Below, piece after piece: positions 1 through 44,053 of a DNA stretch of 44,053 nt. The notes under the pieces are model-generated. The model was given only the letters and a program-made list of their open reading frames with translations. It searched no databases and had not been told where the DNA came from. A program made the translations under genes and the position numbers. Within the stretch, counting starts at the first letter, position 1. Each line of letters begins with the position of its first letter. Source of the stretch: a virus; the IMG/VR virus record IMGVR_UViG_3300015373_000011, positions 1 to 44,053 of that record, one strand, 5' to 3'.

Positions 1-288
1 CCCAGGATCGTACTTCTCGCGCAACAATTGTAACGCCTTGATCCGAGATATATCTTGGGAGAGCATAGCGAATTCTACCGCTGTGCCCTTCTTATGGCAG
101 CCATGACAGAACCAAGCCGTAGATTCTGTATTCATGTAGGCAGACGGAGTACGGTCGCCATCGTTATGCCCGGAGAATGGGCAGTGGAAATTAATCTCCT
201 TGTTCTTGGGTTTATCGAATTCGATTCCAAGAATGCTTAAGAAATGTTCCGCATCTATTTGGCTTAGAAGCCTACTCGTCTTCTCCAA
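1..288 (-). CDS. DNA primase, N-terminal zinc-finger part (cut by left edge)
   Basis: Makes RNA primers for phage DNA replication. The visible 96 residues contain a CHC2-type zinc-binding domain: FHCPFSGHNDGDRTPSA followed by WFCHGCHKKGTAVEF, i.e. C-x-x-x-x-H then C-x-x-C, and then helical sequence. The catalytic TOPRIM part lies beyond the left edge. There is no in-frame ATG upstream of the conserved part. The best start is a TTG at 286-288, preceded by a short AGG, which overlaps the end of the upstream gene by 17 bases; this start is inferred. It sits last in the visible replication block, after the DnaB-type helicase, a usual pairing in phages. The primase identity is firm; the start codon is not. 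Confidence 0.85.
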   Translation of the reverse strand, partial: MEKTSRLLSQIDAEHFLSILGIEFDKPKNKEINFHCPFSGHNDGDRTPSAYMNTESTAWFCHGCHKKGTAVEFAMLSQDISRIKALQLLREKYDPG

Positions 289-466
289 TGTTGCCTAACT
301 GATTCTTAATTACATTCTTTTCAAACGAAGACCACTTATCTTCGTGTCTACAAATACAGTGTCCGCCTCCGATTAGCCCAGACTCAGGTGGCGGTATGTC
401 CTTGTGCTTCTGACAGTTCTCATGTTCTCCTGCCAGACAAGGGGTACAGACGTATGGATAAGCCAT
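272..466 (-). CDS. Small Cys/His-rich protein, probable zinc binder
   Basis: Unknown function. 64 residues with Cys and His arranged as YVCTPC, ENCQKH and HCICRHEDKW, which looks like one or two small zinc-binding knuckles. It lies between the surface protein gene and the primase and overlaps the primase start. Its AGGGG ribosome-binding site is 6 bases before the ATG and lies in the 3' arm of a strong hairpin at 474-504, so translation may be controlled by RNA folding. Similar small Cys-rich proteins recur through this window and are typical of actinophage early regions. Confidence 0.75.
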   Translation of the reverse strand: MAYPYVCTPCLAGEHENCQKHKDIPPPESGLIGGGHCICRHEDKWSSFEKNVIKNQLGNIGEDE

Positions 467-473
467 TAGGAAC

Positions 474-504
474 CCCTGTACCCGGCACCTTCACCGGGAC
501 AGGG
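474..504 (-). promoter_or_regulatory. Hairpin that buries the ribosome-binding site of the next gene
   Basis: On the minus strand CCCTGT-CCCGG pairs with CCGGG-ACAGGG (one bulged base, 8-base loop). The right arm continues into the AGGGG that precedes the ATG at 466. There is no T-run, so it does not look like an ordinary terminator. Sequestration of the ribosome-binding site, or an RNA processing or stability element between the surface protein and the small Cys-rich gene, are the likely roles. Confidence 0.5.
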
Positions 505-523
505 ATTACCTCCAACGTGGACG

Positions 524-1117
524 TTAGCCATCAGAGCGGAGAAGCTTGGACTTGAACAATCCATAGCCAATCAGCAACAGGCCTGCTCCAATAACAAACA
601 ACAGCCAAGCATCAATGCAGGTATAGGGCAGAGTGTCACTAGCGTTGTTCGCTACAACCGGAGTGTTATCTACAGCAGGAGTTGACGTTGTATTTGGTGC
701 AACGGGAACATCCTTCTGAACCTCGGGCTTATTAGGAACGTTGTGCTTCTTGTGTACTTCCTTGGGCGTATTACCCTCTTGAGGCTCATCCGGAGTTACC
801 GGAGTTTCTGGCTCATCAACAGGAGGTTCTTCTACCGGAGGATTGACGGGCGGATTAACAACAGGTGGCTGTTCAACTACGGGACACGGGCCAACTGTAT
901 CGCCGTGAGCAAGATGGGCCGGAACGGCGTCATCATCCACGGTGATGGTATGCCAATTAGCAGGATGAGGCCCCGCATGGTGGCAAATAGTTACTGGCGT
1001 ATGACCCTGGCCAGGATTTTCACTTGGCTTCTTGGCCACTGCTACTCCGCTCAATACGAACGTTGCCAGCATCGCCAGCAATACTACTTTAATATACTTC
1101 AAATTACTACCTTTCAT
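524..1117 (-). CDS. Secreted surface protein with LPYTC sortase-like anchor
   Basis: Predicted cell-wall-displayed protein of 197 residues. Signal peptide at about 1-28 (basic start, VVLLAMLATFVLSG core, AVA cleavage site). A small domain at about 36-80 carries VTICHHAG and HTITVDDDAVPAHLAHG, a pattern found in bacterial extracellular proteins. A Pro/Glu/Val-rich spacer at about 80-160 would span the wall. The C-terminus is LPYTC (163-167), a hydrophobic helix and a KSKLLR tail, the architecture of a sortase substrate except that the usual G of LPxTG is C. If the sortase site is not used, it is a one-helix membrane-anchored protein. A host-envelope modifying or superinfection-excluding role is inference. 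It lies just downstream of the helicase and a small unknown gene. Confidence 0.75.
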   Translation of the reverse strand: MKGSNLKYIKVVLLAMLATFVLSGVAVAKKPSENPGQGHTPVTICHHAGPHPANWHTITVDDDAVPAHLAHGDTVGPCPVVEQPPVVNPPVNPPVEEPPVDEPETPVTPDEPQEGNTPKEVHKKHNVPNKPEVQKDVPVAPNTTSTPAVDNTPVVANNASDTLPYTCIDAWLLFVIGAGLLLIGYGLFKSKLLRSDG

Positions 1118-1123
1118 TGGTTT

Positions 1124-1375
1124 TTAACCGAACTTTCCTTCATCCAACATGCGCTTCATCATCCTCTTGGCAGCAGTCTCAGGCTTCTCTTTCGGCTTGA
1201 CCTGCTCCTTGTCTACAGCCTGCTCATTATCAGCCTTGTAGACCTCAATCTGAAGACCTGCCTTCTTACCAGTTCCATACATATGGAGTTGGCAGTCTAG
1301 ACTTGCTTCCTTACAAGCATCATACAGCTTTCCAAAGTCATTTGGCTTATCATATGAATCTTTAGTCTTAGCCAC
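1124..1375 (-). CDS. Small Lys-rich protein of unknown function
   Basis: Not recognised. About 83 residues when started at the GTG at 1375, which has a GGAG 8 bases upstream and begins just after the helicase stop. An ATG at 1429 would add 18 residues but would overlap the helicase end. It has a mixed folded N-terminal half (FGKLYDACKEA, LQIEVYKAD) and a charged tail rich in Lys and Glu (VKPKEKPETAAKRMMKRM). Its place directly after the DnaB-type helicase suggests cotranscription with replication genes; helicase-loader or accessory roles cannot be shown. Confidence 0.65.
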   Translation of the reverse strand: MAKTKDSYDKPNDFGKLYDACKEASLDCQLHMYGTGKKAGLQIEVYKADNEQAVDKEQVKPKEKPETAAKRMMKRMLDEGKFG

Positions 1376-1377
1376 GT

Positions 1378-2607
1378 CTAGGTCTCCATCATTCTCTTTT
1401 CCCTGAAATCCATATTTTCGTAGTCCCATTTAGCCATAAACTCCTTCAACGGTCCATCACGATTCTTACGTAATCTAATCTCTCTGAGATTGGCGTCTTT
1501 CATCTCTTTGTCGGCGTGAAGCCCGACTACGATATCAGAATCTTGGACGATGGACTGGCTATAGGCTATGTTGTCTAGTTCTGCTCCGTCCTTTGCTCCT
1601 GACCTATTAGTCTGGGCTGCACAGACAATGGGAACTTTCAGAATGCGGGCGTTCTGCTTCAACTCCTGAGTAATGTCAGACAACACTTCCCAGTTCTTCG
1701 CTTTGGTATTTGCAGAGCCGGACTTCATAAGGCTGATGTAGTCCACAACGACCAAATCGGGAGTGTGCTTAATCGTCTCCGAATAAATGTGATCCGGCGT
1801 ACAGTTGCGGATACTGTCGATGACGATGATGTCTTTCTCCGCTTCCTGCAAACTGAGTGCTCGATCCCGATACCGATTTACTTCCTCCTGAGACAGATTA
1901 AATTTCTTAAACGAGTTGTAATCGAACGGCGCTTCCATCGAGTCGAGCCTACGCAGGATTGCATTCGCCTCCATCTCAAGAGAGATGTACAGAATCTTGT
2001 TCCCGTATGCCCAGGCATTACGAGTTATCTGCATAAGCATGGTGGACTTACCGCAGCCTGAGAACCCACTTACTGTCGCTAGCTCATGCGGCTGCAATCC
2101 TCCGGTGGCTTCATCCAACGTTTTGAAGCCCCACATAACTCGTTTAACTGCACCAGTTTCTTTCTGGTCCTCGTACTCATCCAGACGGTCGAGCATATCC
2201 GAGAAGCGGCTGACGCCTGCGCTCGGTATGTCCGTCATCAGAGAACGAGCAGCTTCCAGAAACTCCGTGTCGATGTTCTCTCGTCGCTTCGGGTCAGGAT
2301 CGTCTAGCGCCTCCGCAAGCTCGTACAGAAGCCCACGCGCACGACGTGCCTTTACATAACCTACGAAACGATCAACTACATACTCAACTGGCTCGGAGAC
2401 ATTCTCCATCTGCCAGCCTGGAACATCGTTCTTAATTGCCGCTAATCCGGGCGGCTTTCCATATGCCAAGCGGTAATCGCTGATGTAGCGAAATACCCTT
2501 CGACACATTTCATCGTGAAAATGGTCCTCACGGATTCCCTTAGACGCGAGTGCTGCAAAATTTCCGGTCTGAATGACTCTCGAAAGGACCGCCCTTTCAG
2601 TGTCTAT
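1378..2607 (-). CDS. DnaB-like replicative DNA helicase, non-AUG start
   Basis: ATP-driven ring helicase that opens the phage replication fork and works with the primase encoded next. From the first in-frame ATG (2508) it shows an N-terminal helical region, Walker A GFSGCGKST at about residues 148-156, Walker B DLVVVDYISLM, and the RecA-fold AAQTNRSG segment. Homology-like sequence continues upstream of that ATG: IDTERAVLSRVIQTGNF and a FAALASKGIREDHFHDEM stretch, typical of DnaB N-termini. That stretch has no ATG, GTG or TTG before an upstream stop, so the true start is probably the ATA at 2607, which overlaps the previous stop as ATAG, or it is reached by frameshift from the preceding gene. 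The helicase call is firm; the start is not. Confidence 0.85.
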   Translation of the reverse strand: MDTERAVLSRVIQTGNFAALASKGIREDHFHDEMCRRVFRYISDYRLAYGKPPGLAAIKNDVPGWQMENVSEPVEYVVDRFVGYVKARRARGLLYELAEALDDPDPKRRENIDTEFLEAARSLMTDIPSAGVSRFSDMLDRLDEYEDQKETGAVKRVMWGFKTLDEATGGLQPHELATVSGFSGCGKSTMLMQITRNAWAYGNKILYISLEMEANAILRRLDSMEAPFDYNSFKKFNLSQEEVNRYRDRALSLQEAEKDIIVIDSIRNCTPDHIYSETIKHTPDLVVVDYISLMKSGSANTKAKNWEVLSDITQELKQNARILKVPIVCAAQTNRSGAKDGAELDNIAYSQSIVQDSDIVVGLHADKEMKDANLREIRLRKNRDGPLKEFMAKWDYENMDFREKRMMET

Positions 2608-2879
2608 GTCAGCCCCCGAATGTCACGAGAATCGTCTTCTTCTTCCCCCGTCAGCTTTTCAAGCGTTACAACGTAGGTGTTCGTATTACCCTTCACCGTC
2701 AACTTCTTACCGTAATCCTCTTCCTCAACATTAACCCAGTAGCGATCATCTGCTTGAGTGATAGGTACGGGCCGGTCATCGATTGACAACACGGCTGTTG
2801 AACAATGCACCTTTGCGGTGTAAGTAGAAATGCCTAGCTTCTGAGAGAGCAGAGATGGAATATAAATGCGGTCAGCCAT
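2604..2879 (-). CDS. Small conserved-looking protein of unknown function
   Basis: Not recognised. 91 residues; IYIPSLLSQKLGISTYTAK near the start resembles a helix-turn-helix-like N-terminus, followed by beta-rich sequence (PVPITQADDRYWVNVEEED, LTVKGNTNTYVVTLEKL) and an acidic end. Two ATGs are adjacent; the second (2879) has better spacing from AGGTG. It overlaps the end of the upstream gene by 8 bases and ends inside the helicase reading frame, so it is translationally linked to both. Its last codons include a run of five G where a -1 slip would fuse it to the helicase frame; this is only a possibility. Confidence 0.7.
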   Translation of the reverse strand: MADRIYIPSLLSQKLGISTYTAKVHCSTAVLSIDDRPVPITQADDRYWVNVEEEDYGKKLTVKGNTNTYVVTLEKLTGEEEDDSRDIRGLT

Positions 2880-3243
2880 CATTCACCTGATCCTGCAACG
2901 ACATCAGCACTAGATTCCTCTGTACTCCGATAACGTCACGCTCCACTAGCTCGGCTAGTTGGTTCACGGCCTTGGTGACGTTCTCTTTCCAGTCCTCAGA
3001 GAATCCATCTTCATTATGTGGATCGATAAATGCAGTAATAACTGCGGGGCCTACGGCAACATTTGCATACTGCCCTGTAGGGATAATCTCGCTGGCCTGC
3101 ATTTGAATCTTTACTAACGGACGGCCCTCCACAGTCGGCCACCCATCTGCCTCATGCTGATTGCGCTCCTTAGCTGCCTCAGCTTTACTACGGCTCTTTT
3201 TATCTCCATTACCTATTGTCTTGCCCAGTTCCTCGTTCGTCAT
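2872..3243 (-). CDS. Phage protein of unknown function, replication module
   Basis: Not recognised. 123 residues from the ATG at 3243, which has AAAGGA about 6 bases upstream; an earlier in-frame ATG at 3267 lacks this. A Lys-rich N-terminus (GDKKSRSKAEAAKERNQHEA) is followed by a compact domain with IQMQASEIIPTGQYANVAVG and FSEDWKENVTKAVNQLAEL. The pattern ASEIIPTGQYANV recurs, to my recollection, in hypothetical proteins of actinophage replication regions, with no known function. It overlaps its upstream neighbour in another frame and its downstream neighbour by 8 bases, consistent with one operon. Confidence 0.7.
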   Translation of the reverse strand: MTNEELGKTIGNGDKKSRSKAEAAKERNQHEADGWPTVEGRPLVKIQMQASEIIPTGQYANVAVGPAVITAFIDPHNEDGFSEDWKENVTKAVNQLAELVERDVIGVQRNLVLMSLQDQVNDG

Positions 3244-3379
3244 CCTTTTCCTTTCCAGAATCAGCAAAGCCTGTCTTCCTTGGATTAGAGTCTAGCGGCA
3301 CTGCACCAAAGGAGTCAATGAGACCTTGAATCACCTTCCCGCGATTCAGAAGATCGTCCACATCATAATAAGTTGACAT
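3209..3379 (-). CDS. Small protein, 56 residues
   Basis: Not recognised. Begins MSTYYDVDDLLNRGKVI at an ATG with GGAGG four bases upstream, a strong ribosome-binding site, and ends in a charged DSGKEKDDERGTGQDNR tail. The last 35 bases overlap the next gene in a different frame, as is common in this phage. It is probably the first gene of the helicase-primase operon. The strong ribosome site and the non-repetitive N-terminal half favour a real gene. Confidence 0.65.
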   Translation of the reverse strand: MSTYYDVDDLLNRGKVIQGLIDSFGAVPLDSNPRKTGFADSGKEKDDERGTGQDNR

Positions 3380-3413
3380 GCGGCCTCCGTTCGTTTCGGA
3401 GGATCATATCAGG

Positions 3414-3656
3414 TCAAGACGCGACAGGCTCCGAAATCCTCGCCTTAACTTCACGGTAATGTGGGTTGCAATAATAGGTCCCATTGATGCTGCCCCAGTA
3501 GTAGCCACGCTCGCAGCCTTCCATCTGGCAGCCAATGCGCTTGCGGCGGGCCTCGATGTACTCTCGCCAAGCTCTACGGCACTTGGGGCAACGGCACTTG
3601 TGATTGGTATAGCCACCGGAAGTGCCATGGGGGATGTTTTTCTTTCGACGCGGCAT
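3414..3656 (-). CDS. HGT-x-CRC type zinc-binding small protein
   Basis: An 80-residue basic protein of a family very common in actinobacteria and their phages. The diagnostic stretch is HGTSGGYTNHKCRCPKCRRA, followed by a second Cys/His set (GCQMEGCERG and YYCNPHYREV). The N-terminus is Lys/Arg-rich. Members are small DNA- or RNA-associated-looking zinc proteins with no established function; some resemble HNH-type scaffolds, but no HNH motif is visible here. No strong ribosome-binding site precedes the ATG. It lies between the replication module and a larger unknown gene. Confidence 0.75.
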   Translation of the reverse strand: MPRRKKNIPHGTSGGYTNHKCRCPKCRRAWREYIEARRKRIGCQMEGCERGYYWGSINGTYYCNPHYREVKARISEPVAS

Positions 3657-3674
3657 GAGTTTCAGTATACAGGA

Positions 3675-4235
3675 TCAGCGGGAGATTGGTGTGCCGAATT
3701 CATTTGCGATTTCGGCTAACTCTTTTTCGGTATCGACAATAGGGACTCGATACACCTTACCAATCTTCTCTAGCTGTTCGTTCCAGTGTTCCCTTTGTTC
3801 CTTTTCATCATTCGTTAGTTTCACTTCGGCGCTAGGCAGCCTTCGCCTATCATTCCATCGGAGAAATCCGACCGGCCTAGCTCGCTCTGCTCGGAATCCC
3901 TTTTCAGTCAATTGAATCCGGCCATAAGCAATAATTACGCCTCGTACAGATTTAAGCATGCTGCCCCAACAATAATTAGTCGCAAGTTTAAGATCATGCA
4001 TGCTGTCGTAAGCCCAGAACCCACACTGGCAAGTCAAGCAAGGAACCTTGTGCCGACTACGACGCTTGCCTTTCTGTAGACGACCGTTGCCTAATACGTT
4101 TTTCCTGCAAACGGCCTGAGAGTCCTCTAACGGCGACCACACCATTCTATGAATGACGCCAGTGATGATAGGCTCAGTGTCATCCATTACCCAGGTCCGG
4201 TAACCGGCGATTGGCTCGGTATACAAGTCCGTCAT
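3675..4235 (-). CDS. Actinobacterial-type GYRxW / CxCG protein of unknown function
   Basis: 186 residues. The pattern AGYRTWVMDD near the start and, in the middle, VPCLTCQCGFWAYDS matches a family seen widely in actinobacteria and their phages: GYR-x-W, a Trp/Pro-containing strand, then C-x-x-C-x-CG-x-[YW]A. The Cys group probably binds zinc. The C-terminal third is helical and charged (EKEQREHWNEQLEKIGK). Its ATG overlaps the stop of the 38-residue gene upstream (TAATG), so the two are coupled. Function unknown. Confidence 0.75.
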   Translation of the reverse strand: MTDLYTEPIAGYRTWVMDDTEPIITGVIHRMVWSPLEDSQAVCRKNVLGNGRLQKGKRRSRHKVPCLTCQCGFWAYDSMHDLKLATNYCWGSMLKSVRGVIIAYGRIQLTEKGFRAERARPVGFLRWNDRRRLPSAEVKLTNDEKEQREHWNEQLEKIGKVYRVPIVDTEKELAEIANEFGTPISR

Positions 4236-4351
4236 TAGGCAGGAATCTTTTCTGGTTCCTTTTGAGGTACTGGGTCTGGTACAGGCTCTCGATCCGGCAA
4301 ATCAATTGGATCGATTTCGATAATCCGTTCAGGCTTACCAATATCTGCCAT
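4235..4351 (-). CDS. Tiny Pro/Glu-rich protein, 38 residues
   Basis: Not recognised. Starts MADIGKPERIIEIDPIDL and continues with a Pro/Asp/Glu repeat (PDREPVPDPVPQKEPEKIP); likely unstructured. The stop shares one base with the ATG of the next gene (TAATG), suggesting it acts at least partly as a coupled leader. The start region lacks a strong ribosome-binding site. Its RIIEID stretch resembles the acidic-isoleucine tails of several other small proteins in the window. Confidence 0.5.
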   Translation of the reverse strand: MADIGKPERIIEIDPIDLPDREPVPDPVPQKEPEKIPA

Positions 4352-4376
4352 TAACGAATATTACCATATTATGTAG

Positions 4377-4450
4377 TCTGCCTGGTTGGATTTGAACCAA
4401 CGGCCCCCTGCTCCCAAAGCAGGTGCGCTACCAAGCTGCGCTACAGGCAG
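4377..4450 (-). tRNA. tRNA-Pro, anticodon UGG
   Basis: 74 bases. Acceptor CTGCCTG pairs with CAGGCAG, discriminator A, no encoded CCA. D-arm GCGCAGCTTGGTAGCGC, anticodon stem CCTGC/GCAGG with loop TTTGGGA (anticodon TGG), variable loop GGGCC, T-arm GTTGG-TTCAAAT-CCAAC. All arms pair perfectly. It reads CCA and other Pro codons that are rare in a GC-rich host. Confidence 0.97.
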
Positions 4451-4455
4451 TAAAT

Positions 4456-4525
4456 GAGGGGCGGGGGCTTATAGCTAGCTAAGGACCCGCAAGTCCCGCC
4501 GTATTGCGTCCCGATTCCGCCCCTC
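4456..4525. other. tRNA-sized structured element beside tRNA-Pro
   Basis: A perfect 9-base-pair closing stem (GAGGGGCGG at 4456-4464 with CCGCCCCTC at 4517-4525) encloses 52 bases with an internal GGAC/GTCC hairpin and a TAGCTAGCTA palindrome. The total, 70 bases, is tRNA-sized, and the plus strand resembles a tRNA in places (CTTATAGCTAGCTAAGG, CCCGATTCC, and GCACCA just after), but no normal anticodon or T-arm can be folded. It could be a decayed tRNA, a tRNA-like structure or a processing element. Confidence 0.45.
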
Positions 4526-4539
4526 TCGGCACCAGTGTA

Positions 4540-4716
4540 TCAGGTGGCGATTTGGTCTATCGGTTCTTCTTGAACCAACTCTACTTTGGTACCAATAAAG
4601 TTGTATTCTGGATAAGCTTCCGACAATGCATTAGCGCCATCTAAAGCGCTCCTATGCATATCCTTTTTTTCTAGGTAAACGTAATAGACGTACTTAGCGC
4701 CCCAAGGTTCACTCAT
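4540..4716 (-). CDS. Small protein, 58 residues
   Basis: Not recognised. Starts MSEPWGAKYVYYVYLEKKD at an ATG with AGAGGAA about 6 bases upstream and runs to a TGA. It looks like a small alpha/beta fold: a strand YVYYVYLEKK, helix HRSALDGANALSEAYP, strand NFIGTKVELVQEE. The frame has sensible amino acid composition. It lies between a membrane protein gene and the tRNA-like element, in the same direction as both neighbours. Confidence 0.65.
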   Translation of the reverse strand: MSEPWGAKYVYYVYLEKKDMHRSALDGANALSEAYPEYNFIGTKVELVQEEPIDQIAT

Positions 4717-4729
4717 GTGGATTCCTCTT

Positions 4730-4996
4730 CTAGGTATTGTCTATTTGGCGCTTAGATAAGAGAGCCGCCAAAGTCGCTTCAAAAGCTGAGAAGTGTCCGA
4801 CAAAGTTAGCATAGATCGAACAGGCTGAGATGAAAGCAATCGACCATAGCCAGCCGGTGATGATAGCAACCGGCAGAGAAATGGCCCATCCAATTGTTAA
4901 CGCAAAATGGATAACTACCATTACTTCAGGATCAGGTGTAAAACGCTCAAGCCAGTGACCACATCTACGCAGCCGATCAACAGATTTATTAGTCAC
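4730..4996 (-). CDS. Small membrane protein
   Basis: 88 residues with two adjacent hydrophobic segments (about 26-48 VMVVIHFALTIGWAISLPVA and 49-70 with WLWSIAFISACSIYANFVG), probably a hairpin in the membrane with a positively charged N-terminus. The start is a GTG with no ribosome-binding site; a TACACT hexamer ends 6 bases before the GTG, so the transcript could be leaderless. Located just after the L,D-transpeptidase gene. A role at the host membrane is likely, but no family was recognised. It could be a holin-like or superinfection protein; neither can be shown. Confidence 0.65.
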   Translation of the reverse strand: MTNKSVDRLRRCGHWLERFTPDPEVMVVIHFALTIGWAISLPVAIITGWLWSIAFISACSIYANFVGHFSAFEATLAALLSKRQIDNT

Positions 4997-5013
4997 ATAA
5001 TTAGTGTAACTAA

Positions 5014-5460
5014 TTAACGTATATAAACAGGTGTCCCTACAGGCACTTTTTCGTATAGCTCAAGCACATCTTCTGTAGCCATACGGATACAGCCATGAGA
5101 GGCGTCAGTACCGAGCGAATCGATGCTGCGAGTGCCGTGAATACCGATCCCATTCCAGAGCTTGATGAAGGCACCCGTAAGAGGATTGTTTAGATCGCCA
5201 GGAGGAAATCTCTGACCCTTCATCTCGTCAGGAACCCAGTCTGAGTTAGGAGCCTGCCACCACGGGTCCTTCGCCTTGGAAGACACCACATACATTCCAG
5301 GAGGAGTACGATGTCCAACCGCTCCAACAGCAATGTCGCGTTTAAATTTGACGGAGAACTTCGAAGACCAGGGACGACGCCGATACAAAGTTAATGTGTG
5401 ACGATCCCTGTCTACCATTACAAAACTACGTGTACCAGTTAATATAGCCATAGTTTCCAT
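5014..5460 (-). CDS. L,D-transpeptidase (YkuD domain)
   Basis: 148 residues, essentially a bare YkuD catalytic domain. YkuD enzymes make 3-3 cross-links in peptidoglycan or attach proteins to it, using an active-site Cys. The signature is complete: GIGIHGTRSIDSLG with His at about 108, then ASHGCIRM with Cys at about 124 and an Arg two residues later; TPPGMYVV and a substrate-loop region precede it. No signal peptide or membrane segment is visible, so release into the wall would need a membrane lesion or packaging in the virion. The start at 5460 has only a weak GTAGG; a second in-frame ATG lies three codons later. Neighbours are membrane proteins. The family call is firm, the role in infection open. 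Confidence 0.9.
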   Translation of the reverse strand: METMAILTGTRSFVMVDRDRHTLTLYRRRPWSSKFSVKFKRDIAVGAVGHRTPPGMYVVSSKAKDPWWQAPNSDWVPDEMKGQRFPPGDLNNPLTGAFIKLWNGIGIHGTRSIDSLGTDASHGCIRMATEDVLELYEKVPVGTPVYIR

Positions 5461-5468
5461 TGTAGTAC

Positions 5469-5870
5469 CTACTGTTCTGTACTGGGTGGATATCCAAAAT
5501 ATCCGTACTCTTGGTCTATTTGGTAGAACCCAATATCGTCTGCACTCATTAGACGATCACATAATTCTGCTGAGGGACTGTATTCCGCCACATCAACAGA
5601 CTTCTCTATTTCTTCTTTACCTGGGGAGTAGAGTGCTGAGCCATAAGAATTTGGCTTGCCATTTAGAACATCCTCAAGGGCCTCTTCAAATACCTCTCGG
5701 TCAATAACTCCATTGACGTAATTCTGCTTGACATTATCGATCTGAGGATCGTCGTCGCGTCCAAACTCGTGGTAGAACGGCTTTTTCTTTTGCGGGAGCA
5801 CTGGCACTCCTGCTATCAGCAGAACCATAAGATAAATAATCAGTACCACAACTAAATAGCTGAACAGCAT
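5469..5870 (-). CDS. Membrane-anchored protein with SHOCT-like segment
   Basis: 133 residues. An N-terminal membrane helix (about 1-26, LVVVLIIYLMVLLIAGVPV) is followed by a basic KKKPFYHEFGR stretch and a soluble acidic domain. NYVNGVIDREVFEEALEDVL resembles the SHOCT pattern (gap-tolerant Y-x-x-G-x-I-x-x-x-E-[FY]-x-x-x-L), a short oligomerisation or targeting motif often at protein ends. The start has AAGGAGG 6 bases upstream. It ends 8 bases before the L,D-transpeptidase start, so they are probably cotranscribed and may act together at the envelope. Specific function unknown. Confidence 0.7.
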   Translation of the reverse strand: MLFSYLVVVLIIYLMVLLIAGVPVLPQKKKPFYHEFGRDDDPQIDNVKQNYVNGVIDREVFEEALEDVLNGKPNSYGSALYSPGKEEIEKSVDVAEYSPSAELCDRLMSADDIGFYQIDQEYGYFGYPPSTEQ

Positions 5871-5892
5871 TTTCCCCTCCTTATTTTTTAGG

Positions 5893-5968
5893 TAGGCCAG
5901 GTTGGATTCGAACCAACAAGCACACAGATTTTAAGTCTGGTAGGTATGCCAATTCCCGTCACTGGCCC
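5893..5968 (-). tRNA. tRNA-Leu, anticodon UAA, short variable arm
   Basis: 76 bases. Acceptor GGGCCAG/CTGGCCT (first pair G-U), discriminator A, no CCA. D-arm contains the leucine-type GGGAATTGGCATACC; anticodon stem CCAGA/TCTGT with loop CTTAAAA; T-arm GTTGG-TTCGAAT-CCAAC. The variable region is only about 6 bases, whereas bacterial tRNA-Leu normally has a long variable arm. The first base of the tRNA is the last base of the upstream gene's stop codon, so it must be cut from a joint transcript. Confidence 0.9.
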
Positions 5969-6369
5969 TAGCAGTCAGATTGGGAACGTACTTGTGGGTC
6001 CTTTGCGTTAGGATGAGCAGGATTCAATGCTGAATCTCCAATGTAATCTGCAAGCTCCCTCAAAGACTGAGATTCGACGGCGTTTGATCCTATCATAACC
6101 TCGGCTACAGGTTTCAGTTTCGTCAAATCGTCCTCGTCTAGCTGATCGTAGATGTCGGACCAAGCCTCTCGTCGGTTGCTTGAGGCGTGAGATAGAACTA
6201 TTAAGGCTCGAACGGCTGTCCGATTGCGGTCGTTATTTACCTCACAAGCCTTTTCCTGAACATCGTGTACTCCTCTGTAAGCCTGTTCGGCTCGGGCAAA
6301 GACGATTGCGAATACGCCCACTATCAAGATAATGGCCCAAGTACGGGTATCCCAGGCTCCATTTGCCAC
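5968..6369 (-). CDS. N-terminally membrane-anchored small protein
   Basis: 133 residues. A short N-terminus is followed by one membrane helix (about 10-27, RTWAIILIVGVFAIVFARA), then a helical soluble part with ARAEQAYRGVHDVQEKACEVNNDRNRTA-type sequence. It resembles the 162-residue protein at 8933-9421 in plan (one N-terminal helix, a conserved-looking ERNRAL or NDRNRTA region and a Cys), so the two may be distant relatives. The start is GTG at 6369. It lies between two tRNA genes and ends at the first base of tRNA-Leu(UAA). Function unknown. Confidence 0.7.
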   Translation of the reverse strand: MANGAWDTRTWAIILIVGVFAIVFARAEQAYRGVHDVQEKACEVNNDRNRTAVRALIVLSHASSNRREAWSDIYDQLDEDDLTKLKPVAEVMIGSNAVESQSLRELADYIGDSALNPAHPNAKDPQVRSQSDC

Positions 6370-6390
6370 TTTCTCTATTGTAACTCCTTA

Positions 6391-6472
6391 TGCGCGGGGT
6401 GAGACTCGAACTCACACTCACCGAAGAACACGGACCTAAACCGTGCGCGTCTACCTATTCCGCCACCCGCGC
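6391..6472 (-). tRNA. tRNA-Leu, anticodon UAG
   Basis: 82 bases. Acceptor GCGCGGG/CCCGCGC, discriminator A, no CCA. D-arm GCGGAATAGGTAGACGC, anticodon stem CACGG/CCGTG with loop TTTAGGT (anticodon TAG), a 13-base variable arm TTCTTCGGTGAGT, T-arm GTGAG-TTCGAGT-CTCAC. A normal class II leucine tRNA reading CTA, a codon very rare in Streptomyces. Confidence 0.97.
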
Positions 6473-6562
6473 TCAATCTAAACATTTCGGCAAAATGCCA
6501 GCGGCGCGTGATTACACGCCCGTAGAACGACTAGATACCACTGGAACTACAAAAAGACATAC
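6473..6562 (-). other. Structured intergenic stretch before tRNA-Leu(UAG)
   Basis: 90 bases without a convincing gene. On the minus strand it holds GGGCGTG-TAAT-CACGCGCC and GGCA-TTT-TGCC hairpins. A chance 11-codon frame starts at the ATG that overlaps the upstream stop. It probably separates the coiled-coil gene transcript from the tRNA. Confidence 0.4.
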
Positions 6563-6892
6563 TCATATCTCTATCGTTTCTCTTTCTTCAGGTATATCTA
6601 TATACGTTTCTTTAAATTTATCAATACTATCTTTTGTTTTCTTCCTTTCTCTTTCTAGTTCTTTCATTCTATTTATTAATCTAGTTATCTTTTTTCTTTG
6701 TAATTCATTAATCTTCTTTTGTTCTGCTAATTGTCTCTCTAGTTTTACTTCGGGATAATCATGTAGATTGCGTAGTCTATCTTGCTGTTGGAGCCTCTGG
6801 TTAAGCCTTTTCTTCTTAGCTCTCTTAAAGGCATCTTTCTGCGCCTGCTTAAACTTATCTTTCTCTCTGAACTGGAAATCATATTGTGGCAA
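6563..6892 (-). CDS. Coiled-coil protein of unknown function
   Basis: 109 residues, almost entirely Lys/Arg/Glu/Gln-rich helix (for example QLAEQKKINELQRKKITRLI), predicted to form a long coiled coil. It ends PEERETIEI, an acidic isoleucine tail shared with other small proteins at 39080, 40163 and 40444. The start is uncertain: a TTG at 6892 overlaps the helicase end, with no good ribosome-binding site. Base composition is more AT-rich than its neighbours. It is coupled to the SF2 helicase gene by overlap and may be a partner of it, which is inference. Confidence 0.7.
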   Translation of the reverse strand: MPQYDFQFREKDKFKQAQKDAFKRAKKKRLNQRLQQQDRLRNLHDYPEVKLERQLAEQKKINELQRKKITRLINRMKELERERKKTKDSIDKFKETYIDIPEERETIEI

Positions 6893-8282
6893 TTTCTAGG
6901 CCCCTTTTCTTATAGACCTGAAAGAGACGGGTTTTGTATTGAGAGTCTAGAACCCCTACCTTTCGGTCGGCGTAATCGTACACTAGTGCTTCTGTCTTGT
7001 CATCGTGCTGTCGTTCTACTCGGCCCACTTGCTGAGTCACTAGTCCTGTGTTTCGCTGAGGATAAGCGAGATGGATACGATCAAGACGAGGAATATCAAG
7101 AGCCTCGTCGGCGAGAGTAGAAAAGACAATGCAGGGTCGAGTTTCCAAGGTGTTCTTTGCATACTGACGGTCCTCTGGACTTTCCTTCCCAGTCAATTTA
7201 ATCATCGGGTCTGGGTATCCTGCGGCTTCTACCAGATTGTAAAGGTGATCTAGGTGTTCTAAACGCTTTGAAATGACAAGTTGATGAGTTCCAGAATTTT
7301 CTAATATTTTATTTTTAATTAATTCATTTCGTTTCGGATCATTTGTCAAGGCCTTCAATAGTTCTGGATAATTGCTTTTCCTATAACGTGATTCGGTCGG
7401 TCTAAAGGGAAAGTAAAAATCCGTATTAACAACAATAATTTTCGGTTTTATTAAAGAATCTACTTCGTCCGGTTCTGTGGTGTGGAAGACTGGTCCGAGG
7501 ACAATCTCTGCGAGTTTGAAGTCTCCTGTTTTCTCTGGCGTAGCAGATACGCCCAAGCGATATACACTGGTAAAAGAGTTAACCAACCTACGGTAGGTAT
7601 CTGCCGTAGCATGATGGCACTCATCCAAGCACATGAAGCCAAAAGAATCAAAGAATCCATCAGCGACCAATTCGTCGTAACGTCGATGTAGAGTTTGTGC
7701 AGTTGCGATTGTGATTTGTTCTGAGACATAAAAGTCTTCATCTCCTATTTGTCCTATCTCTACGTTTGGGCCGAGGAAATCCTCCACCCTTTCCTGCCAC
7801 TGCCAGAGAATGTCTTTTGTGTTTACGATGACGATAGCTTTTAATCCGAGTCTTTGTATCGCAAATAAAACTGTGGCCGTCTTACCACTCCCAGCCGGTG
7901 CCTTATAGATTCCATCGTGATGGCGGTCAATCTCATACAGCGCCTTTTCCTGCCATATCCGAGGCTCAAGGATGGGTTCCTCATATGCAGCTTCATTTAT
8001 ACAAGTTCCAGTTCCATCGGCCAGAACTCTAAACCCCATTTGTTGTAAACCTTTGTGAAGTTTTCCGAGGAAACCTCTAGGGATTATGAATTCTCTGTCA
8101 TCTTCCTCCCAAAGCTGGACTGTATCTGGCATATCCTGCCAGCCCCAGAGATGATGTTTGGCAGCTTCCTTTTTTTCTATGTTAGGAATACTTAATGCTT
8201 CCTTGAGATACTCGACAACTTCTGTAGGAGTAGTCTTAAGGGGCATTCTTATCTTGTCATCTAGATCGATGCGAATGTCCAT
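6879..8282 (-). CDS. SF2 DEAD/DEAH-type helicase (XPB/UvsW-like)
   Basis: 467-residue ATP-dependent nucleic acid helicase, probably acting in phage recombination, fork repair or transcription. Motifs in order: Q-like RIWQEKALYEI (about 108), Walker A APAGSGKT (128-135), CLDECHH with the DECH box (about 218-224), motif III VSATPE (about 245), and in the second domain VFSTLADEALDIP and motif VI QQVGRVER. Domain size and order fit the XPB/UvsW-like group. The ATG at 8282 has no ribosome-binding site; a TGG-TACAAT element ends 8 bases upstream, so the mRNA is probably leaderless. It is divergent from the plus-strand gene at 8302 with only 19 bases between them. Confidence 0.9.
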   Translation of the reverse strand: MDIRIDLDDKIRMPLKTTPTEVVEYLKEALSIPNIEKKEAAKHHLWGWQDMPDTVQLWEEDDREFIIPRGFLGKLHKGLQQMGFRVLADGTGTCINEAAYEEPILEPRIWQEKALYEIDRHHDGIYKAPAGSGKTATVLFAIQRLGLKAIVIVNTKDILWQWQERVEDFLGPNVEIGQIGDEDFYVSEQITIATAQTLHRRYDELVADGFFDSFGFMCLDECHHATADTYRRLVNSFTSVYRLGVSATPEKTGDFKLAEIVLGPVFHTTEPDEVDSLIKPKIIVVNTDFYFPFRPTESRYRKSNYPELLKALTNDPKRNELIKNKILENSGTHQLVISKRLEHLDHLYNLVEAAGYPDPMIKLTGKESPEDRQYAKNTLETRPCIVFSTLADEALDIPRLDRIHLAYPQRNTGLVTQQVGRVERQHDDKTEALVYDYADRKVGVLDSQYKTRLFQVYKKRGLEIATI

Positions 8283-8283
8283 G

Positions 8284-8292
8284 TGCTAGGAT
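8284..8292 (+). promoter_or_regulatory. Extended -10 promoter for the plus-strand pair
   Basis: TGC-TAGGAT, within TGTGCTAGGAT, ends 9 bases before the ATG at 8302, so transcription would begin 2-3 bases before the start codon. No -35 hexamer is evident at 17-18 bases. The same GTGCTANNNT element occurs at four other promoter-like sites in the window. It overlaps the opposing -10 on the minus strand by two bases. Confidence 0.55.
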
Positions 8293-8299
8293 TGTACCA
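8291..8299 (-). promoter_or_regulatory. Extended -10 promoter for the SF2 helicase
   Basis: On the minus strand TGG-TACAAT lies 8 bases before the helicase ATG; TACAAT differs from TATAAT at one position. Transcription would start at or next to the start codon. It faces the plus-strand promoter and shares bases 8291-8292 with it, so the two cannot easily be occupied at once. Confidence 0.55.
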
Positions 8300-8301
8300 A
8301 C

Positions 8302-8604
8302 ATGGCGAAAAACCCAGGTAAGCGCAGTCGTCGTGGTGTGGGCGAATGTGGCAATCCTTTCTGTACTAAACCTAAAGCACCAGAATCTTTCCTCTGTGAG
8401 GAGCATCGTGACCAGATTGCGAAGTGGAGAACCGAGGACGATGAAGACCCGTGGCTCATTCCGAATCAGCGATCAGACAGTAAGGTTGCGAAAAGGCAAA
8501 AACGCCGACCAGTGATACCGACCTGTACCATGGTGGGCTGCTACAACGAAAGGGTTCCGCCCTCTTCGTTCTGTTTTGCACATGAAGATATAGGAGAAGA
8601 ATGA
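8302..8604 (+). CDS. Cys-rich zinc-binding small protein, plus strand
   Basis: 100 residues with two similar zinc-binding halves: ECGNPFCTKPKAPESFLCEEH and, near the C-terminus, TCTMVGCYNERVPPSSFCFAH, each C-x(3-4)-C-x(n)-C-x-x-H. This internal duplication suggests two treble-clef-like knuckles that may bind nucleic acid or protein. A basic linker lies between them (SKVAKRQKRRP). It is the first gene of a two-gene plus-strand unit in an otherwise minus-strand area, divergent from the SF2 helicase. No good ribosome site is present; a leaderless start is likely. Specific function unknown. Confidence 0.75.
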   Translation: MAKNPGKRSRRGVGECGNPFCTKPKAPESFLCEEHRDQIAKWRTEDDEDPWLIPNQRSDSKVAKRQKRRPVIPTCTMVGCYNERVPPSSFCFAHEDIGEE

Positions 8605-8828
8605 GTATTTACGAAACACAGAATTGCAATTGGTGTGGCTGTCCTTATTACCTTCTTCCTGCTAGATCACCTAATGGAGGCTGGTGGGAACACGATGGTC
8701 ACAAATGGTGCATGCTAGCTATTAAGAGATATCACGAAGAGAAAATCGAAGCCCTTAACGCTCGTATTGTTGCTTTAGAGAGCAGGCCCGATTACACGCG
8801 GCCTCTAGGAAGCACTATAGAAGTCTAG
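8601..8828 (+). CDS. Cys-rich small protein, plus strand
   Basis: 75 residues. NCNWCGCPYYLL and, further on, HKWCMLAIKRYH supply a C-x-x-C and a C/H pair for zinc; a helical C-terminal part follows (EEKIEALNARIVALES). It ends STIEV, close to the ETIEI tails of other small genes. The ATG overlaps the previous stop (ATGA) and has AGGAGA 5 bases upstream, so it is translated after the gene at 8302. Function unknown. Confidence 0.75.
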   Translation: MSIYETQNCNWCGCPYYLLPARSPNGGWWEHDGHKWCMLAIKRYHEEKIEALNARIVALESRPDYTRPLGSTIEV

Positions 8829-8932
8829 GCAGGGCTAAGGACCAGGCTGCCGCGAGATACACCTGGCCCTGGCCCTCTTGTTGGGAGCAGCTAACCGCCT
8901 AGGGGCTAGCGGAGCGCTCAACCATGTACAAG
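8829..8932. other. Convergent intergenic region with inverted repeats
   Basis: The plus-strand pair and the minus-strand virion operon end facing each other here. Imperfect inverted repeats are seen: GGACCAGG with CCTGGCCC, and GGCAG with CTGCC. They probably act as a two-way terminator, although no long T-run follows on either strand. Confidence 0.45.
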
Positions 8933-9421
8933 TTATCGCTCCGAATCATTATCTTCAGGAGGAGGCTGAGGTGGTAGGAATTCAGACCCAGGTAGCTTGC
9001 CGATTTCTTTAGGTCTTGACGGATAAATAGGATCGGGTTCCGGATTACCGTATTCATGTGTGCCGCCTAGTCCTAGGATTCCTGACTTATAAGTTTCGTC
9101 ACAGACAGCGGGGGCGTCATCAATAGCCGCTCGCTTTTCTGTATCTGGCAAGAATCGAATAATCGCTTGATTAAAAGATTCGGCCCCCTGCTCGGGAGTT
9201 AGATTTGTTAAATAGTTGTACGTTCTTTTCAGATCAGTGATATTGGTCTGATGGAGATTCTCTTGCTGTAGACAGAATTGGCTTAGAGCACGGTTACGCT
9301 CATCAGCATTTGCATAAAAAGCAAAGGCACCAATAAATAGTAATGCTAGATAGCTGCCCATTACGGCTCCCCAAGCAACAGGCCCCTTAGCCGTTGATCT
9401 AAGCCACTCTAGAATCCCCAT
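8933..9421 (-). CDS. Membrane-anchored protein at the end of the virion operon
   Basis: 162 residues from the ATG at 9421 (AGGA upstream). One membrane helix at about 16-38 (VMGSYLALLFIGAFAFYA), a helical soluble part with ERNRALSQFCLQQENLHQTN, and a Pro-rich acidic tail (PPQPPPEDNDS). Position after the fibre and two other small membrane proteins suggests a spanin-, holin- or exit-related role in a lysis cassette, but no recognised lysis motif is present and no endolysin gene was found beside it. Confidence 0.6.
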   Translation of the reverse strand: MGILEWLRSTAKGPVAWGAVMGSYLALLFIGAFAFYANADERNRALSQFCLQQENLHQTNITDLKRTYNYLTNLTPEQGAESFNQAIIRFLPDTEKRAAIDDAPAVCDETYKSGILGLGGTHEYGNPEPDPIYPSRPKEIGKLPGSEFLPPQPPPEDNDSER

Positions 9422-9534
9422 ATTAATCCTGCCGTTAGAACTGCTAATCCTAATGCTACCCAATAGGCGATGAATGCAGGAAGAGATACTTGCTTCGGCT
9501 GTAACTTAACTAGGAAGATTTGCCAGCGCTTCAT
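9409..9534 (-). CDS. 41-residue membrane peptide, holin-like
   Basis: Starts MKRWQIFLVKLQPKQVSL at an ATG preceded by GGAGGAG, which overlaps the stop of the upstream gene, and has one membrane helix (AFIAYWVALGLAVLTAGLIWG). A positively charged N-terminus and a single helix fit a small holin or antiholin, or a packaging-independent membrane peptide. It overlaps the next gene by 13 bases. The coupled start and strong ribosome site support a real gene in this frame rather than the longer serine-rich frame. Confidence 0.6.
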   Translation of the reverse strand: MKRWQIFLVKLQPKQVSLPAFIAYWVALGLAVLTAGLIWGF

Positions 9535-9713
9535 TTGCTCTCCTCCTTCTTGGGAACGGGTGCTCCCAGAGCGCCTAGCGCTGCTATTACTAATGCTGGG
9601 TGCTCGGCTAGACTGGTTCCGAACAACAGCACTTCGAGGCCTTGTTCTGCTAGCACTGCTGCTCCCGCTATGCGGAGTGCTCCTGGCCAATTGGTCAAAA
9701 TTTTGTCCCACAC
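9531..9713 (-). CDS. 60-residue hydrophobic protein, holin-like candidate
   Basis: GTG start at 9713 with AGG five bases upstream, inside ATAGGTATGA. Two moderately hydrophobic stretches (LRIAGAAVLAEQGLEVLLFG and HPALVIAALGALGAPV) and a charged PKKEESK end. Together with the two following membrane proteins it forms a compact three-gene set after the tail genes, where many phages keep holins. The holin call is contextual, not sequence-proven. Confidence 0.55.
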   Translation of the reverse strand: MWDKILTNWPGALRIAGAAVLAEQGLEVLLFGTSLAEHPALVIAALGALGAPVPKKEESK

Positions 9714-9724
9714 TCATACCTATT

Positions 9725-9772
9725 GTAATCCATAGATTACGTATAAGAGTAAGTGTACTAGTTTTATACTAG
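9725..9772. promoter_or_regulatory. Two perfect small inverted repeats upstream of the membrane cassette
   Basis: GTAATC-CATA-GATTAC at 9725-9740 and CTAGT-TTTAT-ACTAG at 9758-9772. Each can form a hairpin in RNA or serve as a dimeric protein site. On the minus strand TACAAT lies in the first, next to the 9713 start, so a local promoter is possible. Confidence 0.4.
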
Positions 9773-9782
9773 AACGTGTAAA

Positions 9783-9971
9783 TTAGGAATCGTTTTTCTT
9801 AGGCTCTTCGGCCACTGGTTCCGCTTGCGCTCGATTAATGCTTTGCAAGGAACCAGTTAGATTCGAAATTACGCTCTGCCACTGCTGAGCCTCTTCGACA
9901 GTCTCAGCTTCGGCAATCTTCGCGGCTGCATTAGCTACTGCTGCTTCGATATTTTCTTGGATATCGCTCAT
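9783..9971 (-). CDS. Small Ala/Glu-rich helical protein
   Basis: 62 residues, mostly one amphipathic helix (ENIEAAVANAAAKIAEAETV and EEAQQWQSVISNLTGSLQSI) ending in an acidic, probably flexible tail. ATG with AAGGAGA four bases upstream. It follows another small gene after the fibre. No family recognised; it might be a fibre chaperone or a structural accessory. Confidence 0.65.
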   Translation of the reverse strand: MSDIQENIEAAVANAAAKIAEAETVEEAQQWQSVISNLTGSLQSINRAQAEPVAEEPKKNDS

Positions 9972-9979
9972 TATTCTCC

Positions 9980-10234
9980 TTAGCCTGGTAGGTTAATTTT
10001 TCCACGCCACTTGTTTAGTCCAAGCTTAAGTAGAGATTCCACTTCGGTCGCTCGTACATCACCAGTAGCAATTACATCTACATCAATATTTCCGGTCTCT
10101 GGGTCTCGCTCTACGAGAACGTGTACCGTGGGTTGCTGATTTTGCTGTCCATCAACAACGGGAGGAGTAGTGTTTACCTTTACATCGTTTTCTTCAACTA
10201 CTACGGCATCTTGAACTACTTCGCCATTTTTCAT
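9980..10234 (-). CDS. Small acidic protein after the tail fibre
   Basis: 84 residues from the ATG at 10234, with AAAGGGG four bases upstream; a longer frame to 10291 would overlap the fibre end. Val/Asp-rich beta-prone sequence (VHVLVERDPETGNIDVDVIA) and then VRATEVESLLKLGLNKWRGK. Not recognised. Its position right after the fibre fits a fibre-assembly or head/tail accessory role. Confidence 0.65.
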   Translation of the reverse strand: MKNGEVVQDAVVVEENDVKVNTTPPVVDGQQNQQPTVHVLVERDPETGNIDVDVIATGDVRATEVESLLKLGLNKWRGKINLPG

Positions 10235-10277
10235 TTTGCCCCTTTCAAGTTGTAAATCAGCATTAAGTGTATCAGTC

Positions 10278-13200
10278 TTACACACCGGCATAAATCATAT
10301 AGTTGACGACCTGATAAGGCGGAAGGCTGTTTACACTGCTGGTTGTGGCAGTGCTCTGGCTGGCCGTATTACCCAATACACCGTGATTGTGAACATCCTG
10401 GAATCCATCTCCGAATCGGAACTGTGACCCACCTGCTCCACCGCCCGCTGACGCGCCACCCGTAGTACCAGATAGTGTGTGAGTGTGGGTAAAGTCGTGA
10501 GTATGTGCTTGTGAACCCGAAGAATTACCAAGTGCGTTATTCGCTGTTACTCGTCCTACGCCGCCGTCTGGTGCTATCGGTACACGGCCTCGTAAGTCGG
10601 GAACATTGAACGTGGTTGAACCGTCGCCTGTACCGTAAGTTGTACCAATGGCGGTAAACAATGCGGCGTATGTAGTACGACTAACGGCGGCACCATTACA
10701 CATCAGCCATAAGGAGGGCGCGGTTGAGCGAGCGGTAATTTTCAGGTCACCGATATCAAGCCGCATGAAATCGGAAGTACCGTCAGCACCGATAACTTGT
10801 TTCTCTACAGTTGCGGTAGAAGTAGAGATTCCTGTCGTGCCGGTCTGATAATGGTCCGCAACAACGGTAGATGTCAACGCTGCGTTGTAAACCGCAGCTT
10901 CATCCATCGTAATTGGGATGTGATAAGTGACGGTAAGAGAAATCCTATCGACACTAAGTACGATTCCGTTTACACCCTTAAAGCGCACCGCAAATCCGAA
11001 GTTTGCGTCATTGATTTGGGCAGGCGTAAGCGTGCCGTAAGTAGCAGCAGAACTAGAAAGGTTGTAGTTTAGGTCGGCGGCGCTGAACTGGTAACTATTG
11101 TATGTGTGACTTAACTGGCCTGTCGTTGAATTGTAGGTTGGGCGAACGAAAGTATCAATATCGAAAAATGCACCGGAGTTCGATGAATGCATCTCAATAT
11201 CAAACGTATAGGCTGTGATGACTGCGCCCGTTGGAAGCGCGAATCCTAATCCTCCACCGTAGATGTATTCGGTTCCTCCATTGGTTGACGTGGCCGTAGC
11301 ATAAGTATCGTTTGAACTGACAATATTTGCAGCATTCGTCCACGCGCCGGGTGGAGCGCCGCCGCCGAAGCCACCCTGGCCAGTAGTTGTAGGGAGCTTC
11401 CCTAAGGCAGTCGATCCGCTTGTTTGCACCTTACCGACCTTGTAAGGCGTGATGTTCTGGGCATCAATGTTGCCTGTTTGCGCTACGGCGGTTGCGTCAG
11501 ACACTCCATTCAGATATGTCTTGAGATTCGCTCCGTCATATGTGTGTACTACGTGGTAAGTAGTATTGGCGACAATCGTAGTTCCACCCGTAATTGTCTT
11601 GGCCACGCCGCCAATTAGTATCGAGAACTCAAGCTTGGCCGTGGATGTCTTATAGGTGGACTTCCAGTATTCGGGCTGGCTACCATTAACTGCGGAGCTA
11701 CGCAGCATCAATTTGGTATCCACATCAGGTAGGGCTTCAAACTTCACCCAATACTCAAGTGATAGACCATTTGTAACATTCTCGTTCAGCGCTGGCGTCG
11801 CTGAATACTGCATGCCTCCGGTTGTGCTCTGCTTGATAGCACCGTCCGTACCGGCGATCAGTCCTGTCGCAGCGGCGGGCAAGTCAACCGCAGACAGTGC
11901 TAGCGCGCCTGAGGAAACGGAGTCCGCCGAAATTGAGCCACCACCATTTAGACGCCAGAAGTGTTTCAAATTGGCATGCGCTTTAACGAGAGTGGAATAA
12001 CTCATCGGCGCAGTAGCAGAAGCCATCAGGCGAGATGTAGATGTGCCAGGATAAGCAGAAGTTGCTCCGTATACCGCCCCAATCTCTGATTCAGACGAAT
12101 CCAGCCACGCATGCTTGCGTGCGGTACTGGCAGGACTAGCCGTAACCGCATCTTGAGTTAGACCTCCCACGGCGTCAATTGCGCCTGAGAAAGATGCAGC
12201 GCCGGTAACTGGGATTACTACTGTTGGAGCGTCTGAAGCGTTATATGCAGTAAGGCCAGAAGTGTCAAGTACCACTCGTGCGCCTGTGGTATTAGTCTGA
12301 ATAGTGGTACCAGTAATCAATCCTGCTGTTAGATTGATGACGTTGCCTACATCTGCGAACATATTGGCAACGTTCAATTTGTTCGCAGTAATAGTTCCAT
12401 CAGAAATGCTTACAGCATTAATTTGCTCACGGATTTCAATTGCGTCGTAATCAAGAGTGCCTGTGGACGGACCCCAGTTATATACAGAAGGGCTTACCCA
12501 ATAAATTCCTGCTGGTACTGTGTATGTGTATTCCTGTAGTGTCCACGTAGTAATCGTGCTGTTATTTAGAGCGGAAGCTAAATCGGTAAAGCTAGTTCTA
12601 AGCGCAGAAGTTACATAATCTCCCGTGGGATAAGTACTCTTCTCATTCAAACGAACGTAATACGTTCCATTACCATTTGAGTGCTTTAGGAAAAGTCTTA
12701 CGCTGTATGTGACCCCTGGCTTAACAGCAATAGCTCTATAGCCTTCGCCAGCATTAGTACCAGATGGAATCCGAAACGCATAGTCACCGCTAGGTGCAGT
12801 TGAATCTAATACTGTGGTTAGGGCTAGCGGTCCACCCTCGACCAAGGCCCAGCTATCAGTAGAAGCGCCCTCCGCAGACCCGTTAGCAATTAAGTTGTCG
12901 CTTATATTGCTGACGGCAATTCTTGAGGCAGTTATCGTGCCAGCAGCGATTTCAGTCGCCGTAATAGTAGCCGCTGCGATTTCCGTGGCAGTAATCGTAT
13001 GGGCAGCAATATCGCCAGCCGTAATTGTGTTAGCCGCTATCTCCGTTGTCGTAATTGCATTAGTTGCAATCTGGCTGGCTGTAAGCGTATCTGTAACTAT
13101 ATTTCCAGCAGCAATTGTGGTAGCAGCGATTTGTGTACCAGTAATAGTCCCGGCAGCGATGTTTCCAGCCAGAATGGTCGTCGCAGCAATCTCATTTGTG

Positions 13201-16200
13201 GTGATCGTGCCAGGTGCTATCTCAGTTGAAGTGATAGTGTCAGGCAGTACCTCGTCAATCTTTGGAGTCCAGGCGCTTGGGTATTCACCTTCCTCAAATT
13301 GCATCATTGCGATCTGAACATCGGCGGTTGTGTTTACGATCTGTACATAAATGAAGTCCTTATCATCTCCACCAGCTATACCCGTTGTAGCGGTTCGGAC
13401 AAGCCTCCATGAATACCGCTGCCATACAGTTGTAGAAGCGGTAGGCATATCAATACCAGTGATGGTTAGATCGGTTGGTATTGAGGCGTTGGTAGCCCAA
13501 GTAGGCTGAGAATCGCCCTTCCAATAGAACGAAACTACATATGTTTTATTAGGTAGCCAATCGTATTGCTGCGCCGACATGAATCCCTTAGCAGCAGTCT
13601 TCGCAGTTGATTGGAGCCTCCACGAGTTTCGACCGAATGGACCTCCGCCAGCAACCTTCGACCAAGTGTGTGTACCTGTACCGCCATTGTCGTAATGAGC
13701 GAAGTTTTGTGGAGTGTCACCAGATGGCCAGTTGACGAAGGCAGCATTAATCAATACATTCGAAATACCAAACTTGACGGAGAGCTTAGTAGCGGTAATT
13801 GCCCCCGCAGCAATTTCCGTGGCAGTGATTGTGCCTGCGGCAATATCTCCCGCTGTGATGGTGTTCGCGGCAATCTCGGTAGAAGTAATCGTGCCAGCCG
13901 CGATGTCGGCAGCAACAATGGTGTTAGCAGCGATCTTGGCACTAGTTACAGCATCAGCGTTTAGCTCCGAAACGGTAATTGCATTAGCCGCGATTTCGTT
14001 AGCGGTGATGGTGTCCGCAGCAATGTCGCCAGCTTGAATAGTGTTAGCGGCAATTTCGCTAGTGGTGATTGCATTAGCAGCAATCTCAGTAGCGGTCAGA
14101 GTGTCAGCAGCGATCTTGGCGGCAGTGATGGTGTTGGCAGCAATGTCGCCCGCAACAATTGTTAGTGCGGCAATCTTTCCTGCAATAACGGCGTTAGCCG
14201 CTAGCTCAGAAGAGGTAATTGCATTCGCATTAATTTCATTAGCTGTCAAAGTGTTGGCAGCGATCTGTGCAGCAGTGATAGTGTTAGCCGCGATCATGCT
14301 TGCCACGATTGTCCCCGGCATAATCTCGTCTGCCATAGGGTTGTAGGCAGTTACAACGTCACCACGCTCTAGCTGTAGTGCATCAAAATATGTGACCGTT
14401 CCATTGGCAGGAGTAGCAGATTGACGGAACTGAGCCTGCATTTGATTATTGTTTGGAGAAGCGGGAACGGCTCCTGTAACGGTTACACGGGTCCAAACAT
14501 TGGCAGGACAAGAAACATTGGCACCAACAACATCTGTGAATCCTGTGAGGCCAGCATTGTGGAAACGCATTTCTGCTCTAAACGACACACCGGCAATGGT
14601 CGGCCTTACCCATCCAGAAGCAGCAAACAAATCTCCCGTCTGAATCATGTTTGTCAGAACTACTGGACTCGAAAGCAGCGGCCCATTCGTGCCGTCTGAT
14701 GTGTGTTTAAATACATCGGTGCCGTGTAAAGCGGGAACCGTTCCGGTATCTGTAACTAATGTTCCGTAAGACGCTCCCCACGGAGTTACGGCACCATCAG
14801 GACGTTCCGCCGAACTATTCGGAAGAACGTTGCCACCTCCAACAGTAATTAGAAGCTTGTTTGCGGTGATCGTATTTGCAGCAATTTCGTTGGCGGTAAT
14901 AGTTCCCGCTGCAATGTTTGCGGCCGTAACAGTGTTTGCAGCGATCTTTGCACCAGTAACAGCTAGGTTGGCAATCTCGGCATTGGTTACAGCATTGTCA
15001 GCGATCTTGGCGTTTGTAACCGCGTCAGTATTAAGCTCGTTTGAAGTAATCGCATTATTAGCGATCTGACTAGCCGTGATCGTGTCAAGTGCGATCTTGG
15101 CTGCCTGAATAGTTGTATCTACGATTTTGGCATTCGAAACAATTGCATCCTGTAATGCGGCTTGATCTACAGCAAGATCAGCAAGTTTTGCTGCGGTTAC
15201 TGCATTGTCTACAAGTTCTGTAGACCCAACTGCATTCGGAAGGATTTCGTCTGGGCGGGGAGCATAAGCAGTTGGAACATCCCCCTCTTCAAGCTGCATT
15301 GCATCCACATAACATACTTGTCCATTTGTAGGATTGTTATAGATTGCATAGCATTTAGCTTCGGTAGCGGTTGCGGGAGCGGTTCCTGTAACACTCACTC
15401 TGGTCCACGATGTCGAATTAGCTGTGACCGGAGTTGCTGCGTTGCCTCCACCCACTACAGAATTTCCTGAATCGAGCCAGTTAATGTGTACTAGGAATGA
15501 AGCTGTACCGCTGGCCGTTTTACCATAAGCGCTAAGAGTGTATTTCTTACCCACTTCAATAAGCGGGCCAGAATCATTACTTTGGGCGACTCCCATATCG
15601 CCGGTCGTATCAGTGCTATTGGTTAGGCGAGCAACCTTTGCACCGTGTTTAGCTGAGCTTAGGGAAAGTGTGTCTAGGGCAGCCGCAGGAGCCAGATTGT
15701 TGTTATATAGACCCCATCCAGCAAGGGGAGTTGTTGGATTCTCAAAGGAGGAGTTGGTAAGCATATTGCCGCCACCAATAATTCCTCCAAACTGGGCGGC
15801 GGTGATTTGGCCGGTAATCGTGGAAGCCGGAACCGCAGAGTTAGTGGTCAACGTTCCGGTAATGGTTAGATTTCCGGTGGCGGTAGAGAAGTCAAGTTGG
15901 GCCACATCAGAAGCGTTGTAGGCCCGGATACCCGCCGTATCCATAATCACACGAGCGCCCGAAGTGGCCGTCCTAAGCGTTGCGCCGGTTACCGTTCCTG
16001 CGGTAATGCTCCCCAGGTCAGCGGTAATCGCGGATAGCTGAGTTACAGAAAGCTTCGAAGCCGTGATGGTGGACGAGGCAATCTTTGCGCCGGTAATCGT
16101 TAGGTCAGATATTTCTGAAGACGTAATCGTCAGTGCAGAAATTTGAGCGGCGGTAATTGTGTTGTTAGCAATATTTCCTGCGGTGATCGTGGTGGCCGCA

Positions 16201-16670
16201 ATGTTGCCGCCAGTAACGGTGGCGCTACCGATATTGCCGCCTGTGATGGTGGCGCTCGCAATCTTTCCACCAGTAATAGTTGCGTTGGCAATCTGTAGTG
16301 CCGTGATTGTCGTATTCGCAATGTCAGACGCGGTAATCGTGGCGTCTTGAATATGAGTACCGAGTATGGTCGCACTAGCAATTTGTGTACCCGTGATGGT
16401 GGCATTGGCGATTTGCGTAGCCGTAATCGTGCCACTGACAATGTTCCCCGCAGCAATAGTCGCTGTTGCAATATCTAGTCCCTGAATCGTGGCATTCTGA
16501 ATCATCGAGGACGTGATGCTGTTGTCCGCGATTAGCGTGCTCGTAATCGAGTCCGCCGCTAGATCGCCCGATGCGGTACGGCGTAGCTGAGCCTCTAGGT
16601 CAGAGACTCGCTGCTTAAGGCTGTCAATATCCGACAGTGGATCGGTAGTAAGCCCAGCTAATGTAGTCAC
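10278..16670 (-). CDS. Giant tail fibre / receptor-binding protein
   Basis: 2130 residues; the host-contact fibre. GTG start overlapping the previous stop (GTGA). Order: coiled-coil N-terminus (SDIDSLKQRVSDLEAQLRR); long runs of an approximately 11-residue repeat (A-x-TIT-A-x-x-IA) typical of phage fibre shafts; four separate jelly-roll, carbohydrate-binding-like modules at about residues 297-477, 610-785, 967-1143 and 1257-1423, each opening with a [GN][GN]N[MVL]L-type strand, with the first three closing in an EEGD/ERGD/EEGEYP-type strand; a laminin-G/concanavalin-like domain at about 1560-1763 (LSLEYWVKFEALPD and ANTTYHVVHTYDG); and a C-terminal tail-collar domain at about 1990-2130 (LWLMCNGAAV, FNVPDLRGRVPI, HTHDFTHTHTLSG). 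The multiple sugar-binding modules suggest attachment to wall polysaccharides or teichoic-type polymers. Confidence 0.93.
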   Translation of the reverse strand: MTTLAGLTTDPLSDIDSLKQRVSDLEAQLRRTASGDLAADSITSTLIADNSITSSMIQNATIQGLDIATATIAAGNIVSGTITATQIANATITGTQIASATILGTHIQDATITASDIANTTITALQIANATITGGKIASATITGGNIGSATVTGGNIAATTITAGNIANNTITAAQISALTITSSEISDLTITGAKIASSTITASKLSVTQLSAITADLGSITAGTVTGATLRTATSGARVIMDTAGIRAYNASDVAQLDFSTATGNLTITGTLTTNSAVPASTITGQITAAQFGGIIGGGNMLTNSSFENPTTPLAGWGLYNNNLAPAAALDTLSLSSAKHGAKVARLTNSTDTTGDMGVAQSNDSGPLIEVGKKYTLSAYGKTASGTASFLVHINWLDSGNSVVGGGNAATPVTANSTSWTRVSVTGTAPATATEAKCYAIYNNPTNGQVCYVDAMQLEEGDVPTAYAPRPDEILPNAVGSTELVDNAVTAAKLADLAVDQAALQDAIVSNAKIVDTTIQAAKIALDTITASQIANNAITSNELNTDAVTNAKIADNAVTNAEIANLAVTGAKIAANTVTAANIAAGTITANEIAANTITANKLLITVGGGNVLPNSSAERPDGAVTPWGASYGTLVTDTGTVPALHGTDVFKHTSDGTNGPLLSSPVVLTNMIQTGDLFAASGWVRPTIAGVSFRAEMRFHNAGLTGFTDVVGANVSCPANVWTRVTVTGAVPASPNNNQMQAQFRQSATPANGTVTYFDALQLERGDVVTAYNPMADEIMPGTIVASMIAANTITAAQIAANTLTANEINANAITSSELAANAVIAGKIAALTIVAGDIAANTITAAKIAADTLTATEIAANAITTSEIAANTIQAGDIAADTITANEIAANAITVSELNADAVTSAKIAANTIVAADIAAGTITSTEIAANTITAGDIAAGTITATEIAAGAITATKLSVKFGISNVLINAAFVNWPSGDTPQNFAHYDNGGTGTHTWSKVAGGGPFGRNSWRLQSTAKTAAKGFMSAQQYDWLPNKTYVVSFYWKGDSQPTWATNASIPTDLTITGIDMPTASTTVWQRYSWRLVRTATTGIAGGDDKDFIYVQIVNTTADVQIAMMQFEEGEYPSAWTPKIDEVLPDTITSTEIAPGTITTNEIAATTILAGNIAAGTITGTQIAATTIAAGNIVTDTLTASQIATNAITTTEIAANTITAGDIAAHTITATEIAAATITATEIAAGTITASRIAVSNISDNLIANGSAEGASTDSWALVEGGPLALTTVLDSTAPSGDYAFRIPSGTNAGEGYRAIAVKPGVTYSVRLFLKHSNGNGTYYVRLNEKSTYPTGDYVTSALRTSFTDLASALNNSTITTWTLQEYTYTVPAGIYWVSPSVYNWGPSTGTLDYDAIEIREQINAVSISDGTITANKLNVANMFADVGNVINLTAGLITGTTIQTNTTGARVVLDTSGLTAYNASDAPTVVIPVTGAASFSGAIDAVGGLTQDAVTASPASTARKHAWLDSSESEIGAVYGATSAYPGTSTSRLMASATAPMSYSTLVKAHANLKHFWRLNGGGSISADSVSSGALALSAVDLPAAATGLIAGTDGAIKQSTTGGMQYSATPALNENVTNGLSLEYWVKFEALPDVDTKLMLRSSAVNGSQPEYWKSTYKTSTAKLEFSILIGGVAKTITGGTTIVANTTYHVVHTYDGANLKTYLNGVSDATAVAQTGNIDAQNITPYKVGKVQTSGSTALGKLPTTTGQGGFGGGAPPGAWTNAANIVSSNDTYATATSTNGGTEYIYGGGLGFALPTGAVITAYTFDIEMHSSNSGAFFDIDTFVRPTYNSTTGQLSHTYNSYQFSAADLNYNLSSSAATYGTLTPAQINDANFGFAVRFKGVNGIVLSVDRISLTVTYHIPITMDEAAVYNAALTSTVVADHYQTGTTGISTSTATVEKQVIGADGTSDFMRLDIGDLKITARSTAPSLWLMCNGAAVSRTTYAALFTAIGTTYGTGDGSTTFNVPDLRGRVPIAPDGGVGRVTANNALGNSSGSQAHTHDFTHTHTLSGTTGGASAGGGAGGSQFRFGDGFQDVHNHGVLGNTASQSTATTSSVNSLPPYQVVNYMIYAGV

Positions 16671-17692
16671 GATGCCACCGTTACCATATTAGTCATTTTA
16701 GGGTTACTATTCTCATCTATTTGTAGATTACAAGAAAACACACGAACGGGCTGATCTACCGCAACGATATTTTGGAACTTTGCTTTTAAGTAACACTTAT
16801 CGCCTAACTGAAAATCCCTAAACACTAACGGTTGGTCATCACCGGCTATCGGCTGGAACTGGTAAGTCACTCTCGGGTTCTTCTTATATAGAAGCTCAGC
16901 CTCACCATAAGCGGCCAGGATGGAAGTGTCACTAACACTTGACAGAGTTACACTAGTTTCAAATAGGTTGTACAGTCCTTGCGACACAGCATCTTCCGTT
17001 AAATATCCGGTAGTGTCACTATTTTTACCGTATACATTAAGACGATTAATGATGGATGCACCATCCACATTTTCGGAGAAGCTTTCAAGATTTGCTGGCC
17101 CCCACCCATATGACCAAACCACGCCAGTCCGATCTACATATTCATCCCAAGCTTTAATGTTTAAATCCCGAGTGGCGGGATCAACTGTGATGTCCGGGCC
17201 AGCTTCGATGGAAGTCATCTCTTCTATGCCTTGACCGATATTGGAGCCTTGCTCAAATGTTTTTGAAATGGCAGGAGCATCGTCAGTGGTCGTACCTACA
17301 TTCATCCAAGTGTCGTGTTGTAGGTTGGCGATATTCAACAGGTCATGGATAATCGCTCCACGAAATTGAGTGGTATACGTAGTCTTAGTCCGTAGCTCTC
17401 GGTGGTAAAGAAGTTCCTGCCAACCGACAGCAACTACGTTAATCGTTTCACCAGGCAGGTTCCTATTAAAGGACAGGATTGGACCACTCCAATAAATCTG
17501 GCCGTTGTAGACCAGAACGACGCAGCGACCGATGGAACTAAAGTTCAGCGAGAATTCGTTGAGCGGATAATTGAAGCTCAGACGACCAGGCCTATTCAGA
17601 GCCAAGTCAAGGCTCATGTTCGAAGCGTCATAGAGCGGACAAATCATCGACATATCGGTCGAGGCCGCTAGATAAAGGTCCCATCTAGCCAT
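16667..17692 (-). CDS. Tail tip hub / minor tail protein (gp37-like)
   Basis: 341 residues. Starts MARWDLYLAAS and has the plan of siphovirus baseplate hub proteins that follow Dit: a GRLSFNYPLN strand region, YNGQIYWSGPILSFNRN, NVVAVGWQELLYHREL, and a ribose- or barrel-like middle (TSIEAGPDITVDPATRDLNI). Proteins of this kind (ReqiPepy6 gp37-like) form the central hub that holds the tape measure end and the fibre. It overlaps the fibre gene by four bases and follows the Dit-like gene with a three-base gap, as expected for tail-tip genes. Confidence 0.8.
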   Translation of the reverse strand: MARWDLYLAASTDMSMICPLYDASNMSLDLALNRPGRLSFNYPLNEFSLNFSSIGRCVVLVYNGQIYWSGPILSFNRNLPGETINVVAVGWQELLYHRELRTKTTYTTQFRGAIIHDLLNIANLQHDTWMNVGTTTDDAPAISKTFEQGSNIGQGIEEMTSIEAGPDITVDPATRDLNIKAWDEYVDRTGVVWSYGWGPANLESFSENVDGASIINRLNVYGKNSDTTGYLTEDAVSQGLYNLFETSVTLSSVSDTSILAAYGEAELLYKKNPRVTYQFQPIAGDDQPLVFRDFQLGDKCYLKAKFQNIVAVDQPVRVFSCNLQIDENSNPKMTNMVTVAS

Positions 17693-17695
17693 GGC

Positions 17696-18541
17696 CTAAA
17701 TCCACGAATGCCTATATGCCACAGTTACTTGAGACGTACCAGCCGTTAATCCAGTCGCGGTAAAGATGAATGAATTATTCCCTGGAACGTAGTAAGGCAT
17801 GGTTGCGGTAAAGGCAACTAGCGAGAACTTGTTAAGCCCCGTTGAAGTTGCTACGGTGCCCGCTTTACTATCAATTATCCATTGCTGCCCACCAGGAATG
17901 GTCGTCCCGCCCACGAAGGCGAAGGTTGTACTACCTAATACCCAACTTGGATTAGTCATCGGACCCTTCAGGGTAATTACCGTGTCGGCATTGTAATTAC
18001 CCTCATTATTGTGAGTATAGAGAAGCGCACTGGTAGCTGTGGTTCCGGTCGCTGTCCAAGTCTGCGACTCAAGCGTTTGCGATACGATCCTGGGATCGGA
18101 CGCTCGTAGCGTGATAAGGAAATCTCGATAGTGGTACCAAGTCTTAATCTCATCCGTCATAGCGATTGGCTGACTTGGGCGGCAATCAATCTGAGTATCG
18201 CGGCCTCCTGTAAGACTCCCTGAATCTATGTAGAGAGGCTTCTCAGTTAGTGTTCCAAATGCACCAGACAAGGCCGTTGTCATCTGTCTGAGGCCGTGTA
18301 GTTGTCCGTTTATTGCTTCGATACGTCCGCCCAAAGTGATAGTCCGGCCTGCATAGAATGATTGCAAGGCACGTTCCCCATCGCGGCCACTGCGAACCTC
18401 TCGGGCATCCCTAATGTCTGGCTGCGCTAGACCGCCAACTTGTGTGATTCGATATTTGTTGATGACACTTCGGTCATTAAGAGTCAGGCCGTTGTATTGA
18501 TATACGGCTTCGACTCCTGCGTAAAGGGTTCCGTCACCCAT
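17696..18541 (-). CDS. Distal tail protein (Dit-like)
   Basis: 281 residues. N-terminal YNGLTLNDRSVINKYRITQV and ERALQSFYAGRTITLGGRIE match the first domain of Dit proteins; the second half, with GLTAGTSQVTVAYRHSWI at the end, looks like a galectin-like domain. Dit forms the ring joining tail tube to tail tip. Its position directly after the tape measure (TAATG overlap) and before the hub is the standard siphovirus order. Confidence 0.82.
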   Translation of the reverse strand: MGDGTLYAGVEAVYQYNGLTLNDRSVINKYRITQVGGLAQPDIRDAREVRSGRDGERALQSFYAGRTITLGGRIEAINGQLHGLRQMTTALSGAFGTLTEKPLYIDSGSLTGGRDTQIDCRPSQPIAMTDEIKTWYHYRDFLITLRASDPRIVSQTLESQTWTATGTTATSALLYTHNNEGNYNADTVITLKGPMTNPSWVLGSTTFAFVGGTTIPGGQQWIIDSKAGTVATSTGLNKFSLVAFTATMPYYVPGNNSFIFTATGLTAGTSQVTVAYRHSWI

Positions 18542-21500
18542 TATCGTCTCCGTCCTTGCTGTTCCCAGGCTAGGCGGTTAACCAAGTGCTCTACATCCAC
18601 TGGCCCACCAACCTCATTAATTGTAATATCAATGTCATCTCCCACACCAGGGGATCGCGCACTGCGCGCGGTTGGGTTGATGAACCATTCGCCCTCGTGG
18701 ACAAGCGCCATGCCAGTACGAAGTACCGTGCCACCCTCTGCCAGGCCAGGCGGCTGGAATTGCGGCAGTAGTCCGCCAGAACCCGTGAAGATCGCGTTGC
18801 GGAACCACTGCCATGCGGTCGAGGTAAAGTCTTGTGGATTAAACGTGTCACCAAGATCATTTAGGGCTTGAGTATTTTGCTGAAGCTGAAGCTCGTTCTC
18901 GATAATCGCATTAATCAGATTCTCGAAAGTAGTTTTCTCCGCTTCAGTCATGCCTTGGGTTAGTGCAGCAAAATCAAGTCCAGAAACAGCGGTCACAAAT
19001 TCTGTACCGCTTAGACCGGCCAGATCAATACCCAGCCAGTTAAGAAGCTGCTGACGTAGTTGTCCGCCCTGATTAGTAAGCACTTGACCTATCTGAGTAA
19101 GAATGTCACCCTGCTGGCCTGTAGTGCTTCCGCCAGTGATATTCGCAATCGCTTGGAGAATGCTGTTTAGCTGGCCGAATGCGCCGGTCTGGAATTGGGC
19201 GGGATTCTGGATAGCTGCGATCATTGCGTCCCTAGTCGCATTCGCCGCATCCGATAGTGCTAGCGTATTCTCATCTAGCTGCACGCCAAGGTCCTGTATC
19301 TGTTCAGTAAGCTCCTTGATAAAGGTTTGATTTTGTTCCGTTGCAGGAAGTGCTAGTTGCTGATTTAGCAGACTTTGTAGGTTGCTCAGAAGCGCAGATA
19401 CATTTACCCGCTGTGCGGCAAGAATTTGTTCGCGTAGTTGGGCGGCTCCAACAGCATTTCCACCACGCTGCATAACATCGGCAAGCCGGTTGCGAAGTCC
19501 AATCTGGAAATCGGCAGAGCGAGCAGCTTCGTTAGCCGCATCAATGGCAGTCTTGAAAAGAGTTTGCTGTGCTTCGACCAGGCCAGCCTGTAGATCGCCA
19601 AGTTGATCCTCTAGCTCAGTTTTAAGTCCGATATTTCCGCCCAGAGTCGCAGCAAGAATTTGTTGCTTAATTACAGCAATTTGATTTTTAAGCGCATCAA
19701 TCACTAGTTGCTGTGTACCGACAGTATTTTGGCCTAGCGCCTCCGCTATACGCTCACGGATTTGTGCTTGCGAAACCCTACGTTCTGCTCCGTCTATCGC
19801 TTCTTGCGCCGTCTCCCGGATAAGCTCCATCTGAGACTCGAACAGAGTTACTTGTGTGTCAGCAATTTGATCTTGTATCTCTTGTACAAGTTCCTGATTT
19901 CCTAGCTTCTGAGCCTGCGCTAGAGCTTGGTTAAGTTGATCGGCCTGCTGGTGGAGAGCATTAATACGGAGTTGAATTGTTGCCGTAGAACCAGCACCAA
20001 TGGCATTTGCTAGCCGCTCCCATAGACCAGCCATTTCAACTGGACGCCCAGCATCATCAGCTAGCTTGCGAATTTGATCGGTACGAGCATCATAGATGGC
20101 TTTAATCTGCTCGGCGATGGCATCCTTTATCTCTTGGAGTCGGTCCTGTAGACCAGTACGCTCGGTGGCAAGACTCTGACGCTGCTGATTGAGGCGATCA
20201 ATCTCCTTCTGCTCCTTATCCGTGACACCGCCCTTGCGAAGCTCTCGGATTCGATCCCGCAGTCGCTCCTCTTGCCGCTTGATAGAAGCCAAAATTCCTA
20301 GCACCCGACGACGATAAGTGTTTAGCTCATTGAGAGTTCTAATCTGATTCGCAATTGCCTGTTCAGCAATTGAATCATCATCAACGCTGTCCGCCTGCCG
20401 CCTCCGCACTCCTGTAATCCGTCCACCACGTCCACGAGTGACACGGAACTGGCTCCGAGTAAGTTCGGTCGCCATCTGTTGCGTGTGGCGCTCGATACGG
20501 GCGCTGAGAATGTCAAGCAGTCCGTTCTCGCCAGTAATTTGCTGTAGCGTCTTCAGATAACGATTGGTCCGTTCCTCAATGTCCTTCTTAATGCGAGTCG
20601 CGGCGTTCCGTAGAGCATGGTTAGCTCGTTCGAAAGCGTCACGAATCTCGTTAAATGTACGAAGCGGGAATGGCGGGAAGAGGAATCGACCTTGGCGTAC
20701 AGCCTGGCGCTGTTCGGCTGGGCTTGCGAAGCCGGTCACCTCGCCTCCGTCTTGGAAATGCGGGAGAAGGGCTTGCTGTCCCTTGAAGCCTAGGAATTGC
20801 TTGAGACGCTGAGTGTTCACTCCAAGTAAGGTGGCAAGACGATTCTGCTGAGTCTCATTTACAACCCATTCGCCAGCGTGAGCGATGATCGGTACTTCTT
20901 GACCCGCCTTACCTTGAATAGGCCCACCCTCAGCGAAACGTGGAGCGCCAACCCATCCACCTTGAGCAGCGAACTGGCCCCAGCTATCTTGTGAGGAAAC
21001 CCACGGAGCGGTACCGCCAGCACGCCATAGCTCGTATGCAGCGCGAGCGTTGGCCCATGGGTTACGCATATCGCCATACTTAGCGACAAGATCAGGATGG
21101 TTGTAAATCTGCCACAGACCCGTGGCTCCGATTTCGTTAACAATACCTGGGCGAAGGGTGGACTCCGCCTGCGCGATGTGTCCGAAAAGCTGCGCTACGC
21201 TGTCGGGGAATCCGGCTTTCTTAGCAAGACCAACTGCCTGATCGAAACCAATAGTGATATTGGGATCGCCAAAGACGTGATCTAGTGGACCATCATAGTG
21301 CGCGTTCCCCGCAACTCCTGGTGCGAGGCGCATAGCAATTTTGTCGATGTACTTATTGCCGAACTTAACTAGCTTGTCTAGCGCAGCCTTGGTCAGACGG
21401 GATAGAGAACCCGCGCCGCCAACCTTGATCTTGTCGAGATGGTCTACGTCGAAGCTACCACCCGACAGGAGCGAGGCGATAGATAGGCCTCGGGAGGCGC

Positions 21501-24500
21501 GGGAAATGATCTTCGCCATCCGGGCAGCGTCGAAGGCGTATTGCGGGAGTACAGCCAAGTGGACGTGATCGGTGTGATCCTCAATTGGGAAGCCACCAAG
21601 CTGATCCTTACCTCGCCAAATAAGCTGCTTGATAGTGCCAGGAATCTTGCTCTTCCAGAAGGCGTTAAAGGCGTCTTCTTGCGGCGTAAGCACACCGTTC
21701 GAGAAGTCTCCTGCGAGACCCTTAGAGTGGTCCGACACATTACCCGAACTTGTGTAATAACTGTGGTCTGTACGGCCTGCGGACATTTGTAGACCGAACT
21801 TCCGCATAGCGAAGTTGGTGATCGGATTGAAGCCTTCGCCCGATCCATGTGGGCCTGTGAAACCACCCTGAGCGAATCCAGGCGCACCGGCACCGCCCGC
21901 GTGATATCCGCGAGTGGACTTGAATAGGCCGTCTAGAGTCGTGCCGTAAGCGTTCCATAGAGCACTGTTAACCACCTTCTGATGGCCCCAGTTAAGTACA
22001 GCCTCGCCTCGACCAAGCACGGTCGGAACTAGATCGCGGCCTCGCTCGCCTGGCTGACCAATCCAACCACCCGTAGCGCGTCCAAGGCTTGGAGGCGTGT
22101 CAATACTGACTCGCGCAGGCTTGGCCCCGAAGGTATCCAAAGCCGTGTTGACGTTATTCACTACATAGCGGAGGCCTCGGGCGACGCCACGATCCATGCC
22201 CTCAAAATTATTTAGGACATTGGTTTTTAGTTGCTGTGAACGGCGACGGGCCGATTGAGCAGCGTCTTGCAGACGATCATCAACGATGTCTGCAACTGAA
22301 CGGAAAATCCTGTTAGCGGTCTCGCGGCCTTCCCGAGAAAGATCGTTAAAGGTGCGCCACATTCCGCGCCATGTACCAAGGATTTCAGAAGAGGCAGCAT
22401 TAATAATTGCTAGCAGATCAGACAAATCAATAGCGGCAATATCCTCAGCCTTACCAGCATCGCCTCTACCAACGCCTCCACCTTGCGCGAACTTCCTTCC
22501 TCTTGACTGGCCACCGCCACCGAACATGGAACGGAGTGCGTACAGGATTCCGTGGCCACCAGCAGACGCAACTTCCTCCTTAGTCCAGACGTGCTCTCCT
22601 GGCTCTAGCAGAGCCGCTACGCGGTCACCGCCACCGTAACCAGCAACAGGTCCGCCTTGGCGATAAGCACCAATATCCTTCAGCGGATTATCGGGTAGGT
22701 TTACATCCGGAAGTCCGCGCAGAGAAATCTTGTCCGGCAGCGCCCTATCGATCAGTCGAGCAAGCACACCCGCAAGGGCGAGCGGCCCTCTAACAATTCC
22801 ACTTAGTGCTTTAAATAGAGCGCCAGGCAGACCCTTCATACCATCAACAAAAGCGTCCTTGGCATTGATCCCGAAGTCCTTAAGTAGACCAGGCAAGCTT
22901 CTGAAGGCGGCAGTGATAGTCTCGATTACACCCTCGAAAATCTTTCCAATTCCAGAGAAGATTTCGCCTAGTCCTGAAAATACTTCCTTGAAGCCCTTAA
23001 GCATCTGCTTCGGGTCAAGTGTGAAGAAGCCAATAACTAGGTCAGCAAATCCCTTGAATACCTTGATGCCTCCCGCAATAATGCGGATTGCACCGATCAT
23101 CACATCGATGAATCCTTCAATTGCTTTGGCCAGGGTATTGAAATAGAAGACGAGGCCAATTCGTATAGCCTTCGCTGCGAATGCTAGGAATTTATCTCCC
23201 TGTTTACCCGAAAGTCCTAGAGAATCTCCCAGGTCCTTAAACGCATCAATCAGTTCCCTAAATGGTCCGCGAAGCCGTCTAATCGCGCCTTGAATGCCTC
23301 GCCAAAGGTCGTCAAGCTGGTGATACTTAGCCAGAAGAATTACTACCGCACCGATTGCCAGCCCAATTACTCCGCCCAGCAGTAGCGGCCTAAACCCTAG
23401 CTCGAAAGCGATACGTAGTGCATTTGCTGTTTTAATAAGGCTCGTAAGAGGACCAAAGATCAGCGTGAATGCCTTCTGCATAACACCGAAGGTGATGGCA
23501 ATAGCGGCAAAGGACGCGGCTAGTCGTGCCGCAAGAGGATGAGCAGCGACAAATTTGCCGACCGCATTACCAATCGCAATCATGTTACGAAGGAACTGAC
23601 CGAGGGCTGGAATTAGAACCTCAGTAAAGATGGTGGTGAACGCCTTAACCGAGTCACCACCCGAACCGGCTTCGTCTCCAAAGATTTCCGAAAGCTCATC
23701 TCCGATAGCGCTCAGAATGTCTCCGAGAGCCGAGCCAACTACCTTAGTTACTTCAAATAGATCATGGAAGAACTTATTAGCCTTTGAACCCTTCTTGTCG
23801 ATGCTATCTGCGAAATCATTAATAGCATCCGTCATACCCTTTACTAGGTCTAGGCCGGTCCTAGCGCCACCGCCAGGTCCCGCAATAGCAGCAAATAGAT
23901 GAACGATGGAACCAAGTAGGCCGATCCAAGCCTTTAGATGGACCAAACCTTCACGGAAGAAGTTAGAAATCTCTTTCTGTCCACGGGCGCTTCCAGTGAA
24001 CTTTTGTAGCTTCTCTGCGCCATCAGCGATGAATCCACCTAGCGCCTTAAAGACAGGAGCAGCAGCAGTAGCGACATCTAGGAAAATTCTTCCAGCAGCA
24101 CGTACCACCCTGCCGAAGATTTCCATGTTTCCTGAAGCTTCTTTGGTTAAGCCAAGTATTTGTTGTAGCGGTTTACCAGTGGTAAATGTGTCAAAAGTTT
24201 TATTAAGCTCTGTGGCCATCGATCCAGCAAGAGTTTTTGCTGCATTAATGATCCGTGGGTCCTCCATTAGGTCAATAATCCCTCGCGTTGTACGAGTGAA
24301 GGACTGAATTAGTGGAGCGGTAATAGTCTGAGCGAAATCCCTAAAGTGATTCTGGAAGGAAACGAGAGCTTGGAAGAGAGCTTTCTCCGCTTCGCTCATC
24401 TGGCTCTTCAGGAATTGAAGTTTTCCGGCAGCAGCCGTTACGCCTTCAGAGGCAGTCTCGGAAGAGCGTCGAGCATTTTCTACAGCGCGCTGGGCACGTT

Positions 24501-26217
24501 GGGCAGCTTGCTCGGCCTGTTGTAAGCCTCGCTGTGCATCCTCGATTCGTCCACCTGGGTCGCCAGTGCGTCGTCCCTGGGCAGCGTCCTCACGCGCCCT
24601 ACGTGCCCGTATCTGAGCTTCCTGTAGGTCAAGCCTCCGCGACTCAATATCGCCAGCTTGTCCAGACTGAACAGCATCTCGCAGAGCCTTTTGGGCTTCC
24701 TCTACCGAGAGGCTAGCCCTCTTCTCAGCCAGGATTAAGTCTTCAATTGACCGTTTAGCCTCGTTCCTAGCCTCTGTTACACGCTCTTGCGCCTGAACGA
24801 TGCTCTCTTGAGCCTGCTTCTGCTGTTCTAGAGCGTTTGTGAGAGTATTTTCAGCAGTAGCTCTTTGTCTAGATTGCTGTGCTCCCTTATAGCTTTGCTG
24901 TTGCTGTAATAGTTGTGCTTGGTTAACAGCATCCATTACAGCCTTGACGCGGACAAGAGCAGTTGCCAGTACGCCAAGGGCAGGAATAGCCTGACCAATA
25001 CCGCCTACGAATGCTCCACCTAATGCGCCACCTGCAAATAGTGCAGATGAGCCGAGGGCTAGAAGCGCACCTCCCGCAGCACCCGCAAGAATAATGAGTT
25101 GTGGCAGGAAGAAGGTGATGAGAAGCGTGAATGCGCCTCGCATCACGTTGTCAAATCGAGCAACGCTTCCTTCCATATTTGCGAAGGAATCCTTAAATGA
25201 ACCTGTAAGGAGTCCTAGGCTTGCTCCAAAGCCGCGAGCATTTCTCTGCGTCTTGTCGATTTGCCGGTCTAGCAGAGCCAATTGAGCCATGGCCTTCTTA
25301 GTGTCCATATCCACGTTCATCTTGACATCGACATTCTTGGCTAGAACAGCCTTACGAGCCTCAGCAGCAGCAAACTGGGCCTCGTTGAACTCTAGTTCAA
25401 GGCGTATTTTTTCATGCCCCGCAGCGCCTCTAGTAAGTTGCTCCCGTGCTCTACCTGCTTTTTGAATCGCTTTTTCATAATCAGAGAGGTCGCGGATTAA
25501 TTCCTGATTAAGACGACGATGCCGAGAAATATCGGCATCCGTAAGCATGGACTCTCGTACTTGCTTGGCTTCCTTCTGCTTCTGACCAAGGCGTTCCCAA
25601 GCCTGACTTTCATCAATAATGGCTTGACGTGAGGCTTGACGCTTGGAAGGATCATCAGCCCGGATATATTCCTTCTGGGCTTGGGCGGCTCTATCAAGCG
25701 AACGCGCTAGTTCATCAACCCGAGTTTTCTTACTAGCGAGAGCAGAGGCCGATGCAACCTCATTTTGAGCGTCTTGGCGAGATAGCCCTTGCTTTTGCTG
25801 AAGAACTTTAGTTAGTTCACTCTCAGCCTTAGAGACATCGCTAATAGCCTTTTTGCGAGCCTCTAGCCTTCGGACTGCATCCGTGTCTGTACTAGCCTGG
25901 ATACGAGCTAGCTGTTCATGCGAAGAAGCAAGCTTCTTGTTCGCCGCATCTACTTCATCAAGCCCTCTAGCCTGCTTCTTAAGGGTATTAATATTCCCTT
26001 CCCAGGCTTTATTAATTTCCCTATTAGTGCGGTGAACCTCCTGTTCAAAGCTCCGCAGGCTGTTCTGCATTCCGCGAGAGGCTTTTTCCTGCTCCCTCTC
26101 GGTTTCTCGCATCTTGCCTTGAAGCTCGTCAAGGTTCCCACCTATTTTCTGGAAGGCGTCAGCAGAAGCATCGTGTGCTCTAAGAATTAAATCGATTACA
26201 TAACGTGCGTCTGCCAA
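18541..26217 (-). CDS. Tape measure protein with two cell-wall hydrolase domains
   Basis: 2558 residues; sets tail length and helps DNA entry. The first 330 residues and later stretches are coiled coil (for example NLDELQGKMRETEREQEKAS); a hydrophobic region lies at about 360-420 and others near 980-1160. Two enzyme-like domains sit in the second half: an M15-type zinc peptidase region (about 1483-1555; SDHSKGLAGDFSNG and DHTDHVHLAV) and a soluble lytic transglycosylase region (about 1659-1740; HIAQAESTLRPGIVNE and GATGLWQI), which would cut the wall at infection. The start is a TTG with AGGAC 6 bases upstream, perhaps to keep expression low. At about 0.15 nm per residue the tail could reach some 380 nm. 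Glycine/histidine loops (GYGGGDRVAALLEPGEHVW) recur, as in other actinophage tape measures. Confidence 0.95.
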   Translation of the reverse strand: MADARYVIDLILRAHDASADAFQKIGGNLDELQGKMRETEREQEKASRGMQNSLRSFEQEVHRTNREINKAWEGNINTLKKQARGLDEVDAANKKLASSHEQLARIQASTDTDAVRRLEARKKAISDVSKAESELTKVLQQKQGLSRQDAQNEVASASALASKKTRVDELARSLDRAAQAQKEYIRADDPSKRQASRQAIIDESQAWERLGQKQKEAKQVRESMLTDADISRHRRLNQELIRDLSDYEKAIQKAGRAREQLTRGAAGHEKIRLELEFNEAQFAAAEARKAVLAKNVDVKMNVDMDTKKAMAQLALLDRQIDKTQRNARGFGASLGLLTGSFKDSFANMEGSVARFDNVMRGAFTLLITFFLPQLIILAGAAGGALLALGSSALFAGGALGGAFVGGIGQAIPALGVLATALVRVKAVMDAVNQAQLLQQQQSYKGAQQSRQRATAENTLTNALEQQKQAQESIVQAQERVTEARNEAKRSIEDLILAEKRASLSVEEAQKALRDAVQSGQAGDIESRRLDLQEAQIRARRAREDAAQGRRTGDPGGRIEDAQRGLQQAEQAAQRAQRAVENARRSSETASEGVTAAAGKLQFLKSQMSEAEKALFQALVSFQNHFRDFAQTITAPLIQSFTRTTRGIIDLMEDPRIINAAKTLAGSMATELNKTFDTFTTGKPLQQILGLTKEASGNMEIFGRVVRAAGRIFLDVATAAAPVFKALGGFIADGAEKLQKFTGSARGQKEISNFFREGLVHLKAWIGLLGSIVHLFAAIAGPGGGARTGLDLVKGMTDAINDFADSIDKKGSKANKFFHDLFEVTKVVGSALGDILSAIGDELSEIFGDEAGSGGDSVKAFTTIFTEVLIPALGQFLRNMIAIGNAVGKFVAAHPLAARLAASFAAIAITFGVMQKAFTLIFGPLTSLIKTANALRIAFELGFRPLLLGGVIGLAIGAVVILLAKYHQLDDLWRGIQGAIRRLRGPFRELIDAFKDLGDSLGLSGKQGDKFLAFAAKAIRIGLVFYFNTLAKAIEGFIDVMIGAIRIIAGGIKVFKGFADLVIGFFTLDPKQMLKGFKEVFSGLGEIFSGIGKIFEGVIETITAAFRSLPGLLKDFGINAKDAFVDGMKGLPGALFKALSGIVRGPLALAGVLARLIDRALPDKISLRGLPDVNLPDNPLKDIGAYRQGGPVAGYGGGDRVAALLEPGEHVWTKEEVASAGGHGILYALRSMFGGGGQSRGRKFAQGGGVGRGDAGKAEDIAAIDLSDLLAIINAASSEILGTWRGMWRTFNDLSREGRETANRIFRSVADIVDDRLQDAAQSARRRSQQLKTNVLNNFEGMDRGVARGLRYVVNNVNTALDTFGAKPARVSIDTPPSLGRATGGWIGQPGERGRDLVPTVLGRGEAVLNWGHQKVVNSALWNAYGTTLDGLFKSTRGYHAGGAGAPGFAQGGFTGPHGSGEGFNPITNFAMRKFGLQMSAGRTDHSYYTSSGNVSDHSKGLAGDFSNGVLTPQEDAFNAFWKSKIPGTIKQLIWRGKDQLGGFPIEDHTDHVHLAVLPQYAFDAARMAKIISRASRGLSIASLLSGGSFDVDHLDKIKVGGAGSLSRLTKAALDKLVKFGNKYIDKIAMRLAPGVAGNAHYDGPLDHVFGDPNITIGFDQAVGLAKKAGFPDSVAQLFGHIAQAESTLRPGIVNEIGATGLWQIYNHPDLVAKYGDMRNPWANARAAYELWRAGGTAPWVSSQDSWGQFAAQGGWVGAPRFAEGGPIQGKAGQEVPIIAHAGEWVVNETQQNRLATLLGVNTQRLKQFLGFKGQQALLPHFQDGGEVTGFASPAEQRQAVRQGRFLFPPFPLRTFNEIRDAFERANHALRNAATRIKKDIEERTNRYLKTLQQITGENGLLDILSARIERHTQQMATELTRSQFRVTRGRGGRITGVRRRQADSVDDDSIAEQAIANQIRTLNELNTYRRRVLGILASIKRQEERLRDRIRELRKGGVTDKEQKEIDRLNQQRQSLATERTGLQDRLQEIKDAIAEQIKAIYDARTDQIRKLADDAGRPVEMAGLWERLANAIGAGSTATIQLRINALHQQADQLNQALAQAQKLGNQELVQEIQDQIADTQVTLFESQMELIRETAQEAIDGAERRVSQAQIRERIAEALGQNTVGTQQLVIDALKNQIAVIKQQILAATLGGNIGLKTELEDQLGDLQAGLVEAQQTLFKTAIDAANEAARSADFQIGLRNRLADVMQRGGNAVGAAQLREQILAAQRVNVSALLSNLQSLLNQQLALPATEQNQTFIKELTEQIQDLGVQLDENTLALSDAANATRDAMIAAIQNPAQFQTGAFGQLNSILQAIANITGGSTTGQQGDILTQIGQVLTNQGGQLRQQLLNWLGIDLAGLSGTEFVTAVSGLDFAALTQGMTEAEKTTFENLINAIIENELQLQQNTQALNDLGDTFNPQDFTSTAWQWFRNAIFTGSGGLLPQFQPPGLAEGGTVLRTGMALVHEGEWFINPTARSARSPGVGDDIDITINEVGGPVDVEHLVNRLAWEQQGRRR

Positions 26218-26220
26218 TTT

Positions 26221-27296
26221 TTAGTCCTGATCTACTTCATATTCACTCTCAATTGCCTCCTTGACGGTTCCCTCATCGTTCCTTGGTGTTTCTATCTTTG
26301 CTTGACCCTTCTTTGCCGCCTGCCAGAACGGGTTACTTTCGTCTATATCTTCTTCCTTTTCGCCTGGACGCGAGCCTTCCAGAATTGCGTATACCGCTTG
26401 TTCATAGTTAGACTCGATATCCGATATGGCTTTGTTTCTAGCTGCGCCTCCTTCGCTGCCCTCAAATCCACTGTTAGACCAGAGGGCCGCGATCATCATG
26501 TCTTTCCTTCGTTCTAAATTTTCGATTAGTTGCCTTTTCATAAAGGCGTGATAAAAACGATCAAACCTTTTCCAAGGCCACTCTAATAATTCATCTACTG
26601 ATTCTGCGTGATTTCCTGAATAAGCTTCTAAGGCTTCTATCGCTGTGACCGCTTGCGGCGATCTTCCGCCCTCTGCTGAACGCGCTTCTGAAGTAGCCCG
26701 AGCTTTTCGCGAAAAAAACTATCAATTGCATCATAGTTCTGATCTATGAATCGCTCGATGATTTCCAGACCGTCTTCGTCAGAGAGTCCACCTTCTTCAG
26801 CCGGTTCAGCCATAAAGACCTTGACCATCTCTCGCTCATGCTCTGGCACATTTAGCCAAATGCAATACGAGTCGGTCAGGAAATCTGGCGCATAACGCAC
26901 CAACTTACCTACGGCATGTACGAAAGTATCTGCATCGCGGAAGTCGTTAGCCGACAGTCCACCGCTACGCATTCCTGGCCCGGATAGCAGGTTGCCCACC
27001 GTAAGCGGGTTATCGCCACCCATCGCCTTGTCTAGAACCTCGCCAACTAGCGAGAACCACTGCATCTTGCCGATGAAGGAAAGAGGCTTCTGTACATATT
27101 GAACCTCTAGTCCTTCGGGTCCAAACTTCCACTTCTTTTGCTCGGCCTTCGGTCGGAGGACATCAACGACATCCTCGGCAGGAGCTTCAGCCTTACCGTT
27201 GGTCTGGTGCTCAGCAGGCTCGGGGGCCTGGTCGGTGCCTTCGAGGTACTTGCGCTCCTCGATGACAGCGTTGGTCTTTTCTTTTACTTCTGTCAT
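26221..27296 (-). CDS. Tail assembly chaperone GT fusion, -1 frameshift
   Basis: Predicted long form made when ribosomes slip back one base at TTTTTTT (26712-26718). After about 195 residues of the short chaperone the product continues as SRKARATSEARSAEGG and on through EALEAYSGNHAESVDE to the TAA/TAG region at 26221, about 358 residues in all. The second frame is open without a stop from the slip site onward. Its only ATG (26541) has no ribosome-binding site, so frameshifting is the likely way it is read. This matches the lambda G/GT arrangement just upstream of the tape measure, where GT recruits the tape measure and tube protein. Confidence 0.82.
26637..27296 (-). CDS. Tail assembly chaperone (G-type, short form)
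   Basis: 219 residues, zero-frame product. ATG with AAAGGAGG six bases upstream. The N-terminal 50 residues are Glu/Ala/Pro-rich and flexible, followed by a helical domain (FIGKMQWFSLVGEVLDKAM, DADTFVHAVGKLVRYAPDF) and a basic C-terminus (QQRAEDRRKRSQR) that is replaced when frameshifting occurs. Chaperones of this sort bind the tape measure during tail assembly and are absent from the virion. Position between the tube/closure genes and the tape measure is diagnostic. Confidence 0.85.
   Translation of the reverse strand: MTEVKEKTNAVIEERKYLEGTDQAPEPAEHQTNGKAEAPAEDVVDVLRPKAEQKKWKFGPEGLEVQYVQKPLSFIGKMQWFSLVGEVLDKAMGGDNPLTVGNLLSGPGMRSGGLSANDFRDADTFVHAVGKLVRYAPDFLTDSYCIWLNVPEHEREMVKVFMAEPAEEGGLSDEDGLEIIERFIDQNYDAIDSFFREKLGLLQKRVQQRAEDRRKRSQR
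26712..26718 (-). promoter_or_regulatory. -1 ribosomal frameshift slippery site
   Basis: In the chaperone frame the bases read AGT-TTT-TTT-CGC, so T-TTT-TTT fits the X-XXY-YYZ rule with perfect re-pairing after a one-base backward slip. Only modest downstream structure is visible (CGCG pairing with CGCG about 23 bases on). Confidence 0.8.
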
Positions 27297-27347
27297 GTGT
27301 CCTCCTTTTAGGACGTGCTATACATTGGCCTTATTGGTTTGCGGCCA

Positions 27348-27890
27348 TTAACTATCGTGACGTGCATCAATCTCTCTCACTTTACGTTCCATAACTTCAT
27401 TTGCCTTGGCATTAGCAGCAATGATCCACTCGTCTTGACCTTTCTGCCCAGAAGTTTCTTTGGCCCAGTGGCTCTTGGCATTTTTGGCACTGATGCCCTT
27501 CTTAGCAATTAGGGGGTTGCCCCAAATCTTTGCGCCTTCCCAGTGCATCATAGAAGCGGTATTGGGCGTGATGTTTCCACGACCAGCGTGGATGCCCGTA
27601 CCTTCTACAACGTGTCGTAGGTAAGGAACGCCTTCACCGACAGACACATCAACTTCATAGAAACCACCGCCTCCGAGTCCGCCTGGGTGGAAGGAAACTC
27701 CACCGTTATGAACGGATTGCTTTAGTCGTCCGGTTTCTCCGACAGGAGCACCTTCTTTCAGCAGCGTTTCCGCTTCATTGGCAGCCTCAGATATCGCCTC
27801 AACAATATCCTTCTTAAGACGTTCGCCGAGTCCCCGAATCTTAATTTCGGTTACATCGAAACCCGAGGTTGACATATCAAATTGAAGCAT
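27348..27890 (-). CDS. HK97 gp10-like tail completion / neck protein
   Basis: 180 residues. The pattern IKIRGLGERLKKDIVEAI followed by EAETLLKEGAPVGETGRLKQSV is the usual signature of the HK97 gp10-like family (helix, then AP-V-x-TG-x-L-x-x-S), which completes the tail or joins it to the head. GGGGFYEVDVSVGEGVPYL and VEGTGIHAGRG belong to the beta part. No ribosome-binding site precedes the ATG at 27890, which lies 2 bases after the T-run of the terminator at 27893-27928, so translation must be weak or the start may be the ATG five codons on. It sits after the tube gene rather than before it, a variation on the common order. Confidence 0.75.
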   Translation of the reverse strand: MLQFDMSTSGFDVTEIKIRGLGERLKKDIVEAISEAANEAETLLKEGAPVGETGRLKQSVHNGGVSFHPGGLGGGGFYEVDVSVGEGVPYLRHVVEGTGIHAGRGNITPNTASMMHWEGAKIWGNPLIAKKGISAKNAKSHWAKETSGQKGQDEWIIAANAKANEVMERKVREIDARHDS

Positions 27891-27892
27891 TT

Positions 27893-27928
27893 AAAAATGC
27901 TAAAGCCCCGCCCTAAATGGACGAGGCT
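27893..27928 (-). terminator. Intrinsic terminator after the tail tube gene
   Basis: Minus-strand RNA forms AGCCUCGUCC-AUUUA-GGGCGGGGCU, a ten-pair stem with G-U wobbles that exist only on this strand, followed by UUUAGCAUUUUU. It would lower expression of the chaperones, tape measure and fibre relative to the capsid and tube proteins. Confidence 0.75.
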
Positions 27929-27951
27929 CTAGTCTTGTCGAAATTCCTTGT

Positions 27952-28001
27952 CAAAGCGGTCCTTGAGTCCTTTTGGTTACTTGTGACCGGGAACCGCTTT
28001 G
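27952..28001 (-). other. Compound hairpin upstream of the terminator
   Basis: CAAAGCGGT pairs perfectly with ACCGCTTTG (9 pairs) and encloses GGTTA-CTTG-TGACC. It lies in the 160-base gap between the tube gene and gp10-like gene. It could protect the 3' end of the abundant upstream mRNA or take part in attenuation. Confidence 0.5.
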
Positions 28002-28051
28002 CGTAATCCCCTGTACTTTAAGTGTTACCAGAATTCTACTATATTTTTTCC

Positions 28052-28690
28052 TTAACTGACTGCCTGATCCCTCATAATGAAGAATCGCTTCTGCGGGTCG
28101 GTACTAGCAGTCGTGTCAGAAAGTACCTTAAATCGAACTGGTACTGAAATTTGCTCACCAGTTTTCGCATGGGTTACAGACGACTCTTGCGGAGTACGCT
28201 GCACCTTGTGGAATAGGTAGGCGCGAATCAGACCATTTGGACGTTGGAACAGTACCGCTAGCCGCCGTTGTGTATAGGCGGTCGGGCTGCCGAATCCAAT
28301 TTCTTGCTCATTAGGAGTCGTTCCAGTATCTACCGAGATAGCTGAACCCTCCCAAGCGACTTGTAGCCGTTCTGGGGTCATTTCTGCAAGCTGCGTTCCA
28401 ACTGAACACTCCCAGTTGGTAGGAGCCGAAGAAATGTCACCAAGAATCTGGTCTACATCGAAGGACTCTTCCGCGTTATTAATCGTAATCTGGATACCCG
28501 TCTTGGTCGCGCCAAGATCGGTCCATCCGGAAGCCGCGTCGTACAGAGCGAAGGCCGAAGAAGAAGAAAGACGAATAACATCTGAAATCTTAGTCGGTTT
28601 CGTTTGTGTGTAAGGCGCAATTAGGAGGCGAGCCGCCCCTCTAATGAATGAACGATCATTTACGAATGTCCTGTGGAAATCCTCTGCCAA
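28052..28690 (-). CDS. Major tail tube protein
   Basis: 212 residues. TTG start with a very strong AGGAGGTGA at proper spacing. Sequence such as SFIRGAARLLIAPYTQTKP, DLGATKTGIQITINNAEE and SVGTQLAEMTPERLQVAWEG fits phage tube proteins (a beta-barrel with a long loop, and an E-x-x-Q-x-x-x-x-EG-type stretch). Many copies stack to make the tube. It is followed by a hairpin pair and terminator, as often seen after highly expressed structural genes, and comes after the terminator/connector genes. The identity is by plan and position; no motif is unique. Confidence 0.8.
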   Translation of the reverse strand: MAEDFHRTFVNDRSFIRGAARLLIAPYTQTKPTKISDVIRLSSSSAFALYDAASGWTDLGATKTGIQITINNAEESFDVDQILGDISSAPTNWECSVGTQLAEMTPERLQVAWEGSAISVDTGTTPNEQEIGFGSPTAYTQRRLAVLFQRPNGLIRAYLFHKVQRTPQESSVTHAKTGEQISVPVRFKVLSDTTASTDPQKRFFIMRDQAVS

Positions 28691-28691
28691 T

Positions 28692-28991
28692 TTAGCTCAC
28701 CTCCTTAGTTGACTTTGGTGCTTTAGTTTGGTTGCCGAACACGGGGCTTGACGCCACAACGTCGGAACCAACAACAGGGGATAATCTACGTGCTTCTTGA
28801 ATTGCTTCTAATTCCTCCTTAGACCCGTCTGTAAGGATGTAGCCTTGTTCTTCAAGGTATTCCACTTCCTTCTTAGTTAGGTCTACAGGTTCCAAGGTAT
28901 TCAGTTCCTTGTCACCGATCAGTACGGATGTAATTCCACTTGGATTACCCGCGTACTCAGTCTTTTTTCCTACAAGTTTTTTAAGTGCCAT
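28692..28991 (-). CDS. Small protein between connector and tube genes
   Basis: 99 residues. ATG with GGAGATAA upstream. A Lys-rich beta-prone start (LKKLVGKKTEYAGNPSGI), the pattern LEPVDLTKKEVEYLEEQGY, then a helical stretch and a Pro/Ser/Lys tail. The segment LTKKEVEYLEEQGY resembles the small FluMu-gp41- or gpFI-like head-tail proteins, but similarity is weak. It ends one base before the tube gene start, so translation is coupled. Probably a minor structural or assembly protein. Confidence 0.6.
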   Translation of the reverse strand: MALKKLVGKKTEYAGNPSGITSVLIGDKELNTLEPVDLTKKEVEYLEEQGYILTDGSKEELEAIQEARRLSPVVGSDVVASSPVFGNQTKAPKSTKEVS

Positions 28992-29003
28992 TTCTTATCT
29001 CCT

Positions 29004-29651
29004 TTAACCCTGGTCGATATCGATTTCGCGGAAAACAGAGCCAGCACTTGAAGGTAGTTCTGCTTCCTTCCTCACCGCGTATTCCAATCTCACACCCTGC
29101 CAGTACCATTCTGGCCCGTAAGCGGTAGTCTCTTTACGAATAAACACGTCACCGATAATTACATTGGGAGCGGATTCAAACCCGTGGATTTTTCCTCCTA
29201 AAGAAGTATCTCTCTGTAATGTAATGTTAACGGCTTCTGCCGTCCGTAACGCGCGTCGATTAACTTCTTGCTCATCGGTATCGGATTTAACCATTACCTC
29301 CACGATTACCTGATCGCGATATGCCTCAAGCTGGTCTAGCTGAATACTGTTAGCAGCCGGTACAGCTTGCGTGGTAAATACGCAACAGTTGGGGAACTTG
29401 GTAATAGGTGCGTCTCGAACTAGTGATTGGACATGGCCTAGGTAAAAATTCTCTGGTTCGATAGTTTCCAACGTAGTTGGAGTGAAAAGAAGAGGATCAT
29501 TTCCAGTCTTTTCCCAAATATCCTGGTCCTGGTCTTCGAAATAGGTGGCAACGTCTTCAAGTGCAACATTTAAACCGTCGTAAAGTTGGTCCCAAACTGC
29601 TCGTTGGACTTCCTCGATGCCGATTAGTGTGTTTGTAATTAGTGTTGCCAT
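29004..29651 (-). CDS. Tail terminator-like / minor tail protein
   Basis: 215 residues. The repeated helix/strand plan with NTLIGIEEVQRAVWDQLYD, IVEVMVKSDTDEQEVNRRAL and WYWQGVRLEYAVRKE matches proteins that cap the tail tube in actinophages (each monomer contributes to a hexameric ring). The ATG overlaps the previous stop. It comes after the head-tail adaptor and before the tube gene, where tail terminators usually lie. Identity is based on fold pattern and location. Confidence 0.65.
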   Translation of the reverse strand: MATLITNTLIGIEEVQRAVWDQLYDGLNVALEDVATYFEDQDQDIWEKTGNDPLLFTPTTLETIEPENFYLGHVQSLVRDAPITKFPNCCVFTTQAVPAANSIQLDQLEAYRDQVIVEVMVKSDTDEQEVNRRALRTAEAVNITLQRDTSLGGKIHGFESAPNVIIGDVFIRKETTAYGPEWYWQGVRLEYAVRKEAELPSSAGSVFREIDIDQG

Positions 29652-30157
29652 TAGCTTCTACTCGTAGCCCGGAATGGACGTGAGATTTCTTGATGGGATG
29701 GAGTCAAAAATTCGTCATCAAGCGTGTTGATAGCCGGAAGACCGACCGTACTGTGCCGCCTGAATCCTAGAATTTCTGCAATCTCGTCTTCTAATCCTTT
29801 AATTTCATTTAGTAAGAGCGTATAAAGCTCTCGTAATTGCTGAGCGCGATCAGTGAAGCTTGTGACTTCGTGAGTACCCTCAGCACTTTCGGCAATTGTC
29901 TGGTTCATCCAGAAGTCAATGCCTGCGGGGATAATTTGTAGAACTGCTTTTTTAGCTATAAAGTCCCTGACAAGGTAGCTATATGCCGTATCTTCTTCCG
30001 AAGCCGCAATTACCTCACCAGTTACATCTTCCTTAGCGGTATCTATGGCAACTTGCAGGAAAGTCTCGCCATATCGAACCGTGTCCGTAAGCAAAGCATG
30101 CCACGTAATAGGGAGAATCCCTCGGGTTCGATCCGCGATCATTCCTGAAATTGCCAT
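29651..30157 (-). CDS. Head-tail connector-like protein
   Basis: 168 residues, helical. EEDTAYSYLVRDFIAKKAVL and RAQQLRELYTLLLNEIKGLEDEIAEIL are long amphipathic helices typical of adaptor or head-completion proteins. It follows the protein at 30169 and overlaps the next gene by one base. The ribosome-binding site is weak. The adaptor role is inferred from operon position between capsid and tail genes. Confidence 0.6.
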   Translation of the reverse strand: MAISGMIADRTRGILPITWHALLTDTVRYGETFLQVAIDTAKEDVTGEVIAASEEDTAYSYLVRDFIAKKAVLQIIPAGIDFWMNQTIAESAEGTHEVTSFTDRAQQLRELYTLLLNEIKGLEDEIAEILGFRRHSTVGLPAINTLDDEFLTPSHQEISRPFRATSRS

Positions 30158-30168
30158 AGATTTACCAC

Positions 30169-30696
30169 TTATTCAGACTTCTTTTCCGCCGACTTTTTGC
30201 TAGCGCTCTTCTTCGCAACAGGCTTCTTAGATTCAAGCTCGCCGCTCTGACTCTTGGCCTCAGTCGTCTCCTCTAGAGGGACTTCATCGGCACCCTTAAG
30301 CACTTGCTCAGTTGAGGGGTCAACCTCAGGCTCCGAAAGCAGCACTTCACCGGAATCGGATTCAACTACTTCGTGGCCTCCTAGCTTGAGGGCGTGCGCT
30401 TCAGTCGCATGCTCAGGTACGAACGAGCGTACCCGCCCATACCGGCCTTGCTCCTTTAACCACTCAGAAGCCTCGTCGTAATCGACAGGCTCTAGTAGAT
30501 GGTCAAGCTCACCTTCCTCAGCCATCTTACGTAGTGGGGGAGTAATGTCCTCAGCGAGAACATACTCACCCACCTTGTAAGAGCGGCCTTCGGTCTGGTA
30601 AAGCTCCATATCCTGCCTAGCTACACTGTCGTCATACAGAGGACGAATAGCCCTCGGTAGTGATACGTCTTGCTTAACCTTATATGCCTCAGCCAT
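30169..30696 (-). CDS. Head-associated protein with Lys/Ser-rich tail
   Basis: 175 residues. An acidic, helical N-terminal two-thirds (VKQDVSLPRAIRPLYDDSV, YDEASEWLKEQGRYGRVRSF) is followed by an acidic linker and a basic repeat-like C-terminus (SKKPVAKKSASKKSAEKKS), reminiscent of histone-type DNA-contacting tails. Directly after the major capsid gene. It may be a connector-layer protein or a capsid protein touching the packaged DNA; no family recognised. Confidence 0.6.
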   Translation of the reverse strand: MAEAYKVKQDVSLPRAIRPLYDDSVARQDMELYQTEGRSYKVGEYVLAEDITPPLRKMAEEGELDHLLEPVDYDEASEWLKEQGRYGRVRSFVPEHATEAHALKLGGHEVVESDSGEVLLSEPEVDPSTEQVLKGADEVPLEETTEAKSQSGELESKKPVAKKSASKKSAEKKSE

Positions 30697-30711
30697 TTAA
30701 CTATCCTCCAC

Positions 30712-31785
30712 TTACTGTTGTACCGTAGCCGAGAGGAAGCACTCTGGGTGCAGTAGCCGCGTAATACGCGCAGCGCCCTCACGTAGGTAACGGTTCTTCG
30801 TCAGGTGGTCGAGGATTACCTCGCTCTGCGGACCCTGGGAAATCGTGGTGTCGTTAAACGCCGTCGAAATTTCCACTTGACCGTTAAGAGTGTCAGCAAT
30901 CGGATCACCGTCTACTACATACTGCGTGGTAAGTAGAACCTTACCTACTGGCAGGTAACGGGTATGAGCAGCCTCGTCACGCGCAGGCGACGCATCGCCA
31001 GCAACGATTGGAGCCATCGGACGCCAACCGGCGTCATGGATGATGAACTGCGTACCCTCAGCGAGAAGGTCAGCAACATTCTGAAGCGAAGGACGGAATG
31101 GCTGGCCATCAGGCACGTTGTAGTAGGCCTTCAGGGACTCGGCCTGAAGCATGAGCTTCGCGTCAGGCGAAGTCATGTGAATCTGGGTCGCCAGGAACCC
31201 AGAGTCCTCAGCTACTAGCTGCTGCCAAGCTTCAAGGTCGGCAACTGGGTCAGCCGTAGCCGGGTTATCCCACGGCACAGCCGCGCTAGGACGGTGACCA
31301 GGCAGGAAGCCGTAGTCAACGAATAGCTGAGAGTTGGTACGAGGATACGTGATCTGAAGCGTTCCGTTAACGAACACTTCCCAGCGCTGTTGCTCCGTCA
31401 GGCGCTCAAGGCGGCGACGAAGAATTTGGCCACGATCAACGACTTCGAGACCCTCGTAGTTTCGGATATTCTCATCCGAAGAGTTGAGCCTAATCCATTG
31501 CTCAGAGTTGATGCGGTGCATCTCCTCAAGCTGGACTAGCTCGATGATCGCTTCCTGGCGCTCAGGGAGTGGCATCTCGACCAGCGCAGGCATCGCATTA
31601 GGAGCCTTGTACTGACCAATACCGAGAGCGTAGGTGCGTCCGACTTCCATCTTAGCCATACGGCTTTGAATCTGTCGGAGAGGCGCGATCTGTTGCCCCA
31701 GGGCAGGGGCGGATTCTAGCGCCGTATCTACCGGCTCGTTAACGAGAGCGGTGAGTACGGCCTGATCGTAAATATCAAATGCCAT
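30712..31785 (-). CDS. Major capsid protein (lambda gpE-like)
   Basis: 357 residues, the shell-forming HK97-fold protein. The pattern ALVNEPVDTALESAPALGQQ near the start, EMHRINSEQWIRLNSSDENI, LERLTEQQRWEVFVNGTLQI and AAHTRYLPVGKVLLTTQYV follow lambda E-type capsid proteins. GC content and codon use are the most host-like of the virion genes, as expected for a highly expressed gene. It directly follows a D-like decoration gene, giving the lambda order protease/scaffold, D, E. ATG with GGAG about ten bases upstream. Confidence 0.9.
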   Translation of the reverse strand: MAFDIYDQAVLTALVNEPVDTALESAPALGQQIAPLRQIQSRMAKMEVGRTYALGIGQYKAPNAMPALVEMPLPERQEAIIELVQLEEMHRINSEQWIRLNSSDENIRNYEGLEVVDRGQILRRRLERLTEQQRWEVFVNGTLQITYPRTNSQLFVDYGFLPGHRPSAAVPWDNPATADPVADLEAWQQLVAEDSGFLATQIHMTSPDAKLMLQAESLKAYYNVPDGQPFRPSLQNVADLLAEGTQFIIHDAGWRPMAPIVAGDASPARDEAAHTRYLPVGKVLLTTQYVVDGDPIADTLNGQVEISTAFNDTTISQGPQSEVILDHLTKNRYLREGAARITRLLHPECFLSATVQQ

Positions 31786-31799
31786 AGTTCATCGTCTCC

Positions 31800-32210
31800 T
31801 TATAGAAACTCGCAGGTAGGGAGGGCGGTGGCAAGCGCGGCGGAAGCCGTCGCATAGCCGACGATACGATCCTTGTTGAACGAAACGTTGCGGCGTAGGA
31901 ACGCAGCAGGCTCGTCCGAAGCTTGCGAATTATCCGCAAACTCAACCGTATCGAATAGAACACCGGCAATGGTGCCCGAACCCGTGTACTTAGCGTACTG
32001 GTTCGCAGCGCCCGAAGCACTAGCGTTCTTAACGAGAATTGTTCCGGCAAGTAGGTAACGACGACCCTTATAGGGACCAGAGGCATCAGCAGTTACGCCA
32101 GATGCACTGATTACCGCCGAATCAATTACGTTGGTTTCCAATGGGTACTTTAGAATTTCGGGCTTTGGCAGTGCAAAGCGCTCGAAAGATGTCTGTACTC
32201 CGAAAGGCAT
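31800..32210 (-). CDS. Capsid decoration protein (lambda gpD-like)
   Basis: 136 residues, beta-rich and Ala/Gly/Ser-rich. The lambda D plan is visible: GRRYLLAGTILVKNASASG, then KYTGSGTIAGVLFDTVEFADN, then a closing AAFLRRNVSFNKDRIVG strand. Trimers bind and stabilise the expanded shell. ATG with AAGGAGG about seven bases upstream. It lies between the protease/scaffold gene and the major capsid gene, exactly as D does between Nu3 and E. Confidence 0.85.
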   Translation of the reverse strand: MPFGVQTSFERFALPKPEILKYPLETNVIDSAVISASGVTADASGPYKGRRYLLAGTILVKNASASGAANQYAKYTGSGTIAGVLFDTVEFADNSQASDEPAAFLRRNVSFNKDRIVGYATASAALATALPTCEFL

Positions 32211-32223
32211 TTAGTTCGCCTCC

Positions 32224-32664
32224 TTATAGTCCAAGCTCTGCCTTAGCCTTAGCGACGCGATCCTCAAGAGGAGCTTCGCCATCAGCGTTAGCAGGCGGCT
32301 TAGTGTCGTCACCAGTGACGAGGGCTTGATCCGAAAGGACCACCTTCCCGTCAGACCCCTTTACTGCCTCAATGAAGCGGTCAAGAATTTGAGTAGCCGT
32401 AAGCTTCTCCTTCTCCTTGCCGTCATCGGAAAGCAGAACAACAGCGGGTCCACTGTCATCAGAGAGAGTTACCTCTCGATAGAGCTTGAGAGCCGATGGG
32501 CGCTCATTAAGTCCAAGCTCCTTTAGTTCATCAATGCGCGCGTCTACTTCGGACTCGCGATTGCGAGCACGGAGTTCAGCGTTTTCATTGAGGATTTCTG
32601 AAAGTGCGGCCCTCGTCTCATCCGAGAGTTCAAGCCGTTCCAGTTCCTCTGCACTAATGGGCAT
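32224..32664 (-). CDS. Nested scaffold protein from internal start
   Basis: 146 residues sharing frame and stop with the protease gene. The internal ATG at 32664 has AAGGAGG five bases upstream, one of the strongest ribosome sites in the operon, in the middle of the larger gene. Product begins MPISAEELERLELSDET, with a coiled coil (AALSEILNENAELRARN) and an acidic tail. This mirrors lambda C/Nu3 and Mu I/Z, where free scaffold is made in excess over protease fusion. Confidence 0.85.
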   Translation of the reverse strand: MPISAEELERLELSDETRAALSEILNENAELRARNRESEVDARIDELKELGLNERPSALKLYREVTLSDDSGPAVVLLSDDGKEKEKLTATQILDRFIEAVKGSDGKVVLSDQALVTGDDTKPPANADGEAPLEDRVAKAKAELGL

Positions 32665-33765
32665 ATTTGCCTCCTTAGTAGTGTTGTTAGAACTGTCTGA
32701 GAATCGAACTTCTCTCAGACGGCGAGCCGCTTCTAGTTCATCCATTTCGGAATCACTGCGAGGCACCGCAGGCTTATTGTCTGCGGGGGCTTCGTCACTT
32801 TCCTCGCCTTCGATCATCTTCCAATATCCGGTACCACTCAAATTCACAATCGGATTAGAGGTAGTACCGATTAACTGATACGGAACCGACCAAGTTGAAT
32901 CGGTAGTAGTGCTACAAACAACAGCCTCACTACCATTTAGGTCTTTAATTGTGTAATTACTGCCATTTCCAGACATATTGAAATTCTGGTTAAGAGAATT
33001 GGTGAGAAGGTTCTTCTGCTTCTCGTAACTAACCACTAACGGCTCTTCCTTCTTGTCAGTTACATTCAGATTCGAAGGAGCCGTATAACTTTCAGGAGCC
33101 GCGCCGTTATCGGCATTAAGGGCTTCCTGAGTGCCTTCTTCCTTCTTCTCTTCAACCTTCATAGTCTGGGAAAACAGGTCAACCTGAAGTTCATCCTGCT
33201 CATCCGCACTCATAGCCAGGAAGGGGCCTAGGCTGTCAATAAATGGCTTATTAGTAATAGCCACATGCTCTAGGCAAGCACCGAAATCCTTGCCGCGAGA
33301 AGACACTTGCCACGGGATACCGCAAGAAACGTCTGCGTAGGTACCGCGAAGCGTCCGCTCGCGTACATCTGGTTCAGTGAATTCCATTTCGGCTACAAGG
33401 CGGGCACCATCTTCTTTGTCCTCAATACGCAGACCACGAACAAAACCCGTGTTTAGACGGGTCGTATTCTTGTGATCTTGCTGAGAATCAGAAAGCGGAA
33501 TTTGTACGTTTTGAATTGCGCCGGACTTGAAGTTCTCAACAAGTTCTTCGAGCGCGATGACTCCCGCATCCTGATCGCTTTTACCGTTACGGACAACGCG
33601 GAGCGGCTTGTTGACGCGACCAAAGTTTGTCGGGATAACAGGCCATTCTCCTTCGCGGAGAATTTCCTTAATAACTAGGCCGTTCTCGTCACGCTGTTCC
33701 GAACCGGCGAGATGGATTTCTGCTGCAATCTTTGGTGAATTTTCAGCAAAGTTCCATTCTGCCAT
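32224..33765 (-). CDS. Capsid maturation protease fused to scaffold
   Basis: 513 residues from the ATG at 33765 (AAGGAG 5 bases upstream); an ATG 30 bases earlier overlaps the upstream stop. The N-terminal ~200 residues look like a Mu I-type head protease: EILREGEWPVIPTNFGRV, IPLSDSQQDHKNTTRLNTGF, GLRIEDKEDGARLVAEMEFT, and LEHVAITNKPFIDSLGPF, the family's closing pattern. A linker with a beta-rich insert (about residues 225-330, ending in TGYWKMIEGEESDE) follows. The C-terminal ~146 residues are an acidic coiled-coil scaffold, also made separately from an internal start. It shapes the procapsid and then cleaves scaffold and itself. Catalytic residues cannot be assigned by eye. Confidence 0.85.
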   Translation of the reverse strand: MAEWNFAENSPKIAAEIHLAGSEQRDENGLVIKEILREGEWPVIPTNFGRVNKPLRVVRNGKSDQDAGVIALEELVENFKSGAIQNVQIPLSDSQQDHKNTTRLNTGFVRGLRIEDKEDGARLVAEMEFTEPDVRERTLRGTYADVSCGIPWQVSSRGKDFGACLEHVAITNKPFIDSLGPFLAMSADEQDELQVDLFSQTMKVEEKKEEGTQEALNADNGAAPESYTAPSNLNVTDKKEEPLVVSYEKQKNLLTNSLNQNFNMSGNGSNYTIKDLNGSEAVVCSTTTDSTWSVPYQLIGTTSNPIVNLSGTGYWKMIEGEESDEAPADNKPAVPRSDSEMDELEAARRLREVRFSDSSNNTTKEANMPISAEELERLELSDETRAALSEILNENAELRARNRESEVDARIDELKELGLNERPSALKLYREVTLSDDSGPAVVLLSDDGKEKEKLTATQILDRFIEAVKGSDGKVVLSDQALVTGDDTKPPANADGEAPLEDRVAKAKAELGL

Positions 33766-33791
33766 GAGTTCTCCTTGTGTAGTAGTAGCGG

Positions 33792-34013
33792 TCATCCTTT
33801 TACGTCTTCCAAAACGTGCGCGGCTGGACTAAAAATCCAGCGACATTGTGGGCATTTGTAAACAGGGTTAGTCTCCGCTATAAATTCCGCAATTTGTCCC
33901 ATAGGCACGTAACGCAACACATCATGTTGCTTTTTGCATCGAGGGCAGGTCATATACCTACCATTAACGATTAAAGATGTGCGACGCATTACGTCCGCTG
34001 TAGGAGTAGTCAC
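33792..34013 (-). CDS. Zinc-ribbon protein, first gene of the virion operon
   Basis: 73 residues from the GTG at 34013; an in-frame ATG at 33989 is an alternative. MTCPRCKKQHDVL and YKCPQCRWIF form a classic four-Cys zinc ribbon with basic surroundings. It comes before the capsid protease (ATGA-type overlap) and is the first gene after the putative virion promoter, so it could be a regulator or an early head-assembly factor. Function unknown. Confidence 0.7.
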   Translation of the reverse strand: MTTPTADVMRRTSLIVNGRYMTCPRCKKQHDVLRYVPMGQIAEFIAETNPVYKCPQCRWIFSPAAHVLEDVKG

Positions 34014-34067
34014 GAGTTACTCTGTGAACGATGATAACTTATTTTTAGTTACATTTGGGGTAAAACT

Positions 34068-34097
34068 ATAGTACCTAAGTACATAACGTATACACAA
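34068..34097 (-). promoter_or_regulatory. Putative promoter of the virion operon
   Basis: Minus-strand TTGTGT (34092-34097), 18-base spacer, TACTAT (34068-34073). No other promoter-like site is nearer to the first gene, and everything leftward to about 9 kb is codirectional. Divergent from the promoter at 34102. Confidence 0.5.
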
Positions 34098-34101
34098 AAC
34101 C

Positions 34102-34130
34102 TTGTTATGGACTTGACAAGTTGGTAAGAT
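34102..34130 (+). promoter_or_regulatory. Putative promoter for the 66-residue HTH protein
   Basis: TTGTTA (34102-34107), 17-base spacer, TAAGAT (34125-34130) preceded by TGG. An overlapping perfect TTGACA at 34113 lacks a partner at normal spacing. Only five bases separate it from the divergent virion promoter's -35. Confidence 0.45.
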
Positions 34131-34158
34131 GGTCCCACGACACGACAAGGGAGGCTCC

Positions 34159-34359
34159 ATGAACTGGGACTTCGAAAACGAGCTAGAGGTTGTAGCGACA
34201 CTTAGCGAAGAGGCTCGAAAGGCCTCAATCGAGATGACCGAGACCTATGAGCGGCTGACTGCTGAAGTGGGCAAGCTGGCTGCTCAGGGCGTTAGCATTG
34301 ACGCTCTCTCGGCGGCTACAGGACTCTCGCCGGAAGCGATCAAGCTTCTTCAAAAGTAA
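34159..34359 (+). CDS. Small HTH-like regulatory protein
   Basis: 66 residues. ATG at 34159 with GGGAGG six bases upstream; an earlier in-frame start at 34129 is less likely. N-terminal acidic helix (FENELEVVATLSEEARKAS), a second helix, then a C-terminal helix-turn-helix-like segment (AAQGVSIDALSAATGLSPEA). Encoded divergently from the virion operon and just upstream of a candidate small RNA. A role in switching virion transcription is a natural guess, but no family was recognised. Confidence 0.7.
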   Translation: MNWDFENELEVVATLSEEARKASIEMTETYERLTAEVGKLAAQGVSIDALSAATGLSPEAIKLLQK

Positions 34360-34385
34360 AACCCGCAAATAGCATAAAAAATGCC

Positions 34386-34415
34386 TTGACATCGGTGAGG
34401 CCGATGTGCTACAGT
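34386..34415 (+). promoter_or_regulatory. Strong promoter of a candidate small RNA
   Basis: Perfect TTGACA (34386-34391), 18-base spacer, TACAGT (34410-34415) preceded by GTGC, i.e. GTGCTACAGT. Best match to a housekeeping-sigma promoter in the window; it also carries the GTGCTANNNT element seen elsewhere. Transcription would start near 34422. Confidence 0.7.
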
Positions 34416-34421
34416 GGATAC

Positions 34422-34545
34422 CTTCGTTGTGTGGCCGAACAGCAGGTAAGGTCCGGTGGAGGCAGATAGCTGTTTTCGAACTGCCGGGTGCCACAAAGCA
34501 TCGTCGTGTCGCTACAAGGAGGACCGCACCGCGCGGTCCTTTTTG
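34422..34545 (+). ncRNA. Candidate structured small RNA, about 124 bases
   Basis: Bounded by a strong promoter and a perfect intrinsic terminator, without a good ORF. Pairings: TGTGGC (34430-34435) with GCCACA (34490-34495); inside it GGCAG (34461-34465) with CTGCC (34481-34485), while CAGC (34440-34443) could pair with GCTG (34469-34472) in the loop, giving a pseudoknot. AAGGAGGA (34516-34523) at the terminator would bind the 16S anti-Shine-Dalgarno sequence but has no start codon after it. A tRNA-like T-loop (TTTTCGAA) is present without a full tRNA fold. No known RNA family was recognised. It lies antisense to nothing coding, ending 5 bases before the convergent lipoprotein stop. Confidence 0.6.
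34520..34545 (+). terminator. Intrinsic terminator of the small RNA
   Basis: AGGACCGC (34520-34527), loop ACCGC, GCGGTCCT (34533-34540), then TTTTTG. On the minus strand the same stem follows the lipoprotein stop but without a T-run, so it mainly acts rightward. Confidence 0.85.
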
Positions 34546-34549
34546 TGCT

Positions 34550-35941
34550 TTAGGGCTGAATAGCCCGCAGCTTGGTCCAGTCAACATTTAGGCTAGGAGA
34601 ATTCAGCCTTAATACGTATCGACCAGCACTATTCTTTGGCAAGTTGTTAGCTGCTGCCCAGCCAACCCAAGGATTGGTCTTCCCAAGGGAGTCATAGGTA
34701 TAGCTGCCTTCCAACGCTGCTTGTAGCCCGAAGTCAGCCGGTCCACCCGTATCGCCAAAATACATACCGTAATCCTTGAGTGCCTGGATGAATGGCCTTG
34801 CATAAGCTGGCAGTGCAGCAATCTGAGCATCCGTGTAAGCTAGGTAAAAGCGCTGCCCTAGTGGAGGAGCATTAGATTTGTCAGTTCCACAAATTGAACC
34901 TGCTCCATTAGTAGTTAACCAACTTACGTGGCTGCCATTCGAACAAGGAACGGTCATAAATAGTGCATGCCTGATTGGAGGCTGCGTTACTTCTATAGCC
35001 CGAACTTGGCCCGCCATTAATGCGAAGTTGGCTACAGTCGCCGTGCCGGTCGCGGTAATACTGCCCGTACCGTTCTCAACGTCCGTTTTTGCACCACAGT
35101 CAGCCGCGACGGTACCCGGCGAACCGCTATTAATAGAACGACCCTGGTAGAAGTCGTATTCCATAATTTGACCAGCGGAATTGCGTGGCTGCGTAACACT
35201 GAAATGTCCGTCCCACCAGCTTGCCCCGTTATTCCAGCCGCCTGAAGGTAGAGCGCCCTTTGGAATTCTGATTACGTCATTCTCGCCACTAGTACACCAG
35301 CTATTGTTAAACGCTACCTTGTATTGTGGATCAGTGGTACTCGCGTGATAACGTGCGTGAGACACTTCACCAGCAGGATCATCAATCACTAATGCTCCTG
35401 GGCCGTTGGTGCTAGAACTTCCAGCTAGTACATGATTGACTATATTTTGACCATTAGGACTGCTCGTTGGGTTCGATCCAACTGGCTTGTTAAATTGCGA
35501 TGACGCTGAATATGGTCGCCAGCTAGAGGACTCGTATTGAGGCTCGTTTTGCGGCGGTGCTGTAGTGTCGAAAGTGCTGAGTGCTCCATCGCTCCTCTGG
35601 AAACAGAACTCTTGAGTATCAGGGCTTTTGGTCCCACATATCACGTAAGAGTAATGTGATGAGGGTTGAAGGTTGCTAGCCGTATCTGCTAGAGTGGCGT
35701 TTCCGCTGTTGGGACAATTCCAAGGGTTGGTCTGGGTTTTATTCCAAACACTGAAGGGTTGACCCGGATCAAGCGTAAAGCGGAAAAACCAAGAGCCATT
35801 TTCACCAGCCTGACAAGTAGTGTCGGCACGAAGCAGCGCCGAATCGTGGTCTACGTTTGTTGCGCCAGGGTTAGTGTTGGCTGTGCATCCGGCTAGAATA
35901 ACTACGATTAGTGCTAGTAATGTAATTGCAATCCGTTGCAT
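34550..35941 (-). CDS. Secreted lipoprotein with glycan-enzyme-like domain
   Basis: 463 residues. Lipoprotein signal peptide: MQRIAITLLALIVVILAGC with the lipidated Cys at 19. A linker and a fibronectin-like segment (about 45-125, with two Cys-containing strands) precede a large domain with RHALFMTVPCSNGSH, QRFYLAYTDAQIAALPAYA and IQALKDYGMYFGDTGGPADF. The last pattern (later residues: ALQDYG-[AM]Y-x-x-D) is known from actinobacterial secreted proteins thought to act on or bind polysaccharides. Several Cys may form disulfides outside the cell. A TTG-free TAAACT hexamer lies 6 bases before the ATG and no ribosome site is seen, so it may be leaderless. A phage-encoded surface lipoprotein suggests superinfection exclusion or host conversion. 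Confidence 0.8.
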   Translation of the reverse strand: MQRIAITLLALIVVILAGCTANTNPGATNVDHDSALLRADTTCQAGENGSWFFRFTLDPGQPFSVWNKTQTNPWNCPNSGNATLADTASNLQPSSHYSYVICGTKSPDTQEFCFQRSDGALSTFDTTAPPQNEPQYESSSWRPYSASSQFNKPVGSNPTSSPNGQNIVNHVLAGSSSTNGPGALVIDDPAGEVSHARYHASTTDPQYKVAFNNSWCTSGENDVIRIPKGALPSGGWNNGASWWDGHFSVTQPRNSAGQIMEYDFYQGRSINSGSPGTVAADCGAKTDVENGTGSITATGTATVANFALMAGQVRAIEVTQPPIRHALFMTVPCSNGSHVSWLTTNGAGSICGTDKSNAPPLGQRFYLAYTDAQIAALPAYARPFIQALKDYGMYFGDTGGPADFGLQAALEGSYTYDSLGKTNPWVGWAAANNLPKNSAGRYVLRLNSPSLNVDWTKLRAIQP

Positions 35942-35964
35942 AACAATAGTTTAACACATAATAT
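35936..35964 (+). promoter_or_regulatory. Putative promoter for the small basic protein
   Basis: TTGCAT (35936-35941), 17-base spacer, TAATAT (35959-35964). Divergent from, and overlapping, the start of the lipoprotein gene. The transcript would begin about 15 bases before the leader ORF. Confidence 0.4.
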
Positions 35965-35985
35965 ACACAAAGGAGGTGAAGCCCT

Positions 35986-36000
35986 ATGACAGCCCGTTAG
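35986..36000 (+). CDS. Five-codon leader ORF (MTAR)
   Basis: ATG-ACA-GCC-CGT-TAG with its own strong AAAGGAGGTGA upstream, ending one base before a second AAAGGAGGT that serves the next gene. The arrangement looks like a translated leader that delivers ribosomes to, or controls access to, the second site. A tiny ORF could be chance, but two consecutive near-perfect ribosome sites are unusual. Confidence 0.5.
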   Translation: MTAR

Positions 36001-36014
36001 AAAGGAGGTCATAG

Positions 36015-36176
36015 ATGGCTAACCCGGCTACGTCCGGTCCTCTGTTCACCGATCTGGTGACGGGACGCTGGAACGGCAAGCGCCGTCCCTACATGGACTG
36101 TCTCGGCAATACTTACAAGACCCTGCCTAACGGCCGCGAAAAGCGCGGCGGTAAGCGCACCAAGGGTTCTAAATAG
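36015..36176 (+). CDS. Small basic protein, 53 residues
   Basis: Not recognised. AAAGGAGGT five bases before the ATG. Begins MANPATSGPLFTDLVTGRWN and is very basic at the end (GREKRGGKRTKGSK), as in nucleic-acid-binding or host-takeover peptides. GC-rich codons unlike the flanking minus-strand genes. It stands alone on the plus strand and its last 8 bases overlap the stop of the convergent gene at 36169. High expression is likely from its ribosome site. Confidence 0.7.
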   Translation: MANPATSGPLFTDLVTGRWNGKRRPYMDCLGNTYKTLPNGREKRGGKRTKGSK

Positions 36177-36315
36177 TTATATAACGAATTGCGCCCTCTT
36201 CCCATCCTTCGCATCCGTCACAAAAGGGATGCAGACATGGTAGGAGGGCGTAGTCTCTTTCGTGCCAATGGAGTGCGTGGCCGCACACACAAAGAGAAAG
36301 AGGTATTTCCGTCAT
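36169..36315 (-). CDS. Small zinc-binding protein, 48 residues
   Basis: ATG at 36315 overlaps the stop of the LuxR-type gene (ATGA). Cys/His ladder LSLCVCGHALHWHE, then LLPCLHPFCDGCEGW: a C-x-CGH-x(4)-H ... C-x(4)-C-x-x-C arrangement, common among small actinobacterial zinc proteins. Probably co-translated with the LuxR-type regulator and perhaps works with it. An alternative longer frame from 36396 overlaps that gene fully and is less likely. Confidence 0.65.
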   Translation of the reverse strand: MTEIPLSLCVCGHALHWHERDYALLPCLHPFCDGCEGWEEGAIRYITI

Positions 36316-36566
36316 CGAATAGAAGTATCTTCTACCGGAACATAGTCTCCGTAGACTGAGCGGCGAATCAACCCATGTTCCATCAGCATTACGCATAGGT
36401 GGGTTAATGTCTTAGCTTTCGCTCTTTTACGGGCGGTTGCCATCGTCTGCTTAACGGTCGATGGCGATAAGAATTTTGAGGTAGCTATTTCCTCGATGGA
36501 ATGACCAGACGCATACATGGCTAGAAGTTCTAGCTGTCTAGGCGTAACAAGTGGGGTCTGCATCAT
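36312..36566 (-). CDS. LuxR/GerE-type helix-turn-helix protein
   Basis: 84 residues, almost only a GerE-type DNA-binding domain: VTPRQLELLAMYASGHSIEE then IATSKFLSPSTVKQTMATAR and a dimerisation helix (LTHLCVMLMEHGLI). The usual LuxR four-helix order is clear; no receiver or sensor domain is attached. Such free-standing domains act as transcription regulators. It belongs to an overlapping early-type operon, with its start overlapping the previous stop. Confidence 0.85.
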   Translation of the reverse strand: MMQTPLVTPRQLELLAMYASGHSIEEIATSKFLSPSTVKQTMATARKRAKAKTLTHLCVMLMEHGLIRRSVYGDYVPVEDTSIR

Positions 36567-36766
36567 TTTCTAATTTCACGGCGATGGCGTACACGCCGCA
36601 ACCTTTGCTCTGGGGTCTCACTGCGAATCACTGTCACGGTGCGACATTGATTACAAGTATAGTAAGACACTATTTTATCCCCTTCTCGCTTCTTTTTGAT
36701 AGGAAATGCTTGAAGCGAGTTGCAATGAGGACAATTGATGAGTTTAGGTTTCACCTTCTTCTTCAC
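36563..36766 (-). CDS. Zinc-ribbon protein, 67 residues
   Basis: Very basic. LINCPHCNSLQAFPI and YYTCNQCRTVTVIRS provide two C-x-x-C knuckles of a zinc ribbon, the pattern of small transcription- or translation-associated ribbons. The C-terminus is Arg-rich (RLRRVRHRREIRK). GTG start at 36766 inside the end of the upstream gene. Nucleic-acid binding is likely; role unknown. Confidence 0.75.
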   Translation of the reverse strand: MKKKVKPKLINCPHCNSLQAFPIKKKREGDKIVSYYTCNQCRTVTVIRSETPEQRLRRVRHRREIRK

Positions 36767-36950
36767 GACGTTTCAATTCAGCTTCGACAAAAGCTGTTAC
36801 TTTTTGCCATGCTTCGCTACTACTGCATTGTAACGCCGTATAGAAGTGTTGGCTCATAAGCACGGTGACGGGACGTGCGTTTCCCTTGTAGAACACCCAC
36901 TCTACTAGTCGTTCTTGTGGATCGTTATGTTCGCTGGCTTCCTCGGCCAT
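36744..36950 (-). CDS. Small protein with uncertain start
   Basis: 68 residues from the ATG at 36950. The protein-like frame clearly extends further upstream (EEKVKDLIDRNERLIQSSRI, RAKQQSKEM) as a charged helix, but no ATG, GTG or TTG is found before it runs into the gene at 37042-37275. Either a non-canonical start is used or a +1 shift near the CCC-A at the end of that gene joins the two. C-terminal part LVEWVFYKGNARPVTVLM and SSSEAWQKVTAFVEAEL looks folded. Function unknown. Confidence 0.5.
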   Translation of the reverse strand: MAEEASEHNDPQERLVEWVFYKGNARPVTVLMSQHFYTALQCSSSEAWQKVTAFVEAELKRREEEGET

Positions 36951-37041
36951 TTCTTTCGACTGCTGCTTGGCCCTCTCAATGAGTATTCGACTACTCTGTA
37001 TAAGTCTCTCATTACGATCAATGAGGTCTTTAACTTTTTCT

Positions 37042-37275
37042 TCATTTGATCTTGGGGCCGGTGATGGTCCCTGTACGAATTTTAGGCATCTCCGCCAGAT
37101 CGCTCCAACGAGTGCTGATAACTTCACCGTTATCCAGCCGTAGCTCTTTCCAGACGAACCCGAAGCTTGATATTTTTTGGCCGACAACGATGCCTTCCTT
37201 TCCATCGTGTAGTCCTTCAACTATACGATAGCGCTCATTGTCTTTAATGTCTTGCGGCCTCTTAATCTTAGACAT
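37042..37275 (-). CDS. Small SH3/KOW-like protein
   Basis: 77 residues. RYRIVEGLHDGKEGIVVGQ then WKELRLDNGEVISTRWSDL looks like a KOW or SH3-like beta barrel, with the G-x-x-G-x-V turn expected of KOW motifs. Such domains often bind RNA or RNA polymerase factors. The ATG overlaps the previous gene; the stop overlaps an ATG in a third frame. The fold suggestion is moderate. Confidence 0.65.
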   Translation of the reverse strand: MSKIKRPQDIKDNERYRIVEGLHDGKEGIVVGQKISSFGFVWKELRLDNGEVISTRWSDLAEMPKIRTGTITGPKIK

Positions 37276-37603
37276 CCTGAACCCACCCCAAGGTTATTGA
37301 CCTAGCGAGCGCATCCCACCTAACGAGTAGCTTGGCATGGCAATCTGCGTCGTTGCAGCGGAATCGATACCACATTTGACCATTCTTACGCTTACGACCA
37401 ATTGCGTCACGATACTCGATACCGTCATACAAGATGAAGGCTTCTGGGTCGAGTCCAGTAGAATGCTCACACATAAAGCATCCTTCTCTATGTGACGTTG
37501 ATAGAAGGAAGTGCTTACCCTTTGCGTAGCGCTCATCACAATCGTCTTCGTGACGCTTACGCCGCTTTTCAAAAGGCTCCAACGTAAAAGCGTTTTTGCT
37601 CAT
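37268..37603 (-). CDS. Small Cys-containing protein of unknown function
   Basis: 111 residues. Basic helical start (EPFEKRRKRHEDDCDERY), HREGCFMCEHS with a C-x-x-C, and RFRCNDADCHAKLLVRW with C-x(4)-CH near the end, so the Cys may bind one zinc. Trp-rich C-terminus (GWVQDV). Starts within ATATGAGC, overlapping the previous stop. No family recognised. Confidence 0.7.
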   Translation of the reverse strand: MSKNAFTLEPFEKRRKRHEDDCDERYAKGKHFLLSTSHREGCFMCEHSTGLDPEAFILYDGIEYRDAIGRKRKNGQMWYRFRCNDADCHAKLLVRWDALARSITLGWVQDV

Positions 37604-37929
37604 ATAACTATCACCTTTTCCTCTACTTCCTTTTCTAATTCCTCAATTTTCCTATTGGCTTCTGCTAGTTCTTTTTCTAGTTGAGCAATTCGTACTGCTT
37701 GCATCTGCTCCGTATTCGGCTGGGTATACGGCTTAAGACCATTTTGACCAATCCATCCACCGTGTTGATATCCTCCGATATATCCGCCACCGAGATTGAT
37801 TTCACCAGAAGTAATTATTTTGGCATCCTTGAAAGTATGGATATGGTCTGAAGTACGGTAGCCACTATCCAGCTTCAAGTTTATGGGCAGATTTTGCCCT
37901 TTTTGCTTCTTGTTCTTCCTAAGCTTCAT
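37600..37929 (-). CDS. Small protein with C-terminal coiled coil
   Basis: 109 residues from the ATG at 37929 (GGAGG about ten bases upstream). Lys-rich start, a Gly/His/Tyr-rich middle (GEINLGGGYIGGYQHGGWIG) and a C-terminal coiled coil (IAQLEKELAEANRKIEELEK) ending VIVI. The Gly-rich part may be a flexible or adhesive loop. Overlaps the upstream gene by 11 bases. Function unknown. Confidence 0.7.
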   Translation of the reverse strand: MKLRKNKKQKGQNLPINLKLDSGYRTSDHIHTFKDAKIITSGEINLGGGYIGGYQHGGWIGQNGLKPYTQPNTEQMQAVRIAQLEKELAEANRKIEELEKEVEEKVIVI

Positions 37930-38455
37930 CGAAGAGAGCCTCCAACTCACTTAGGTCGGCACACTCGGTTTCCCACCGATCCAGTTGACGGCCTTCCTTG
38001 ACGGGATATAGGTCGATATGGCCGGGTGCATCCTGCTTGGCGATCTGCTGGCCCACTTCCCACCAACGGGTGTCGTCCTCGCCCCATTCACGGACTCGGC
38101 CATCACGGGTCAGGAACATAATGCCATCGAACCAAAACTGAAGCATGGAGCCGCATCGACTGCACCGCTGTACGGTGGCCGTTTCCTCCGGGTTGTCCGG
38201 ATTGCTCTCTTCCTTAGTCTCACCGGCTACATGCACAATAGCTGGTACACGGTAGATCGCGTCGGCAATTTCGTTATATACCTTCTCGCAGTTCTCTAGC
38301 GACTGCATCACCTTACGGGCCTTCTCCACGTCAGGCTCCCCATCAGTGAAATCATCGATGTTCACACGATGTGATTTAAGAGAATCATGCAGTTTCGACG
38401 CCAACTTCTCGTCAATTAGCTCATATGCTAGAAATGGATCAAATGCCTTAGCCAT
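37919..38455 (-). CDS. Phage protein of unknown function with CxxC
   Basis: 178 residues. Helical N-terminal half (SLKSHRVNIDDFTDG, NCEKVYNEIADAIYRVPAI), then VQRCSRCGSMLQFWFDGIMF with a C-x-x-C pair and a Trp/Asp-rich C-terminus (REWGEDDTRWWEVG). Starts immediately after the upstream stop (TAA-ATG). Not recognised; one Cys pair alone may pair with His/Cys elsewhere to bind zinc. Confidence 0.7.
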   Translation of the reverse strand: MAKAFDPFLAYELIDEKLASKLHDSLKSHRVNIDDFTDGEPDVEKARKVMQSLENCEKVYNEIADAIYRVPAIVHVAGETKEESNPDNPEETATVQRCSRCGSMLQFWFDGIMFLTRDGRVREWGEDDTRWWEVGQQIAKQDAPGHIDLYPVKEGRQLDRWETECADLSELEALFDEA

Positions 38456-38671
38456 TTAGTCATCATCTTCCCGTTGCACGTTGTTTCGAATGTCGTCTTT
38501 CACTTCGTCCCTCATAACTTCGAGGAATCCTAGCACTAACGCTGGTTCAAGGTCGTCGTACTTCCATCGCCACTGCAATTCGCCTTCTGGTGATAGTCCT
38601 GCTTCGACAGTGATCCTACCTGTTACAAAGAATTCATCTTCATTATCGGGATCAATCAGATGGTCCGTCAT
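38456..38671 (-). CDS. Small acidic protein, 71 residues
   Basis: Acidic and beta-rich: NEDEFFVTGRITVEAGLSPE, LQWRWKYDDLEPALVLGFLE. ATG with AGGAG five bases upstream. Overlaps its upstream neighbour by 16 bases. No family recognised. It is one of a series of small overlapping genes likely expressed early. Confidence 0.65.
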   Translation of the reverse strand: MTDHLIDPDNEDEFFVTGRITVEAGLSPEGELQWRWKYDDLEPALVLGFLEVMRDEVKDDIRNNVQREDDD

Positions 38672-38870
38672 CGTACTCCTGAGCCGGTAGCCCTATGTCA
38701 GTTCGAAGCTTATTGTTAAAAGCTCTTGCAATCATAAGATCGCGCTTCTTCCGCTCTTCCTTTTGCTCAGTTAGCAAGGGACTAGTGGAGAAATAGTGTT
38801 TATCCCACTTCACATAGCTTTCGTAGACCCTAGCTTGGGTCTCTGTCAACGTAGCGGGTATCTTGACCAT
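38652..38870 (-). CDS. Small helical protein, 72 residues
   Basis: From the ATG at 38870, which shares a base with the previous stop (TGATG) and has GAGAGGAAAG upstream; a frame to 38912 is less likely. MVKIPATLTETQARVYESYV starts it, followed by a Lys/Arg/Glu helix (TEQKEERKKRDLMIARAF) and an acidic end. Not recognised. Confidence 0.65.
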   Translation of the reverse strand: MVKIPATLTETQARVYESYVKWDKHYFSTSPLLTEQKEERKKRDLMIARAFNNKLRTDIGLPAQEYDDGPSD

Positions 38871-39064
38871 CACTTTCCTCTCTGTCGCCGGTAGTGGAGT
38901 ATATCGAGGCACACAATACAGTCCGGCTCGCCTCCAACTACGTTTTTCAACTTAGTGCCACATAAAGTGCGTTGTGGCTTGTGTATATCGAGGATATGCA
39001 CGATTTCGCTGAAATTGGGCGGAATCGGTGGCTTTCGGGCCGGATTACGTGCATTAGACTCCAT
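38870..39064 (-). CDS. Small Cys-rich protein, 64 residues
   Basis: IVHILDIHKPQRTLCGTKLKN and GGEPDCIVCLDILHY give three Cys in a C-x(n)-C-x-x-C pattern with a nearby His, the type seen in actinobacterial small proteins that begin with 'H-L-x-x...T-x-CG'. Start ATG preceded closely by GAGGA. Zinc binding is likely; function unknown. Confidence 0.65.
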   Translation of the reverse strand: MESNARNPARKPPIPPNFSEIVHILDIHKPQRTLCGTKLKNVVGGEPDCIVCLDILHYRRQRGK

Positions 39065-39079
39065 TCCTCGTCATTTTAA

Positions 39080-39328
39080 CTATATTTCTATTGTTTCTGG
39101 CTCAATCTCTTCGATTTCAGGCAATTTCTGTTCGACCTTACCCGGCCAGCCAACAAATGTGATACATCCATCAGTTGCGGTATAGCTAACGCCCATGTGA
39201 CCCGCAACTATGTTGCTGCCCGTTGTATATACTCCCGATGCAATCGTTATCTTAGCCCCGTTTGGGCTATGAAAGATCACATCGTTGCCATCACCGATGA
39301 CAGACACGGTTTCTAGTTTTTGCATCAT
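39080..39328 (-). CDS. Small beta-rich protein with ETIEI tail
   Basis: 82-83 residues; start uncertain (ATGs at 39328 and 39325, a GTG at 39343, none with a clear ribosome site). Regular strands VSVIGDGNDVIFHSPNGAK, SGVYTTGSNIVAGHMGVSY suggest a small beta sandwich or pectate-like coil. Ends IEEIEPETIEI, the tail also found at the ends of three unrelated-looking genes here. Function unknown. Confidence 0.65.
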   Translation of the reverse strand: MMQKLETVSVIGDGNDVIFHSPNGAKITIASGVYTTGSNIVAGHMGVSYTATDGCITFVGWPGKVEQKLPEIEEIEPETIEI

Positions 39329-39346
39329 CAGCCAGTATACCACTGC

Positions 39347-39508
39347 TCAAAAATGCTTCTTGGCACAAACGAGCCGACCTTCTCCGTCATGGACAAGGGG
39401 CAGCCCGCACACTTTACAGTCGGGCGTAGTGGAGTATTGGTAGTCCCACGACTCGCCCGCCAAATTGATCCAGATTTCATGTATCACTGCCTTTACACAA
39501 CCAAACAT
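39347..39508 (-). CDS. Small zinc-ribbon-like protein, 53 residues
   Basis: ATG at 39508 overlaps the previous stop (TAATG) and has AGGAAAG four bases upstream; a TTG 21 bases earlier is a poorer choice. TPDCKVCGLPLVHD and GRLVCAKKHF give C-x-x-C and a C/H pair, as in half zinc ribbons. Function unknown. Confidence 0.65.
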   Translation of the reverse strand: MFGCVKAVIHEIWINLAGESWDYQYSTTPDCKVCGLPLVHDGEGRLVCAKKHF

Positions 39509-39897
39509 TAATCTTTCCTGGGTAGCCAACCTGTTATATCTGGACCGTAGCCACCGGCCTCATAATCCTGGCAAGCACATTGACGGCCCCATCCATATCC
39601 AGACCACTTGCCCTTATGTGTGGGGCATTTCTCCAATCTCACCCGTTCTCCTAGATATAGAAGCCGATATAGGAAATTAGACTTCCGAATCGTGATCTGG
39701 TGCTGACGATAATCCTGTACGAGTGCATGCAGTTGTTTACTCGGCCAGTCCTCGGACTCCCCATGCTCCTTGTCAACCGCGTTTATGTATTCATCAATCG
39801 CTTTGCAGAATTCATTAACAGTTGCCTTTCGTTCTGGCGCAAAAGAGCCAGTTACGAACTGAATGTTTTCAATTGGGATTTTCTTGTCTTCACTCAT
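39508..39897 (-). CDS. Phage protein of unknown function, 129 residues
   Basis: Helical first two-thirds (TVNEFCKAIDEYINAVDKE, QLHALVQDYRQHQITIRK), then ERVRLEKCPTHKGKWSGYG and GRQCACQDYEAGGYGPDITG, a Cys/His/Gly-rich end matching a common actinophage pattern (RCPTHKG-x-W-G ... C-x-C ... TGWLP), which probably holds a zinc knuckle. ATGA overlap with its neighbour. Function unknown. Confidence 0.7.
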   Translation of the reverse strand: MSEDKKIPIENIQFVTGSFAPERKATVNEFCKAIDEYINAVDKEHGESEDWPSKQLHALVQDYRQHQITIRKSNFLYRLLYLGERVRLEKCPTHKGKWSGYGWGRQCACQDYEAGGYGPDITGWLPRKD

Positions 39898-40166
39898 TGC
39901 TTAGGCACCAGTATACAAGTTACATCGGCGTTTTCCTGGGTCGTGATGTTCTGAAGGAAAACCTCTACCTCATCCGGCTGATATTCCTGGCCGCACAACA
40001 CCAATGAGTTGATCGGCTCGTCTTCACCTTCCACGCTCCCAAATCCATTCTCAACGAGGAAGTCCGCAAACCGGCTCATAAGTTCATCGACCTGCTCTTC
40101 AGACCAATTCTTATCCTTAGCCCAAAGATACGCCTTCATAAAGAAGACGGGGCTTTCTTCACTCAT
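39894..40166 (-). CDS. Small acidic protein, 90 residues
   Basis: Helical and acidic: AKDKNWSEEQVDELMSRFAD, ENGFGSVEGEDEPIN, QPDEVEVFLQNI. Start overlaps the upstream stop within ATATGAGT. Acidic small proteins of this kind are often host-takeover or anti-restriction mimics of DNA, but nothing specific is visible. Confidence 0.65.
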   Translation of the reverse strand: MSEESPVFFMKAYLWAKDKNWSEEQVDELMSRFADFLVENGFGSVEGEDEPINSLVLCGQEYQPDEVEVFLQNITTQENADVTCILVPKQ

Positions 40167-40447
40167 ATCTCAATTACCTCACATTCCGATTTTGCCTCTG
40201 CTATTCCCTCGGCTATCTCTCCATCTACTGGCACATAGATAAGTGTCCAGTTTTCCTCAAAGCGATCCCAATTGTGAAATTCAAATGGGTCCGAACTTGT
40301 AAATTCTGCTTTGTAAGTAGAACCCACCATCTTAAGAGTCACATCTTGTTGTGTACGAACGTTTAGAACTTCGTAATCAGCTATAGCGGTAGTGTCTTTA
40401 GCCTTCCAACGCCAAATCTGGCCGACCTTACGCTCTGGCAGACTCAT
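40163..40447 (-). CDS. GQIWxW small protein, paralogue 1
   Basis: 94 residues. LPERKVGQIWRWKA at the start and NWDRFEENWTLIYVPVD near the end match the neighbouring gene at 40444 (LPRREIGQIWEWYS, EQWRLVP) in length and plan, so the two arose by tandem duplication. It looks like a small SH3-like beta barrel, with a Trp-containing strand at each end. Ends CEVIEI. Start and the previous stop overlap in ATATGAGT. Function unknown. Confidence 0.75.
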   Translation of the reverse strand: MSLPERKVGQIWRWKAKDTTAIADYEVLNVRTQQDVTLKMVGSTYKAEFTSSDPFEFHNWDRFEENWTLIYVPVDGEIAEGIAEAKSECEVIEI

Positions 40448-40728
40448 ATCTCAAGTGTCTCTCTTGATTCCGGTTCTTCTACTTGCTCGGGTTCTTTCTC
40501 TGGCACAAGACGCCACTGCTCGGGACCATCTTGGTCAATCCACTTATCCTCGTAGGTAAAGATGTCTCCTACTTCTGAATAGCCATTTTCATCTTTAATA
40601 ACTTCTAATTCCCAAGTATGTAGCGCTGACTCTGTTCTACTTACGATTTTGTAGACTTCTACTGCTTGATTCCCGTCAGCGGAATACCATTCCCATATTT
40701 GGCCTATTTCCCTACGAGGAAGATTCAT
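40444..40728 (-). CDS. GQIWxW small protein, paralogue 2
   Basis: 94 residues; first gene after the duplicated promoter cassette. AAGGAC nine bases before the ATG. GQIWEWYSADGNQAVEVYKI, HTWELEVIKDENGYSEVGD and a DGPEQWRLVPEKE segment, then an acidic tail ending RETLEI. Sister of the gene at 40163. A structured leader (40761-40799) and about 145 bases of untranslated RNA precede it. Confidence 0.75.
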   Translation of the reverse strand: MNLPRREIGQIWEWYSADGNQAVEVYKIVSRTESALHTWELEVIKDENGYSEVGDIFTYEDKWIDQDGPEQWRLVPEKEPEQVEEPESRETLEI

Positions 40729-40760
40729 TGCGAATTGTCCTTATGGTCAATTGAGGGGAT

Positions 40761-40799
40761 ACCGGGAGGCTGTCCATGACCTCAGCCTTTGGTCCCGGT
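40761..40799 (-). promoter_or_regulatory. Structured leader hairpin before paralogue 2
   Basis: ACCGGGA pairs with TCCCGGT; within it GGCTG pairs with CAGCC around a ten-base loop, so the whole forms a long two-part stem. A second stem (GACTC/GAGTC) lies at 40817-40838. This may be a regulatory leader or a third small RNA. No known riboswitch was recognised. Confidence 0.5.
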
Positions 40800-40879
40800 C
40801 CCTTTCTCTGCCTCAGACTCAATCGCCCAGACGAGTCATTGTTTGGTTTTTGAAGAGCCGTCAGGATGGAGACCGGAAC

Positions 40880-40888
40880 AGAATAGCA
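40880..40888 (-). promoter_or_regulatory. Extended -10 promoter P2 (GTGCTATTCT)
   Basis: Minus-strand TGC-TATTCT, in TTGTGCTATTCT, directly after terminator 40897-40922. No -35. Would drive the paralogue pair and the downstream small genes. Confidence 0.55.
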
Positions 40889-40896
40889 CAAGAACG

Positions 40897-40922
40897 AAAA
40901 CGACCCCCTGGGTCTCAGAGGG
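40897..40922 (-). terminator. Terminator T2
   Basis: Minus-strand CCCTCTG-AGACC-CAGGGGG (7 pairs, one G-U), followed by TCGTTTTCGTTC. It would end RNA started at P1 (40985). Confidence 0.6.
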
Positions 40923-40978
40923 CCGAATCCGTTGGTCTCTTCGTTTGGGTTCCGGCCCGACGAAGTTGACCTATTTCG
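40897..40978 (-). ncRNA. Candidate small RNA, about 80 bases
   Basis: Lies between promoter P1 and terminator T2 with no ORF. CTTCGT and ACGAAG form a six-pair stem that encloses GGG-CCGGAA-CCC; a GATTCGGCCC follows just before the terminator. The unit is transcribed toward the paralogue pair but should end before it. No family recognised; existence rests on the promoter and terminator calls. Confidence 0.45.
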
Positions 40979-40984
40979 AAAGAG

Positions 40985-40993
40985 AGGATAGCA
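40985..40993 (-). promoter_or_regulatory. Extended -10 promoter P1 (GTGCTATCCT)
   Basis: Minus-strand TGC-TATCCT within TTTGTGCTATCCT, immediately downstream of terminator 41001-41019. Its would-be -35 position lies in the terminator stem, so recognition must rest on the extended -10. Confidence 0.55.
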
Positions 40994-41000
40994 CAAAGAG

Positions 41001-41019
41001 AAAACCCCCGGTGCGGAGG
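41001..41019 (-). terminator. Terminator T1
   Basis: Minus-strand CCTCCG-CAC-CGGGGG then TTTTCTCTTTG. Ends transcription of the two genes at 41094-41593. Confidence 0.6.
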
Positions 41020-41093
41020 TAAGAACAACTCCGGGTACCGAGGGCTTCTCTGCACGGTGTTCGGTGACCCTTCCCAAGCTGGGCCGAATCGGA

Positions 41094-41390
41094 CTATATC
41101 AGATCGTCAGCGAAATCGACGCCCTCTACCTTGACCAAAGATAAGAGCTTACGAATGTCATCTTCCTGGCCTTCTTCTATTCCCATTTCGTCCATTAGTT
41201 CAAAAGCAACTGCTTCTGCTTCTTCTCTAGTAGGAGGTTCAAAACCATCCTCTAGTTGGAATAACGAAATGGCCGCGTGCGTTACGTCAATATTAACCGT
41301 ATAAGGCCCGTTCTCTACATAGCCCTCCTCCTCAAGAGCGTTAATAAGTACGCAGGCATAAACAGCATCAGTTCTTAGATCATTAGACAT
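41094..41390 (-). CDS. Small acidic protein, 98 residues
   Basis: ATG at 41390 with GAGAGGAAAAA upstream. Acidic and helical: RTDAVYACVLINALEEEGYV, PTREEAEAVAFELMDEMGIE, EDDIRKLLSLVKVEG. A central strand (YTVNIDVTHAAISLFQ) suggests a compact alpha/beta fold. Not recognised. Second gene of the two-gene unit that ends at terminator T1. Confidence 0.7.
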   Translation of the reverse strand: MSNDLRTDAVYACVLINALEEEGYVENGPYTVNIDVTHAAISLFQLEDGFEPPTREEAEAVAFELMDEMGIEEGQEDDIRKLLSLVKVEGVDFADDLI

Positions 41391-41401
41391 TTTTTCCTCT
41401 C

Positions 41402-41593
41402 TCACTCGTACTTTCGAACTTTCCACGAAAGCTTATCAGTCTCTTGTTCGACAAACGAAACGGGGGGCTTCTCAAGTGGACTACCACAAATTCCACAAAT
41501 TCCGGGTGAAGCGGGCCGATATGTAGGGGCAGAAAGCACACCAGCTTTAAGTGGGTCGTGAGAAGCACACTTAGGGTTAGAACATTTAGCCAT
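41402..41593 (-). CDS. Zinc-ribbon-like protein, 63 residues
   Basis: MAKCSNPKCASHDPL then PGICGICGSPLEKP: C-x(4)-C-x-x-H plus C-x-x-C, a zinc knuckle pair. No ribosome-binding site; TGC-TAAGCT ends six bases before the ATG, so the message is probably leaderless. First gene of the early-type minus-strand cluster at its right end. Confidence 0.7.
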   Translation of the reverse strand: MAKCSNPKCASHDPLKAGVLSAPTYRPASPGICGICGSPLEKPPVSFVEQETDKLSWKVRKYE

Positions 41594-41599
41594 TTGTAG

Positions 41600-41608
41600 A
41601 GCTTAGCA
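41600..41608 (-). promoter_or_regulatory. Extended -10 promoter (GTGCTAAGCT)
   Basis: Minus-strand TGC-TAAGCT, six bases before the ATG at 41593, giving a leaderless transcript. No good -35. Same GTGCTANNNT element as at 8284, 34407, 40880 and 40985. Confidence 0.55.
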
Positions 41609-42040
41609 CTTAAGCGAAATAAGTGTGGGGGTATTGCAGAATGTCCATATAGACAAAATGGATAATACACAACGTAACTTATTCGCATTAAGTTGTGCGT
41701 GGGAACTTAATATACATAAGTGCAAGCCTAGGGTGAAAATCGTACAACGTAACGTATTTGTCCCCCGGATGGGGTAAGTGGAATACCCAGGGGGGTGAGG
41801 GGGGTGCTGCAATGTGGTGTAGGGCGTTGTACTACAGAAGGGGTACAAACATGCTTTAGGTGTCTTGAGCAATGACGAGCTTTACCCCAAATTGGGGACA
41901 CGTTTTCTGGGGTATGGGGTATGGTCTATGTACCCTAACTAGTTACTCTTGTACTACCTACGGATTACCCTATGGGCCTAATTTAGAAGTCTTGAGCAAA
42001 GTTGCTGGAATTTTCTTGAGCAACTTTTGGGGGGGAACGT
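41609..42040. other. Gene-poor regulatory zone with repeats and G-runs
   Basis: No convincing gene in about 430 bases. It holds two ACAACGTAAC copies (41669-41678, 41744-41753), three TCTTGAGCAA copies, a hairpin AAAGTTGCT/AGCAACTTT (41998-42027), and plus-strand G-runs at about 41770-41930 (GGGGGG-TGA-GGGGGG and three GGGG within 41892-41920). Could be a replication, packaging or terminal-repeat boundary region. Confidence 0.5.
41863..42023 (+). repeat. TCTTGAGCAA, three direct copies
   Basis: Exact copies at 41863-41872, 41990-41999 and 42014-42023. The last two flank and partly form a 9-pair hairpin. Spacing is 127 and 24 bases. Probable protein-binding sites. Confidence 0.6.
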
Positions 42041-42313
42041 GTGTTCGGAAAACTACCTATTTTACGATCAAAAAAGTGCCGATTTGCAGGGGTTTTGCAA
42101 ATACGAACGTATGTTCCCCTTGTCGGCCTGGCTGCGGTCTGCTCTGATGATGAGCGTCGCCGAGCAGTCGAATCAGCGACTCGCCCCCTGGCAGGGGGGC
42201 AGAAGATCGCTCATGCGGCCCAGCGTGAGTGGAGCGAAGCTGAGGCTTCGGAGAAGCACAAGTGCGCTAGCGTGGGATGCCACGCGCCCTGGGCGGGCAA
42301 TGCGCTTGTGTGA
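42041..42313 (+). CDS. Possible small or broken gene at the GC shift
   Basis: Doubtful. The frame from about 42120 to the TGA at 42313 reads like protein (SDDERRRAVESATRPLAGG, AHAAQREWSEAEASEKHK, CASVGCHAPWAG), with a C-x(4)-C pair, but the first 25 residues look random and no ribosome site is present. It could be a decayed gene whose 5' end was replaced, since base composition changes within it. Confidence 0.3.
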   Translation: MFGKLPILRSKKCRFAGVLQIRTYVPLVGLAAVCSDDERRRAVESATRPLAGGQKIAHAAQREWSEAEASEKHKCASVGCHAPWAGNALV

Positions 42314-42869
42314 GGGACCGAAAAGGTAGGCACCTGCCCGAGCTATGATGAATCATGCGTATGCACGCATGCGGTGCGTCGAGCCTTAACAGGCCGGACC
42401 TAACGCAATGCGAAGCGCGCAGGGGTGACACATGCCCTGATTCTATGCCCGCATAACCCCTTTGTACGCTTGCCCGTGTGTTGCGTAACGGCTGCTGCCG
42501 TGCGGATAGCTGAGAGCTTAGGGGAGGGACTTCCGATCCCGAGTAACGACCGCTGGACGCAAACGGGGCGCGCGTATGCACGCATCCGAAAGCACCGCAG
42601 TACCGATGCGCGGAGGGTATCCGATGCGCTGAGGGAGCCAGTGTGGGGAAGGTGTATGCACGCATACTCGGTATGCACGCATGCCCTGGGACCGCCAGCG
42701 GGTAAAAAATCCACGGAACGTTTGCGTGACCGTGCGGGGGCGACGTAAGGGCCTTGCGCTGCGAGCTTATGCCCAGCCAACCTACTCGCCCGAATCCACC
42801 CTCGCACGGTGCGCTTACGCCAGCACCCCTCAGCGAACCGATAACCCCTGCAACAAAAGGAGAAATTCG
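42314..42869. other. GC-rich stretch without a clear gene
   Basis: About 550 bases, visibly GC-richer than the rest, containing four of the five TATGCACGCAT copies and several CGATGCG/GCGCATG-like words. Open frames here on both strands look like chance frames in GC-rich DNA. Probably regulatory, upstream of the plus-strand small genes. Confidence 0.5.
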
Positions 42870-43102
42870 ATGAGCCGCTACACGAACGCGGAGCGCATGG
42901 CGCTCACCCCCTACGAGGATGTCACCCTCGACGTGGACGCAGAGTACGACTTCGATTGGGAGTCGTGGGAGAAGGCCGAGCAGGAGCAGGCCAAGCAGGA
43001 CCACGGCCGTAAGGCCGAGCCGCAGGACTAGCCTCACCTAGCCCCACCCTGTAGGGTGCTGACGTAAGCGTGCAAACAATCGAACAGGAGGTATGCACGC
43101 AT
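42360..43102 (+). repeat. TATGCACGCAT repeat, five copies
   Basis: Exact copies at 42360-42370, 42575-42585, 42655-42665, 42672-42682 and 43092-43102. The first is part of a CATGCGT-ATGC-ACGCATG inverted repeat (42354-42371); the last lies between a ribosome site and start codon. Irregular spacing suggests binding sites for a phage protein. Confidence 0.8.
42870..43031 (+). CDS. Small acidic protein, 53 residues
   Basis: ATG with AAAGGAG eight bases upstream. Begins MSRYTNAERMALTPYEDVTL and continues acidic and helical (DAEYDFDWESWEKAEQEQAK). GC-rich, host-like codon use. First of a run of plus-strand small genes resembling those in terminal repeats of large Streptomyces phages, often expressed first after infection. 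Function unknown. Confidence 0.75.
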   Translation: MSRYTNAERMALTPYEDVTLDVDAEYDFDWESWEKAEQEQAKQDHGRKAEPQD

Positions 43103-43208
43103 GCCGGATATGTACGGGGATACGCTTGGCTCGAAGCTTCTTCGAGCGGCCACCATCGCCATCGGCGGTTTGATAACCGCTGCCATCGCAGTCACCATCG
43201 GACTCTAG
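43101..43208 (+). CDS. 35-residue membrane peptide
   Basis: AGGAGG eight bases before the ATG; the spacer between them is a TATGCACGCAT repeat. Short polar N-terminus (MPDMYGDTLGSKLLRAA) then one membrane helix (ATIAIGGLITAAIAVTIGL). A single-helix peptide expressed early may alter the host membrane. Good ribosome site and coding-like sequence support it despite its size. Confidence 0.65.
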   Translation: MPDMYGDTLGSKLLRAATIAIGGLITAAIAVTIGL

Positions 43209-43218
43209 GAGAGTCACC

Positions 43219-43317
43219 ATGTGCAACGAACGTTGCCGCAAGCTGCTCGAAAGTCTGCTTAAGCAGGCTGAGGAACTGGCGAGAGAACTCGCCCGGATCG
43301 AAGGGAACGCCGCATGA
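43219..43317 (+). CDS. 32-residue helical peptide
   Basis: Begins MCNERCRKLLESLLKQAEEL and continues as an amphipathic helix with two N-terminal Cys. Stop overlaps the next start (ATGA). The ribosome site (GGAG) is eight bases upstream. A tiny but plausible gene linked to its neighbours. Confidence 0.55.
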   Translation: MCNERCRKLLESLLKQAEELARELARIEGNAA

Positions 43318-43562
43318 AGCACAATCAGCCCCTTGCGGGAAGCTGGCGAAGCAATCCCGGCAACTGGCGCACTCGCGCCGATGCCAAGCAGCCCTATCAC
43401 AGGGCTGGCGTAGCACGACGCTCCACCATCGGAATCTCCGGGATGGTCGAGCTTGCCCTCGTCAGAGGGCACCGGCACACCATGGCTCCGGAGGAGGACC
43501 CGATGCTCAACGAGCCTCGCACCACGGCCCGAGAGCGTCGGCGGCAGCGGCGTAGCCGCTAG
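43314..43562 (+). CDS. Small basic protein, 82 residues
   Basis: MKHNQPLAGSWRSNPGNWRT, a Gly/Ala/Arg-rich middle and a strongly basic end (ARERRRQRRSR). Coupled to the gene before it by ATGA overlap and followed after 14 bases by the next gene. Arg-rich tails suggest nucleic-acid binding. Not recognised. Confidence 0.65.
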   Translation: MKHNQPLAGSWRSNPGNWRTRADAKQPYHRAGVARRSTIGISGMVELALVRGHRHTMAPEEDPMLNEPRTTARERRRQRRSR

Positions 43563-43576
43563 AAGGGAGATCGCTC

Positions 43577-44053
43577 ATGTCGATCACCACGACGCTCGTA
43601 GACTTCGCCGACCTCGATGGATGCCGAGTCACCATCGCCCTTCTCCCCGAAGGGGAGGTGCAAGGCCCGGATAACCTCGGTGGCTATGCCATCGAGAACA
43701 TCCACTCGATCTACCCTGCGGTAACGCAGGAGGACATCGGGAAGGCCCGAATCTCGGAGGCTCACGCGGCCTACATGCAGGATGGCTGCCACCATCGGCG
43801 GCTCTATCTCTCCAAGAATTGGAGAGTCACCCTGATTCGGCAGGGTGAGGCACCAGACGGTGCCAAGGTCGAGCCGGACGAAACAACCGGCCATTGGCCG
43901 GAGGACATCGGCAGGCCGGTCGATGACGGAGCGGATCACCGCTCCTGCACCATCTGGCACCCGGAGGGTCGAGAGGCCCGGTGCATCGGGTACCACTGCG
44001 GCAACTGCGACGCTCCCACGGGCATGATGGGAGGTTGCCGAAACTGCGGTAGC
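43577..44053 (+). CDS. Zinc-binding protein, cut by right edge
   Basis: 159 residues visible, no stop before the edge. ATG with AAGGGAGA seven bases upstream. N-terminal alpha/beta part (LVDFADLDGCRVTIALLPEG, IHSIYPAVTQEDIGKARIS, HHRRLYLSKNWRVTLIRQG) then a Cys/His-rich C-terminus: CTIWHPEGRE, CIGYHCGNCDAP and GGCRNCG, enough for a zinc ribbon. Third-position GC is high as in Streptomyces genes. Function unknown. Confidence 0.75.
   Translation, partial: MSITTTLVDFADLDGCRVTIALLPEGEVQGPDNLGGYAIENIHSIYPAVTQEDIGKARISEAHAAYMQDGCHHRRLYLSKNWRVTLIRQGEAPDGAKVEPDETTGHWPEDIGRPVDDGADHRSCTIWHPEGREARCIGYHCGNCDAPTGMMGGCRNCGS

What the first reader, a model, noticed from the sequence alone, without database searches (positions are those of the whole stretch)
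34386..34545. Candidate new structured small RNA between the virion and lipoprotein units
A near-consensus promoter, about 124 untranslated bases with nested pairings and a possible pseudoknot, and a perfect terminator. It also contains AAGGAGGA, complementary to the 16S 3' end, with no start codon after it. It sits at the control point of the virion operon. No known RNA family was recognised.
Basis: partly seen in the sequence, partly recalled or inferred. Interest (0 to 1): 0.75.

Follow-up and report, generated by a model that had tools for sequence, protein, structure and literature searches.

The report
Phage antisense RNA beside regulator gene
In an uncultivated bacterial virus, a short stretch with its own promoter and terminator probably makes a small RNA that can pair with, and so silence, the start of the neighbouring gene for a small DNA-binding protein; it is a predicted addition to a known kind of control, found so far in this one virus only.

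Summary
The promoter (TTGACA-N18-TACAGT, 34386-34415), the terminator (34516-34544), the named stems, and AAGGAGGA without a start codon are all in the sequence. The claim of strong structure is not supported: the body folds no better than shuffles (z +0.8), and a pseudoknot can be drawn but not shown. No homologue was found in Rfam, phages, plasmids, IMG/VR patterns or 17 related contigs, so covariation cannot be tested; in relatives the same slot holds other cargo. The new result: the RNA's 3' half (34467-34511) is a collinear imperfect antisense of the ribosome-binding region of the upstream gene P0001, a 66-aa helix-turn-helix protein. It gives 35 Watson-Crick matches across -21 to +27, including a perfect 9-mer directly upstream of the Shine-Dalgarno. 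A shuffled RNA does as well in 5 of 40,000 cases, no random genome segment in 2,000 does, and P0001 is the best of 51 start regions. Best explanation: an antisense sRNA that silences P0001; read-through P0001 mRNA carries the same element in its 3' UTR. An operator-like dyad lies between the RNA's -35 and -10. Expression, operator binding and function are inferred, not shown. New variant of a known kind, moderate interest.

The parts
34102..34130 (+). candidate promoter of P0001 (TTGTTA-N17-TAAGAT; a TTGACA also lies at 34113-34118); start near 34137
   Evidence: read from the sequence; weak consensus, start site inferred
34138..34146 (+). CGACACGAC in the P0001 leader, perfect 9-nt complement of the RNA linker, directly 5' of the Shine-Dalgarno
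34147..34154 (+). Shine-Dalgarno of P0001 (AAGGGAGG)
   Evidence: sequence
34159..34359 (+). P0001: 66-aa protein, long helix plus C-terminal helix-turn-helix; proposed target
   Evidence: syntenic homologues
34138..34185 (+). target region on P0001 mRNA (-21 to +27), collinear imperfect complement of RNA 34467-34511
34190..34201 (+). second complementary site in P0001 (12 nt, to RNA 34506-34517)
34386..34415 (+). promoter of the RNA, TTGACA-N18-TACAGT with TG before the -10
34389..34407 (+). perfect dyad ACATCGG-N5-CCGATGT between -35 and -10, operator-like
   Evidence: protein not identified
34420..34546 (+). predicted small RNA
   Evidence: promoter and terminator; no expression data
34430..34495 (+). 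possible closing stem 34430-34435/34490-34495 around pseudoknot stems 34438-34443/34469-34474 and 34461-34465/34481-34485
   Evidence: not supported by folding energy
34467..34511 (+). antisense segment; its end 34503-34511 (GUCGUGUCG) lies in the linker left single-stranded in the pseudoknot model
34516..34544 (+). intrinsic terminator; its 5' arm contains AAGGAGGA; also the first terminator after P0001

Best explanation
The element is a small-RNA gene (promoter 34386-34415, RNA about 34420-34546, intrinsic terminator) whose RNA acts as an antisense regulator of the gene just upstream on the same strand, P0001, a small helix-turn-helix protein. The exposed linker GUCGUGUCG (34503-34511) pairs with CGACACGAC (34138-34146), directly 5' of the P0001 Shine-Dalgarno. 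The duplex can then extend over the Shine-Dalgarno, the start codon and codons 1-9 (RNA 34467-34511 with mRNA 34138-34185), which would block 30S binding. P0001 has no terminator before the RNA, so a read-through P0001 mRNA carries the same element in its 3' UTR and could also be controlled by it. The dyad between -35 and -10 suggests that a repressor, possibly but not demonstrably P0001, controls RNA synthesis. Shown by computation: promoter and terminator signals, the dyad, the complementarity and its rarity. Inferred: transcription, silencing, operator use, and any effect on the virion operon.
For: Antisense match of 35 Watson-Crick pairs, collinear over -21 to +27 of P0001: 0/2000 dinucleotide shuffles and 0/2000 genome segments reach it in three scoring schemes, 5/40,000 shuffles in the larger run. 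It is the top gapped match of the RNA body to the rest of the window. P0001's start region ranks first of 51 in an accessibility-weighted scan, -11.7 against -8.8 kcal/mol; 0/400 shuffles and 2/1473 genome segments match it. A 12-nt exact complement lies in the same gene (shuffles 1/1000). Promoter, dyad and terminator frame the RNA. P0001 models as a helix-turn-helix protein with pLDDT 90 and keeps its place in relatives.
Against: No homologue of the RNA in any collection or relative, so no selection on the pairing can be shown. Net energy after opening both partners is only about -10 kcal/mol. The start region finds a slightly better antisense partner by chance elsewhere, score 31 against 27 at about 19.5 kb. 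Relatives keep P0001 without such an RNA. The promoter is a single site where 0.8 is expected. No expression data. Fold-back of the read-through mRNA is no better than with random 3' segments.
Confidence: 0.48

Rival explanations
1. The stretch is only the long 3' UTR and terminator of P0001, and the promoter match is chance. The 3' UTR may control its own mRNA by pairing with the start region in cis, as in staphylococcal icaR; no separate small RNA is made.
For: No terminator between the P0001 stop and 34516, while most relatives show a terminator-like hairpin soon after the stop; promoter count in the window is what chance gives; in the folded read-through mRNA 34138-34146 pairs with 34503-34511 at probability near 1.
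Against: An exact TTGACA with TG-TACAGT and a perfect dyad in its spacer, placed just upstream of a terminator-closed non-coding stretch, is unlikely to be idle; leader-3' UTR pairing of this size appears with 105 of 300 random 3' segments, so cis folding is not evidence.
Confidence: 0.2
2. A structured RNA that acts through its fold (pseudoknot), for example on a host protein or on host RNAs, with the P0001 match accidental.
For: An enclosed 6/6/5-bp pseudoknot arrangement occurs in 0.2% of shuffles; phage RNAs acting on the host are known (PMC12197685).
Against: Body folding energy is no better than shuffles (z +0.8). No covariation set exists, and there is no Rfam match even at E 10 apart from a spurious lncRNA hit.
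Confidence: 0.13
3. A decayed inverted copy of the P0001 5' end, left when the lipoprotein cargo was inserted or rearranged; no function, the complementarity being only a scar.
For: The match is an imperfect inverted repeat in DNA and on the - strand it keeps the in-frame codons TTC GAA AAC behind an ATG (sequence); the slot is a cargo site in relatives.
Against: Promoter, dyad and terminator would not be expected in a scar; no protein similarity of the stretch to other phage proteins beyond chance.
Confidence: 0.14

Closest known systems
icaR mRNA 3' UTR-5' UTR pairing, Staphylococcus aureus (PMC3868564)
   Same: A long 3' UTR of a repressor mRNA pairs with the Shine-Dalgarno region of the same mRNA; the target is a small regulator gene.
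   Different: icaR has no sRNA promoter in the 3' UTR as described there; its motif is UCCCCUG against the Shine-Dalgarno, here the contact is just upstream of it and continues over the start codon. icaR is proven by experiment.
OppZ and CarZ autoregulatory 3'-end sRNAs, Vibrio cholerae (PMC7398697; review PMC9438474)
   Same: The sRNA shares the terminator of its own target mRNA and represses that mRNA by base pairing.
   Different: OppZ is cut out by RNase E and needs Hfq; here a separate promoter is predicted and no cleavage or chaperone is known.
Phage antisense RNAs: lambda OOP (cII), P22 sar (ant), P1/P7 c4 (review PMC12197685)
   Same: A short phage RNA with antisense action on a phage regulator.
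   Different: OOP and sar come from the opposite strand of their target with full complementarity; this RNA comes from the same strand, 260 bases downstream of the target start, with imperfect complementarity. No sequence relation.
Non-coding RNAs of mycobacteriophages L5, D29 and StarStuff (PMC5712189)
   Same: Phage RNAs without conserved open reading frames, one in an intergenic region.
   Different: Those were seen by RNA-seq and Northern blot and have no known target; the present one is predicted only. No DNA match in the phage collection.

Membership tests
Any Rfam 15 family | score above the family's gathering cut-off | tested here: not met
   no family; best sub-threshold hit is an unrelated human lncRNA region, E 3.1
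Structured RNA class with conserved fold | fold more stable than shuffles, or covariation | tested here: not met
   body z +0.81; covariation could not be tested because no homologue was found
Independent sRNA gene | own promoter and intrinsic terminator, no coding frame between | tested here: met
   (signals only)
Independent sRNA gene | discrete transcript | not testable with these tools
   no RNA data for this virus
Antisense base-pairing sRNA | complementarity to a translation start beyond chance | tested here: met
Antisense base-pairing sRNA | repression lost and restored by compensatory mutations | not testable with these tools
   needs experiment
Opposite-strand cis-antisense RNA (OOP or sar type) | transcribed from the strand opposite its target, fully complementary | tested here: not met
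   P0001 and the RNA are both on the + strand; 35 matches, 8 mismatches, 3 gaps
icaR-type 3' UTR control | the target's own 3' UTR contains the antisense element | tested here: met
   no terminator between the P0001 stop (34359) and 34516
icaR-type 3' UTR control | 5'-3' pairing in the folded mRNA beyond chance | tested here: inconclusive
   pairing probability near 1, but 105 of 300 random 3' segments pair as many bases

The most novel reading that the evidence does not exclude
A phage sRNA gene born by inverted duplication of its target's ribosome-binding region. It forms a mutual-repression switch with the helix-turn-helix protein P0001: the RNA silences P0001, and P0001 binds the dyad inside the RNA's promoter. 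P0001 in turn sets the timing of the virion operon.
Probability: 0.1. Interest if true: 0.62.

Novelty: new variant of a known kind. Interest (0 to 1): 0.4.

Why it matters
If true, it adds a compact form of phage gene control: a same-strand, adjacent antisense RNA that doubles as the 3' UTR of its target, next to the virion operon of a phage family for which no cultured member was found here. It would also be a possible case of a bacterial antisense RNA arising by inverted duplication of its target. The prediction is exact enough to test with a reporter in a laboratory strain.

Tried and rejected
Rfam at gathering and E 10. DNA search of phages and plasmids. A single-sequence covariance model found nothing convincing on the related contigs; a second hit in the window at 39160-39076 (18.6 bits, E 0.04) lies inside a coding frame without terminator and was set aside as chance or coding similarity. 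tRNA- or tmRNA-like arms (TTCGAA, CTGCC, GCCACA): no ARAGORN or Rfam hit and no likeness to the phage's own tRNAs. Decayed coding gene: no protein similarity. AAGGAGGA as a live ribosome site: no start codon, inside the terminator stem. Riboswitch or attenuator leader: no co-directional gene follows the terminator. Prophage or host search by capsid and lipoprotein in genome contigs: nothing; for the second I used an alignment with one altered copy of the window fragment, only to loosen the search pattern. Fold-back of the 3' UTR as independent evidence was rejected after the control. Plain duplex energies without accessibility do not single out P0001.

Full report
What is in the sequence. The window is an IMG/VR virus record without close cultured relatives. 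At 34386-34415 there is TTGACA-N18-TACAGT with a TG before the second hexamer, the only TTGACA-N16-18-TANNNT site in 44 kb (0.8 expected). Between the hexamers lies a perfect 7+7 inverted repeat, ACATCGG-tgagg-CCGATGT (34389-34407), with no other copy in the window at two mismatches or fewer. The RNA would run from about 34420 to 34546 and ends in a clear intrinsic terminator (34516-34544; segment z -4.5). AAGGAGGA is part of that hairpin.

Structure. The body without the terminator, however, folds slightly worse than its own dinucleotide shuffles (z +0.81). The enclosed pseudoknot geometry is rare in shuffles (0.2%) but was chosen after seeing it. So 'structured' is not established. No Rfam family matches.

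Relatives. Through an alignment of the phage helicase, then of the capsid protein and the zinc-ribbon protein I found 17 related contigs, capsid identity about 39-72%. The nearer ones share, next to the virion operon, the order LuxR-type gene (-), cargo slot, P0001 (+), zinc-ribbon gene (-), protease (-), capsid (-). P0001 is a 66-aa protein whose model (pLDDT 90) is one long helix and a C-terminal helix-turn-helix; family and fold hits are weak. The slot is empty in one relative (L108); in others it holds different genes, such as secreted proteins. Neither the RNA nor the lipoprotein was found in any relative tested. Covariation therefore cannot be tested, and the RNA is an orphan as far as these collections go.

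Target. Looking for complementarity, the only exact match of 11 nt or more anywhere in the window was RNA 34506-34517 to the P0001 coding region 34190-34201. An accessibility-weighted scan then put the P0001 leader first among 51 start regions: RNA 34503-34511 with 34138-34146, nine Watson-Crick pairs ending directly before the Shine-Dalgarno, -11.7 kcal/mol against -8.8 for the next. None of 400 shuffled bodies and 2 of 1473 genome segments did as well. A gapped search showed that this 9-mer is the end of a longer collinear antisense match: RNA 34467-34511 against P0001 mRNA 34138-34185, 35 Watson-Crick matches, 8 mismatches, 3 gaps, spanning -21 to +27. It is matched by 0 of 2000 shuffles and 0 of 2000 genome segments in each of three scorings, and by 5 of 40,000 shuffles. 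The RNA's top gapped match in the rest of the window thus falls on the start region of its immediate co-directional neighbour, in antisense.

Controls that cut the other way. The start region itself has a slightly better antisense partner by chance elsewhere. The net energy after opening both partners is modest, about -10 kcal/mol. Fold-back of the whole read-through mRNA on its leader, though predicted with probability near 1, is no better than for random 3' segments. Of random segments, 3% find some start region as good. Relatives lack any such complementarity.

Mechanism. Most likely the RNA is an antisense regulator of P0001: the linker makes first contact beside the Shine-Dalgarno and pairing extends over the start. 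P0001 has no terminator before 34516, while most relatives show a terminator-like hairpin soon after the stop, so long P0001 transcripts would carry the element as their 3' UTR and could be controlled in cis. The dyad in the promoter spacer implies a repressor of the RNA; P0001 is a candidate only because it is the nearest DNA-binding protein, and the same dyad is not found at its own promoter. Effects on the virion operon are a further inference from P0001's conserved place.

Comparison. It works like icaR 3' UTR-5' UTR pairing (PMC3868564) and like the autoregulatory 3'-end sRNAs OppZ and CarZ (PMC7398697, PMC9438474), but with a predicted promoter of its own. Among phage antisense RNAs (OOP, sar, c4; review PMC12197685) it differs by lying on the same strand downstream of its target with imperfect complementarity. 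It is filed as a new variant of a known kind, unproven.

Noticed in passing
42360-43102: Five exact copies of TATGCACGCAT (0.03 expected) in a stretch of 61% G+C with reversed AT skew, against about 49% elsewhere; none in the other loci fetched. Possibly a replication or regulatory region, or a junction of different origin.
   Followed up: partly
34360-36311: In this phage family the slot between the LuxR-type gene and P0001 is a cargo site: here a lipoprotein, in relatives secreted proteins that look wall-related by eye, a LamG-like protein by eye, or nothing.
   Followed up: partly
5014-5460: The phage encodes an L,D-transpeptidase (YkuD domain, E 1e-24), unusual cargo for a virus.
   Followed up: no
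34113-34123: ACTTGACAAGT, a palindrome over a TTGACA near the P0001 start; relative L113 has CAGCTTGACAAGCTG at the same place, a possible autoregulatory operator of P0001.
   Followed up: no
39076-39160: Minus-strand coding sequence near the 3' end of an 87-codon frame resembles the RNA's 5' half (ACATTTGTTGGCTGGCCG..GGTAAGGTC; 18.6 bits, E 0.04); the frames read TFVVWP and TFVGWP.
   Followed up: partly
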